Origin: Aquanectria penicillioides
Lineage: Eukaryota > Ascomycota > Sordariomycetes > Hypocreales > Nectriaceae
Assembly: GCA_003415625.1 (NCBI GenBank)
Contig: PYIU01000011.1
Location: 881,001-945,000, forward strand
Reading direction: 5' to 3'
DNA length: 64,000 nt
The position numbers and the translations under genes were made by a program. Below, in pieces: positions 1-64,000 of this stretch (position 1 is its first letter; each line of letters opens with the position of its first letter). The notes beneath the pieces are model-generated. The model saw nothing but the letters and a program-made list of their open reading frames with translations, was not told the origin of the DNA and ran no database searches.

Positions 1-828
1 CTGTAGCACCACCAGCATCCTCTTTACTGCAGTAATTGCCCGATTCATCAAGCATGTACTGTCTTAGGTCTGATGCATAGAATGGCACTAAAATTGTTTG
101 TTAGTGAAGCCTCACAATCAAAATTGTAGTCGGTACATACCTCTGGAACCCTCAACACCCACTGGATTGGAACTTGCTGCGTCTGGATATTCTGCTGCGA
201 TTGATCTTTTTGGCTTCGCTTCTTTTCCCGTCGCTGGGTCAATAACGGCGTCTGTCCATTGTTTCTCTTTGTATTTTTTTAATGTTAGTCGAACAAGTCT
301 CAACCGAATTGATATTTAAGCGAGGGAGACGAACCCTTTACCCAACCGCTGTTGCAATACAGCCGTGGCTTGTTTGTAAACCCGGGCAATGTGTTACCCT
401 GAACAGCTTGCAACTCGCCGATAATATCTATTTTGAAAAGTCAGCCACATTAGCGATGGAGCGTTAAAGAAGGTTTGCAAGGACTATATACTGTGAAGCT
501 CAGCTGTGCTTTCTCCTGCTTTCAACTTAAAAAAGGTCAAGAGGTACTTCTGCGCATCCAGCTGTTCTGCAGCGGTAACAGCTGGCTGGCCATCCATAGA
601 ATTACCATCCGCAGCCAGGATAGCTTGGAAAGCTGTGTCGGAGAGAACTTTTGACTCGTCCCACCAGGTGCTGTAGGCCCAACCTTTACATCCTCCTGCT
701 GTCCTTCCGGCAGATGAGACATCAAAGAACGTATCAACCGACACACCAAACTGGCCAATTTCAGCTGCAAAGGCCTGCGAAAGGGCTCCGATAGCAATGG
801 TATATCTAGTTAGCCAAGACATGGCCAA
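1..828 (-). CDS. Secreted protein of unknown function, 3' end cut by window edge
   Basis: Exons read on the minus strand: 492-828, 342-427, 141-264 and 87 to beyond 1, with GT/AG introns and consistent phases. The N-terminus (MAMSWLTRYTIAIGALSQAFA) is a classical signal peptide, so the product is probably secreted. The mature part has paired cysteines (GGCKGW, LYCNSGW, GNYCSKED) and no visible membrane segment. The spacing of Cys, Trp and Tyr recalls fungal secreted proteins annotated as lysine-specific metallo-endopeptidase-like, but no HExxH zinc motif is seen in the visible part, so this is only a hint. The 342 donor (GTAAAG) is the weakest junction. The gene runs off the left edge. Reading frame and secretion are fairly safe; the function is not recognised. 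Confidence 0.55.
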
Positions 829-841
829 GCTAGGATTGGGT

Positions 842-887
842 GGTGTTGTTGTGGTTGTTGTTGTTGTTGTTGTATTTGTTGTTGTTG
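842..887. repeat. GTT/CAA trinucleotide microsatellite
   Basis: An imperfect run of GTT (CAA on the minus strand) lies just upstream of the minus-strand start codon at 828. In the sense of that gene it would be a CAA-rich 5' leader, a common feature of fungal untranslated leaders. Confidence 0.9.
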
Positions 888-888
888 A

Positions 889-2300
889 GTATTCTCAGCT
901 GTAGCTAGCAACACGGCTCAAAGAAATAGGCAAGAAGAAAAATGAATAGATGACATGTAAATGCTCTAAGATTGTGCCTTACACATGTAGTATGCCCGCG
1001 AGAAGTTTCCGGGCATTCATCTGCGGGCGAGTTTCCTTTGGGCGATATTGACGTATGAATGTCAAGTACCATTCCATGTCTCTTTCACAAGAGGGCGGGC
1101 AACGAACCTATTTGGAAATAGATTACGAGACCAACAGTGACCAAGAAAGATTAAAGGGTCGGATGAAACATCAGGGCAGTGCATTGGAAATTACTAATGG
1201 ATCACAACGGTCAATGTGGCGAGGTGCGTCGAATTTGCTGCAGGAATACGAAGAACGTTAATTAACTTCGAGTGAGCTGTAGAACCAACATACCAATCAC
1301 ATACTGACGTTTCGATGTCCAAGCGCAATCCTATCGGCTGAAGGTGGGGTCTGTATTCAGCACTTGAAACTGGTTAACAACAACCAACACTCGACTAACA
1401 CTCACTCAATTTGCCTAATTTCACTCAGCCACAAGACTGCTGCGCCATTTACCACTCTATTTTGCGCTGTGGCTCGGTTTGGTTTCATTTACATGCGATA
1501 AGAGACTATTCTAGTGAATATAATGTGTTTGATGCTTGTCTTGATAAACACCTTCCCCATCAACATGCTCTGTTTCATCTCATTTGCCAACGTCATTTGC
1601 TCTCGATAATCATATGATGTTAGGAGATATTTTACATGTATAAAGGTTTCATCGTAATTATTGCCGATATTCCACAATTCGGCCTGGAATTTGGACGACC
1701 GTATTATTAGTTGGCTCTAGTGACATGCATGGTTCGCAAGGAGCAATTCACCGAATAGCTGCAGTCTGTTGGCCCCCAAAAGTCAAGTGTCGGGACCCAT
1801 ATTTGTTTCACAGATAGAAATGCCGCGTATGTTACAACCGCAAAATATGATTCGGATGTCCCCCATCGGGCCCTTTTGTTTATTGGGGCGCAGCATTATT
1901 TGAAGCTAGTATCAATTCCAGGATAGGTTCTTTTTAAATTTCTGACGTGCATGTTGGTACGCCGCTCGTATTTCGGCACCTGTGTAGATGCTCTGTTGGA
2001 TGTGGCTCGGAGGACTGAAATTAAAGGAGCGCAAGCCCCTTCAATCAACGCTCGAGCCGTATCTTGACGGGGAGCCACTTTTCGCCCAATTAAGAGGACA
2101 GGGAACAGAGAGTATCGATATGTGCCTGACAGTCCAGAGCTTCTCTAATAATCAACGCGTAAGACTTTATTCCAAGTTGATTTTTTTTTTGGTTGACATA
2201 GGGGACAACTGACCTCCGATTCTCAAGCAAGTCTGTGTCTTTCACACGCAACTTTCATTTTGCCTCAAATGAGGATTAGGTGAACCAGAAAGGCGTCGCC
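889..2300. other. Intergenic, divergent promoters
   Basis: Region between two divergently transcribed secreted-protein genes. It contains only short open frames without recognisable domains (the longest plus-strand one is 1055-1261) and a poly-T run near 2180. I see no RNA gene or mobile element here. Confidence 0.5.
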
Positions 2301-5300
2301 ATGCAGCTTTCATCTTCCTTCTTGGTGCTGCTCTTGAGCACGCAGTTGACTGAGGTAGCCTCATTCAAGTCCAGAAGTCCATGTTTCACTACCATCGTCA
2401 CTGTCATAAAGCCAGTCACTACGATCTACCCCGTCAATGGTCCGGAAACATCAAAAACACTTAAGGGCGGTGATGAATACTCATCCCACTCAAATTATGC
2501 TCCTCCCTGGAACACGCATGAATCCTCTGAAAGCTCAGTGAGTCCAAGGCAATCACTCAAGTTACCCCATACTTATTCAGTCCTTGTAGAATCAATCTCT
2601 TCAATCAGAGACATCTCTGATTTCAACTCCTTCGGGAGACGAACCATTATCCACGGGAGGGATATACACCTCGCAGTCGGACATTGGTTATGGTACAGGG
2701 ACAATCGAAACTTCTATAAACACCATTGACTACACAACCAACTCTTTGGAGAGTAGCCAGTACGGTACTCCAGGCGTCTCTAGCGCCACTAGAGCAACCA
2801 AATCGGACGGGACGTTTTCATTGTCTGGCACAAGCACTACAGCTACGTGGAAAACCCCCACGTCTACGTACAGGCCCTCGTTCCCAGCAAACAACAGCAC
2901 CGTTATGAGTTCTTTGACGCATGTCAAGGGGTCTGAAACCGACCTTGTTCCTTCGAAATCAACTTCCATCTATTCTTCCTGGGATTCTAAAACGTCACCG
3001 AATTCCAAGACTCAGGGTACCTCATTGACTGTTATCACCAATTCAGATGGGAGTGTGACAACTATTACACCAACCAGCCTGAGCACAGGTTCTACCAAGG
3101 GTGTCGATCTGACGACGACCTTGAGCGAAACTACATCTACTCCGCAACCTACCGGATCTCTAACGACTAGTGGGCTCCCAAGTAGTTTTACGATAGTCAC
3201 CAATTCTAATGGACTAGTGACAACTATCCGATCGCCTGGCAACTCTCTGGGAACTGGGACTAAAACCCAGTCCACACCTTCTGATGGAGGATCATCAACT
3301 CCGACAGTAACAGGAGGCATGACCAGTGGCGGAACACCAGGCATTCCGACTGTTATCACTCGGTCAGATGGACAAGTGACTACTTTGACGCGGACAAACA
3401 AGTCAGAGGATAGTGGAGAGTCTAGCACTGTCACCAACTCTGACCAAACATTGACAAGTCTTGCTTCTACTGAGAGTACGAGCGACAGTGGTCTCACCGT
3501 TATTACGAACTCTATTGGAGAAGTCACTACTATCAGTCTAACTAGTACTACTGCGAGCAGCGATACGCTAAGTATTATCACTCGATCAGACGGTCAAGTA
3601 ACCACCGTCAGGCTTACTAGTACTGCTACGAACACTGAAACGCCAAGCATTATCACTGGATCAGATGGCCAAGTATCTACTTTGACACCAACTGAAATCC
3701 TCAGTGGAAGTTCTGTGACGAGCGGAACCATCAACTCAGGCTCAGCATTGACTTCTACTGGTGCGACAAGCGGTCAGGTTACAAGTGTTGTCACCCTTTC
3801 TGATGGAAGCGTGACGACGCTTAAACCAACTCAGTCAACCGGTAGTGAGCCCGCGAGTACTGATCTGACCCCCTCTGATGCACCAACTAGCACGGGTACC
3901 CCCGTTAGTTCTGCTACCAGGTCCGGTGGAAGTGCGACGACGCGTACACCAGCTGAGTCCACTAGCACTGGCCTCAAGAGTACTGATATGACTCCCTCTG
4001 AAACGCCAACGAGCACGGGAACCACATTTATTTCTACTGCCAGCTCTGGTACAGGTGCTACACTGTCATCTTCACAGAGCGTTTCCTCAACTACACGAAA
4101 CAGTTCTACTCGAAGTACATTGACAGGCTCTGAAACCTCAAGCACTAATATTTCAAGCCCCAGTTCAGCTGAATCTACATCTGCAACATCCAACACAGGA
4201 TCCAGTGGTGGTACTTCATCAAGCCCATCTACCGACACGCAGCTCCCCACCACAACTACAACCATCAACACGATAACTGACGGTGATACAACAAGCAGTA
4301 CCTCCTCATCTAGCGATGCGAATATATCTGTTATCACAAACTCAAACGGCGAAGTCACGACACAAGCCCCCGGACAATCAAACGGGCCAATCACTGCGAC
4401 TGCGACTACCACCTCTAGCAGTGAGGCAGTCGTAATATATCCAGTCACAACGTCAGTGACAACGTCTGAGCCTTCGGTTATTGCTTGTAACGTGTGGTTC
4501 TTTTCCGCCTGTTTCGGAGGCATCTTCGGGTGGCACATTAATCTTCCTCCTGGAACCTACCCGCCGTATGAATCCCTACCGGTTCTTCCTTGCGCGTGTA
4601 TTGACCTCGATCTAGGGGACCCCCTCCGACTATAACATCAGATCCAAAAAGTCCTATCAAAGTCGATATTAAGGGAAACCTACCCAATTGGCCATCAATT
4701 ACGTATGAGAATTCATTTCCCAGTTTGTCACAAGACTACATAAAGATACACACAGGCTAACATGATGTCACTAGCGTTGGCCCAGACCTCATTCCCACCG
4801 CCCCCTCGGAACCTGAGGGCGAGTGCAAGACTGAAACCGCCGATATTTGCATCACCAGCACATCCTACGGTGTCTCCGTTAGTGGATCCAAAACTTCAAC
4901 GACGTCAACCCAGTTTTCCACCTGTGGAAAGATCTACGGTTGCGATGTCGAAGATTCCTCTAGCACTAAAACTGCCGCAAGCACTTCCACTGGAACTGCG
5001 ACTGGCACCCTTCCTGTCGTGACATGGGAGTACTGGGAAGACGACGACGATACAGATAGCGAACTTAGTGCCGCAGCATCAAGGGCACAGGCTTGGATAG
5101 ACCGTGTTTTTGAGGCATCGACAACGTCCAGTCTGACAACTTCAACAGCCTCCGCATCAACTACTGCAGCCACGCCTACATCCACAAGCTCGTGTCCCTT
5201 TTGGCCACCGCCAACTCTTGTGAATGGGGAAGGATCTGACAAACAATGTCTATGCCAGAGTGAACATCTGGATTATTCGGTACAGGACGAGTTTCCCAGG

Positions 5301-5645
5301 GAGCTAGCAAACGAAGCTGTATCCACTTTCTGTAACGGGACTACCACTCTATCCGCAGAGGATACGTATGCGTCGCATGAACTGGACATTCCATGGACTG
5401 CCAACTTGACATTAAGCATCATGGCACACCGGAATAATTATACAGGTTGTCAACCAAACCGAGACCTAGTAATGGGCGACTACTGCAAGTCAGCCTATGA
5501 AGTCATTTCGGAGTGCGATTCTGGATCAAACGTTACTCGTGGAGGTGGATATTACGACAATTCTACATATGGCTGCTTTTATTGGGCTTTATACCTTACT
5601 AAGGCTGAAAACTCCACGTCAGCAAATCTAAGTAGCATTACTTGA
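2301..5645 (+). CDS. Large Ser/Thr-rich mucin-like cell-surface or secreted protein
   Basis: Model: exons 2301-2537, 2611-4565, 4616-4702, 4775-5645; about 1049 aa. The ATG at 2301 opens a signal peptide (MQLSSSFLVLLLSTQLTEV). Residues from about 80 to 700 are a Ser/Thr-rich, presumably O-glycosylated stalk with diverged repeats around VITNSDGxVTT. After it come a short hydrophobic Cys-containing stretch (NVWFFSACFGGIFGWHI), a Pro-rich YPPGPPP segment, a NLPNWPSITVGP motif, a Cys/Thr-rich module, an acidic patch (WEYWEDDDD) and a C-terminal module with several cysteines and N-glycosylation sites. The two small introns at 4566-4615 and 4703-4774 are supported because splicing joins YPP-GPPP and WPSIT-VGP in the order seen in related fungal proteins. 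No GPI signal or catalytic domain is seen. A role in adhesion or wall structure is an inference from composition. Confidence 0.75.
3022..4377 (+). repeat. Diverged protein-coding repeats (VITNSDGxVTT type)
   Basis: About ten copies of a core similar to [VI][VI]T.SDG.VTT[LI] lie inside the mucin-like gene (TVITNSDGSVTT, TIVTNSNGLVTT, TVITRSDGQVTT, SIITRSDGQVTT, SVVTLSDGSVTT, SVITNSNGEVTT and others). Linkers rich in Thr, Ser, Gly and Pro, of variable length, separate them. The copies differ enough in DNA to be old. Confidence 0.8.
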
Positions 5646-5742
5646 TGAAGGGACCAAGTTTGGCTTTTAGCACCCTTGGCGTCGCACAGCCCGTATCCTC
5701 TCAAGTATTAACAATTTTTCCGTACTTTTTGCATCATTTACA

Positions 5743-5757
5743 GAATAAAATAAAATA
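5743..5757 (+). terminator. Polyadenylation-type AATAAA signals
   Basis: Overlapping AATAAA hexamers lie about 100 bp downstream of the stop codon of the mucin-like gene. This position is plausible for 3' end formation. Confidence 0.45.
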
Positions 5758-6628
5758 ACCCATCATTTTTTTCAGTCTGTTATTCATAAGCTGATTTACC
5801 TGCTATACCTTTTTTCCGATCCGGACTAGCACAGAACCCCATTAGGATTTCCTATGAGTGACTTCACTTAAATTTGGGTTATGCTAACCCGATAATTCAT
5901 GAAAAGCGTGTGTTGTACCCATCTATGCTACTTCATCGGTAGCAGGTCCGCTTGGGGATGTGGCAATGTCTCCAGAACCATACAGTGGATGTTGCACTTC
6001 ATTTACATAGCCACAGGATTACGAAATCTTCTTCATCCTCAGCTTCCTGTACTGTATCCTACAACTCTAAACCTAGTCTTTCAAAGAGTATATTCTCACC
6101 TCTCCGCAGCTTTTCTTGTTGCAAAGAGCGGGCTTCTCGTGAACACGGGTCAGAAGAGCCCAATCGACCGGAAGCGACTTGGCTAACATGTTCGTATCTT
6201 CAACGATAACACTATATTCTCCTCGCAATGCTAGTGCTATCCCTCGTCGTAACCACCCTGGCAACATTTTACGTACTGGAAACATTGCACGTTCTCCCAC
6301 GACTCCCATACAAAATTCTTTTAATCTTGGATTGTGAAGGAAGGGCCCATGTGGGTATTGAGAAAGATCCGGATGCTGCGCAAATAGATGCCTCCTTACA
6401 GCTTTTTTCGCCCTCGCTAGAACCTTAACTTAATAGTAGCCCAAAGGTATCCAAGACTAATTTCAATCGAATTGAACAAAATGCAACTCGTGGACTGGAT
6501 GATGAAAATGGGGCACGTTAGGGTCACGACGATGATATAGAGATGCGGAGATTCGTATTGTTGCAAAAAAAATTCAAAGTCTAAATGTTATGAATAGATA
6601 GGATATTTGAAATGCAAATGATGCTAGT
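5758..6628. other. Intergenic between convergent genes
   Basis: Lies between the 3' ends of the mucin-like gene and the minus-strand Clr5 gene. Small open frames (for example 5899-6186 and 6228-6428) have no recognisable domains and overlap one another. Nothing else is seen. Confidence 0.4.
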
Positions 6629-9342
6629 CTAGAACATTGAATCGTCTTGCATGTTTGACTCCGTCATGCAGTCCATCAATGTTGGGTCTCCGCTGAGATT
6701 TAACTGCTGAAGATTCATCCCAGTACCGTCCGGAATACTCACATGCAAATGGGAAAGTTGTCCAGATCTAGATAGCTCGCCCCCTGAGTCTCTCCATAAG
6801 CCCAACACATCTGCGTTGTACATCCGTTAATAATTTCGAACAAACGGGAAGGATAGAATAACACACCTCGACAAAAGTAGATTGCGAGCGCAAAAATGAC
6901 ACCGGTAATCAGTCCCACTATCACCGGAGTGAACCTAGGGTCGTACGCTGTTGCTTGGTTGATGCTGTAAATATTTGGAGCCACCAGGTGATCAAAAGAG
7001 GCCCCCTGAGATTGTCTTCCACCACCCATCATGATGGGTCTTGTATTGTCCCGGTCCGAGTTCGAGCACAAATTTCCAATTTCTAAAGCATTGTTTGCCT
7101 CGAGAACCAGTTTTGCAACGTTATCTCGCAAATTCAGCAAGAACTGATATTGATTTGATGACTTGTCTTGCCAATGGAAGCAGTCCAACGTCACGCCCCA
7201 AGTCAATTTGAGCGCTTCCACAAAGGCTCCGCGTTCCTCTGGCTCCAGCGAACTCTCCCACTGAGCCAAGTCATAATCAAACTCATTAAAGAAGTCGCTC
7301 CCTTCGTTCCGCAAGGTCTCTATAATGGCTCGGGCCATACAGAGAAAAGACAGCACATTGCCAAGAGACGAGGATTGCAGGTGAGTTAAGCCTCGCAAAG
7401 TTTCGATGCCCGCAGTCCAGGCGTCTCCATAATGCTGAAAATCCTTGGCGATAAGTTTAAATCTTGTTGTAGACCTCTTTGCAGCCTTCTTCATCCGGCG
7501 ATACTGTTTGATGAAATTGAATCGGAAAGTGCTCATCTTTGAGGGATTTCGGAGGAATTCTGATCCATCCAGCTCGGGCTGGGGTTCGCACCATTTTGAC
7601 CATGTCAACATACTACCTTTCGATTCTGCAAGATGAGTGCGAGATATACGTTGACGTAAATTGGATAAATCGAGATACTCCTTGGCTTTTGGTTGTATGA
7701 AGGGAGCTTTAATTGGACATGCGAGTGACATGATCATGTCTCTTTGTTCCAATGTGGGTGCTAAAATTTGGTCCTCCTTATTCGTGTCTTTGATCATCCG
7801 TGGAGGCTGCCGCCGTCCAGTTGCTGCTTGGACGACCAAATCAACAATCTCTGAATGACACCCTTGACTTGCCTCGAGCAGGTCCGCGCATTCAATTAGA
7901 TCTTCATACCAAAGATCTTCCACGCCAGACAAGTATAGATCTGAGGGACCTAGATATGTCTCGAGATCACGGCGTGCTTGACCTGTACTAACCCCAGCTG
8001 CCGATATTTGAGTTCTTATTGCGTCAATTTTGTCAATGGAGATGAAGGCTTGGTTCAATGCATCGATATTTCGTTCCAGGCCATCTTGGGAGAATCCAGA
8101 GGATGCAACGTTGTCCAGTATCGGCTGCACAGAATTCAGCACTTGGCGCGTGGTATGAAGGCGATCCTTCGCTATGATCAAAGCAGGGGACTCGGCATCA
8201 GCAGCTCGCGTCGTCGGCGTAAGAAACTCATTGACGAGTAAATCCATCTCCTCAATGATATCCACTTGCGAATAACCAACTTGTCCACGGACTCTTAATG
8301 TGCTAAGCCGATCTACGAGGATATGACGACGCTCATTGAGAAATGTCTCATCCAAGCAGTCCCTGGGTGGCGGCATGTGTATCTGGAGTTGCGAATATAC
8401 CTCATCCTTCAGATTGGAGCTCAACATGCGTACGGTTACTTGCTCTCCTGATAGATAAACTTCGAACGACGGCGAGGGATTGCAATTTTGGGTACAGTGA
8501 TGATCAGATGAAATTCCTGGGAGCGACGAGTAGTCTCGGGTGACCTCCCTTCGATTTTGTTCACCACTATAACCTGTCAACAAACGGCGATATTTTTCAT
8601 TATGAAGCTGCTTACCTTGGGAGAACTTCAATTAGGTTGTACTTTTTGATTGGACATGTACTGATCGTGGTAGAATCCTCGGGCCCCGATACGCCGGAAT
8701 ACGTTGTGATTGAACATGTATCAATAGAGGCAGAGGAGCTGGTTGGCGATGCGGTAGAATCGTCAGATATTGATACACCTGTGCCAATAGGACTAAGGGA
8801 CTGGGGAGCCTGGAATTCAACAACAATGTGGTCTGGAATTTTCTCTGCGAAGTCCACGTAAGCGTTTCTCGCCCAATACTTTCAAAGATGAGAGATGCTC
8901 ACCGTTCCAGGCCATTCGTGATTCGAACGCTGACTCGCCTAATGCCTGCTTTTGCTTCTTGGCCCAACCATGGATTTTCACTGGGTTAATGTGCTGATCG
9001 CCAACGCGGATTCTGACAACTTGACCACTGTCATCATGCATCCGCTGGATGCGAGCCACATGCCACATTTCAGACGTCTTTGTGTTTTTTCTCAGATTCC
9101 AAGCCCGGAGCTTGTCCTTGTACATCTTCTCACTATGGGAAATGTCAGTCGAGTCTTAGAATTTGCCATGCCCATACCTACGTCGCGAAAAAGTCATGTG
9201 TTGTCTGCATGTGGCACATTATTTTCTTCAGCTTCCATCCTGAAGTAGCCCAAAGCCTCGTGATAGTTTCCCGATGCTGCTCGAAATTGACAGCACTAGG
9301 CCGGCCGAGCCTCGCGGAGCGGGAAGCATCAGTGGATTCCAT
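6629..9342 (-). CDS. Clr5-domain protein with a C-terminal membrane segment
   Basis: Five exons on the minus strand: 9182-9342, 8903-9132, 8616-8844, 6867-8566, 6629-6810; about 833 aa, with every junction phase-consistent. Residues about 15-70 form a Clr5 domain: a tryptophan-containing helical start (ITRLWATSGWKLKKIM), then YKDKLRAWNLRKN, which matches the family's Y-k-x-R/K-L-x-x-W-x-x-x-KN ending. A short Ser/Thr-rich linker follows, then a long, mostly helical central region with no domain I recognise. Residues about 755-772 (VIVGLITGVIFALAIYF) form a single strong membrane helix, followed by a tail of about 60 residues. Clr5 domains are named after a fission-yeast silencing factor and are common in filamentous fungi; here the membrane segment argues against a simple nuclear role. 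The last intron (6811-6866) falls just after the helix, so intron retention would change only the tail. Confidence 0.8.
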
Positions 9343-9453
9343 GGCAAGATTTGACTGTCGGTGGAATGCGCTGGTGTAGTCGCCAGGTTATCCGGCAGCC
9401 CTCATATATTCCAGCGTTTTGCCTTCAGGCAATGATCACGTGTTGGGCGAGAA

Positions 9454-10236
9454 AAAGTACGAAAAGGAGCAGAAGATGACGTCCCAAATGGAGCGAATCG
9501 CGTCCGAGAGAAAAGTACGAAAGTCTGGAGCATGCCCCAAGTGGATGAGAATCAGGCAGCGAATCAAAGCCACATATCAAAAGACCAACCGAATGGCGCA
9601 GGACTGAGGTCACTGCAGGGAGGCAGCGAAAGAAAATGGGTTGACAAAAGTACGAAACTTGGGCTGTGGCGTTCTTCATTGTAATGGGCGAGCAGAAAGG
9701 AGGGAAACCTGTGGGAGAGGGAATCTATGGTAGGACCTGAACGGGGAAGAGTGAGGCTAGAAAGAACAGGCAGGGTCCAAGGCCGAGTGAGAGCGAAGCA
9801 GTGGCAGCAGGATTTAAGTCCCGCAACAAGTCAAGCCTCGAGGATGTAAGCAACAAGCAACAAGCCTGAGCTCTTTTCTCGATATGATAATAATAGTGCC
9901 TTGGATGCTGCAAGACGAGTTCGTTGTAAAAAGAAAAAGAAAAAGGAAAAGCGAAAAAAAAAAACAAGGTCCTTGCGACCAAGCGCGCTCCGACGAGACC
10001 TCTTGCTTCAGGTTTTCAGTGAAGCCTAAAACCTAATAATAAGTCTGCTTTGGCCTTGGATGACACGAATGCGCATCTCATCAGTTGGCCGCCTAATGCG
10101 AACCGCTCAGCCGCGTTATTCCCCAGGCGATGCGCCACAGGCCCACAAAGTTGACATGGAGCAAAAGGACGAAATGGCGGGACCGAGGCGTGCATTGTAC
10201 GTTGGACTTGAATCTATTGCGGGTTGAAAGTACGAA
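9454..10236. promoter_or_regulatory. Four copies of AAAGTACGAA in an intergenic region
   Basis: The 10-mer AAAGTACGAA occurs in the same orientation at about 9454, 9512, 9647 and 10227, between the start of the minus-strand Clr5 gene (9342) and the small plus-strand membrane-peptide gene (10478). Three copies are preceded by a further A. A poly-purine tract lies at about 9928-9967. The density of an exact 10-mer is far above chance, so a shared protein-binding site is likely. The factor is unknown. Confidence 0.5.
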
Positions 10237-10477
10237 TTTGCAGAATGGAAGCTACGTAGTCAAAAGGAGTTTTTGATATTCTATAAATCACGGCGTCTAT
10301 CCCGTGTCCGGCTTGCATGGATATAAAGGGATCTCCAAGCGCAAAGAGGGTCTGACATTTCTCAACCACAAAACAGCCAAAGGACCGTATTGCATCTTGC
10401 TGAGTTGTTTGTTTCCATCGTTTTTTTCTCATTGAATATCTTTCCAGACACGAACAAGATATCGAAAAAGAGTTGTA

Positions 10478-10618
10478 ATGGGACTCTCTGCTGAAGCCAT
10501 CGTGGCCATTGTTGGCGTGGTAGTGGCCATCCCTCCCACCATTTTGGTAGCATGGACATGCCGTCGCTCACGGCGAACTCAAAGGTCGCATACGGGTCCG
10601 TCTCTCCACAGCAACTGA
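10478..10618 (+). CDS. Small single-pass membrane peptide, 46 aa
   Basis: An intronless frame encodes a 46-residue peptide. It starts MGLSAEAIVAIVGVVVAIPP, followed by a short hydrophobic stretch and a strongly basic tail (CRRSRRTQRSH). This is the layout of a one-pass membrane peptide with the basic end in the cytosol. A TATA-like box (TATAAA at 10322-10327) lies about 155 bp upstream. Short fungal peptides with a similar start and layout are often missed by gene finders, from general familiarity rather than a search. Function unknown. Confidence 0.5.
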   Translation: MGLSAEAIVAIVGVVVAIPPTILVAWTCRRSRRTQRSHTGPSLHSN

Positions 10619-11349
10619 TGCTATTCTCCAGTCTCGGTAGCTCATAGCCCAGCATCTAGGTCTTTGCATGCCAACTTTTCTCCCAGCAGATCAATATTGG
10701 CTGATTGGGCCCATTCGAACTTCGGAATCCACGGCGCCCGTGCAGTTTGTCTAAGTTTGGGACAATCTTACACGACGCACTCAAATAAGCCGCGTCCCCT
10801 CAGTTGCTCGGAGTCCTTCCAGCATTTCTTCCACCCGTGGCACAATTCATCCAAACTCTTGGTCAATCCACTTACAAGGGACAGGGGTCACCCAAGGTAT
10901 CAAGAACCAAGCCATGCAATCAAGGTATTGACGCCCGCTGCGAAGCCGGGAAGAACAAGAACGCGGTCTCGGATGTCGGTTATTCTGCGGATGCGTGGAT
11001 CCCGCCAACGCTCACGACACCAACAAGCCACTCGGCGTGATTCCAGCTACAACGTGGGCGCGACGACGGAGCCTTTCATCTTGCAATCTTCCAACCTGCT
11101 CAATGGAGTAACCATGCCCGCGGATCGCTTATCCCAAGTGCCACCACAAACCACGTGGATTTCCATGTCGCCCTGCGTATAACTTCGCCGCAGGGAACGC
11201 CAGCGTAGCTTAGAATGCCGTCTCTCCGTGACGCTGTCGCTGCTACGCTCCCTTTCTCTAGCTCCAGCGCCAACTCGCGTGGCAGTCAGCTTGCCCTCGC
11301 TGTGATCCTCGTTGCGGCCGCCTTGTTCAGCTTGCGGCAGCATCTCGTC
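10619..11349. other. Intergenic upstream of the phosphatase gene
   Basis: Contains overlapping low-information frames on both strands. An in-frame ATG at 11215 could extend the phosphatase by 45 residues, including an additional hydrophobic stretch. No other feature is seen. Confidence 0.4.
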
Positions 11350-12953
11350 ATGTTGTCTCTGCCACAGACATTTCTGCTCGGCCTCGTGTCGGCCGCGTCA
11401 CCCGCTCTCGGCCAGACCGTCGACTTGACGTGGCATGCGCCCAGTGACTCTCAGATCAACAACCTCACCTCGGCGCTCAACGGCGACGGAGTCTACGGCT
11501 TCATCTTCAATTCTTCGCAGACTCCCGATAGCAAGTATGGCACTTACAACTGGTGCAACATGCCCCACGTGAGAAGGAAGGAGTACGTTAAGCCGACTCG
11601 CGACTATGAATTGAAATATGTCGAGGTGGTGAGTAATCATATCAATATCAGCTCCCCGACGCAAGACGCACCAGACTCATGTTGCAACCGTAGATCCAAA
11701 GACATCACAAGCGCACTCCATACGCCAGCAACGCGTTCCCCGTAGAACCGTACCAGTGGAACTGCGACGACCAAGGCTTGTACTACTTTGGCAGGCCATT
11801 CACCAACGGAGCCAAGGACGCTGCCGAGGCGTACTGGCAAGGAACCATTTCCGATATCAACCCCTTTGTTCCGTCGGGTTGGATTGGATCGTGTCAATTT
11901 CCTCAAATCACCGCCGAAGGCCTCGACGACTCTTGGGTCCACGGCAAGGATCTGTATGAGGTCTATCACGAACTGCTTCACTTCCTCCCCAGCCGCGGCG
12001 CCAATTGGCGTAGCAAGGTGGTATTTCGCGTGACCAACAATCAAATCACGAGCCAGGTCGCAGGCATGTTCATCAACGGCATGTGGGACACGACCAAGTC
12101 CGTCCCGCTCGTGATTCAGGCCACGGGTGTCGATAGTCTGGAGCCTCAGTATACTTGCAGCGTCGGCAGCAGCTTGTTCAGCAAGATCAAGTCTTCGTCC
12201 AACGCAGAGTGGCAGGAGCATTTGACCAAGAGCTCCAGTCTATATGCGACATTGGACGACATCTCCGGCGTGGCCACCACCGACTCTGGATTCCACGCAA
12301 GTTTCGATCACTACTTCGACAATTTGTCTGCACGACAGTGCCACAACAAGCCTCTGCCCTGCAAGCTAGTCGACGGAAAGAACTCGACTACTTGCGTCGA
12401 CCAAGACATGGCAAACGCCGTCTACCGCGTGGGGCAATGGGAGTACTCTCAAATCTACCGCGACGCGGAATCATCCTTGGCGGCTTCGTCCACGTCATAT
12501 GGTGTTTGGATCGCCGAGCTGGCAAGCCACTTGCGTGCCGTCGTTGCAGGAAGCTCAACAACCTTGTACTTTCACAACTTTGCCCACGATGGATCCGTCA
12601 GTCGGCTGCTGAGCATCCTACAGATCGATGTCATGGTCTGGCCCGGAATGGGCAGCGAAATCGTCTTTGAGCTTTACAAGAAGAACACCCGCAAAGCCAG
12701 AAACAACAAGCCCACCACCACCACCACCACAACCGCTAGCACATCAACGAGCACCCCGACTAGCTCCTCCACCAGCAAGAGCGGGTACTACGTGCGTGTC
12801 CTCTTTGGTGGCAAGACGTTGAAGTCTTCTCACCCCAGTTTGGGTACGATGGACATGGTGCCCGTTGAGACGCTGCTGGCATACTTTGACGGCCTCGCCG
12901 GTCAAAATGCCACTTTAGTGAAGGGCAAATGTTCAGGGTCTATTTCCACTTGA
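11350..12953 (+). CDS. Secreted histidine-type acid phosphatase-like protein
   Basis: Exons 11350-11628 and 11694-12953; about 512 aa. The chosen ATG at 11350 gives a good signal peptide (MLSLPQTFLLGLVSAASPALG). Splicing of the 65-bp intron creates the phosphatase signature IQRHHKRTPYASN (RHxxRTP), whose first His is the phosphorylated nucleophile in histidine phosphatases of branch 2. The second catalytic pair is seen as FAHDGSVSRLL (His-Asp) near residue 385. Six or more cysteines and several N-glycosylation sites fit an extracellular or wall enzyme. A short Thr-rich linker interrupts the C-terminal part. It probably hydrolyses phosphomonoesters. The exact substrate (phytate, phosphosugar or other) cannot be told, because phytase-specific residues are not evident. 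Order of motifs and length fit the family. Confidence 0.8.
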
Positions 12954-15116
12954 GCCTCTTGATGTATTTGAGACTTAGACTTTTTAATGACAAATAATTA
13001 GCGTGTGTACTGCCGATTGCTTTCTTTTTCTATTGATTATTTCAATCTCATGGCTTGTCTGTCGTTGCGTAGATGCTGTCGGGAAGTAATACAGCAAGAA
13101 TGTGGTGTCCAACAACGCGTAGGAACAAAATAGATCTGCAAGGGGATTGCCAAGATAAAAACCTGGTAGAGAACATAAAGAACAATATCACGTCCTGCCA
13201 AACACGCTTACGTATCGTGGTGGTATCCCGATATGTTAAGGAATGCGAACGCCACGGAATTCTCGTTGTGCGTTCCAGACGCACCATCCTCAAAGAGGCA
13301 ATGAATCGAACTACATGGCGCAGTTCACCACCAATGACAATCTCTCACAAGGTCAATGGAATTTGGTCAACACGTGCCTCCCATTCAGAAATAGACATTC
13401 ATCACTACGTTTCCCACGAGGAATGGTAACCACAAGTCGTTGGGTGGTCGTGGTGATATTGTGACAATTAAAGCCGTTTGAGCGGCGCCTGCGAAAGTAT
13501 GGAGCGTTTATATCATGTTCTCAATCTTAAATTGTGCTTAGACGCGTCAGCTTCTACAATTTGAAACGGAGAACAAAAGGCTTGCATTGCCAGTTTTATG
13601 AATACATAATTCCAAACACTGAGACACAGCATCAGCCAACACAATGCGACCCTCCTTCATCGAACTGCATTAAAAAAAAATGCATCGCCAATCTACGAGA
13701 CTGGAAATGGGATCTATCTTGGTATGGTTTACTTCCTCACCCACGAAGCCAAGGTTTATAATGCCGCTGGCTCAATTCCCCCTAGCTGGTTAAAGTCTGT
13801 GGCGCCTGAGTTGAGATGAATCCGCCTTTTCTGCTCCCAGCCTTCTCAGCTCCATACCTTCAACGTATCAATATTCATCTTCACTGGCTATGGCTGAATG
13901 GCATTGCGCAAGTCCTCTTAGGTTCACGTCCCATTCCTGGATGTTCCGTATTCAGCCTAGCGACGCGGCGATGGAAAGTCTAAGACATCCGTGGGGTAAG
14001 TGGCCTGTTCCCGGATTGTCCAGACTCACTAGCCATGGATCACCAACAAAGCCGAGTCTCTTCTGGTTTCCCTCGCCGTTGTGTTTAAAGATCAATAGAG
14101 TTGGGGAAATCGATCCCCATTCACTCGACGTTGAGATCACAAACGTTGCCGAGATGGTTAGCTGACGGCACAGTACATCCATGCTGTAGGCCCGCGCGGG
14201 CTGATATTTTGGACGAGCTGGCCGAATACGTGCTTGTGGCGTGGTCGGATTTGGAGCGGTCCGTTCAAAAACGTCAAGATGAGTTGGATGAAAAGCACCG
14301 CAACGGCGAACCTTGGTAAATTGTGATTAGGTCATAACATCGTCCCACCATGCGATGAAATGAGAAATCCGCGGGCGTTCTGCGCAAAGTCAGGGGGGAT
14401 CTACAATTCTACAATGATGACGATGGCGATAGAACGAGGCCGGGTGCACCATCGTGTTGGTTGAGACAGGAAATCAACCTCTGAGCACTCACGAAGGGTA
14501 CTGGCAGTTGACACGTGTCGTGACATCAGGAGGACTTTTTTTTTCGCGGCTACGATGCCAAGTATACCTTCATCGTATAATCCGATAGAGATTCTTTCCA
14601 ACATTATAAACGCCGATGAGGCATCTAGAAGGTCTGGACGAAATATAACCCGCTTACGGGTAAAAGAACCGACTCAATCATTGCAGCAAATAGTGGATGA
14701 CGTGACTTATAAATAGGTCTGGGCTGGTGAAAAAAAATATGAATGATAGGAACTGAGTTTCGCTGATGGCCTAGACCAGCCAATACGGTATCGCTGTTGA
14801 TGTTCTCGTCGTGGCCATCAAGTCGCGTTTCTTGGAAGGGCCTTGCCCAGGCCAAGCCAGCCGCTTTATGCAACCGTCTCCCGACCTAGATTCCGAAAAT
14901 AAGGTTGTAGGGAAGGACGCCGCCATTCCATCTATCTCTTGGCGGAATGGTGCCTACGCCAAAATCTAACCCAAAACCGTACTGGTCCGAGGTTTTGCTT
15001 CCGTGGCGAGTCAGGCCCAAATTCAGGACTACAAGGGCAGGTTATTCTAAAATTGGCTGCAAAAAGAAGAAAACGTTACCCAACACCGGGGGGCAAGGAT
15101 TTTCTGTCAGGTGAGA
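12954..15116. other. Gene-poor region
   Basis: No complete gene could be built here. A short plus-strand stretch at about 14200-14319 (ILDELAEYVLVAWSDLE) looks protein-like but has no supported start or neighbouring exon and may be a leftover of a lost gene. A TATAAATAGG sequence at about 14707 has no clear gene downstream. Other frames are short and overlapping. Confidence 0.4.
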
Positions 15117-15124
15117 TATATAAA
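15117..15124 (+). promoter_or_regulatory. TATA box of the CAP gene
   Basis: TATATAAA lies 149 bp upstream of the ATG at 15273. It is followed by a region free of in-frame starts, as expected of a short leader. Confidence 0.55.
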
Positions 15125-15272
15125 GCTATGGGGTTCCCGTTATTTTGACAAGACCCTTCATCATCAAACAATCAGATTATCTCACCAATCAGCTGCTGGA
15201 ACAAGCATCTCAAAACTTGCTTTACGAAACACTTCATCCGAGATAAAAGCAGCGAGATAGATATCGCTGAAA

Positions 15273-16126
15273 ATGTTGCTGTCGACGCTCTACGCCCAAT
15301 CCCTCCTCCTGTTCGGAATCCAATCTGTTGTGGCAACTCCAGTAAATTCCCCGGAGACGTCCGTCAAGGTCGCCAAGCTCCCATCGCATCTCACCTTCAA
15401 GATCGGGAAACCAGAACTCTTTAGGGCCCCCAAGAAGCGAAGTGAGGAAGACGATGAGAACACAGAGTTCTACAAGCGAGCTTTGACCGCCGATCAAGTC
15501 GCTGCATTGAACTCGCACAACGCTGCTCGCAAAAATGTATCTGCGAAGCCTTTGGTTTGGGATACGGCTCTCGAGGCGGCCGCTTTGGCCTACGCCAAAA
15601 AGTTGGCCTCTCTCAATACCGGACTAAATCACTCTCCCTCTTCTTCACGTCCCAATCAGGGAGAGAACTTAGCCGCCTTGTGGTATGTGTTCCTATATAT
15701 CCTCTTCGTGGGGTCTGGATGTTGATAGAGCTTGCAGGTCCACGAACTCAGTCACGAACCCAATCGCCCTCGCCACCAAGGGATGGTAAGTCAACCTTGA
15801 CAAAGAGACAGCTGATTACAACAACTAACCAGGACTCAACTGTAGGCTCGCTGAAGTGAAGGACTACCACGGCCAAGTCATCTCATCAAATGATCCTAAA
15901 TTTGCCAAATATGGACATTACAGTAAGCATTCAGCCCAGGCACCACAATTTTGAGGAGATCCTGTCGCTAATTCCCATCACCCCAGCCCAATGCGTGTGG
16001 AATAGCACTACCAAGGTCGGTATCGCTACGTGGAGAAACTACAACCCCGTTACCAAGGTTGTGGCATGGTACACCGTTGCCCGATACTCCCCCCCTGGAA
16101 ACTGGGTAGGCAAGAAGCCTTTCTAA
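15273..16126 (+). CDS. Secreted CAP/PR-1-like protein
   Basis: Four exons: 15273-15682, 15738-15785, 15846-15922, 15987-16126; 224 aa. The start encodes a signal peptide (MLLSTLYAQSLLLFGIQSVV), followed by a likely propeptide with dibasic sites (KKR near residue 55). The CAP domain covers about residues 73-224. It shows LNSHNAARK, NQGENLA and, created by splicing exon 3 to exon 4, GHYTQCVWNSTTKVG, which is the classical CAP signature. Members of this superfamily are secreted fungal proteins that bind sterols or lipids. The His, Glu and His positions of the CAP cavity are present. It lacks a long Ser/Thr linker, so it is probably free rather than wall-bound. Identity as a CAP protein is secure; the biological role is not. 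Confidence 0.9.
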
Positions 16127-17528
16127 GCATGGATTGGAGACGATGTATTAGAAAATGGGAGTACCGGGTTAGCTATTAATGGAGTTTGGCAAAGAGGGCA
16201 TGGTAAATTCATTACGGGAATTGAAATGGTATGGGTCTTACTTAATTTGATTGGTGTGATGGAATGGAACGGCGAGAATGTTCTGAGACTGGGAACTGCT
16301 CGACCGGGAGCGCAAATGGGTCTTAAAAGAATAGTCAAAATAATGAATAATTACTCTTTAATTGAATATGGATCAGTGCAAAATCATCAAGCGCTTATCT
16401 TTCTGTCCTTTGGGGGTAATTTTGCTTCATCTTGAATTTGTGCCGTTCACCATGAGCCCGTACTACAAGGAAATTGGTGATAGCCTCATCTTGTAAGTGA
16501 TGCCTCCAAGGAGCATTCTAAAAGCTAATAGTAAAACTTGTCTCATACACTCATGATTTGAACAATATCTGGTTGCATCCGTCCACTCATGCGAGATAGG
16601 CGACTCAATGCAATCCATCACGTGGCAGTCCGGAAAAGTGATACCACGGGACAAAAAACAGAGGTTCCCATTTTTCAAAGCCGCAAACGGCAAATATGAG
16701 CCGATCACAAATTTCTGTTTCAGGCATCTCAAATACCCGTGCGAAAAGCGAGGCAGAACACGTTTTCTAGGTACTGGCTTTGACAGCCCTGTTTCAATGA
16801 AGACGGCTGGGCGGCGGCAGGCTCAAAATTCGAAAACTGTATGGATGCTAGGTACAAAGCTCTCAGCAAATACCACCTTGATAACACGTCCATATTTATT
16901 TTTGAGTCATCCAATTACAAAACTTTACTCCTTCAATATCTAAATTCGCCAAACCTCAATCTTACACGATGGCAGCCTCGTACTCCACGCCCGCAGTTGT
17001 CGGATTGCTTGTAGTTGGCATTTCCCTTAGCTTCTTTTCGACATTCATCCTGCTCTTGTCGGTTAAGAACGGTGATTAGAATGGCCTAGGAGATAAAAAG
17101 CCAGCAGGCTGCCTCATACTCGCTCTACTCGTAATCCCCTCAGTGACAACCCTAATCTCCATACATGGATCCACCCCAACGATAATCGTGCCAGAACATG
17201 AGAATTGGTTTCCTAGATTCACATATCGAAGGGCCCGTGCGTTTCATGCTCTCTCACTCTTTTTGCCATGTCCACATCGATGAACAGCGATAATTCGTCG
17301 ATATGCACCAGGTCCCTGGCCCCAACGCCGAGTCGGCACCGAGCCCGGTTGTAAGACCCTTAAGACCGTAAGTCCTTAATACCGAAATCAAAGCCATTTG
17401 AGAAAACATAAATAGGTGTATCATACGCATGCCGGCGACTTTTCATTGTTCACAGGAAGATTCAATCAGAAAGCATCAGAATATCACAAAATTAGATTTC
17501 TCGCACATACATTACTCAAACAATCGAA
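16127..17528. other. Intergenic with one small candidate ORF
   Basis: Between the CAP and isochorismatase-like genes. Apart from the small frame at 16969-17079 only overlapping low-information frames are seen. A TATA-like CATAAATAGG at about 17405 lies 125 bp upstream of the 17529 start. Confidence 0.4.
16969..17079 (+). CDS. Candidate membrane micropeptide, 36 aa
   Basis: An ATG-initiated frame encodes 36 residues: a short polar start (MAASYSTPA), one strong hydrophobic helix of about 23 residues and a KNGD tail. The hydrophobic segment without charge is unusual for a chance frame, but there is no similarity I recognise. Weak support only. Confidence 0.25.
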   Translation: MAASYSTPAVVGLLVVGISLSFFSTFILLLSVKNGD

Positions 17529-18185
17529 ATGACGACCTCTTCACAGGCCTTTAATCCCACCGATCCTTCAACGCCCGGCCCCTATGGGCCTTTGGAAACG
17601 GCCCTACTTCTGCTAGACTTTCACTCCCTCTTTGTTGGACCAAATATTGGGGGACCAAATAGTCCAGCAGCTTTGAAAGTCGCCGCGCAGATGAGAACTT
17701 GGGCCAAGTCTCAAGGCATCACCGTCATTCATGGGCTGGTCGATATAGATGCGACTCCATTCCCAACCTGCAAGGATGCTGGGAGGTTCAAGAGCATTGT
17801 GGATGCTATGAATCTAGGAGGTGGAGAGGAGTCTCCCGAATTATCCGAAGGCTCCAGCGAAGACGAGTCCATTTTCAAAAGGATCCCAGGATACGTATCC
17901 GTTCTTGAGTCCCCAGGCCTCAAAGAGTTCTTGCAGGAGAAAGGCATCAAGTCTCTAATTCTGACCGGCCTGAGCACTTCAGGGTGCGTGTTGAGAACTG
18001 CAATCCCGGCAACTGATGCTGAATTTGTCGTGTCTGTACTTTCTGACGGCTGTGCTGATCGAGACGAGGAGGTTCACAAGTTGGTCGTGGAGAGGATTTT
18101 GCCGACAAGGGCGTATGTTTTCACGGCTGCCGAGTTTCGGGAGCAGTATATCAAGTCTAGGGGAAATGATTCGGAACAGAAATGA
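17529..18185 (+). CDS. Isochorismatase-like cysteine hydrolase
   Basis: A single-exon gene of 218 aa. The fold markers of the isochorismatase-like superfamily are visible: a beta strand with the catalytic Asp (ETALLLLDFHSLF, about residue 35), a central strand ending in a short loop, and the catalytic cysteine in LILTGLSTSGCVLRTA (about residue 154), followed by the characteristic DGCADRDEEVH segment. The basic residue expected between Asp and Cys is probably in KRIPGYVSV. Such enzymes hydrolyse amides or vinyl ethers. The substrate cannot be told from sequence. No targeting signal is seen, so it is probably cytosolic. It stands alone, without a pathway context. Confidence 0.8.
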   Translation: MTTSSQAFNPTDPSTPGPYGPLETALLLLDFHSLFVGPNIGGPNSPAALKVAAQMRTWAKSQGITVIHGLVDIDATPFPTCKDAGRFKSIVDAMNLGGGEESPELSEGSSEDESIFKRIPGYVSVLESPGLKEFLQEKGIKSLILTGLSTSGCVLRTAIPATDAEFVVSVLSDGCADRDEEVHKLVVERILPTRAYVFTAAEFREQYIKSRGNDSEQK

Positions 18186-18613
18186 TCAGCCATGATCGAT
18201 AGCGCATGATGAAGACAAAAGGGGTGCCTGAGCGTTGAAGATTTTCGAGCGTGGTGAGGGAGAATGAGAAAGACGCCTGAATATTTCGAAGAATGTAGTT
18301 ACGGACACGCTAGTTCTAGATTTAAGCTTGGTGCGGTGATGTTCTCCAAATGATGAAGCAGACTATCAGACGACCAATAGTCTAATGAGCAAACCGAAAG
18401 TCAGGCCTCTTGTTGCCTTCGTCCTTGGTCGTCCTGAGATAGTGATCTTTTTCTTCTGGAGACATTTCAGTCCAGATTTGATCTCGTGGTTGTGTCCGCC
18501 CAACATAGGATCCTTTGACGAATATGGTCATTACCACATTCCAACCTACAATGCCAAGGAGGACCTTATTGCCCCGCCTATACTAGAGTTTGTCATCCTC
18601 ACAATAGATCGAT

Positions 18614-20498
18614 CTATGTGTAATTTGTGAAAGATTGAGAGCGATACGGCAGGCAACGACCCATATTAGATGCAATCGCTGTCCTGGCTTGACAGGTCAT
18701 ATTATACAGCCCGCTGCCAACCGTTCTTTTGCGCGCAGAACCGGCATTTCGAGACGTTAGACTAACCGAACAAACTTGGTTAGCTTCATTGCAATCACAA
18801 AATAGACAGATTCGTAGAAACCCGCCCACCATTGATACAATGAATGTATGGGGATCCAATAAGTAAAACGGTGACCATGTACCAACTCCAGTGGCTAGCG
18901 CTTGATGGAAGAATTTCCAAGGCGAGGAGTAGAGGCAAACCCCAAAACGAGTAAAATAGCACAACGGCCATCCTGTTGCTTCTCTTTTCCGGATACCAAA
19001 ACTAAAACACTAGTTGAAGAAAAAATATGATGTAAGCCGGAATCGTCAACGCATGTTTCTGGAATGTGTCGAAGTCAAGCGCTTTCAGGTTCAATGTTAG
19101 ATATGCCGAGATAAGATTACTAGGGGGGATCTCTAAACCGACCTTTCCCCCGTAACAGATTCTCAGTCACAGGGGGGTCATTAAGTTGGAAAAGCGACAG
19201 CAATTTGGAAAAAAACAGTAACCTCAAGCCTTGCCTAATTTCTATAGTAGTTTATGTACTTTTCTGACTAAATTTGGTGGACAAAAATATTGAAAAAGAG
19301 TGGGGCTTAAAGGGGCAGAGTGACCTCAAATATTGACTAAGTTATATAGTAACAGAGGTACTGGACTTTTCCAAATCGCTGTCGCTTTTCCAACTTAATG
19401 ACCCCCCGTGACTGAGAATCTGTCACGGGGGAAAGGTCGGTTTAGAGATCCCCCCTAGTAGTAGGAATGAGTATAGTGAAGCTGATGGCATACAAAGGCC
19501 AAAAGTCATAATCCATGGTAGCATCCCACAAGAATTTGAGAGTAATTTCCTGTCCATTGTGCATTCTGCCCTTTATTTTCTAGTGTTAGAGCAATTCTCA
19601 TTCGTGGGTTTCTTTGCCGAGTTCGTCAAGCTTACATTGCGTAGGAGATAGAACAACGACAAAACACCGATGATAGCCGTCAAGCCGCCTTCCAGGGCGA
19701 ACAGCGATCTCCAGCCTTCCCATCCTCCAATCATCGCGTGTGAAGTATACCATAAGCCAGAAATGCTTCGATAATGAAGGCAAAGTGCGATGAGCAGTAA
19801 AAGAAGCTCATACGCATCGCTAGTTCCTTGTTAGTATAAAAGCAAGACAAATGTAGGATCGTATCTGGAATGAATCCGCCTTCGACCAATCCCAATAGTA
19901 CGCGAGTTGCGTAAAAGCCTTTCTCTCCTATAACGAGGCATTGGAAGATCCCAATTACGCCCCAAACTACCATTTAGATCGGAATCCAGAAGCCAGGTCC
20001 TAGCTTCTTCGAAATCATCTGTGACGGAACTTCGGCTGACAGGAAGCAGAGATAGAAAATAATCATGCTATAGGTATAATAGTTTGTAGCTAAGCTAAGG
20101 TCGATTAACATGCTATCGCTGAGAGGTTGCGAGATATTGCCTCGGTTGATTTGCAGTGCAAAAAACATAAGCCAAACCCAGGGACAGATTCTATAATCAA
20201 GTTACAGAACAGTCAGGCGATTAGCTTAGAAACACTAGGATGCCGGTACTGTGAATGCTCTTATCTGACTTGCTCTTCTCACTAACTTGCTTTCTTCCTT
20301 TTCCGTCCATTCAGTGGTTGGGTCCTATCGATGCCTTCCTTCATGTTCTGGAATGGGTTCACATAGTTCTGCAAAGCGACCAACAGCAAAAGTGTGGCCG
20401 CCTCGATAAAACTTCTGAGCAGTATTAGACTCAGACAGAGGCTGGGAACTGGGAGATTTCGGTTCTACCGTTTGCTCAGGTCCCCTTGTAGCTGACAT
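18614..20498 (-). pseudogene. Decayed MFS carrier of the allantoate-permease (ACS) family
   Basis: Pieces of one transporter appear in order on the minus strand. They are an N-terminal tail (start 20498) with EGIDRTQPLN, then LMFFALQINRGNISQPLSD, FWIPI, MVVWGVIGIFQCLV, a TRVLLGLVEGGFIPDTIL stretch, GWRSLFALEGGLTAIIGV, DYDFWPLYAIS, ISAYLTLNLKALDFDTF and a C-terminal RKRTVGSGLYNM. These are typical of Dal5-like carriers. The frame is broken at least by a stop between FWIPI and MVVWG (19974-19976, where the family usually has Gln, so CAA to TAA) and by a frameshift near 19740. A 333-bp MITE at 19123-19455 separates the DYDFWPLY and YLTLNLKAL blocks. It cannot make a working carrier. The stop fits C-to-T change. 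Confidence 0.75.
19123..19455. mobile_element. TA-flanked MITE with long terminal inverted repeats (Tc1/mariner-type)
   Basis: The two ends form an inverted repeat of about 88 bp that begins GGGGGGATCTCTAAACCGAC. I see only a few differences between arms (one transition early, a one-base indel near base 53, one transition near the inner end), and weaker similarity continues inward. The element is flanked on each side by TA (19121-19122 and 19456-19457), the target duplication of Tc1/mariner elements. The roughly 160-bp core is A/T-rich and has no coding capacity, so it is a non-autonomous MITE. High similarity of the arms suggests a fairly recent insertion. It lies inside the coding region of the MFS relic. 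Confidence 0.85.
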
Positions 20499-20756
20499 CT
20501 TGATAGACTGCTATGGATAGTAACTGGCTTCAACTGGGCAATGAATCCGAACTTGCTGTCAAAGTATTTTCAGGATATCGAGACGCTAGCAAATAATTTT
20601 CACATGAGGGAGATAGTCTTCGTCAAATGCCGCGTATTCTCTCCCCTTTCTGCGAGGATTTGGTTCGTCTTCTCTACTTTATACGGGTCCAGGGTGACTT
20701 GACCCTATTAGAAGATATAATTATACTCCCTGGGCCCAAAACGTGGCTTGGTGCAT

Positions 20757-21100
20757 CTATTTTGTCAACACGTGCGTATGGGATGTGGAGGGTTTTTTTG
20801 TTGGGCAATTCCGCAAACGACTGGTATTGACGGGCTTAAAGCAACACCTCCATCTTGAGCTCCAAACCACATAGAAGTAGGTCGAGTGACTTGATCTTCT
20901 GGAGAAGATTAAACTGGAGGTTTTACTGTCAAGTACGGTGGCAGTTCGTCTAGCCACCTATGGCCGCATGTAATTGCGAGGTTTAATTCCATATCTGTAC
21001 AAGCTGCCTGCATTGTCACGACCTCCCCAAATTTGTGGACGCTATCCGATATAACTCTGTCATTCTCTAGGTCCATTTTGATCTTAAAGAAACAACTCAT
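20757..21100 (-). pseudogene. Relic of an unidentified enzyme-like coding region
   Basis: On the minus strand, protein-like text (VISDSVHKFGEVVTMQAACT, ITCGHRWLDELPPYLTVKP) continues past an in-frame TAA into TRPTSMWFGAQDGGVAL and IPVVCGIAQQKNPPHP before another stop. The continuity of conserved-looking text across stops indicates a broken gene. I do not recognise the family. No start or intron structure could be assigned. Confidence 0.4.
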
Positions 21101-21524
21101 AAAATTGCAGTGCTCAAGGCTGGGCGGTTATGATTGACGCCCCGACTTGTGCTGTACATGAGAAATGTGGCGATTTCGCCAACATCGTGCACATCAAATT
21201 TGCCAACAAATAGGGTGCGCTGCCGACAAAAAGATTTCAACTGCTCAAATCATACTAGAAAGAATTGAACAAGTTTTACTCGTAAATGCCTTTTGATATC
21301 CTGGGTTTTGCTCCAGGTTTATGACCTATGACGTCATTAATCGGTTGTGTCTCTACGTTAGCCGTGTCGATGATTGACGTCAACGACGGGGCATCTAAAC
21401 CTCGGAGGTACGTCGAAGGATCTTGAAGACATTGAACTGTCTTCAGCATTTAATATCTCAACAGCATGTCAAGGTGATTTGAAATCCCATCTTCTCTCAT
21501 CCTTGGCATCCCACCAACGCAACA

Positions 21525-23614
21525 ATGGCGACTCCGTCTGAAGATGACCCGCCCCGGCGGCTCTCCAACTTGAGCGCCGAAAGGAAACCAGAAATTATTG
21601 AAAACTACGAGGAGGAAACGCCAACAGCAAGCCATTCTCTCGCTGAGGAAAGCAAACACGTCGCGCCAAGGGAAAGGGGTGCCAGCCAGATCGAGCATGG
21701 AGAGATCGAAGTCAGAAATCTGGGATGGAATGGCCGTGTACACAATATTCCTGTCCCCTTGGTTGGTGGATTGGACAACGAGAATCTCTGGACATTGATC
21801 CGCAGGTTTGACAAGCAAACATTCCATGTCAAGAGCATCGAAGAACCCCCACTCGGGGAATTGGACCTCAATATCGCCGCAGACGAAGAGTTCTCCCCCG
21901 AAAAGTTACGGGCTCAGCTAGAGCGGTTCTATATGATTGTTATTGTTGGTGCATTTTCATTTTGGAAACACATGGTTCGTCTCCGATCCTGGAAGGAGCA
22001 GCAACGAACTTCAATATTTCTCGCCGTCTATGTCGTTGCTTGGCTTTTAGATCTGCTGATTCCTACTCTGACTATTTTCGCTATCGTTTTGATTCTTTCA
22101 GAGCGATCTCGGGTGCTTTGTTTTCCACCAGCGCCGCCGTCTCTCGTCGATCCCAAGACAGGAGGTGTTCAAACACCTGCAGCTGGAGTGCTTGCATCAG
22201 AAGACTCAGTGACCGGTGCTCCTGAAAAGCATAACGGCGAGGCTGTGGAACAGGAGGCGCATAATTTCGTGACTAGCATATCTACGGTATGTTCAGGTCT
22301 AAGAGTCAAGGTATCCAAGTGAAGAGAAGATTAACTGGTCAAAACATAGGTAGTTTTTAGCACTGCTGCAGGAAAGCACCCTCGAGCAGACCCGGATGAT
22401 GATAGTATCGCCCCTGATCCGACCCAGATCACTGCGGATGTGATTGATGCCAAAGACAAAACTGTGGGAAGAGAACCTACAGATAAACATGATAAGACCA
22501 AAAGGCCAGTTTCGGATGCTATTTGGGCTAAAGCTCGCCCAACCATGCGGCTGATCGCAGACACCGTGGATACTTGGGAGCGACTCGGCAATGCTCTTAG
22601 TCCAACTGCACCCTTTCCGCGCCATAGGCCGAAACTGGTCATCGTATCTGCTCTACTTCCGATTATTCTTGGATCATACTATACCACATCTTATATGGCA
22701 TTGAAGGCGGTAGGATTTGGATGTGGTTTTGTCTTCTTTGGCGACCCCATCATCATCATAGGCCGAAACCTGATCAACAGGACCTATCCGCGATGGGAGA
22801 AATTTTTGCAACTTCGCAACACTATTCTCAAAAGAGTGCCGACCAATGCACAGCTTACAATCACACTACTTCGAATAGGCGAGAGGAACAAGGCACCAAT
22901 TCCTCCTCCTCCCTCGCCAGATATTCTGCCACCCGTGGTGCCTCATGCGACCGCAGGACAAGATCTCGAACAGTTGGGTAAGATATGATAGCGAGCCACA
23001 CAGTGTTCAAATAGCTAACATAATTAGAAGGGGCTACGCGGGAAGAGATTGAAGCTGCTATCCAACCTGATCCGAGGCTAGAGGACGTTGACGAGCTAGA
23101 AGATGATAAGACGAAGCAGAAGAAGTCGCATCGGATTATGAGATTCTTGCGAGGCACGACAAAGGGCGGTGTGAAAACTGTGCTTATTGCAGATAAAGCA
23201 AAGGCAAAAGTTGGAGCTAAACAAGCCAAGAACAGACTTGGAGTGGTCAGAGATTCAGCTCCAAACCCAGCAACTGGACCGATCCGATTCCCAGCGCGCT
23301 ACAAGGGATCAAAAGGGCATGCGTACATTACAGCGACCGCGACAACACCGGCTCTCAGTTGGACTCCCACCACAGAGGACCAGAAACCTGTTTGGACCGT
23401 ATCAATAGGAGAAATTGCAGAGCTTCAAAAAATGGGTGGCCTAGGGTGGAAGAGCAGGATTATCGTAGGGTGGGCGATGGAGAGGGAGGTAGTAGATGGG
23501 TTGATGATCAGGACAAAGGAAGGCAGGGAACTCCACCTCACGGCGGTGGTCATGAGAGATCAATTGTTTAATCGGTTGATATCGATTGGAACTCAGATGT
23601 GGGAAGCGTGGTAG
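21525..23614 (+). CDS. DUF3292-type integral membrane protein
   Basis: Three exons, 21525-22286, 22350-22977 and 23028-23614; about 658 aa, with phases consistent. The N-terminal 100 residues are polar and acidic, then comes LWTLIRRFDKQTFHVKSIEEPP, typical of fungal DUF3292 proteins. Hydrophobic segments lie at about 137-150, 165-195 (FLAVYVVAWLLDLLIPTLTIFAIVLIL), 375-395 and 400-420 (PKLVIVSALLPIILGS, VGFGCGFVFFGDPIIII). The C-terminal third has a basic amphipathic helix and a PH/GRAM-like beta-rich stretch (IRFPARYKGSKGHAYIT, WTVSIGEIAELQKMGGLGWKSRIIVGWA). Family members are conserved in filamentous fungi without assigned function. The membrane plus lipid-binding-like layout suggests an organelle membrane protein, which is inference. 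Confidence 0.75.
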
Positions 23615-23695
23615 CCTTCACATTCGCAAAGTAAGGCCAAGACATGCTCTAAATGAACCCACAACCGCAAATAGTACAAAGGCCCTAGTTGATGG

Positions 23696-24040
23696 GTTAA
23701 GATTTCCGACTTTGGCACAGCTAAGCAAATTGAGGCAACGGCATTGCGAACACGGGTTGGGACGGAGGCGTACGTTGCACCAGAAGTTCGGAGAATATAC
23801 ACTGCTGAAGACCTGGACTGTTACCGTTATGTCGTCACCAACAGCTCATTTTCAACTGACTCGTGTCTAAGTAATGAATGTAATCAATTCATCACTCATG
23901 CCACGAGTGCTTCTCTCCGCCGGCGCCCGACTACAAAACGAGCATTGGACAATTCATGGATTGTAGCATTATCTCAAATCCACCCGGCTGCCAGTCATTT
24001 CGAGTTGGAGGCGAGTTGGAGGCCCACTGCCAAGTGCAGA
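23696..24040 (+). pseudogene. Fragment of a protein kinase domain
   Basis: An isolated stretch reads VKISDFGTAKQIEATALRTR then VGTEAYVAPEVRRIYTAEDL, which is the activation segment of a protein kinase from DFG to APE. Further on in the same frame RRRPTTKRALDNSWIVALSQ matches the end of a kinase domain (subdomain XI). A stop codon lies directly before the VKISDFG segment and the catalytic loop is not found, so this is a broken remnant. It begins about 80 bp after the DUF3292 gene. Confidence 0.6.
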
Positions 24041-24060
24041 GCAAAAATAAATAAGTAGAT

Positions 24061-24974
24061 GGGCTTACTTTCTCGCCAGATGCCAAATAGCTCGCCATGC
24101 GTTGTAACCTAGGAAAAGTTGAGGTGTGGTGGATTGATGAAAATGGTGTTTTATCGTTGTCTGGGGGGTGCATTGAACATGCTGCACAGTTACTTTCACA
24201 AGAAACAGCAAGGAGCTCCGAACCTTTTCTTCGGATAGCCTTCTCTGCACATGGGAGTTGAATCACGCACACTAGTTCTAGTTTGCCCACCACGTCAATA
24301 TTGGCTCCGGAAGAGTCGCTACAGCTGCCTTCAATCAAGACCCTCAACGTCTAATGATAATCTTGAAAACAGTAACCCCACGCATAAGAACACCCTCCTA
24401 CGGGCTACTATCGAGGAATGGATCCTATCCCTGGAGCGGTTTCGTATTCCCTGTAGAGTCAAAAGCACTCGGCCTCTCCGGTGAAGGCCGCCGTTTTGTG
24501 GCCCAGTATGAAGAAGATGATGTGTGGGCTATGCTCAAGGGATCGCTACATGTTATCTCCATCCAAGATTAAGTTGCAAAAGCCACACAATACAACCACA
24601 TCAGAGAGGTCTAGGAGCATGGTAAATGTCTCGCCTTGATTCCATCAGGATATGCCTCTAATATTCTTCCTCCTATAATGGGAGATATTTGCAAGTAGAA
24701 GGTTGTAAACTTTAGACTTGTAAAGGCATGTCTTCATTTCAAGATTTCTTCCAAGTCCATTTCCCCACCCTGAAATCTCAATAACTCTTTGCCAAGCTTA
24801 CCCTTTCGGTGACAAGCGATAATGCAGCCTCACTTTGGATGATGCTGGGATAACGGTTTTATAATGTTCCGAACCGATGCAACAGGGCTGCTTACATGGT
24901 ATCCATCAGATCTCGTTTCCCCGCCCATTGTTTCTCTATTGTGGCAACAAGGCTCAATCCCACCCGGCATCCAC
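24061..24974. other. Intergenic
   Basis: No gene could be supported. Overlapping frames up to about 77 codons lack recognisable motifs. Confidence 0.35.
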
Positions 24975-26926
24975 ATGGAGGAGAAAGAGCTAAAGCACAT
25001 TTGTCTCCGTATCCAATGCGGCATATGCGGGCGTGTCCTGTTGTCCGGGGCGAGCTTCGTGCCATGTAAGATAGCAAGCGCTCTTGGCCGCCCGAACCTC
25101 ACGCATTGAGGATTGAGATCCTAACGCTTTCCCATAGTGATAGGTAGCGAACGTTCGCCAGACTCGGCTCCTGAGCTTTGTGAAACGAATTACCTCGGCC
25201 ATTGCACAAGGTCGGTGCCCCATCATGACAAGTTGCTGTGCTGGTCACCAAACTGCTGGCGATGCGAGGGTGCGCCAGAGGGCGTGGCCATACACTCGGA
25301 CTGTCTCAACTTGTTCAAGGACGTATGCAATGTTGAATATGCTCTAGTGCCATTATGGGCATCGGTGATATCGCGGAGTCCCTGGAGGGGAGCTCCGAAT
25401 CTCGAACTTGAACGCGACCCATATGTCGCGGTGGACTTGGTGTATGAAACGGCCGACAGATTGGGCATTCCCCAGTTGAAATTGCTCCCGCCGGAGCTGA
25501 TCAGAGCGATACGAGACTATTCCGAGCCATGTACGTTTTGGCGCTACATCTCTGTGCTGAGCTTGGGACGGGAGCTATCGGCACTACCCGTGCAGCCGAA
25601 ACCACCTACTCGGCTCGCCTTGACGCCTCTGTGCAAGATATCATCTTGGACACGGGGAAGAGAGCCGATATTCTTTCAATCGCCAAATCAGCCGCCACTT
25701 ATCCGTCTCACTATCGATTCTCGAGGCATTAAGCAAGTCCAAAGGTTGCGTCACAAGCCGTCGTTCCAACAATGGCGCTCAGACAACGTAGCGTTTGCTT
25801 TCGCGGACGAAAGCCAGCTCCAAAACGTCGTCGCCCACTTCAAGGTTGTTCCAATCCTAAGCCAACGCCAGTGAATAGGGCTAATATCGTCTAGCATGGT
25901 GTCTTGCGTCTCGGACTCCCTAGTGACACTCGAGGATTCCACATCTGGGACATGTCGGACCCCCTTCTTTGGAGGATTGTACATTTTACGGGCTGATCCC
26001 ACAATGTACACGATTCCGCACAGTCGACCTCCGCGACGTGACTGGACTTACGTTCTTCTTCTCCTTCAACAAGCTGTATGCAATCCACGCACATACACCG
26101 TCGACGCCCGACGCGAGGAGAACATGGAATCGTCTTTCACAGCTACGCCAGAACGTAGTGGTTTGCGTATATCTTCCTATACCCAAAGGCGATAAAATCA
26201 CGGCCTTTGGAGTTCGGTTCAGGCACTTGCAGGGGAAAACAGCCACGCAGAAGCCTACTTTTCTGGTATGCATCCACACGCCGCGTGCAACAAACTACTG
26301 ACTCACTTCTGCAGGTCCGATCAAAATTGGCCGGGGACATTTCTATTGGCCCCCGTCACAATGGAGACCATAGATCTATGGTTCTTAGTAAAACGGAGCC
26401 CAAGTTGCTCATATACAATTCGCGTGATGTTGGGCCCACCACCACTTTTGGAACCTATTCCTGGGAGAAGCGCGAAGACGAAGCATTCTCGCCTATTGAA
26501 CCACCTTGGCCAACTTTAATTCGCGTTCCCTTTCTTCACGCAAACTTTTCCACGGCGCCGTTGAGCAATGTCACTCGCATCCGAGTCCTCAACGACGAAA
26601 AGTTGGGAATATCCAGAGGAATCTTGCTGGACTACAAAGACGGCGCCCGACGCGCGGTGGGAAACTGCAGAATAGGCATCGACACTATCAAAACGTACAT
26701 GCATCCTTCACGAATGTGCCACCACGTCAAGGAGTTTTCCGGGCACAACGGGCATGGAATTCGCCAAGCGGTTCAAGTAGACTTTGGGTGCGAAACCATC
26801 GATGGTCATAGCCATATTGACGACGAATTTTCTTGTTGTGAAATGGAAGGGGAGTTGCGGTTTTGGTTTTCTGAAGCGCAATACCTTGTTGAAATTATTC
26901 GAGAGCCTGTCGAAGCATCGCCTTAG
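24975..26926 (+). pseudogene. Large conserved fungal protein of unknown function, with an apparent frameshift
   Basis: Exons 24975-25065, 25138-25844, 25895-26265 and 26315-26926; about 593 aa if one base is restored. The first 90 residues hold several Cys/His pairs (CGICGRVLL, CWRCEGAP) that may bind zinc. A segment IPQLKLLPPELIRAIRDYSEP recalls an F-box-like hinge. The second half is a beta-rich region (TVDLRDVTGLTFFFSF, VVVCVYLPIPKGDKITAFGV) ending in an acidic tail. This layout belongs to a family repeated in many Hypocreales genomes without known function, from memory. In exon 3 the frame breaks at a C run (25960-25964): upstream text ends HIWDMSDP and the coherent text resumes one frame over as LEDCTFYGLIPQC. 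One missing C explains it. It is either a recent loss-of-function change or an assembly error. Confidence 0.6.
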
Positions 26927-27538
26927 GATGCTCCTGGGGCTATACAGGTGGATTGGGACATTGGAGTTTTTGATTTGCAACAGTAGAGAATCGGATAATC
27001 TCTGCAAAAGGTGGTGTTAGGCGTGGGAGTTTCAAGACTCGGGGACATAGTTGGTACCGTGAGATTCTCCCAGAGGTGCACGGATGACAGCTTAGAGGCT
27101 GTGCATTATAGCCTAGATCAAAGATGGTTGATAATAATTCCAAGTTGATCTAGAGTCATTGCCCATTGAGCAATGGTACGTAGCCTCGAGCCCATGTTGA
27201 AGAATACAGTTGATTTACAGCGTAACCTAGCACAACGAGAGATCCCGTAGTGCCGCGGTGATGTAAGATTCGGTGCCGCTGGTGTGCACAGAATATGAGA
27301 CTCGCCATTAGATCGACAGTCCCGCCACTTGGATCGGATGTAACGGCTCCGCTTCTGTAGCAATCCAGCCTCAGCCCCAGTCATCATTCCTAAAAGGGAA
27401 CGAGAGCGAGAAGCATGCACCGGGGACTGGGATCGAACAAAACTAGCGAATAAGGAATGGGGTGGCCGTGATGACGGGTCTTCGTTCATCGTTCTTCGCT
27501 CCTCGTTCCTCGTTTACTCTTCACACATTGAAGCCATC
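26927..27538. other. Intergenic, promoter of the Zn2Cys6 gene
   Basis: Region without supported genes. The last 60 bp before the 27539 start are CT-rich (repeats of TCGTTC/TTCGCTCC), as is common in fungal promoters with short leaders. Confidence 0.4.
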
Positions 27539-28845
27539 ATGTCCGACTCTTCACAGGCCGCCAGCGACGGCAGCTTCGTGCTTGTCGACGGCAAGGAACA
27601 GCTGCAGGCACAACGCAAAGGACACCCCAAGCTGTTTCACAAAAAGTCCAGAACGGGATGTCAATTATGCAGAGCACGCCGCGTCAAGGTCAGTGGACGG
27701 AGGCAGCCCGTCTCGGGATTCGTTGCCGCTGACAGCTTCAACGACAGTGCAATGAGACGAAACCAGTGTGCCACCATTGCCAGCGTCTAGGCCAACCGTG
27801 CGTGTATGATCGTGACAGATCGAACAATGTCCAAGATCCGCGCAATTGCAGAGCCCAGAGCCAGGATGATATCCCAGACCAATCAGGCACGAGACCTGCC
27901 TTGGCCGAGTCGGAGAGTCGTCGTCGGCTCGAATTGAAGCTTCTGTCCCACTACCTGACCGAGACAGGACCATCCATATCGCTGGATCCGGTATTTCGTT
28001 GGTACTGGGTCAGCGCTACAGCACGCATGGCCCAAGAATGCGATGCCCTGTTATACTGCATCTACCTCGTCACGGGAATTCACATGGAAAAGATGGGCCT
28101 GCGAGACAATGATGACTGCGGCTCCATGGCCGCGTATCTCAACATTGCGCTTCGCCAACACTCAGCGGATATTTCGCAGCTGAACAAGGCCAATGCTGAT
28201 CACGCCTGCATGGTATCCAATATGCTGCGCGTCTACAGCTTCTGCATACTGCAGGATCGCGAATTGGATCCCTACGTGCCGCCAACGGAGTGGCTGCGCG
28301 TAGCAGAGACCAGCAGCACGGTGTTCAAGGAAGCAAGGGACGTGGTGAAGGGAGATGCCCAGTCCATGACGGTCAAGATGATGCAGAGCCTGGCCGATAT
28401 CCTGTATGGAGAGGGCAGACAGGCTTCCTCGGACGAATTTGCGTATTTGATGCGACGCACCGAAGACTTTGAGCTTGCAGAGACCTGGGATGACGAAATT
28501 CTAGAGGCGTACGAATCTACAGTGGGTTTCATCGGTGGAGTGTGGAAATCCATCATCAAGCAGGAACCGGAAGCCATCATCGGTCGTAAGCTGGTCTGCT
28601 TCGCTCTGCTCGCCCACAAAGGCTTCGTCAAAATGGTCGAAGAGCAGCGCCCTCGAGCTCTCGTTATCCTGGCGCACTACTTTGCCCTCATCACTCCCCT
28701 CCGCAGCATCTGGTGGATTGGAAACACGGGGCCGCGAGAGGTTCAGGCCATATTCGGCGTGGTCCCCGCAGAGTGGCGGACGCACCTCCGCTGGCCACTG
28801 CAGTTTATCGAGGACAACGTAGGGCCGGGTAAAAACGATGCGTGA
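27539..28845 (+). CDS. Zn2Cys6 transcription factor, 415 aa
   Basis: Exons 27539-27688 and 27748-28845. The intron splits the zinc cluster after RRVK, a frequent position in this family. Splicing gives six cysteines spaced C-x2-C-x6-C-x6-C-x2-C-x6-C at about residues 41-68, with the basic stretch RARRVK between them, which binds CGG half-sites. The remaining about 340 residues are helical and match the fungal-specific regulatory region seen in sterol-uptake-type (UPC2-like) regulators, with a short N-terminal DNA-binding region and no classical middle homology region. Target genes are unknown. The neighbours (an unknown gene and a membrane protein) give no pathway. Confidence 0.85.
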
Positions 28846-29200
28846 AACCGCTGTACGAAACTGAACAGAATAATTTGATCCCTGATTTGCTGGTGGTGCC
28901 AAGTATGCCTGTGGAAGAGGCAGCCTGGGTTGATGACGCAGCCCATCTCACTACAGTTAGCCCTTGTTAGTGCGTGTGAGATGCCAGCCACGTCGTTCTC
29001 GCTCTCGTTCACACGGCAGGGATTGTCGAAATCGAAAAGTTTGGGTTACAATTTGGGAATGAATTCATTAAGTAGCCTTTAGATATATAAGTACAGATGG
29101 ATTATATCTTCTGTCGCCATTGTTGCATCTTCAGTAGCAGACAAACAGTGCAACACCCTCACTCCCAATTCGAAATTACGCCCATTCCCCCCCTTCAACC
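28846..29200. other. Intergenic with TATA box for the downstream gene
   Basis: TATATAA at 29084-29090 lies 110 bp upstream of the ATG at 29201. Nothing else is seen. Confidence 0.5.
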
Positions 29201-30145
29201 ATGATCGACGCCATTTCTGCTGCGAAACTCGCAGTCTATATCATTTTGCTGCAACCCGCCCTTTTCTGTCTGTGGAAGCATGGGAAGACTGGTTTCTTTG
29301 GATGGTTCTACGTCCAGACCTTTTGCGTGCTGCGCATCATCACGGGCGGCATGGGCCTCCACGGATCCAACACATCAATGACGGGCTTGATCCTCAACAG
29401 CATTGGCCTTTCTCCACTCCTTCTCTCCACTGCAGGTGTTTTACACGAGGCGTATGATATAAATTCTATATCTATGAGACTGATCAAATCTTGACATCTT
29501 CTAGGAGGCGAGCCTCGCACCCTCTGCTAAACCGAAAACGCGAACTCTTCCTGGACATTCAGTACCATGGCCTGGCCGCCCTCAGCATGGTCCTCATTGT
29601 CATTGCCCTTATAAATCTCAACCAGCAAAAGTCCATATCTACTATGAAGACGCTGCTTAGAATCGGATCTGCTCTAATCGCATTGTCGTGGCTGCTTCTT
29701 GTGGCCTGGAGTTTGTGGTCACTTTCTATAGACAGGAGTATTGTCGGGGTGGATGCACCCACGGCGCGAGCAGGAAAAACTGTAAGCACACATTTATCAT
29801 CTCAATCACCGCCATTACTGTACTTGAGTGACTTAACTAATCATCCAGTTACTCAACGGCGTATTCTTTGCACTTCCTTTTACCGGACTCCGTCTCATTT
29901 ATGCACTCATCTATCTTCAACTTGTGGTTTCAGACACATCTTCCAGCTTCATGTCATCCAAGGCCGCCCAGATTCTTCTCAGTGTCATCCCAGAGATGCT
30001 GTGCACCACGGGTCTTATCTTCGCGGGTCTTAAAACTCTTTCCCTAAAGGAGGACCTGAAGAGGAGAGACTATCGCCATCCAGAAAGCCAAAGCTTCATT
30101 TTGTCCACAGGAGTAAACGATGAGACCGTGGGCCGAGAGGTTTAG
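29201..30145 (+). CDS. Multi-pass membrane protein (DUF7702-like)
   Basis: Three exons, 29201-29451, 29505-29781 and 29849-30145; 274 aa, all junctions phase-consistent. About seven hydrophobic helices are spread over the whole length. They include KLAVYIILLQPALFCLW, FYVQTFCVLRIITGGMG, LSMVLIVIALINL, LIALSWLLLVAWSLWSL, GVFFALPFTGLRLIYALIYL and LLSVIPEMLCTTGLIFAG, with a polar tail at the end. The R-[IL]-I-x-G-G and LPF.GLRL..A motifs are typical of an abundant fungal family of seven-helix proteins of unknown function. It is probably in the plasma or an internal membrane. No enzyme motif is seen. Confidence 0.8.
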
Positions 30146-30575
30146 GCTTTGGGCTGAGAACAAGGGCCCCTTAGAGTGGTGGAGAGAAGATGCGGACAAA
30201 TAAAATACAGTTGATGAGTATTTTTTTTCTCCTTCGGCAAATAGAATCCAACGTTGTCAACATTGGCAATCCAAGGCTTTCATGCTTAATATCGAATTCC
30301 AACTAGATTTGTACGATGAATAGATCGCGCAAGTAGGCCCGAGATGCGATACGGTAGCAAGATACATAAGTGGTTCGTCTGGACAGTTCTTTTCTGATAG
30401 CAGTGTTACGCAAGTCACCATTCATTTTCTTGTATCGATAATCTTCTCAATCTAATAAGCAAGGTTGATAAAACACGCTGTACAACAAGTTTGGATCGCA
30501 TCACACATCGGACAGACCAAGTTTAACCTCTATCACACTCACTCTAGGTCACTCCCTCTATGGCAATTAGGATTT
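30146..30575. other. Intergenic between convergent genes
   Basis: 3' regions of the membrane-protein gene and the minus-strand F-box gene. An AATAAA-like ACAAATAAAATAC near 30195 may serve 3' end formation of the plus-strand gene. Confidence 0.4.
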
Positions 30576-32027
30576 CTACCGCCGCTCCCATGTAGCCTGT
30601 AACAGCTCCTTCAACGCCCGGACATCACCTGCTTCTGTCGACTGGCTGCGATTCAGCACTCGTTCTTCTACGCAAGGGTTATTTTCTAAACCATATTCCA
30701 CAAAGCCTGGATCAGAATTAGACTCACCACCATTGTAGTTCAGAAATGTGAGCTTCATGTTCCCATTCATCATGTTGGCCTCTTGCCAAGGCGAGCGGGG
30801 ACGACAGGCATCAAAGACGATGTACCTCGTGCGAGTCAGCCTCAGGGACAATGGTCCCTCGTCGTTGAAGTTGTGCGAAACCGCCGGCTCAGCACCGATA
30901 TGAAACTCGAAATCAACTAAATTGACAAGTTGAGTGCGGATTTTGTCAAATATCGACTCCCATGTTCCAGGGAAGCGATAAATGGCAAGCCTATGACCCT
31001 CCCAGGGTCCTGAAATCTTGTCCCAGTCGTTCGTTTCCAAGTTCCACGCAGCCATCGACTCCCACATGAGGGATATATACCAGACGATAAAGCAATAGTC
31101 CAGTCTCAACGATGTCAGGGAAGTTTGCCTCAGGGCCCAATCTAGATGGTCATGGTGCGAAATCATGAAGCCCCCTAGCTTGAGGGCCTTGAGTCGAGGG
31201 AAATCCAAGCCCTTTCCATTGAAAGATCCCGGAGCGGTGCCCCAGGGATTCCGGAAATACAAAGTTAATGAGGTGAGATGGTCTAGGGGAGCAAGCCAAT
31301 GCTTGTGCATGTAGGGTTCAAACTCTTTACGCTCAGCAGCGTAGAGATCATGGTCGGTCATTATGGTCCTTTCCTCTGCGACTTGAAGATGAAGCTGGTC
31401 AATGGTTTGTGTAACTGTCTTGAAGAGGTCTGACGACGTGAACTCAGTCAAGGGGTAATTTTGCAGATTCATAATCCTCAATGATCGAATTCGGCTCCTG
31501 TTTGGTTGGCTAGAGCGGCGGGCCATGGCTTCAAAGACAGCGACGAGCATCTTTTTCCGCATATAGATAGGCTCTAGGTCATAGTATATTGTATTCGGCC
31601 CTTGACACTTGTGGCTGAAGCGGATGCAGATCTCTTCAATCCGGGGCAATTCTCCAATGCGTGACAAGGCAGGGAGAAACCCTGGGGCTTCTTCCTCCAT
31701 GGAACGCCGCACATTCTCTTGGTAAGGATCAGCCTCGGTGCTGCAGATGTTGACACGGCGCACGACGGGTCGGATGGACCTGGTGTCAAGCAAAGAGTTC
31801 CACGACGTGAAACCTGAGGAGGTGGGTATAAGAAAAACACTGTGGAAGGCGTGTCTTATAGCCAACGTTGCCCACCTACGGCAGACAAGACGAACGCGGA
31901 GCAGATCGGGCTGTGGCCTGAGGTCTGTTTCAATCAGGTGCTTGCCAAACCCAGGGGTTTTGTGCTGTTCGTGGATGAAACTGATAATGCGGTCCAGCAG
32001 CTCCTCTGGCAAGCTATTCATGTCCAT
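30576..32027 (-). CDS. F-box protein, 483 aa
   Basis: An intronless gene starting with MDMNSLPEELLDRIISFIHE. An F-box lies at about residues 4-55 (LPEELLDRI ... LRVRLVCRRWATLAIRHAF). The following part has leucine-rich, LRR-like segments (LRIMNLQNYPL, LTSLTLYF, LKALKLGGFMISHHD, LTSLRLDYC), as in F-box proteins that recruit substrates to an SCF ubiquitin ligase through Skp1. The substrate is unknown. The frame is complete with no internal break. Fungal genomes hold many such genes, and their targets are rarely known. Confidence 0.85.
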   Translation of the reverse strand: MDMNSLPEELLDRIISFIHEQHKTPGFGKHLIETDLRPQPDLLRVRLVCRRWATLAIRHAFHSVFLIPTSSGFTSWNSLLDTRSIRPVVRRVNICSTEADPYQENVRRSMEEEAPGFLPALSRIGELPRIEEICIRFSHKCQGPNTIYYDLEPIYMRKKMLVAVFEAMARRSSQPNRSRIRSLRIMNLQNYPLTEFTSSDLFKTVTQTIDQLHLQVAEERTIMTDHDLYAAERKEFEPYMHKHWLAPLDHLTSLTLYFRNPWGTAPGSFNGKGLDFPRLKALKLGGFMISHHDHLDWALRQTSLTSLRLDYCFIVWYISLMWESMAAWNLETNDWDKISGPWEGHRLAIYRFPGTWESIFDKIRTQLVNLVDFEFHIGAEPAVSHNFNDEGPLSLRLTRTRYIVFDACRPRSPWQEANMMNGNMKLTFLNYNGGESNSDPGFVEYGLENNPCVEERVLNRSQSTEAGDVRALKELLQATWERR

Positions 32028-33764
32028 GGCTGCCCAGAGAGCGTATCGTAGGGTTCAAACGAGTTGATTGATGTGAATATGTGATTTTATTTGCCATGTT
32101 ATTTTTCGCCAATTCGGTGCACGTCAACGTCACGTCGCTTAATGAAGCCATTTTGTCCATATCAGTCACAGGTGGTGGTGGTACGACAATCCTAGCGACG
32201 TCTACTTGGTCGCAGTGTACCACGGGCGATACGAGTGGCAAGCTTCCCAGCCAATGGCTCCCCATACACGGTCAGTTATACAAATCAAGTTTCACTGTGA
32301 AATGGAACACAATTGATCTGGCCATCGACACAATGACGCCGCGTTGGGGAAAGCGTTGAATTGTTGACGGTTGCGCAAGCCAATACGACCCGAGTCGGGT
32401 AGTTGTGTGGCTTGGACGAAACAGGTTGGGCCGCAACGAGAGACAGACGGAGCCTTGAGTCTGAAACAAAAAGGGAACAAGGAGAAACAAATGGTGGTCA
32501 AAAAAACGCAGGGTCAGGGATGTGTCTAAGAATTGGAGGAATTTCCTTTTTTTTTTTTTTCATCTTGCAAAATCGTGTCACTTTAGGTTTGCATCACTCA
32601 CTGGCAAATTTGACTCCATTGCTGCGTCGTGCACGCGTGCTTCTGCTGCTTCCTGCGTCCTGCGCTGGAAATTGCCCGTATGGGTACGCGCGCAAAAATA
32701 GGAGCCCGACATTGGCCCCCACCGGTCGCATTAAACGCGGACCGTCCGGTCGCGTGACGCTTTTCTTTTTTTTTTTTTTTAAACGCGCGAGTCACGCGTT
32801 GGGGGCACATCACTAAAGGATCATGGTTGTTTGGTGCTTGTTCGGTGCTTGTGCCGTGCTGTGCTTGTGCCGCTCGCCAGATCAAATGGATACGCTTGGG
32901 AATCGATCCGAGGGCTAGAAAAAATTGTTAATTGATTAATTAATTAATTAATTGACTTAATTAAAAATGCGACATGTCTTGTGATTACCACAAGGAACTC
33001 ACCAAGCTTGGATCAGCTCGGGACTGGAATTGCAGATAGTCCGGAGGTGGATCTGCGCTTTCCTTCCCGTCCCCTCCACCTTCCCCTTGGCACGGCGCCG
33101 TGACACCTTTTTTTGGAAACTTTGGGGCCCGACCACCCCCCTGTAGACGGGCGCTTCAGGGGGGGAAGGAGGGAGGAGCAAAGGAGCAAGGGGGGCTGAA
33201 CTGGCTGAAAGGGGCTGAACGGCTGTGGCGGTGGCTGGCGGCCGAAGACCGAAGGCCGACGACCCATCTGCGAGAACGAAGGCCGAAGACAACGTCGCAA
33301 CGTCCGAGGCTGCAGATTAAACACCCGCGCCCAAACTTCCCGCCATCGGGCTGATCCGTCTCCTTTTGATCCTCAACCCATCGCGTACACCGTTCGTCAC
33401 GGCAGCCTCGCCGATTCCCTTTTGTTTTGCGGTCCCACCGAGTGCGTAGAACACCCGTCTTTCATTTCAGCCCAAAAAGAGCGGCATTTTGTCTTTTTTT
33501 CTCTCTCTTCTCTACCTTCCTCACCCCACAGCCTCGCACACCGGTTCTTCGCTCGATCCAGCAAAACCCGCCGCTCAACAGCCGCCAGCCCAAGTCCGTC
33601 CAGTTGCAGGGGTCGTAGTCGTAAGGGTGCGATAGACTTTATTCTTTTTCTGGTCCTGTTGGCCCTCGAGCATCTCCCACTAACCCTTCTCTATTCTCCT
33701 AGAACCCTGACGTATCTTCAAACAAGCCCAAAAAGGAACCCAACGCAACCTCACCACCGCCACC
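32028..33764. other. Long promoter/leader region of the casein kinase gene
   Basis: Contains poly-T runs (about 32544-32560 and 32766-32780), an A/T palindromic simple repeat (TTAATTAATTAA type, about 32927-32965) and, from 33480, a CT-rich tract directly upstream of the 33765 start. CT-rich leaders are typical of strongly expressed fungal genes. No supported coding region was found. Confidence 0.45.
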
Positions 33765-34975
33765 ATGGCTGCTCTTGTACGTAAACCCGATCGTCTCCTA
33801 CAATCGTCGTGGACAAGCACTTGGTGTCTTGGTCTCTTCTCTCGCTGCGACTCTTCCCTGCCGACCTCTTGTCCATTGCTGGTGCTCGACGTCACGCCGT
33901 GGCCCGGGACGAGCTAGCATCGTCATGAGCACGCTGTCGTCGTCCCTTCTCCCGTCTCAATGTCTAGACGTCTCGATCTCTCTTTATCGTCGTCCCCTTA
34001 CTAACCCACCACCCAGGATCTCCGTGTCGGTAACAAGTACCGCATTGGCCGCAAGATTGGCTCCGGTTCTTTCGGCGAAGTCTACCTAGGCACCAACATC
34101 ATCTCCGGGAGGAAATCGCCATCAAGCTTGAGAGCGTCAAGGCCAAGCACCCACAGCTCGAATATGAGGCTCGTGTGTACAAGTCCCTCGCCGGCGGCGT
34201 CGGCATCCCCTTTGTGCGCTGGTTCGGCACCGAGTGCGACTACAACGCCATGGTCTATGATCTCCTCGGCCCCAGCTTGGAGGATCTGTTCAACTTCTGC
34301 AACCGCAAGTTCTCCCTGAAGACGGTGCTCCTCCTAGTCGATCAGCTCATCTCCCGCATCGAGTACGTCCACGCCAAGTCGTTCATCCACCGAGACATCA
34401 AGCCCGACAACTTCCTTATGGGCATTGGCAAGCGAGGTAACCAGGTCAACGTCATCGATTTTGGTCTGGCCAAGAAGTATCGCGACCCCAAGACCCACTT
34501 CCACATCCCCTACCGTGAGAACAAGAACTTGACGGGTACTGCTCGCTACGCCTCCATCAACACCCATCTCGGTGTCGAACAGGCCCGCCGTGACGATATG
34601 GAGTCCCTCGGCTACGTCATGCTTTACTTCATGCGCGGCTCCCTTCCCTGGCAGGGCCTCAAGGCTGCCACCAAGAAGCAAAAGTACGACCGCATCATGG
34701 AGAAGAAGATGACTACTCCCACCGAGGTCCTGTGCCGCGGGTACCCCAACGAGTTCGCCATCTACCTCAACTACACTCGCTCGCTCCGCTTCGACGACAA
34801 GCCCGACTACAGCTACCTGCGCAAGATCTTCCGCGACCTCTTCGTCCGCGAGGGCTTCCAGTACGATTACGTCTTCGACTGGACCGTCTACAAGTACCAG
34901 AAGCACGCCCAGGCTGAGGCCAAGGCCGCTGGCGCCACCGGGGCCACCACCAGACAGCGACACGAGAACCATTAG
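33765..34975 (+). pseudogene. Casein kinase I (Hrr25/CkiA type) with an apparent one-base frameshift
   Basis: Exon 1 is only 12 bp (33765-33776, MAAL), then a 240-bp intron with a CTTACTAACC branch site, then exon 2 from 34017. The text is almost identical to fungal CK1: [20 protein letters not shown] (glycine loop), EIAIKLES (catalytic Lys), [41 protein letters not shown] and a complete C-lobe. At 34107-34109 the frame shifts: family proteins read ISGEEIAIK, whereas here a base is missing after TCCGG, so the conserved text continues one frame over. Unrepaired, translation runs into an unrelated frame and stops near 34319, before the catalytic residues. The product would be about 323 aa if one base were added. 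The C-tail (about 25 residues after YKYQK) is shorter than usual. Possible explanations are an assembly error in an essential gene, or a decaying second copy. Confidence 0.75.
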
Positions 34976-35630
34976 TTGTCGTCACAGTTGGGCATTGTCG
35001 ACTAGTTTATTTTTTTTTCACACGAGGGCAAGGATGGCGCATCTGATCGGATCATAACCCCATCACTTTTTTTTATTAAAAAAAAAAAAAGACTTGCCAG
35101 CTGGCAGCACGATTTCACGGGGTAGCCGGCGTCGGACACAAGCTTGATCCAAGGGTCGCGAGGAGTTCATGTTGAGCTCCCGCGCCCGCATTCGTATCAC
35201 AGCCTCCCCACCCCCCTTCCCCCTTCCTTCTCCACTCCGCTCTATTTTCCGCGGCGGCGTCGTTGCGCCAGCTGCTCGGTATCGAAGCATCACTTCCTTT
35301 TCCATGTTTGGTGTGCCTGGAATTCATTTGCGGGGATATTCATAGAGTGAGTATCTCCACGGCATGTCCGGGAAGTTGATCCCGTTCCCTCCACGTCCTA
35401 AAGGGTCTCCGCCTCCACCTCCGCCTCCGCGGCCCGGTAGTCCCGGATCCCAAGTGTTGCGTATTTAGATTCAATTCCCCCGAGAAGACGGATAGAAGAA
35501 GGAAAGGTCTTGGAGATGAGAGAAGCCAGATTGTCAATTCCTCTCGCTCAAGACGTACGTCATTAAGGTCATTAGGTCGTTTTTTATTTCAGCGTGTCAA
35601 TAAACAATATACAAGCCATGCCAGTTCTTT
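34976..35630. other. Intergenic between convergent genes
   Basis: Holds a T-run joined to an A-run near 35067-35092 and GC-rich low-information frames. Nothing else is seen. Confidence 0.35.
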
Positions 35631-35793
35631 TCACGTCATTGAGTCAATTATCTCGCTGGGGCTGCCCACCGAGTCCACCATGAGGTCGTCTCCCATGTCC
35701 TCGTAGAGATATGCTGCTGAGAAATCCGCCGACCAAGGTAATGGTACTTCAGGGGTTGCAGTGGCGGCCCAGTCTACCGGCACAAGCACGGGA

Positions 35794-35825
<32 letters not shown>

Positions 35826-38111
35826 GCCGCCTTCGTCTATCCCGTTTGTCGCATCCTGCGCGCACAGAGACTTGTTTGCGTCGCGCATCCTTTTAGCCTT
35901 CTTCACCAGCCTCATAAGCGGCTTCCACAGTTCATCCTGCTGCTGCGCCGCTGAGCCCCAGCAGCCAATTGCCAACTCGAGCGCGTTCCAGGCCTTCTTT
36001 GCAATCTCCGTCTGGTTGGAGCGGGTGCACAGCTCCTCGATGATGATGGAGATTGCGTGCCAGTGGACGTAGGTGCATGGCTGTCGGGCCCAGCGAGGCC
36101 ACCTCCATATTGCGGAAATCTCGTAGGAGCATTCGATGGTCTCAATCGACGTGGCCAGCAAATGGTCCATGGTAGCTGAGGAAAGAGACGGCCTCAGGTC
36201 GGTGGAGAGAACTGGATGGTAGATGAGCAGCGGGGCCTCGGCAAAAAAGAGGCATGTGGTCAAGGCCGTGAAACGTTGGAAAGAGTCGTCTTCGGCGCGA
36301 TTCTCCAAGTAGCCCTCTTCCACTTTGCTCCTGCAAACGGCCACCATCTTCTCCATGTCTGCATGGTCGAGTGCTGGAGACTGCTGCTCGTCGTGCCCGC
36401 GCTCGAGGTGCCCCAGTCTCTTCATCAGCAGTCCAAGCTCATACTTGATCAGGGTCGGCGCCATGTCCGTCATGCCGGTTCTGGAGGGCGGGTACTCCGC
36501 CCCAAGAGGGTCGAGGTCGGAATCGTCAATGTTGAGCGGAAGCACCACGTCCGAGGCCCCCCCTCGGGAATCAAAAAGTCTGTCCCTTGGTCTAGGGCGG
36601 TTCTCAGATCCAGCAGCCACACAGCAAGCCAAAGCCTCAGGCTCATCTCGGTGTTGTAAGGCGACAGCTCGGTGCCTCGGCGGACGCGGTGTATTCCGAG
36701 ACCTTGGGCTATTCGAACGGCCAGGGCTGTCATGGTCCAGGTGAACCGTGACTGGTCGCTTTCACGTAGACAAAACAGGAACAGGACGACTGCTTGCAGA
36801 GTCATCAGGTCCGACGACGACATGTACTCGGCTCGATCAAGCGCTTTCTTTGTAGCAAGGCGATACTGCGCGGACAAGGTCTCTTTGTCTTGGCCGAGAA
36901 GCTCGTGTGCCTATCAAAGTGTCAAGATCTGATGCCCGGAAACATGGTGTAATAATGATAATGATAATAACAAGGCAAGCCTACTTCATTCGGTGTCATG
37001 GACGTCACGGCGGCAAAGTATATCGCAAACATGAGAGCATCTTCGGACGGGGTCAGAGACCGAGTGTTACGTTGGATTTCTCTAATCACTTTGTTCATGG
37101 ACGGGATGTGAAAGATCTTGATGAGAGGGTCGACGTTCTCGACAAAGGTCTGCCAGTAGAAGGGGATCTCCGAGGGAGAAGGGTGAGCGCTGCTGGCAAT
37201 GTCGACAGGCTGGTGGTTACCATTGAGGGCAAAGGCGTCATATTCGATGTTGGTTGGAGTTGTCTGCTGCAGACGGTCCACCGAGTGGGTTTCACCGTGT
37301 TCCGAAGCGAGTTCCATGTCTTCGTCCTCGACATCGCCTGGGACAGACCCTGGGGCTTCTGCAAGCTACATTGGCGTTAGTAGGATAGCACATGGCAAGG
37401 AACCAAGACTAGTAGCAGCAGCAGCAACAAGGCTCGGCAAAGAAGTGGAGATTTATCGCGTACCAGCCTTGTCATTCTTGCCAAGCACGAAGCATAAACA
37501 TCACCCCCGTTGTCTCTGGATGCAGCCGACGGAAGTCCAATCTGATAAAGAGGCTTCGGCGGCCTCTCTCCGAAGTACAGGCAGCGCTCTATCCACTGCT
37601 CTTTACAGGATGCGGCCTCGTTGAACTCCCGAATGGAATGGGCTTTCGGGGACGCGGCCGATCCATCGTTTACTCCGGGCGTGTTCGTGTTCACTGCAAG
37701 TCTTGCACGTCTACCAATGGTCTCGGAGGCGCTGTCCTGCACACGCAGGAGCCGTGGCAGAGGCTGCGAGCCGAACTGTGAGCCGAACTGTGAGCCTTGC
37801 AGGTCCCTTCTAGTCACAGACGATTGTTCAGCTTCGGATCGACGGCCGCCGCGAGGCGTTGGGCGAGCCCGTCCGGGAGGCGGGAAGACGCACACGGCGC
37901 CATTCTTGACACAGTTGGAGCACGGGGTTTCTTTATTGCATTTGACCTTTCGACGCCGACAAATCACGCAAGATCGCAGGTTGGCTTTGGGGCCGCTGGG
38001 GCCGCTAGGGCCGCTGTAGGCGGTATCGAGAGACTGCTGGTTTGAGGCGACGACGCTGGGACTCGACGCGAGGCTGAGGAGGAATTCGGAATTCGGAGGA
38101 GGTGAGGGCAT
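35631..38111 (-). CDS. Zn2Cys6 transcription factor with fungal-specific domain and apparent frameshift
   Basis: Minus-strand exons 37464-38111, 36985-37365 and 35631-36910; about 769 aa if one base is restored. The zinc cluster (about residues 48-74) has C-x2-C-x6-C-x5-C-x2-C-x6-C spacing with RRRKVK. The fungal-specific transcription factor domain covers about 230-600, with LMFAIYFAAVTSMTP, LGIHRVRRGTELSPYNTEMS and RLWLAVWLLDLRTALDQGTD. At a run of seven G (36557-36563) the frame breaks: family proteins read on to LPLNIDDSDLDP, which here lies one frame over, so one G seems to be missing. A GS-repeat (CCTGAG units, about 35798-35825) lies near the C-terminus. No pathway genes are adjacent. 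The break is either an assembly slip at a homopolymer or an inactivating change. Confidence 0.7.
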
Positions 38112-38159
38112 GTTACGTCATATCTCGGACAAATGTGCGTGTTTCTGGGGATTGGAATG

Positions 38160-38330
38160 GTGGTCCAGGGAGCTCAAAGGAGAAATGATGAATGAAGAAT
38201 GCAGAATCGAGATGCAAAATGGAGAATGCAGAGTGTACAATGCAGAGAATGGAGAATGGAGAATGGAGTATGGAGAATGGAGACGCAGATGCAGATGCAG
38301 ATGCGGACACGCACAAGTCAAGGTTCAGAG
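38160..38330. repeat. Imperfect GGAGAAT minisatellite
   Basis: Tandem imperfect copies of a 7-bp unit (GGAGAAT/GGAGTAT), followed by GCAGAT triplets (6-bp unit). It lies just upstream of the minus-strand Zn2Cys6 start at 38111, so it probably belongs to that promoter or leader. Confidence 0.75.
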
Positions 38331-40897
38331 GCGGAGATGCCTGAACAGTCACGTGAGAGCTGAAGCTGTGCCATGGTTGCAGCTGCTGCTGCAGCTGTCA
38401 GGGGCGTAGCAAACATCAGACGCGCTGCTTCGTCTTGGGCGACATTGTGGCAGCAAAGGCAAAGAAGAAGACAGAAAAATTACGGATAATGCCATGCACA
38501 TGTCCCACGCTTGTGATAAATTTCGCACCCTTGCGAGACCGAGATGGATGGTTACAGCGACCCAGATTTCTCGTGCTTGCATCTGCGTGGCGGCGACTAA
38601 AATTGCCCAATGCGTCCAACACACACCAGAGATCTATCATCTATCATGTGACAGCATCACTGCCATGATCCAACATTGATGTAAACAAAAAAAAAAAAAA
38701 AAAAAAGAATGGAAAGCCAAGAATCGAGTCGACTCCAACCATCTTCCTCTCTTCCAGTGTTTTATATACCTTGGTCCATCCATTGCAAAGACGCCTTGGG
38801 CCTCTCTTGTGCTCTCTGTGGGGCCCCGAACATGTACCGGTAGTTATGTATGTGGCTGCGCTACGGAGCAGATTCCATGTCATTTTCCTAATTCGGTTCG
38901 CCACCATGGCACAGGTCCAAGTGCAGATTCTGGCGGTGGTCTACTTTGGTCATCTATCCCCAAGTCAAACTCGGCAAGGCTCAATCAGATCGAGAACTTG
39001 TTCGAAGATGGACAGGTGATCACGATTTCACATACTGTATTGCTCACTCCTTCTCTCTACAAAATAGCACGGCGCGGTAGAGTGAGGCTACAAACCCGCC
39101 AACACTATCCCCATGATGCCCCCATTTCCTCCTTATTGGGCGGCCCGAGAAGTTTAGAAACGACCGTCTCCCAAAATCGCTTCGAAGAAACCCTGCAGGC
39201 GTTTCAACACGTCAAAAATGTTCATAGTGACGGCACAGCTCTCGTTCGTGGAGCAGGTAATCAGCCCCATGAAAATCCAGCTTACAACACGTCGTGCATT
39301 TTCCTTTCCTGAGAATGGTGCAGTCAAGCGAGACGCCAAATCAGGTGTTCAATCAATCTAAATGAACTTGAGATTTACCTCTGTCTGTGTTACACTCATT
39401 GTAAAACAAGAATTCCGTCCCACCCAAGTGACAGAGCCTGGCTGAACAAAGCCATAAACGCCCATTCTTCTGCATCAAGCCAAACATAGCCACAAATGAC
39501 AACACAATGCCCCAATGGATACTAGCTACCTTTGTAGGACAGCTAGTAGGACCTATTAGATAGTTGAATTCGCTCAAGACATGACAAATCACGCCGCGAA
39601 TCAGTGAGTTTCTGTCTTGTCCAAGGTTTCACCAACAACGGGATCACCAATAGTTCTGAAACTTACACATGCACCTCCCCACTGTCACATGGCTGTTTTT
39701 TTTTTTTCCTTTATTTAAAGACCATCAAGGTTTCCAAAATGGCAATCCAAATATTCGATTTTATTTTACCACAGTTCTACATCCGATACTAACGTCGGCC
39801 AACATAACCATGCTCCTACTCTCACCTTGGAAGCTTCTCCTCCTTCTTTCCCAGATGATCCTTTTCAGCCATCGCGGCCTCTAACACGGAACCTGTGCTT
39901 CACCAATTTCCGTTCTCTGATGAAAACATGCCATCTATCCAATTCCAGAATGAAAAGTGCGGTGACAGACTTCAACCCGGCCTCTACCCCCCTGGGCTCA
40001 ACGGTGGCAACACGACTTCTCTGACATACTTGCTTAGTTTGGTGGCCGCTCGCGCCGTATCTGGCTACCTGGCTTTCTTGTCTTTCAGCTCCCTTGGATT
40101 GGCATTGTGATTGCTGGAAGACGGATATCTACCAGTCGACCTCTGCTCTGAAGAGACTTGACTGCATTGTACGGACTTTGGGTGATAACTCTGGAATACC
40201 GGAATACAATACAATGCTAACAGGCATTGTCGTAGTCTATTTGTTCTAGAGAATGACATCATATTTCAATTGGGCAATATCTCGATATTTCTTTTTTTTT
40301 TTTTTGGTCGTATGTACGCAGCGTGGGGTGTTCATAGCATTCAGCCTCGTTTCAAGCTAATTCGAGCGAGATTCGGATGGTGCAATGTAGCATGATGGGT
40401 CTTTGCCTCCCCGACTAACCTTCCAACAACTCTTGCCATCCCTCTCTGGATGTGACGCAGTGGTGTTTTGGAACCAACGAGAAACTCGAATTGGCCAGCG
40501 ATGCGGCTACTGTTCAAAGACATTGAACAGTGAATTGCCCTTGCATGAATGCCAACACTAGCATCCTATTCAGACGTTGCACTGTTATCAGATACATGAC
40601 ACGCCATGTCCGTACTTTCTTTGTGCTGACCCCATCGCAGGTGTTCCGGGGACCCCAAGTTTCAACCAATCTAGCTTCGTGCACGTTTGGTGCCACCACG
40701 CAGTCAATAAAGACTCGGTCGTGGTGGCTCTCCTGAACAAGCTCCAGATCCCCACCAGTCCAAGAACTCCCTGCGTAATCGAGTATCATCATGGCATCCT
40801 TTAGCATGTGATTGAATATGATGCTCAGATATTCTCACGTACATGCAGAACACTGTAAGAATAATGGGAAGACAGTCCCTTGGACTACTTCAAGGAG
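38331..40897. other. Gene-poor region
   Basis: A poly-A tract at about 38686-38706 and poly-T runs near 39698 and 40291 are seen. The open frames are short and overlapping with no recognisable domain. No supported gene. Confidence 0.35.
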
Positions 40898-41212
40898 ATG
40901 GAGTTCGATCGTTCGATGCTTGCGCTTTCTAATTCCTGCATGCTTCCTAGTCTTATTGCCGTTGACGAAGAGAAGGGAACCGTGGTGGCAGTAGGTGGGT
41001 GGAAGCGTACGGCATTTTTCCCCAAGGAATGGGCTCGAACTAGCTTGTTCGTCTCCGACAACCAAAAGTGTACCTCATGGTCTGATGAAACGTTTATGGA
41101 TTGGATCTGGTATCTTGACGAGGAACTGAAGAAACTGGGCTTTGGAGAGCGTGTTCATGAGTGGAGGAGCTGGTCGAGGAAACATGAGTGGGATTGTACC
41201 GGCCGGGGTTAG
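40898..41212 (+). CDS. Hypothetical protein, about 104 aa
   Basis: A frame beginning MEFDRSMLALSNSCMLPS contains protein-like text rich in Trp and charged residues (GTVVAVGGWKRTAFFPKEW, WSDETFMDWIWYLDEELKKL, VHEWRSWSRKHEWDC). The frame stays open about 20 codons upstream of the chosen ATG, so an upstream exon is possible. I do not recognise the family. The high Trp content makes chance less likely, but it could also be the last exon of a broken gene. Confidence 0.35.
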   Translation: MEFDRSMLALSNSCMLPSLIAVDEEKGTVVAVGGWKRTAFFPKEWARTSLFVSDNQKCTSWSDETFMDWIWYLDEELKKLGFGERVHEWRSWSRKHEWDCTGRG

Positions 41213-42900
41213 ATTTGGGTTGGGGATGGCTGATTTCCATCGTCAGTTGAGAGAGGAGGTTTTTTTCCTCAACTAGGTTACCAGTATGGTTTTCCTTCTT
41301 TAATTGCTGCGGGTATTTTCCAGTGTAATATTACTACTGCGTTTGTCATTAGTTTTGTAACTTGATGTCTTTTCAAATTCACTACTTCACTGTATCCTAT
41401 TATAGCTGATTAATTTGTGATTAAATCAATCAACGAGCACATGAACCAAAGACAAAAAACGCCAGAGTGATGTCAGTCCCCAAAATGTACAGAACCCTCT
41501 CGGTGTCTAGTCAAGCTCAAGTAAAGGCTGACTTGTGTCATATCCATGTCACAACCACTATCCGGTGCCGGATCCTTCAGTCTCAGAGTTATGTTCCACA
41601 TCGTTCCCCATCACCGCCCAATCCATCAAAGTATGATGCAAGTTGTCATACACAGTTGTGCAGCTAAAAAAAAAAAAAAAAAAGGTCAATATCAGAGCCA
41701 AAATCATGATGAGAGTGACTGACTTTGGGGCTCCTCACTATCGACTCCTCGTTTATGAGCTCCTCATTTAGGGGTTCCTTAGTTCCGAGATTCTTCTCAC
41801 CAGAACCAGGGCATTTCATGCCACTTCTCAGGGTCCCACCACAGCGCAAGGCGCCAAGTTCGTTGTTATAGCCACATATCTCACACCTATTGTCTTCGGG
41901 GACACTATCAGGCCCATAGGCGTCATAGGACGCTGGTTGCTAAGCAAAGACGTTCGTTAACTTAGATACGGAACGCTACCAATGGGGTTGATTCTCGCCG
42001 GGTTCATTGCCTTTGTCAATAGAAGTCGTAAGGCGCAATGAACTTCACTTTTGATAACGGTGGTAATTGTCGCTTTGGTTCCGTTTGTTCAACAGAGTGA
42101 TGGATACGATGGTTTATGAGGTACTGCCATCCGTCATACCGCGGTCCATGCCTCCCTATTCTCTGTCCCTCTCACAAAGCAGTCTTTGACGTTTCTTAAT
42201 CCCAGTGTTTCAACAAAAGAATCGATGTTGTTTTCCAGCCATTGCAAGGTTCGGACAAAGATATCCGGAAGTGATCCAGAGACCCGAAACTGGCCGCTCT
42301 GGCTGACAAGCCAAGGCTGAATGACCTCAAGCCACTCGCTTTCAAAGTGGCGCGTTCAGCAATGGTCCTAGTCGTTTGCCAGATATGAGTAGCTTCTGGG
42401 CTTGACGCATTTGGCAGTGTGCTATTCAAGACCATTTTACTATGTAAGCCTTACAGTCCACATAAACTTCGTAAAGCTAGCTTATGACATATTCCCGTTC
42501 TGTTGCAAAAATATAGCTGCTCTCCCTACGAGCAATTACGCCTAAATTTCGGAGGGAGGCATAAATCTTTGAGTGTCGAGACATGAAGGATTGATGTGCC
42601 TGTGCTCACGAACGAGATAGCCTATCAAGAATTTAGAAGCACGGCCTCCCCATCTTTAAGTCTACATTCTTTCTAGAAGGTGGGTGCCAGAATAAGCCGC
42701 TCATGTTTCATGGTAAGGACCATCCAAGACCTACATTCGGAATCACGCTGGTCTGTGGCGCGTGGGCTGTGTGGTAAGTTCCGAACACACCTGTGGCTGT
42801 TACACAAGTGAAGAGCCTTGCCCACTCTAGCCTAGTCACCTGTCTTTTTTTTTTTTTAAACATGGGCGAGCCTGCGCTCGATTGATCAACATGGCAAGCC
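41213..42900. other. Gene-poor region
   Basis: Poly-A at about 41665-41682. A short membrane-protein-like stretch (IVFGDTIRPIGVIGRWLLS, then LPMGLILAGFIAF) at about 41880-42030 may be a remnant of a transporter, but no gene can be built. Nothing else is seen. Confidence 0.3.
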
Positions 42901-43267
42901 TCAGCTCGTCGCAAGATGAGGAGTCAACGTGTGGCTGGCTTGAAGTGCGTATAGATGTTGTGGAGTGCACAAGAGTGCTTGTTGATTGAGTGCCGAGGAC
43001 GTATTCGCGAGCGCGATAGGCGGCTTCATCCAGGAGTCACTTGAGCTGAACACGTCCAAAATTCTCTCCTCGCCTGTTTCCCCCGCGAACAACAGTGACC
43101 AGGCGTGCGTGTTGGTCAGGTAGACACGTTCGATGTCCCGGGGGCGCATCGTTCAAGCCGCGACTCCAAATCAGGACGTTGACGCATCCAGCTCCGAGAT
43201 GGAAACGCGACAGGATCGGTTCGTATCCGTAGACGTTTTCTATCAGAGCAATATCAGTGAAACTCAT
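42901..43267 (-). CDS. Candidate small gene, unknown function, possibly frameshifted
   Basis: On the minus strand MSFTDIALIENVYGYEPILS continues to NVLIWSRGLNDAP, after which the protein-like text appears to resume one frame over as RDIERVYLTNTHAWSLLFAG and ILDVFSSSDSWMKPP. The join would lie at a run of five C/G near 43139-43143. I do not recognise the family, so the break may simply reflect a missed intron or a chance frame. Low support. Confidence 0.22.
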
Positions 43268-43759
43268 TTCAATCAAAACCTACATGACCCGGCCCAAGAA
43301 TGAAGCCCTCGCAATCGATCATGCCCATGCTATGGACATCCACCCACATACCATGGACCATCACCATCAGCTTTGCAGGGCACCGGTAGGATCATCAGAC
43401 CAAATCCATGTCTGCCTGGTTCTGCAGGCAGGAATTTTGCTGTCCAACAGGTGCAAAGCCACCACGTCTGGAAGTCCCTACCCTGCACGGAGACGATTAA
43501 TCATGATGGGCAGTGATTGATGCTTTTTTCTGGGCTGGATACGAATTTAATCGTACTCATTGTACGATTGGCAGCCTCATAAAAATTGCCCGTGTTGTAC
43601 AGAAGTTTGGGGCATTTTTTATCATCTTATTTGGGGGAGATAATATTGGCTGTCGGCAAGACGACGTATCAAACTAACAAAACGGTTCTACTCCGCGACC
43701 ATCCTGACTAGGGACTTTCAGCTCACATCTTTTGCTCCATCCATTTATTTCTTGCCGTG

Positions 43760-45200
43760 TTTTTATGAACCAATCATAAAATTTATCGCACATGTACGTT
43801 CCCTTTTATCCACAACTCTTCTTTTCTTCTTCAGCTGCATTTTGGCACCATGGACGGTGCAGTCAGTGCGCTTGTGACCTGACCATGTGGACGCATTTTC
43901 TTGAGGACGTATTATGAGCCAATGGGAAAATAGGAACCAACACCACATATTCTTAGCTTCAGCCGGCAACTTTGTCGAGCCCGTGTTCACGACACACCTC
44001 AGTGATCCGTAATTGGAAAATACATACAGTGTCTTAGTAGTTGTGCCAAGACACCTCAGTGCTCAGTATAATCTGTCTCTTCAATCTCTAGTCACGGCTG
44101 CATTCGCAATTCAAAACGATGTGTAGCACAGCTCTAGGACTGGGTCTCTCTGGGGAGCCTGTTCCTGTTTATCTTCGAGATGGCTGCGCGGCTGGAGACA
44201 GGCGCTCGTGGGAGTGATCGGATGGTTGAGAATCAGCACGCGCACCTCCCCATTTTCCTTGCCAAATCATTCCTACTCCCATTTTTCTAATTGGCCATAA
44301 AACAAATCACTATTTTATCGGGAATCCATTTTTCGGCCAGTCAAAAATGAGAACCATTAAACAAACTTTTTTTCTCTTCCCACCGCGCGCGGTAGAGAGA
44401 CTCGTTCAGATCGCAGGTTTTCTCTGCACAGACCCGCGCTCTCATGACACAGATGCGCATCGCCAGCAAAATGGTTTCATCAATTTGCTACCACGACGGC
44501 TTTTGTACTGACTCTTTGTCAAATATCCATTTTACCCGCATCATAATCTCCTCAGAATCATTTTTTTTTTCATTATAATACAATTATGGAAATGGTGATT
44601 ATTGAATCATCATAGCCACGCCCACCTCCCATCTTACCTAGTGTCGCTCCCAATTTCCATTTAATCGTGAATTTCTCTTATTTCCATTCATTCATTGGTT
44701 CCCTTTATTTCCATCGTCCAATCAGAATATCTGACCATGGATGATTTTTTTCCCTCTCCATTTTGCTCATGGGGACGTGTCGGAGTCGCGTAACCGGATG
44801 TCAGTTGTTTGGGAGCCCCACCAAAGAACCAAAGATCGCCGAACTATGCAACCACCGTCATGGACAGTCATGGGAGTGACTCTGTGATGTATTTCCTCGT
44901 CCATTTTAATTCATCCTGTTCCTAATTTTTTTTAAAAACCATTTATTGTCCAATGAGAAAATCGAACCGGCTCCACTTTTTGTTCCCGAGCAGACGTGTC
45001 GCGTGTTTTGCGAGCCGGCGCCTTTGTTTCCTTCCACCTGGGAGTCACCGTCATAAACATCATTTCTTTATCTTGTCCGAAGCTGACAGTTCCATTTTAC
45101 CTTTTTTTCTGATATATTTCTGGCCCCTATTTTCTGGTCCTCTATTTTCTCCTTCCTTGGTTGCCATTTCCGTCAGCCAATAGGAAGATTCGAAAAATCG
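43760..45200. repeat. Diverged repeat array with CCAAT and CCATTT motifs
   Basis: Similar blocks recur: a GGGAGTGA/GGGAGTCA box (about 44209, 44863, 45039), then one or more CCATTT boxes, then CCAAT followed by GAAAAT-like text (about 43918, 44717, 44948, 45174). The blocks are roughly 150-400 bp apart and strongly diverged. No coding capacity is seen. It may be an old tandem repeat or a long promoter with many CCAAT elements. Confidence 0.4.
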
Positions 45201-46153
45201 CGTCCCTACTCCGTTATGTTTCCGTTCACACCAATATGAGTCCAACGCAACGTAACGCCCCTCTCCGAGCTCCTCATGATTCCAAGATGGGCGTGATGCT
45301 TGGACGAAAATAAATTGCTGGCTATTGTTATTTATTAAAAAAAAAAATCCTTGTTTGGACCACTGCTTCTCCTATCCTCATTTCTCATCCAAAAAGAAAC
45401 AAGTTCCCAATGCGTCGAATATTGTCGAATTAATTTTCTTCTTTTGGCTACTGATTTTCTCCCTCTCCTACGTACACTCCCTGCCTACTGTCCTAGGCCA
45501 CATGCTCTGACATCAGGGTACAGTTTTTCTTTCCTTTCTCTTCTCTCCCATTCCTCGGTACCGGCTCACCAGGGTCAAAATAACCTCTGCCCCTCCACTT
45601 TTCTCCCACAAAGGTGGTGCCAACCTTATCAACGACGCCACCCGCAACCTCTCTGGCCATTTTACTGATCTCGAGTGCAATTCAGCGTCGAAGCACACGC
45701 GTTTTTCGTCGGAGCACATTTCTTCTCGGTCCTCAAGATCACACTAAGAAAAACAAAGGCCCTTTCGTCTATAAGTACCCCCTGTTCCCCCCGCCGTTTG
45801 GGATTTTCTTTTCCCTTCTTCACTTCGCTCGCACGCTTCGTACACACACGCACTCGCATACGCACACACACACGCACTCACGATTTTTCAAGAGACTCCA
45901 ACGCCAGACACATTTGCTACCGTTAAGTACGGTTTGCTCTTCTGTCTGACTTGGATGTGCATCTTGCTAATGCCCTGTGACACGTGTAGCTTTCCCGCTC
46001 GTAAATACTCACTTTCGTCGCGCCGCCGTCCAACTCGCTCTCGTCCACTTTTTTGTCAGTGTTGGCTGGCAAGTCCCTCTGCTTATCGGAGAGACTTGCT
46101 AACTCTCACGCATGTAGTCCCAACTCGTAGTTCGCCATTCTCCGTATTCCAGG
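45201..46153. other. Upstream region of the many-intron gene
   Basis: CT-rich text, a CA/CG dinucleotide-rich repeat at about 45840-45882 (ACACACGCACTC units), and several GTAAGT/GTAAAT-type donors are seen. It may contain non-coding leader exons of the following gene, but none can be proved. Confidence 0.35.
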
Positions 46154-47590
46154 ATGGGTTCCCTCGCTTCCAAGGTTCGCAAGTCCATGTCCAAGGAGAA
46201 GGCCAAATCCCCGCCCACGGTTTGTCACGAGCCCGTCCGAGGATCCGACCCTTATTCCTTTCGGTATGAGGACCAGATCCAGAGGACGCCACCCAGGTAC
46301 TTCAACCCGTATTCTGCCAGCACGCATTCTCGGGCCGAGGATGCAACCTGGGAGTCTTTTCCGGGGAAAGTAGCTGGGCTGCCACGACCGCGGGAGGAGG
46401 ATCCAAGGACCGAGACTGGAACCGGGACCAGGAGCGGAACCACCACCACCAGCCGGGATTCGGGACCGGAGCGACCCGCATTGGACAAGCCAGTGCCGCC
46501 ACGGACCAAGATCTCGGACGTCAAGTGGAGCAGCCGGAGAGGGAACGACAAGCCGGGGAAACTGACGGACAAGGGCCAAAAGCGGAGGGTACCACGCCGG
46601 AGGCCAGTCCGATCAATCCAATGGGCCGGGAGCATCAGGACCAGGACCACGGGATTGAGTATTTACAGTAGGAAGTTCCGGTCGCAAATGTGTTGAGGGG
46701 TTGTTGTGGTGGCTTGGGGTTGGTGGTGGTGAGGTAAGTGTTCCAATCTCATCCAACATGGCATCCATCATCATCATCATCATCATCACCATCACCTCCA
46801 CCTTCACCACCCCTACCACCCCCCGAACAAGGCACGTGAAAAGGCTGACACTCTTCATCTAGGACTAGGGGGTGGAGCTGGCACAGGTAGGGTGCGGGAG
46901 ACACTAACATCACAGGACGACGACACCGACGACAACGACGACAAGGACAACGACGACCCATTGTGGAGGACATCCAGGTAGGTCGGGGTAACCTCAGTGA
47001 TTGCTAACATGTTACAGGTCCACCTGCGAAGTGTGTGCAGCGAATCAAGGTAAGTCATTGCTCCCCTGTGAATGCTAACATAACCATAGGACTGGAGTTC
47101 GATGGGCGGGTGGTGGCACATGGTTTGTTTTCGTATCATTTTCCTTTTCCCCTTTACTTGTTTTTTTTTTATTGTTTCTCGGGGTTTGCTTTCCGTTTTT
47201 TGCCTTCTTGTTTTCCCCCAGCGGGCGTTGTTTTGTTCTTCCCTCTGCATTCTTGTACCCCAGCGTCATTCTTTTCTTATCATTATACCCAGCGGTCGTT
47301 TGTATGCATTTGGCGTTGGAGTTTTGGAGTTCTCCCCCATCCCCTTAGGAACTGGTCATACACTCACGTTTTTTTCTCTCACAGGTACTTCGGCAAAGTC
47401 ACGAGGGCGGGCTGGTGGGCATCGATTCTCAAGCGCTTTTGCGTCATTGTTGACATTCCATGAGGTAAGTGATAATGTGTCCTGATTCGATCCGCCAAAA
47501 GAGATTCTAACCAAAGCCTGCAGATTCACGGCTTCTCAATGGAATCAAAGGTATGTTTTTTTGTATATGCTAACGTGGGCCTAGGACTAG
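46154..47590 (+). CDS. Candidate many-intron gene of unknown function
   Basis: An ATG at 46154 starts MGSLASKVRKSMSKEKAKSP, a Gly-2/Ser context that could be N-myristoylated. A basic, Pro- and Thr-rich, low-complexity region of about 170 residues follows. Downstream, perfect-looking splice signals bound short exons: about 46863-46977 (with an acidic DDDTDDNDDKDNDD run), 47018-47049, 47090-47122, 47385-47464 and 47524 onward, each intron with a CTAAC branch site. One phase-consistent path links them, using a weak GTAGGA donor at 46668. A stronger GTAAGT donor at about 46733 does not fit the frame, so the exact structure is uncertain. The last part holds two similar segments (VTRAGWWAS at about 47398 and VTRAGWWAP at about 47590). 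No domain is recognised. Confidence 0.35.
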
Positions 47591-47599
47591 TCACGAGGG

Positions 47600-48592
47600 C
47601 GGGATGGTGGGCACCGCTTTTTCACGACGACTGTGTTAGAAGCTGGAGTGAAAAAAAAATAAGTGCCCCGTTCCCCCTCTTTGTTAAAGTAAATTGACAG
47701 ATATCCCAGGAGGGTGTTTCTGCCGGGTGATGAGTCTGAGTGATGGGCGTCATGCATGCCAGCAGTGGAGGTGGTGTTGTAGCATGTAGCTCTTGTAATA
47801 GCTGTGCTGTTCTGTTTAACAAGGTTCTCGCAAGCCGTCGTAGTCGCCGTGATTTTTTGCTTGGAATCGTAACTATCCTATCATCGTACATGCCAAGATT
47901 CAAAATCCCGTTCCTATCTGCCACCAGAGTCCTCGGTATGATTGTCACGTGACCGAGGCTTACCCAACCCTGGACTACTTATCCATCTTCACCATGAAGT
48001 GGCTGCCTCCCCTGGTGGAAGCCAACAATTTTGCCGATATTTTTTCAAACCCCATAGTTGGGCAACTCTCGCCATGATATAGTAAGAAGGAAGTGACGCA
48101 GAGTATGCAAACCCAAGACTCGCAACTCCCATGATGCCAATCTCCACCAAACTGAGGGGTCTGAAGACTTCTCCACCGAGCAATATGAGAATCCGTTGGC
48201 CTACATGTTAGCTGAGATGGAGATATCAAGACTAGTCGTCAACTCAAATCCATTTACCAATGACGCAATCCCACTTATGGGCGGAGGCCAAGTCAATGAG
48301 GGGCGACATCATCCCATTGTCAACAGCCTCATTTCTACCGAGCCCTTCGCAAAATGTGGATGCATGCCCCACTCAAAGGGCGTATGGTGAACACAGCGCA
48401 CAGTAATCACATGATTGATAGGCGTTCCTTTCGGACCTATTAATTCTTTGGCTTCTCTTCGGGATGACCGGGGTGAGCCCAAGATATGTCTCCGATTTAT
48501 CTTCGATTGACTACTCTATTTAAACCCAGTAGGCTCCTCTTTAGTATCACTCATCATCGTCACGAAAAATCTGGCCGGTCCAAATTCGCATC
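47600..48592. other. Intergenic with TATA-like box
   Basis: TATTTAAA at 48517-48524 lies about 75 bp before the 48593 start. Minus-strand frames at 47975-48229 are hydrophobic but have no recognisable family. A two-copy CGG direct repeat with 9-bp spacing (48460 and 48469) is present but its spacer differs from the cluster motif. Confidence 0.4.
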
Positions 48593-49688
48593 ATGAGCAC
48601 CGCAACTCCATCCCCAGTCTCTAAAACGCACCACGTGATAGTAGCTGTCGAGAACTTCTTCCTCCCAACACCCAAGTTCAATTTGCCGGCACCTCACACC
48701 TATGAACTCAAGGAGTACCAGTTAACGAGTCAAGATCAACTTGCCGAGCGCATCAAGGACGCAGAAATTGTCATTATAAATCGGATCCCACTTGGGCCAG
48801 ATGTGCTGTCCGAGGAGGTGACCCCAAATCTGCGCATGATCTCCGTGATTGCTTCAGGGACGGACTCAGTAAATCTCGAAGCGTGCAGAAGGCGAGGAAT
48901 CATCGTCACAAATTGCCCGCAATGCAACACTTCAACGGTGGCAGAACATGCCGTTGGGTTGTACTTTTCCGTGCGGAGAAGCATTCCTCTCACTCATCGA
49001 CTGACCCAGGCTGATGAATGGCCAAAGCGCGGGTTGGTGATGACGACTGTCCTGAATAGTCCAAATGGCAATGCGCCGCGCACATGTTCCAATGAAGTTG
49101 TTGGAATTTTGGGAAATGGTGCTCTAGGTATGGAAACACTGTTCCAAGGAGAACGGGCAATGCCTCGTCTTTGAAACCTGTGACTAACAATGGGATCATA
49201 AAGGCAAGACAATTGCGACTCTGGCAAAGGCTCTGGGAATGAAGGTCATCGTCTCCTCTCGCAAGGGACAAGCGCCATCCGAGGGCCGCGCTTCGTTTGT
49301 TGAGGTTATCCGCACGGCGACCGTCATTTTCCTGTCTCTTCCCAAATTACCCGATACGTTGAACCTCATTTCAACACCAGAGTTCAAACAAATGCAGAAG
49401 GACTGCATTCTAATCAATGTTTCTCGGGGCGGCACCGTTGACGAAGAGGCCCTTGTGCAGGCACTAGAGAATCGCGATATTGCCGGCGCGGCGACAGATG
49501 TCTACGTACACGAGCCCGTGAGAAACGAGACCAGCCCGTTGATCGGGCCTAGGGTGCAGAACTTGAATCTCGTCACTACCCCTCACTGTGCTTGGTGTTC
49601 TGAAGAAGCCAATGGCAACTTTCTGGAAATGTTGGACGCCAACATCAGTGGTTGGTTGGTGGGAAGCCCCGTTAATGTCGTCAGTTAG
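48593..49688 (+). CDS. D-isomer-specific 2-hydroxyacid dehydrogenase
   Basis: Exons 48593-49127 and 49204-49688; 339 aa. The 76-bp intron interrupts the dinucleotide-binding motif, and splicing restores GILGNGALGKTIATLAKALG (GxGxxG). Catalytic residues of the family are visible: Arg in LINVSRGGTVDEEAL, Glu in TDVYVHEPVR and His in VTTPHCAWCSEEA. The N-terminal half (VIASGTDSVNLEACRRRGI, NTSTVAEHAVGLYFSVRRS) forms the substrate domain. It should reduce a 2-keto acid to the D-2-hydroxy acid, or the reverse, with NAD(P)H. The substrate is not evident. No targeting signal is seen. It lies 4 kb from the keto-acid decarboxylase cluster, but its promoter lacks that cluster's triple CGG element. Confidence 0.88.
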
Positions 49689-50927
49689 GACTGATCAATG
49701 GAGAATAATGAGTGGCCTGGCACAAGGGATTGCTTAGTAGAAAGGGGGACTTTGCGGAGGTTTTCTATGTTGAGATAGAGCACCTATCCTCAGTCTAGCA
49801 CTCTTGTGGAGAATGCTTTGGGGAAGTTAACTGATAGAATTCAATAGAAAAATCTAGACATTGTTATATTCCAACATGATGGACTCACTCCAAACACATG
49901 AACCGGCAGTCATCATCGTCCACTCGATGCTGGGCAAAGGTTCAGCGATCCCTCGAATTGACCCATCCAGTTTAGGCACACTGAACACGTTCAGGATCTG
50001 TCATACTCAATATAGACCTACTTGCATATAGCACCTGTAGTAGGTGCCTTACACTTTTGCAAATAGCCGGGTGGTCAAGCGCGACAGGATCCATATCCAT
50101 TCCTCCGGGACTGGTACCATATTCCACATACATAAACAAGATATAAAGGCTCAGGGTCATGTCATGTGACCTACATACCTCCCTCTTCTTATCCAACAAC
50201 ATGCGTCAAACTCTCTATATTCCCGTCTACCCTTCACGTCTCTTTGCCGCACACTAGTCCTTCTCGCTGCCTCATCTCGACAACGACAACACCGATTGGA
50301 CACAGGCCACCGCATTCACGTAGCAGTATCCCTTCGTCCACTAGATGGGGAACAGCTTGCTTGATCCACCACTGACAATCCTTGACCGCGAGCTTCCTCG
50401 GCCGCGGGCCAACTACCGTACTAGCATTTGCCATGGTGACTTTATTTAGACTCAGTCCAGGGGCTGGTACCTCCCTGCACGCTCTCTCGAATGCATGTAA
50501 ACCACCCTCCTCAACGCCACCTGAGTTATCAGCCAGTTCGGTCAGATCCTTGGCTGAAACTATCCCAATTGCAAAAGCGGGAACCATCTCGTCATCTTGG
50601 CATCTTGTCAAGGTTCGTGGAGAAAACCCGGCAGTTAAGAAAATGTCCACTCAATCCAATTTGATCGGATGTTCTTTCTCGGGATCAAATGGAAAGAAAG
50701 AACTTGCTTGAGAGAGTAACAAGGAAAGAATTTAGATAAACCAAACCCTTAGGATTCACCTCAGAGAATAAATATACTGCCAGAATTCTTGATATTTTGA
50801 GGTTTTGAGGGTTGATGTAAAGCCCTAGGGTAGGTTGGACATGCCAAAACACCAGAAAATTGAGATCTTGGGCTTCTATTTTAGAACACTGGCGCGCCTG
50901 TCAATCCAATCACGTGATGGACGAACT
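49689..50927. other. Intergenic
   Basis: One longer minus-strand frame (50234-50650) has no recognised domain and no supported splice partners. A/T-rich text precedes the tRNA gene. Nothing else is supported. Confidence 0.35.
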
Positions 50928-51018
50928 GGTCTGGTGGTCTAGTGGTATGATTCTCGCTTAGGGAAAACCCTACAGCATTGCTTGCGAGAGGTCCCGGGTT
51001 CAATCCCCGGCCAGACCC
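50928..51018 (+). tRNA. tRNA-Pro (anticodon AGG) with a 19-nt intron
   Basis: The acceptor stem GGTCTGG pairs with CCAGACC (51011-51017), followed by discriminator C. A D-arm (GGTCTAGTGGTATGA) contains the eukaryotic A box, and the T-arm GGTTCAATC is the B box. The anticodon stem TCTCGC/GCGAGA encloses TTAGGG, so the anticodon AGG is at 50960-50962. An intron at about 50964-50982 lies one base after the anticodon, the standard position. Transcription would be by RNA polymerase III; a T-run lies at 51041-51049. Confidence 0.92.
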
Positions 51019-51517
51019 TTCTTTTTGACGTTTGTCACACTTTTTTTTATTGTCTATATGCTCCGGGCCATCTGGAACGCCATCCCTTGTATGGAGAATC
51101 GAAACGAGAGTGGTCTGTCTGTCTGTCTATGTCTATCTGTCTCTTTGTCCGTGATTCCATGGGGAATCTCCATCCACACAAACGTTGAGTATCCACAATG
51201 GACGGAGTAAGTGGATATTATTCAGTTACCTTAGCTAATTTTATTGGAACGAAGACATGAATTTGTAAAATTCTGTTGTATAATTTGGAAGAGAAGATCA
51301 TGGCACTTTCAGCAGAAATTCTGGTCCATGAAAATCGAGTACAATTTGGTAGATCTCCGTTGTAATACCGACGAACAAACGCATGGTGACGCTAGCTAGC
51401 TATTTACATTTCGAAAGGAAGGGGTGAATGCATTTCCACAATGCCGGTTGGAGTTATCAATATACCTTTTTCTACCTTAGAAAGATAAGAAAATACGGTA
51501 AATATCCTTGTATCGTC
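51019..51517. other. Intergenic with a TCTG/TCTA simple repeat
   Basis: A short tetranucleotide repeat (TCTG/TCTA units) lies at about 51115-51145. No gene is supported. Confidence 0.45.
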
Positions 51518-53266
51518 TTAAGTGAGGTAGCGGAACTTCGGGTGCTTGTCTCCCAGCATCGTAACATCAAGTTGCTCGTGGTCCTCCACAGGCCCAAACT
51601 CTCTATCTCTTCTCCGGTTTTCATGAGCAAGCTTAAAGTGTAGCCCGAGGGATAGAATTGTAATTGCAAAGGTGAGAGCACAACCGGTGGCACAGCCTTT
51701 GACGAAATACGGACTGTTGTTTGTTAGCTACGCGCCACAAGTTCTCAGGATTGAATACTCACGCGTCTGTTTTGGGGTACAAGGTGCTGCTCAAGAAAGA
51801 ACTGCACTGGCCTAGAATCGCAATGACCGCCAGACCAATACCACGCTTTGTGTCACCTCCCTGGTTGTTAAGAAGCCAAGTAATGTTGAGAGTTAGGCAA
51901 GGGAAAATGCCCATGACTGCGAACCATATTCCCAGGTATCGAATGTTACTCTTCCCACTGTCTTCGACAATGGCAAGAAGCAAATACCCAATAGCGGCCA
52001 TGGTTGAGCAAATAGCGATCACGAAGCCCCGATGACCGAATCTATCAGAGAAAAAAGCTGCAGCAATACACAAAATGAAAGCTGCTGCGTATGGTGGCGC
52101 ACTGAGGCCCTGCGCTTTGATGCTGCTGTACCCAAGATTTTGCACGATCGTCGGGAGGAAGTTGGCCAGACCGGCAAACGAGTAGTTGCAACAGAAGTGA
52201 ATCAGTGCATGAACGTACGGCTGATAATCACCAAGGCCAGCCATGAACTGCTTCCAGTTGAGCTTAGTCTTTGCAGTGGTGTCCTTAGTACCAAGGCGAG
52301 CTACAGAAGCCTCCTTCTCCTCTTCGTTCAAGAACTTGGAAGTCTGGGGCGAGTCGGGTAAAAAGAAGAAGACAAAAGGGGCAATGAGAATTGTTGGGGC
52401 ACCCTCTAAGAGATGTAGTTAGTTTATTTGTCTGATGACCTTCAAGTTACATGAATCTTGGTCTTACCAATCAGAAGAATGAGTCTCCATGGCTCAAATG
52501 ATCCACGAATCTGCGTTATTCCATATGCTAGTGAGGCGGCAAAACAGTTCGCAAGTGGGGACATTCCAATGAGGATTGAGACTCGGAGACCAAGCTCTCG
52601 ACGCTTATAGAACAGTGACAAGTAATATGGAGCACCTGCACCAAATGCGGCCTCCAATATGCCCAGTGCTGCTCGACAAGCGCAAAGGCCGGCAAAATTC
52701 TTGACGACTCCGGTGCATGTCGCAACGACTCCCCATCTGCGAGTCGTTAGCGTGATGCTTTTTGAAATGTTTGAATGATTGCGTTTTACATACAAGACGC
52801 AAAGACCAGCAATGTACGAGTGAGCTGGAAGCAATTTCCAAAGCAGAGTGGTCCATTCGAACAATGTGTAACAGATATAGAAGGAGTTCAAGACCCACGC
52901 CCACTACCCAGTTTCAGTGAATATCAAGGAATTTTGATTTGGCATCGCTTCAAACCTGAGAGTCGCTCAAGTGCAGATCATCTTGGGCACCGGCTGTTTT
53001 GGCGTTGCCAATATTCCCACGATCGAGATATGACAGAATGTATACGACGCATACCAGTGGAAGCATATGGCGGTCAATCTGACAAGAGGATGATGTTAGC
53101 ATTAACAACAATCATAGAGATGAGGGGCGAATATCATGTTTACCTTGGTTCTGACGATGGTCTCCATTTTTCGAGACACGGTCACGATAATGTCTTGTGG
53201 CTTTTCTGCATCATTGACTTCGGCGTGATGAACCGCCGCCTTGTCTGCAACCTCGAGGTCCGTCAT
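51518..53266 (-). CDS. MFS carrier, anion:cation symporter (allantoate permease) family
   Basis: Six exons on the minus strand: 53144-53266, 52956-53078, 52794-52903, 52468-52736, 51763-52405 and 51518-51713; 487 aa, all phases consistent. Text typical of the ACS family is seen: DRHMLPLVCVVYILSYLDRG in helix 1, LDRGNIGNAKTAG, then LGILEAAFGAGAPYYLSLFY, and YVHALIHFCCNYSFAGLANF opening the second half. Twelve hydrophobic helices can be placed. Family members import organic anions such as allantoate, nicotinate, pantothenate or tartrate with protons. A TATATAAA box lies 107 bp upstream (53373-53381), and a triple CGG element at 53675 suggests control by the neighbouring Zn2Cys6 regulator. The substrate is probably the carboxylic acid handled by the cluster. 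Confidence 0.88.
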
Positions 53267-53372
53267 GATTCCTACCTTATAAGGACTAGGTGGGAAGTTG
53301 GGATTCGTTGAATGAGAGGTGAATGGGGATGCGCGGATGATGAGCCACCCAAGCAATTGCCCTTGGCCTCTC

Positions 53373-53381
53373 TTTATATAA
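53373..53381 (-). promoter_or_regulatory. TATA box of the MFS carrier gene
   Basis: TTATATAAA read on the minus strand, about 107 bp before the ATG at 53266. Confidence 0.55.
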
Positions 53382-53674
53382 GGGAGGTTGACAAACAAAT
53401 AACACAAGGCATATCGAAGCAGCAGACAAATCTAAACTTCCGAGGTCGACCAAGGCGGAGTTGATCTCTCCATTTCCTTCCCCGCGATTTACCCCAGATC
53501 GAAACTCTACCCCAGCACCTTGGCCAGTTACTGGGGGCCATATTGGCTTTGTCTTACTGTATTTCGCATAGCTCAGACACATCAAACCTGGTCCAACCTG
53601 CGGGGAAATTTGCGCCAAGATCCCAATGCGCCTTCGTCATCTGATTATTTGATGGAATGACTGGACAGTGGCAT

Positions 53675-53695
53675 CGGAAATTTCGGGAATTTCGG
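53675..53695. promoter_or_regulatory. Triple CGG direct repeat, putative cluster operator
   Basis: CGG triplets start at 53675, 53684 and 53693 (exact 9-bp period) with spacers AAATTT and GAATTT. It lies about 410 bp upstream of the MFS carrier start. A further degenerate unit (CGG then AAAATT) lies at about 53729. The same architecture occurs at 57321 and 60122. Direct repeats of CGG are typical sites of Zn2Cys6 proteins. Confidence 0.6.
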
Positions 53696-53699
53696 ACAG

Positions 53700-54895
53700 C
53701 CCAAAAATTCCGTCGACGTTTGGCCACCCGGAAAATTCAAACCAGAGAACACGGCATTGCCAGAAGGCGACCAATGACCTAGCTCATGGCGGAGCAATAC
53801 AATTCGGCTGGTGACTTAACAGGCAGAGCAATGGGAGCCAGGTTACTAGGCTGCTCCGATCGGAAACCGGGGAATCTCAAAAGCTTCCGTTCGGCGCTGG
53901 CTGGTTGGTTTGCCGAGTCTTGCGGAACGCTCATCAGCCATGAATAAGATCATCACTTACAGGGGTAAGAAGCGGCAATCCTGAGATAGAAATTCAACGT
54001 TGCCCCAGGATTCTCATTGTACTGTCGTTGTGACAAACTTGTGTTGGCAGGATCGCGTCAACAGCTTCATTTTCGAACTCAAACATGAGTGATAATTGTT
54101 GAGACAATGTTGGTTATCATCGCAGCCCATTCGCTTCTAGTTGAAAGGGCCATTTTTGATGGGAAAATGTCAGAAGGGACATCGAGGTGTGGAACAATGA
54201 TGAGCGGGAGGGTTGTGAGGAACGAGAGCATGCACACAAACCATGTCTCCCGTTATTATCCCCACTAATAATCTATTTTGAGCACGTCAACAGCACGGCC
54301 TTGAATCAAGGAACGGCAAGGTTAAATTCGTTGAACCTGGAATCTAATGAAATTTAAGATGAGAGTGTTGAAGCAACACTGAACCTGGAATCTAATGAAA
54401 TTTAAGATGAGAGTGTTGAAGCAGCACTGAACCTGCAATAATGGTGCTTTTTCCTTGGTCCTCTGATTCTTGTAAACAGTTTCAAAATCCCCAACTCGGC
54501 GACCATCAGTCGCTCTCCAACCAATCGGAGGATGCGAAAGCGATTGCTCGCCGAATTGATCCTTTATCTTGAGGTGGCTGCTGATAGCTCGCTAAGTCTC
54601 GTCCAAGCCTGCTTTGGGACAGGAATAGCGCTCTCACTGATTGGATGGAGTCCTCATCTTGCAATAGATCAGGGACCTTGTAGGGGGCATCGGGCCACAC
54701 TGCCACCAATGATCGCCGACTTGGAAAACATCTCTGAATCCTTCTATGATGGCGATGGCACCTTGCAGACTGTACGTGGCCAAGGCTGCGCACTGCAAAA
54801 TTCAGGAGTATGAAGCGACTCTGAATAAATAGAGAGCATCGCCAGTGGACTTGTGGAATGGAAGAAACCGCCACGACAACAACCCATCGTTTCTC
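53700..54895. other. Intergenic between MFS carrier and secreted protein
   Basis: Apart from the degenerate CGG unit and the 48-bp tandem duplication, only overlapping small frames are seen. Confidence 0.4.
54332..54435. repeat. 48-bp tandem duplication
   Basis: A 48-bp unit beginning TGAACCTGGAATC occurs at 54332 and again at 54380 with one visible difference, and the start of a third copy is at 54428. It is non-coding. Confidence 0.9.
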
Positions 54896-55792
54896 ATGAA
54901 TCTTCCCATGGCGCCCTCCAAGTTCATACCGCTTCTGGCAGCCCTGGCCTCTCAGCTCGTCGCAGTCGATGCTCTTCCTCAATTCTGTCGAGCTATTAAT
55001 CCTGCGCCCCAGGGACTAGTCTGTGGGCAAAAAGGCTACATCACCGATCCCAGCGGTTGGCCAGCAACAAACGTGGCGACCTTTGCAGAATGTGCCAATT
55101 CTTGCGATGAAATATGCAGGAACTTTCACTGGGTGCCGGCGACGAACGAATGCCAACTGTTTTATCGCTACTTTGACGCCTTGGGATTCTCCGCAAATAA
55201 TGCGGCGCCCGCGGAGTGGTATCAAAAAGAGTGTTTTGAGTGCTCTAGTAAGTTTTGCAACCACGAATCTTGCCGTCATCCGTCGCTTTGACTAATCGAT
55301 TCCATCCATTTAGCCAACGTAGTCCTTGACCTAAGCTTCTCGCCTGCCACGGATCTCAATGACTGGACTTTGTCGTCGGACGTGGATTACGATTTCTTCT
55401 TCGACGTCCAGAATCTCGGACAAGTGAGGGGTCTTAGAATTCTCGAGGCGACGACAACCGGAGAAGTCAGAATGAAATACAACCATGGAGTTCAACTCGA
55501 TGCTGGCGTTACCTATCGGCTATCGTTCCTTGCTGCTAGTGCTACCGGCTCGGCCATCAAAACCGATCCCGATTTTACCCTGATGACCTTTTACATGGCT
55601 ACCAACGGCGAAGTATTAGATGAATATACTCCGGTGAACGGCGCATGGCAAGGAAACTGGTACAGGTTTACCCACGATTTCACGCCTCGACAGGGAGACG
55701 AAGGAGTGGCCACGCTATATTTCACTATTCAGGCAAGTGGCTTGAGTTTGGATTGGTATATAAACTACATTGGCCTCCAGATCCCAGAGTAG
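54896..55792 (+). CDS. Secreted protein: cysteine-rich N-terminal module plus beta-sandwich (CBM-like)
   Basis: Exons 54896-55247 and 55314-55792; 276 aa. A signal peptide follows the start (MNLPMAPSKFIPLLAALASQ); a second ATG at 54908 is also possible. Residues about 25-115 contain eight or more cysteines, with AECANSCDEICRNFHWVPAT and NECQLFYRYFD, which resembles a PAN/apple-like adhesive module. The C-terminal 155 residues read as a jelly-roll: a DWTLSSDVDYDFFFD start, LDAGVTYRLSFLAASAT and GNWYRFTHDFTPRQG, ending LSLDWYINYIGLQIPE, as in carbohydrate-binding domains appended to fungal enzymes. No catalytic domain is seen. It may bind polysaccharide at the wall or host surface. It sits inside the cluster interval but lacks the triple CGG element nearby, so membership is doubtful. 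Confidence 0.75.
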
Positions 55793-56044
55793 TCTGAAAG
55801 CTTTCGCAAAGGGTAGAGTTTGGAGGATGGCGTTTTTCCAAACGGCGACTAGTAAGGATAAAGAATCCCCAAGATCGATGGCTTCCTTGGCAACATGTAC
55901 CTCTTGGCGCTCCTTCTGTCCACATTAGGACATTGTGTTAACTGTTTTGTCTTCTTGCTTCCCTAACCGATGGCGCAGGAAGAAGCGTTATACTTCTTGT
56001 AAAAAAAAAAAAGTTCAATTAATCATTGATTTATACATAGATAA

Positions 56045-57073
56045 TTAGACTGCCTGCTTTTGGGCATACTTTTCAGACAGAGCCCAGTATTCCTGGAATC
56101 CTACCGCCGTACACACATCTCCAAACGGCATAATGGTGGGAGGGACCTGTTCCTTGTGGTTCAAGGCCGAAAGAGATGACCTGATAGCTTTGATACCAGC
56201 TGCAAGAATTGTTAATGGGTAGGCGACACTGCAATAACCCATTGCAGCGAGCTCGTTATATGATAGGGCAGGAGTCTTGCCATCCTCGATAACGTTAATG
56301 AATAGAGGAATGTCAGGGCCCAAGTCTTGGCGCGATTGTTTCATTTCATCAATAGAAGTAATCGCTTCGATAACGACAGCATCTGCTCCTTTGGCATAAA
56401 ACGCTTTTGCTCGTCTAACGGCTTCCTCATATGAGATAATGTGGGCATCTGTGCGGGCAAGGATAAAGATGTCAGTTCCCTCATTACGTGAGGCGACTGC
56501 AGCGCGAATCCTTGAGACGGCATCTTCAAAGCTGACAACCTTCTTATCTTTGGTATGACCGCACCCTGAAAATTCATCACGTATATCAGCGCCTTACTTT
56601 CAATTTGGGGTTTGGAGTTGGAACTTACGCTTCGGGCTAACTTGATCCTCAATCATGATACCCGCAGCACCGGCCTTTGCATAGCCCTGAACTGTGCGCC
56701 AGACGTTTACTTCATTTCCGTATCCGGTATCTCCATCAACCATAACTGGGACGTCGACAACTCGGCAAACTTCAACAGTTCGATTGACCATTTCGGCGAA
56801 CCCGAGGTATCCAGCATCTGCGAGTCCGTGAGAGGCGCTAACGGCATAGCCTCCCAAAAAGACCATAGGAAAACCGGCTTCTTCAACGAGACGTGCAGTT
56901 AAGCCATCCCAGGCAATTGGATGCTGGACAATTGTGGAAGAATCCAAGTGGGCATCAAGCATCATTTGGCGGAGGCGACTGGCTGACTCGTTCCGCTTAG
57001 CACCGCGCTCAAGGGGGTACGGGTACCGAGAGTTGGCGCCCTTAAGATTTGCGATCAACTCAGAAGACGGCAT
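56045..57073 (-). CDS. Isocitrate lyase/PEP mutase superfamily C-C lyase
   Basis: Exons 56629-57073 and 56045-56565 on the minus strand; 321 aa. The start at 57073 (MPSSELIANLKGANSRYPYP) is preferred over upstream frame extension, which is low-complexity. Superfamily motifs are clear: VFLGGYAVSASHG, VPVMVDGDTGYGNEVNV (Mg2+-binding Asp), IMIEDQVSPK joined by splicing to RCGHTKDKKVVS (the KRCGH motif with catalytic Cys) and FILARTDAHI. The Cys identifies a lyase (2-methylisocitrate lyase, dimethylmalate lyase or oxaloacetase type) rather than a phosphoenolpyruvate mutase. It should split a 2-hydroxy or 2-keto dicarboxylic acid and release a short keto acid or oxalate. No peroxisomal signal is seen at the C-terminus (QKQAV). 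It is transcribed divergently from the decarboxylase across 560 bp holding a triple CGG element. Confidence 0.88.
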
Positions 57074-57320
57074 TTTGAAGATGGTCTGTTGCTGAATATT
57101 TTGTCTTTTTGAATATGCTTTGCTTTTAAGTTGCTGAGTTGCAGGATAACACCAAGAGTTGCTGGGAAGACACTGATAGTTAAACAAGAGATATGAAACT
57201 TAGAATCAAGTTCGGAAAGATCGGAATAATTTCCAGAGATAAGCATCATTGGATTTTCCTATCCGGCAATGGAAATGAAACAATGTTGGCACATGTATCG
57301 ACTCGTTGCGGGGGATGTGG

Positions 57321-57341
57321 CGGAGAATTCGGAAAATTCGG
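57321..57341. promoter_or_regulatory. Triple CGG direct repeat in the divergent lyase/decarboxylase promoter
   Basis: CGG triplets start at 57321, 57330 and 57339 (exact 9-bp period) with spacers AGAATT and AAAATT. The element lies about 250 bp from the lyase start and about 290 bp from the decarboxylase start, so one site could serve both genes. Confidence 0.6.
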
Positions 57342-57633
57342 GCTGTCGTATGGGGATTGCCGGGCGCTTCGGGAGTGCGTCACGCCTGGTCAGTTGTGAT
57401 TCGATACCTCGTCCCTCCCCCCTCTTTGGATTGTAGTGATGGGTAGTTTTATGAAGCCGGCTGAGTCAATATCGCCCTCGGAACTCGTTCCTGACATGAC
57501 CGAGAGTATAGTGAACGTCTTCGGAACTAAACTTGTGATAAAAGCCACTAAATTGTCTCATCTTCCATGTTGAACCCACTACCCTGAATTTCATCTCAGC
57601 CTTCTACCGCTACCTGTTTGACAATACGCCAAA

Positions 57634-59821
57634 ATGCCGACTGCAGAAGGCACACAGATCCCATTATCTCTCTACCTTTGGAGAAGGTATGTTATTCATG
57701 GAACTCGGTCCCCATTTCTGCCACGTTGGTGGTCTAATCCTTGCAACTTGCACTAGGATCCGGCAATTGGGAACCCGTAGTGTCATGGGGGTCCCAGGTG
57801 ACATGAACCTGGAACTCCTAGACTACCTTGACGAGGTTGATGGACTTAAATGGGGTACCTAAGCTCCTACGCTACTTCCTGTCACTGTGATGGCTAATGC
57901 AACTTCAAGTTGGAAATGCAAATGAACTGAATGCCGCCTATGCTGCTGATGGATACGCCCGGGTCAAAGGAAGCCCTGGCGCTGGTAAGTTCCTGAAATG
58001 GACATCATTATCTGGGTTTGACTAACGCGACCCGTTTTAGTCGTAACAACCATGGGTGTTGGAGAACTTAGTGCCTTGAATGGTATTGCAGGCGCATATA
58101 CTGAACAAGTCAAGATAATCCACATTGTTGGAACAACTCCGACCCATGTTCAGGCCAAGCGCCTCATGATACACCATAATCTGGGACCAGATCCAGACCA
58201 TAAAGTGAGGCATTTGATACGAAAATGTGGACAATGCTGACCACGGTCAAGGTGTTTGAGAAAATATCTATCAATGTACGGTGTGCACATGCCTGGCTCG
58301 AGGATCAAGCCACCGCCACTGCTGAAGTTGATGTTGGTTCATCTTGAATTCTGACGACTTGGCACTTGGCTAATACCTTGGTGTAGCGGGTTATTAGAGA
58401 GTGCATGGTGCAGTCTCTTCCAGTCTATATCTTTGTTCCCATGGACTTTGTCCATACTCTTGTCTCGGCATCACCTCTTCGCACACCAATCGATGTTAGC
58501 CCTCAAGTGGATTTAGAAAACGAAAAGGTTGCCCTCTCCAAGGCAGTTGAAGCCATCCAAGCAGCTCAGAGGCCCGCTGTGCTTGTTGATTGCCTTGCAG
58601 ATCGCCACAATGCCGTAGAAGAGACGAGAAAACTAGTTGATCTTCTACAGTTCCCAGTTTTCTCAACATCCATGGGCAAGACAATCATCGGCGAAACTCA
58701 CCCCGCCTACTGTGGGATTTACAACGGAGAGGTTTCGTACCCCGGCATTAAAAATGCAGTAGAGCAGAGTGATTGCATCTTGAATATTGGGCCTCTCCTC
58801 GCCGATAGCAATACTGGAGGCCACACACGAGAAATTCGACCAGAACAGGTTATTTTGGTTGAGCCAAGCTCATGCACGGTAAGCTACAATGCATCCCCGG
58901 TACCTCCATAGACCGATCCGATGGCACTGACAGGAACGCGATAGATCTTCGGAACCAAGTACAGCAACGTGTATTTGAAACCATGTGTGTAATCAACTTC
59001 GCAATTGCTTCTTTCTTGTCGTTTACTTACCTGAATAGTCTTGCAAAAGCTTCTGGACGAACTGATCGGTACGGCGACCCCAACGGTACAGCTACCAGAC
59101 ATCCCAAGTCAACCTGAGCCACTTGATTCAGACTCAAAGAATATTGTCCAATCCTGGATTTGGAAACGGTTGGGAAATTTCACACGACCTGGGGACGTTC
59201 TTCTGGCAGAATCCGGCACAGCGCAGTTCGGGTTCCCAGATGCGACGTTTCCTACTGGCGTCAAATATTTGACACAGGTATACTATGGCAGCATCGGTTA
59301 TTCTGTCGGTTCATGTCTGGGCGCTTCAATTGCCCAGAGAGAATTATATGAAGAGAATGGCCAAAAAGGGCGGACTATCCTTGTCGTTGGCGACGGTAGC
59401 TTGCAGCTCACGGTCCAGGAGGTTGGGACAATGATCCGGCTGGGACTTGACCCGATAATGTAAGTGGCCTTGAACGCCCTCCTGTGGTCTTCAGTTCCTG
59501 ACAAGAATTAGAATTGTGATCAACAACAAAGGGTATACCATTGAACGGGCCATCCATGGGCCTCAGGCAGGCTACAACGACATCGCATCTTGGAGACACC
59601 AAGAAATGCTGAATTTCTTTGGTGCCTCGTCTCCTGCAGAATCGAGCAAGCAGGTCAGAACAAAGGAGGAAATGGAAGCAGTCTTGGCTCTAGATACATA
59701 CCAGTCTCCACCAAGCATTCAGTTGCTTGAAGTTCATATGGACGTTCTGGATATTCCTTGGCGACTGCGAACTCAGATTTCGATCGTCAATGCCAGAGCA
59801 AAGAGCACAAAGATGCAGTAG
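57634..59821 (+). CDS. ThDP-dependent 2-keto acid decarboxylase (pyruvate decarboxylase-like)
   Basis: Nine exons: 57634-57686, 57757-57854, 57910-57984, 58041-58204, 58252-58332, 58387-58878, 58945-58984, 59039-59459 and 59512-59821; 577 aa, every junction phase-consistent. Active-site landmarks of pyruvate decarboxylases are present. They are Asp in [13 protein letters not shown], Glu in [20 protein letters not shown], the His-His pair in RLMIHHNLG, the ThDP/Mg2+ motif GDGSLQLT completed by NNKGYTIE, and the second catalytic Glu in [10 protein letters not shown]. Length fits the family (about 560-600 aa). It should decarboxylate pyruvate, phenylpyruvate or another 2-keto acid to the aldehyde in the cytosol. 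Substrate-pocket residues are too divergent to decide by eye. As the divergent neighbour of a C-C lyase it probably acts on that enzyme's keto-acid product. Confidence 0.9.
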
Positions 59822-60093
59822 ACTGGAGGAGTGTAGATAATGCAACCAAAGAGATATAGAATCTGTTAGAAACTTCAAAATCTGCTTCAAAATGATAGCT
59901 GCCGAGGATGTGTTGTATGTCGTGATAAACTATGCACACTCCATAATCATCAAGGAAAAAGTTAGCCGTCTCCTCACGGTCCCCTATCAAGCGCCTTGTG
60001 ATTCAGCAGATGGAGAAAACCAAGCCCTGCTATTCCAAAAGAGGTCATCTAGTCTCCGATGTGGAGGTGGCTTGCTGGAGATTGTTGCGTTGG

Positions 60094-60102
60094 TATATAA
60101 AA
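60094..60102 (+). promoter_or_regulatory. TATA box of the cluster regulator
   Basis: TATATAAAA lies 77 bp upstream of the ATG at 60171 and 20 bp upstream of the triple CGG (CCG) element. Confidence 0.55.
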
Positions 60103-60121
60103 TCTCCACGGACCCCGCACT

Positions 60122-60142
60122 CCGAATCTTCCGAAATTCCCG
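60122..60142. promoter_or_regulatory. Triple CGG element (opposite orientation) in the regulator's own leader
   Basis: Read as CCG at 60122, 60131 and 60140 (exact 9-bp period) with spacers AATCTT and AAATTC. On the minus strand this is CGG-N6-CGG-N6-CGG with spacers GAATTT and AAGATT. It shares GAATTT with the element at 53675. Its position between TATA box and start codon suggests autoregulation, possibly repression. Confidence 0.6.
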
Positions 60143-60170
60143 AATCTGTTTCTCAACACGCCGATTTACC

Positions 60171-62933
60171 ATGTCGGCGTCTCGCTCGCCATACGACGGG
60201 CCTGCTGCAGAATTGAGCCCCGAAAATCCCAGAGGGATAACTCAAAGTCGATCCTACAAGGCTTGCTCTGCCTGTCGCACAAGAAAGATCCGCTGCATTG
60301 TGGAGGACAGATCCGACGGGAGTATCTGTCAACAATGCCGAAAGTAAGGCATCGTCCACCAATTTCTTGGATTGAATCGTGCTGAAAGTCAACTTGTAGA
60401 GATGGCTCGCGCTGCCTATTTGAGGCCAAGAGGCGGACCTACGATATTAGTAGCCGCATTCGAAAGGCCCAGCAGAAGCGAGCGAGGTTAACCGTCCCAC
60501 ATGAACCCGAATCCCCAGAAGGCTCTGTGAGTACTCATCGGCCCCGAGACTGTACTTTTTGTCCTTATTCATTTTAAAGAATGACAGACAGGAAGAGTTT
60601 GGCGTTAGGAGTTCCGCAGATGCCCTCTTATTCCTATCAGACGCGGCGGCGAGACATCGCAACACTACAACATCTTCTCCAAGCGCCAGTCACATAACCT
60701 CACAACCGGCCAATCTTTCCCCACAGACAACATTCGCAGCAACTGGAGACCAAAGTGTTCCTTTGAGTTCTATACCTGTCGGCAATGTTAATACCGAATC
60801 ACAGGACCTTCTCGAATCCGCCGATTCACCGTGGAGTACACGAGATATCCAAGAGAAAGTCTCGATCTTTCATTGCAGATTATTTTGGGAAAGCATTGTC
60901 TTACCTCATGAAGCCTTGGCATTTGTTTTCTTTTTCTTCACGAAGCTCTATAGTATCTTTCCTTTTGTCCCTCATGAATACTACATATGCGCTACCAGCA
61001 AGGAGCCAGATATCGAATCGATACGCCTTCTGTTTGAAGAAGATGAGATACTTCTTGGTTGCATAATTGCAGTTTCTAGTCGTTATTATCACTTGCCAGG
61101 AAATGCGATTGGCGGATATGAGAGAAGTTGCGAGATTCATAACAGGTGTTGGAACTGGACCAGAGGCCAAATGTCTCGGGTGCTTTTCGAAGGCAGCAGA
61201 CCTAGAAACCTTCTCTCATTTATCGAGTCTCTATTGATGCTTGCAGAATGGTTGCCCAAGTCGATTCATGCCTTGGTAGAGGACGTCGAACATGGCCGTC
61301 AAGTTCCCGGCGGGGCATTGCGGACATCCAAGCATTTCATCAATGAACAGATTCTGCAGCCTGCTTTCCGGACAGATCACGTCGCGTGGTAAGTTTTGCA
61401 ATATCTGCCTTTATGCAGCTTCCTACTAAACAAGCTAGGTCATACGTTGGCAACGCATTTCTTCTCTTGCGATCTTTGCCTCCGGATCGACGCACCTGTC
61501 CAATTCTTAAAACCTCGAACCGATATCTCATCACTCTGTTTAGCTGCCTCATTATGTCTCAATCTCTTGCTCGCCGACTAGGACGCCCTCCTCTTATGAG
61601 TTTTGACGATGTAAATATGACACAGATTGCATCTGCCTTCGGCGATCGAAACAAAAGCATCTTGGGACAAGGAGCCGACTCTCTCATTTGTCACGACCTG
61701 AGCTTGGGTCTTTCTGAACAATTTCATGAAGCTTTTGTAGAGATTTTGAAACTGCTAGGGCGAGCTCACGAAGTTCTCCATCCGCCAATAATGGATGGTA
61801 TTGTGGAATCCAAGAGACAGGCCCAAGACGCGAGTCCACAATTAATCACCCTCATGCAACATTTTGACAATTTGAATGGGGCATGGAAAGCAAAATATTC
61901 CCATTTGACTGAAAGTAAGATGCTCCCCGAATCGGTGAGGCTAAATCCAAATAGCAGCTAATGAAACGATAGCTACAACTGTTGGCATGTTGAGCTTCTC
62001 TAAGCATATGCTGCGTGTCGATTTCGAGTATCTTCGACTCTACGAGTTTTCAACTAGTCTCGGCGCGTGCCTGAGACACGGAGAGGATGGACTCGCTTCT
62101 GCGTCTCTCTCTGGTCGAAGTAACGCATTTCAACAGAGTGCTGATGGAAAGTTTTCCCCTTCATCCCCTGCATACTATCTGGAGCAAGCAATTGAGGCCG
62201 CCGAGATGCTTCTCCGCCTGTTGCTTGGGTTTCAGTTAACAAAGGCGGAGAAAGCATTGCGATATGCTAGCGCCAGGCACTATATGAAGATTGTTTTCGC
62301 TGCTGTTTTCCTCATTCAGGTATATCCACCCACGCGAAAAGTAGTGTCGGGTTGCTAATCGGTCTAAAATAGGTCATGAGAGCTGGGATCCCGAGTGCAG
62401 AGTATCAAGAAATCTTGACGGCCACGCTAAAGGAGACCGTCTCCACCTTAGAAGGCTGCAGTATCGACGCTGCACATCCTGCATTTCGCTACGCCATCCT
62501 CCTCCGAGGTTTGATGAGCGAAACCCAACGGAGCCAGAAGTCTGTTCCGGTGGCCCCGTTCTCCCTGACCATTAGCCCCAAGGAAGGACGCCGATACCAT
62601 CCGACTCTCCATGTTGCGAACAAGAATAATGGAAACTGTGATCAAAATGAAGAGGATGATGACATGAGGTTTGATTTGCTCGCTATGGATTTGACCAGAC
62701 TTTCTAACACCGATGATAGTCAATCTCAATTAGAACCAAGTACATCTCAAACTTTAGGGACAGGGACTGTGCAGTGGCAACAATACAACACAGGTGATGA
62801 TGCTAGATTGGCCCCGGAGACAACAAATTGGCTAGGTGGAAATGAATTTGTTACAGGATGGGAGGATTCTGTCGCTCTTTTAGATGACGATGCGTTTTTA
62901 CAGTCCCTTATCGGCGTGGATTTGTTCAATTGA
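60171..62933 (+). CDS. Zn2Cys6 transcription factor, likely regulator of the cluster
   Basis: Six exons: 60171-60343, 60400-60526, 60580-61388, 61439-61914, 61973-62319 and 62373-62933; 830 aa, all phases consistent. The first intron splits the zinc cluster. Splicing gives C-x2-C-x6-C, a longer loop (IVEDRSDGSI), then C-x2-C-x6-C at about residues 32-65, with basic TRKIR. A Ser/Thr-rich linker follows. The fungal-specific regulatory domain covers about 130-600 (HCRLFWESIVLPHEALAF, EDEILLGCIIAVSSRYYHLP, then the SYVGNAFLLLRSLPPDRRT region). The acidic C-terminus (NEEDDDM, DSVALLDDDAFLQSL) looks like an activation domain, and SLIGVDLFN ends the protein. It probably binds the triple CGG elements at 53675, 57321 and 60122, controlling carrier, lyase, decarboxylase and itself. 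That link is inferred from motif sharing. Confidence 0.88.
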
Positions 62934-63179
62934 CTGTAAGGGAGGCATTTCCATCTGTTGCAGGAGAGAACCATGTATATTTAGGAACTTATCGGACACA
63001 CGTGATCGAGATCCTGGTACGACAGCTGTATGAAGAATTTGAGCCAATATTAGGTTTAGAAGTTACCAAGCCATCTTGGGCAAAATCTCCCTGGGACATC
63101 GACGGGCACCGGCCTTTCTACCTTCATCCAACTATAAGAAGCTGAGTCCGAGAGCGGGAGTAAGGAGTAGTGGCCAACT
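62934..63179. other. Intergenic
   Basis: 3' region of the regulator. A short frame (62930-63145) has no recognised domain. Confidence 0.4.
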
Positions 63180-64000
63180 GGAGGTCCATCAGCATCGAAA
63201 ACCTCTTGAAGCTAGGGGGATGTAAAGCAATATAAACGTTATGCCTAGACATGAAATAACTAAGTTGATGAAGAAAACGGAACTTGCTTTGCTCAATCGC
63301 GCCTGATAGTAGTCTGCATCGATATTTGAAGGAATGTTTCCGAAGCTGAACTAGAGATCCGAAAAGGGAATCCCCTTTCGCTGCAAGTACCAAAATGACA
63401 TGGAAAATGAGCAGATGCTGTCATTCATTCCGATAAATGCGTATGAGTGAAACATCAGCTGCTAGTTGACTAGGAGGGTCTTTTTAGGATTGCGCGGGAG
63501 TCTTAGAAGGACTTCTGCTTCTGGGGCTTCATAAGGCAATACAATCGCAGCGACACAATCGGGAAAACAACTAGGTATTTTTGTCAGTGAACAAGATATT
63601 GAATAAGACAGATAAACTCACCAGATGACAATCATGAGAAAGTATGACAGAATTTAGGGAAGCCCAAAGACAACAGCGGTGAAGACAGGCCAAACTCCGA
63701 GAATGAGCCAGCAGGAAGTAAATATGCAATGATCTTCTTCAAGTTGTCAAAAACAACTCTTCTATATCAAACAGCTACTACAATTGCACTACAGTAATCT
63801 AGCAGTGCCATGTCTGAGGGCTTCTATAGCGATATCGGAACCGCTCGAGAGACTACCGCCGATATCTGCTGCCTTGAGAGCTGGGGCGTCATTGACGCCG
63901 TCGCCACTCATTCTGACGATTAGCTCCCGGGCTTAGAACTCACATACAATGCGGAGTTTTGATCTGGAGTTGTGCATGCAAACACGATCTCAAGATAGTT
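63180..64000 (-). pseudogene. Relic of a P-type ATPase of the Na+/K+-ATPase class
   Basis: Read on the minus strand from the right edge, ordered blocks of a P-type ATPase C-terminal half appear. They are LEIVFACTTPDQ, then after an intron MSGDGVNDAPALKAADIGGS (hinge motif GDGVNDAP), RRVVFDNLKKIIAYLLPAGS, WPVFTAVVFGLP, DCVAAIVLPYEAPEAEVLL, RNPKKTLLVN, WYLQRKGIPFSDL and NIPSNIDADYYQARLSKASS. Stops replace expected residues: TGA for Arg before YRRVVF, TAA for Gln after VFGLP, TAG for Trp after LLVN and TAG for Trp after PFSDL. There is also a frameshift in the SFSEFW segment. The changes fit C-to-T (or G-to-A) mutation. The 5' half lies beyond the window. It cannot encode a pump. Confidence 0.8.

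Follow-up and report, generated by a model that had tools for sequence, protein, structure and literature searches.

How Zn2Cys6 proteins that share the CGG half-site discriminate between their targets is a long-standing question, usually framed for two half-sites. The site of Hap1, for example, is a direct repeat CGG-N6-CGG, with two half-sites and TA in the spacer. Longer, serial arrangements have also been described, the closest to the case presented here being those of Aro80 in the ARO9, ARO10, and ARO80 promoters of Saccharomyces cerevisiae, which consist, in the available parts of the sources, of four CCG repeats in series with 7-bp gaps. Aro80 binding is reported to be constitutive, with activation by aromatic amino acids, and the accessible text of PMC7947893 places the site in the regulator's own promoter too. 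The product of the target ARO10 is a 2-oxoacid (phenylpyruvate) decarboxylase; since the serial row is found in the promoters of both the decarboxylase and the regulator, we regard serial half-sites as an Aro80 trait. In the terrein cluster of Aspergillus terreus, the cluster-specific Zn2Cys6 protein TerR occupies a single CGG mainly as a monomer and recruits a second monomer to another CGG five bases away; binding is favored when a T precedes the CGG (PMC4360782, in the portion available). Finally, the sites of AcuK/AcuM consist of two triplets separated by 7 bp, and the Candida CARbox of Cwt1/Zcf11 contains three CGG triplets (excerpt of PMC12719309).

Here we describe three serial CGG rows in a gene cluster of the window, i.e., the whole stretch of 64,000 nucleotides that was analyzed (C3:881001-945000 of a genome of 53.76 Mb in 13 contigs). 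The genes of the window are of the fungal type, with introns. Four of them make up the cluster: a carrier, a lyase, a decarboxylase, and a regulator (Table 1). The best solved relatives of the lyase were 4iqd, the 2,3-dimethylmalate lyase 3fa3, the petal death protein, and oxaloacetate acetylhydrolase, and the protein carries a KRCGH motif, as does 3fa3, so that a C-C lyase is the likelier assignment than a PEP mutase. The decarboxylase has the three domains of ThDP enzymes and matched a branched-chain 2-oxoacid decarboxylase and 1qpb, a pyruvate decarboxylase, with 488 bits each. From these predicted products, a plausible pathway would comprise uptake of an organic anion, its cleavage to a 2-oxoacid, and decarboxylation of the latter to an aldehyde. 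A limited literature search on lyase/decarboxylase clusters returned nothing pertinent among the matches listed, and the available parts of PMC5082525, PMC10169451, and PMC9245043 held nothing decisive.

Table 1. Features of the cluster and of its paralogous locus (positions are those of the window unless preceded by C1)
Feature	Position	Strand	Product or sequence	Placement and remarks
Fourth CGGN6CGGN6CGG match	37993-38013	-	G/C-rich spacers	
Carrier	51518..53266	-	MFS (PF07690), 487 aa, 6 exons	ATG 53266; spliced by eye, stop position by counting
Site 1	53675..53695	+	CGG-AAATTT-CGG-GAATTT-CGG	409 bp from carrier start codon
Lyase	56045..57073	-	Isocitrate lyase/PEP mutase superfamily, 321 aa, 2 exons	ATG 57073; PEP_mutase and ICL Pfam domains
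Extra CGG-N6-CGG pair	57213..57224	+	CGGAAAGATCGG	Between site 2 and lyase
Site 2	57321..57341	+	CGG-AGAATT-CGG-AAAATT-CGG	Promoter shared by lyase and decarboxylase, whose ATGs are 248 and 293 bp away, respectively
Decarboxylase	57634..59821	+	ThDP-dependent 2-oxoacid decarboxylase, pyruvate decarboxylase family, 577 aa, 9 exons	Spliced by eye
TATA-like box of regulator gene	60094..60102	+	TATATAAAA	By eye
Site 3	60122..60142	-	CGG-GAATTT-CGG-AAGATT-CGG	Regulator leader; 29 bp from regulator ATG, 28 bp from first base of TATATAAAA box
Regulator	60171..62933	+	Zn2Cys6 protein, 830 aa, 6 exons, divergent Aro80 relative	Spliced by eye
Closest lyase paralogue in genome	C1:2306003-2307037			ATG 2305883; 58, 52, and 49% in three pieces
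C1 regulator row	C1:2303157-2303179		CGGAAAGTCGCGGATGATGGCGG, exact CGG-N7-CGG-N7-CGG	Reads CCG in gene direction

A sequence-only reading had pointed to triple CGG repeats in front of the carrier, between the lyase and the decarboxylase, and in the leader of the regulator. Re-scanning the window returned the same coordinates, strands, spacers, and placement, with a gap of 6 bp in all six cases and GAATTT common to sites 1 and 3. All six spacers fit RRRWTT, and TT precedes each of the six CGGs that come after a spacer. In the direction of the carrier, lyase, and regulator genes the rows read CCG, and in that of the decarboxylase gene CGG. The RRRWTT rule is broken in the outer flanks of the three sites (judged by eye), so the constraint seems confined to the gaps between half-sites, an impression drawn from three sites. 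On one side of every row, an in-register triplet lies one mismatch away from CGG (CAG, GGG, and GGG), for which the chance in three of three rows is about 2%. This is weak evidence for a fourth half-site, which would match the four repeats of Aro80.

Next, we assessed how far these rows exceed chance. Within the window there were four exact matches to CGGN6CGGN6CGG against 0.34 expected, a number reached in none of 100 shuffles; the fourth match has G/C-rich spacers (Table 1). However, the bare pattern gave 1,103 matches genome-wide (2,245 for the reversed control) and was dropped as a genome-wide marker. At this density, 9.7 trios within 6.5 kb are expected in the genome, so a trio of bare matches somewhere is unsurprising, and the significance rests on the spacer. 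With W required at five of the six spacer positions there was a single match, site 1 (control, 1), sites 2 and 3 being missed because each has a G inside a spacer. When W was required only at the last three spacer positions, a form selected once the sites were known, we found 14 matches (reversed control, 14), three of them being sites 1 to 3, and 1.6e-5 trios within 6.5 kb are expected. The consensus CGGRRRWTTCGGRRRWTTCGG, whose RRRWTT spacer was derived from the same three sites it then retrieves, matched three times without mismatch (sites 1 to 3), never at one mismatch, and 19 times at two (30 matches up to two mismatches in the reversed control). All three perfect matches to this form, CGG(RRRWTT-CGG)2, thus fell in the cluster. 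Because the sites themselves shaped the consensus and had been seen when the W form was chosen, these figures somewhat overstate the significance. Thus, the claim that the arrangement is very unlikely by chance holds for restricted spacers and fails for bare triples; similarly, the genome scan that the reading had proposed counts partly against it in that the bare motif is common, and for it in that the RRRWTT form is limited to the cluster.

Promoter-level shuffling (300 shuffles per interval, spacings N3 to N14 scanned for exact triples) gave the same picture. The three promoter intervals contain one exact N6 triple each, against 0.010, 0.000, and 0.000 expected, and the remaining 11 spacings yielded no exact triple. 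That the rows arose by chance, or as neutral copies of some short sequence, is highly improbable in our judgment: the abundance of bare triples, whether N6 or N7 (the latter with 437 matches and 1,341 in the reversed control), would favor such an origin, but of only 14 instances of the looser A/T form in the whole genome three lie within 6.5 kb, every one of them in a promoter, where shuffles yield at most 0.010 per promoter, and the flanks of the three sites differ, so they are not copied blocks. The excess of N6 over N7 triples may arise because a 9-bp period is in codon phase. We conclude that the element is real and specific to the cluster. It is also a tag unique in this genome, with which the regulon could be traced in related fungi.

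To identify the candidate reader of these rows, we compared the regulator with databases, scoring the 7,998 candidates with the most shared words. There were 19 relatives, 14 of them close (47 to 60% identity), and the best of the other five was annotated as Transcriptional activator ARO80 of Colletotrichum chlorophyti (E 4e-19). An hhalign comparison of the 14 close relatives (the window protein not being among the rows of the profile) with three of the five distant ones, all three of the Aro80 type, gave a probability of 99.8% and an E value of 6e-28 over 489 columns, spanning family columns 160 to 688, outside the DNA-binding domain. With the Fusarium lateritium relative as query, the only four genome matches beyond residue 120 outside its own locus were Aro80-like loci (C13:366013, C1:2301754, C1:2300681, and C12:1028249). 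The Aro80-type Zn2Cys6 domain R-x-Y-x-A-C-x2-C-R-x-R-K-x-R-C is present in the regulator, and R27, Y29, A31, C32, C35, R36, R38, K39, R41, C42, C53, C56, and C63 are invariant in seven aligned sequences, three of them of the Aro80 type. The Zn_clus profile scored 19.3 bits, slightly below the Pfam cutoff of 21, and the PDB comparison of the DNA-binding domain gave weak matches to Gal4, Hap1/CYP1, and Leu3 (E 0.27 to 0.83; 0.35 to 0.83 for Hap1). By sequence, the window regulator is thus a divergent Aro80 relative, a kinship assessed against Aro80-type proteins of filamentous fungi.

There are several Aro80-like genes in this genome (on C12, C1, C13, and C2), and its Aro80 orthologue is a gene other than the window regulator. 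C12:1025956-1029102 is much closer to the Colletotrichum ARO80 protein (76, 83, and 78% over residues 331 to 1044 and 49 to 58% before), to which the window regulator shows 26%. We considered whether another Zn2Cys6 protein, e.g., this C12 orthologue, could read the sites. The half-site preference is common across the family and there are several Aro80-like candidates. However, no perfect copy of the element exists outside the cluster, as fits a dedicated local regulator, and site 3 lies within the cluster regulator's own leader, so we rate an outside reader as quite unlikely. In the ca. 1.45 kb upstream of the C12 orthologue there was no exact CGG triple from N4 to N13, which speaks against the Aro80-based reading of the rows; six one-mismatch rows were found over the same spacings, one of them N7. 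The Aro80-like loci of C13 and C2, scanned for exact triples without regard to promoter limits, gave none. A genome-wide search for Aro80 targets with an A/T form of the N7 row gave 5 matches (control, 10).

Compared with the Aro80 sites, the rows of the window show the same serial direct repeats in enzyme and regulator promoters (three of three promoter intervals), again with a 2-oxoacid decarboxylase among the genes concerned. They differ in the spacer (6 bp here, 7 bp in Aro80 sites), in the number of perfect repeats (three here, four there), and in the partner genes, here an MFS carrier and an isocitrate lyase-type lyase. TerR resembles the present case in being the dedicated Zn2Cys6 protein of its cluster and in the T before CGG (here TT), but its spacer is of 5 bp with two half-sites per motif in the text available, and the likeness drawn here is one of site. 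AcuK/AcuM, AOD2/AOD5, and the CARbox also involve direct CGG repeats; as far as the accessible excerpts go, these have either a pair of half-sites separated by 7 bp or triplets at distances of 22 and 31 bp, and other genes are controlled. The suggestion that the triple repeat implies an unusual binding mode has to be revised in part, since serial rows of more than two half-sites have precedent in Aro80, TerR monomers sit on serial CGGs (PMC4360782, in the part available), and only the 6-bp step stands as a variant. Thus, the element is a spacing variant of the Aro80-type serial site, not a new principle.

Every site lines up three or more CGG half-sites head to tail, repeating every 9 bp, with an A/T-rich spacer running from purines to pyrimidines. 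Hap1 shares exactly 6 bp between its CGGs and differs in having two half-sites and TA in the spacer. A less likely alternative is that the working site is a two-half-site direct repeat CGG-N6-CGG, as in Hap1, bound by a dimer, the third CGG offering a second register. The extra N6 pair at 57213 would suit such a site, as would the two triplets of AcuK/AcuM and the statement, in the available descriptions, that Aro80 binds a pair of CCGs. Pairs of the form CGGRRRWTTCGG are far commoner than triples, with 146 matches in the genome (six of them inside sites 1 to 3) against three triples, and yet all three promoters carry three perfect CGGs. Moreover, four repeats are described for Aro80 in the same partial sources, and the one-mismatch triplet in register beside all three rows is improbable by chance; both speak against a two-half-site reading. 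The reversed control of CGGRRRWTTCGG gave 121 matches, i.e., there was no clear excess of pairs genome-wide, so no larger regulon is claimed.

We consider it likely that the cluster's own Zn2Cys6 regulator binds the three rows and that carrier, lyase, decarboxylase, and regulator form one regulon. By analogy with Aro80 and TerR, and from the shape of the row itself, several DNA-binding domains may sit side by side along the row, instead of one symmetric dimer. Sites 1 and 2, at ca. 250 to 410 bp from the start codons, are at activator distance and would serve activation. Site 3, flanked by the TATA box and the regulator ATG, is approximately where transcription should start; a protein bound there may block transcription of the regulator gene, so that binding of the regulator would probably keep its own production in check, the sign of this effect being taken from position only.

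The closest paralogue of the lyase in the genome lies on C1 (Table 1), where it adjoins an MFS gene resembling the window carrier (by eye) and an Aro80-type regulator. The protein of the latter, pieced together by eye, gave pairwise E values of 5e-85 to Colletotrichum ARO80 and 5e-28 to the window regulator. In an unrooted tree, a split of 100/100 put the close relatives on one side and Aro80 with the C1 regulator on the other; since the branch of the C1 regulator is long and the tree unrooted, this gene is not placed by the tree. The promoter of the C1 regulator contains an exact N7 triple (0.007 expected from 300 shuffles and 0.004 from genome density), which begins directly behind a TATAAAT box (ATG at 2303046, by eye). 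The order TATA box followed by a CCG triple in gene direction is therefore common to the window regulator (N6) and the C1 regulator (N7). The C1 row has spacers containing G/C, and it too is accompanied by an in-register triplet at one mismatch (CTG). At one mismatch, the C1 regulator promoter further yields one row each for N6, N8, and N13 (0.13 to 0.15 expected each). The C1 carrier/lyase promoter has no exact row and no N6 row; it contains two one-mismatch N7 rows against 0.07 expected and three overlapping one-mismatch N4 rows against 0.09. In the promoter of the pyruvate decarboxylase paralogue on C9 (911 bp), no N6 or N7 triple was found up to one mismatch; the matches there were an N8 triple at one mismatch and an exact N9 triple, the latter with spacers rich in G/C.

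The step thus appears to be 9 bp in the window cluster and 10 bp in its C1 sister, the latter value coming mainly from one exact row, and the two periods may insulate the clusters from each other. One could go further and propose that, after duplication of a regulator-carrier-lyase cluster, the Aro80-type regulators kept both the CGG half-site and a row behind their own TATA box while one of them shifted its step from 10 to 9 bp, the period acting as an address that prevents cross-activation of the sister regulon. We hold this to be rather unlikely as it stands; if true, a shift of the step by a single base would be decisive because three or four domains bind in series. What is new here is a paralogous pair of clusters in one genome with rows of three half-sites, whose step is 9 bp in the window cluster and, as the sparser data indicate, 10 bp in the C1 cluster, through which the effects of row length and step become directly testable.

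Relatives of the lyase, decarboxylase, and regulator travel together in some other fungi. At least two of the three are co-located in 5 of the 14 close relatives of the regulator, while for the other nine no partner on a contig of equal size was found in lists reaching E 1e-90 and 1e-190. Among the latter, the partners in F. beomiforme (regulator and lyase) and F. lateritium (regulator and a 58% decarboxylase) are reported on contigs of differing size. Regulator and decarboxylase relatives are reported on equal-sized contigs in Zopfia rhizophila and F. falciforme, as are those of the regulator and lyase in Thelonectria olida and all three in Dactylonectria macrodidyma. In Fusarium decemcellulare, the relatives of lyase, decarboxylase, and regulator are numbered consecutively (NM208_g1620, g1621, and g1622).

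Outside the window, a paralogous cluster on contig C1 of the A. penicillioides genome combines three types of gene (see table), and the promoter of its Aro80-type regulator bears a CGG row with 7-bp spacers (CGG-N7-CGG-N7-CGG); no match to the decarboxylase was found within the stretch listed. The table also gives further Aro80-like genes of the genome.

Features within the window (bare coordinates) and elsewhere in the genome (by contig)
Feature	Location	Strand	Remark
Fourth CGG-N6-CGG-N6-CGG	37993-38013	minus	spacers G/C-rich
D-isomer-specific 2-hydroxyacid dehydrogenase	48545-49688	plus	adjoins window carrier
Gene between window carrier and lyase	about 54830-55792	plus	
Paralogous cluster	C1:2299142-2308537		Aro80-type regulator, MFS carrier, lyase
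Aro80-like gene	C2:242 kb		
Aro80-like gene	C12:1025956-1029102		
Aro80-like gene	C13:366 kb		

Within the window, the dehydrogenase possibly belongs to the pathway; the nearest CGG-N6-CGG pair upstream of it, at 48460, has a spacer with A/T at three of six bases. The gene between carrier and lyase begins, by eye, with a sequence resembling a signal peptide and is cysteine-rich in its first half, and its two open frames had no match in Pfam. In the intergenic region upstream of the carrier, a 48-bp unit is duplicated in tandem (54332-54439; 2.2 copies, 96% matches).

The fourth CGG triple, which overlaps open frames on both strands, is probably unrelated. Elsewhere in the window, an isolated CGG-N6-CGG on the minus strand (17836-17847) has a spacer consisting wholly of A/T (CGGATAATTCGG).
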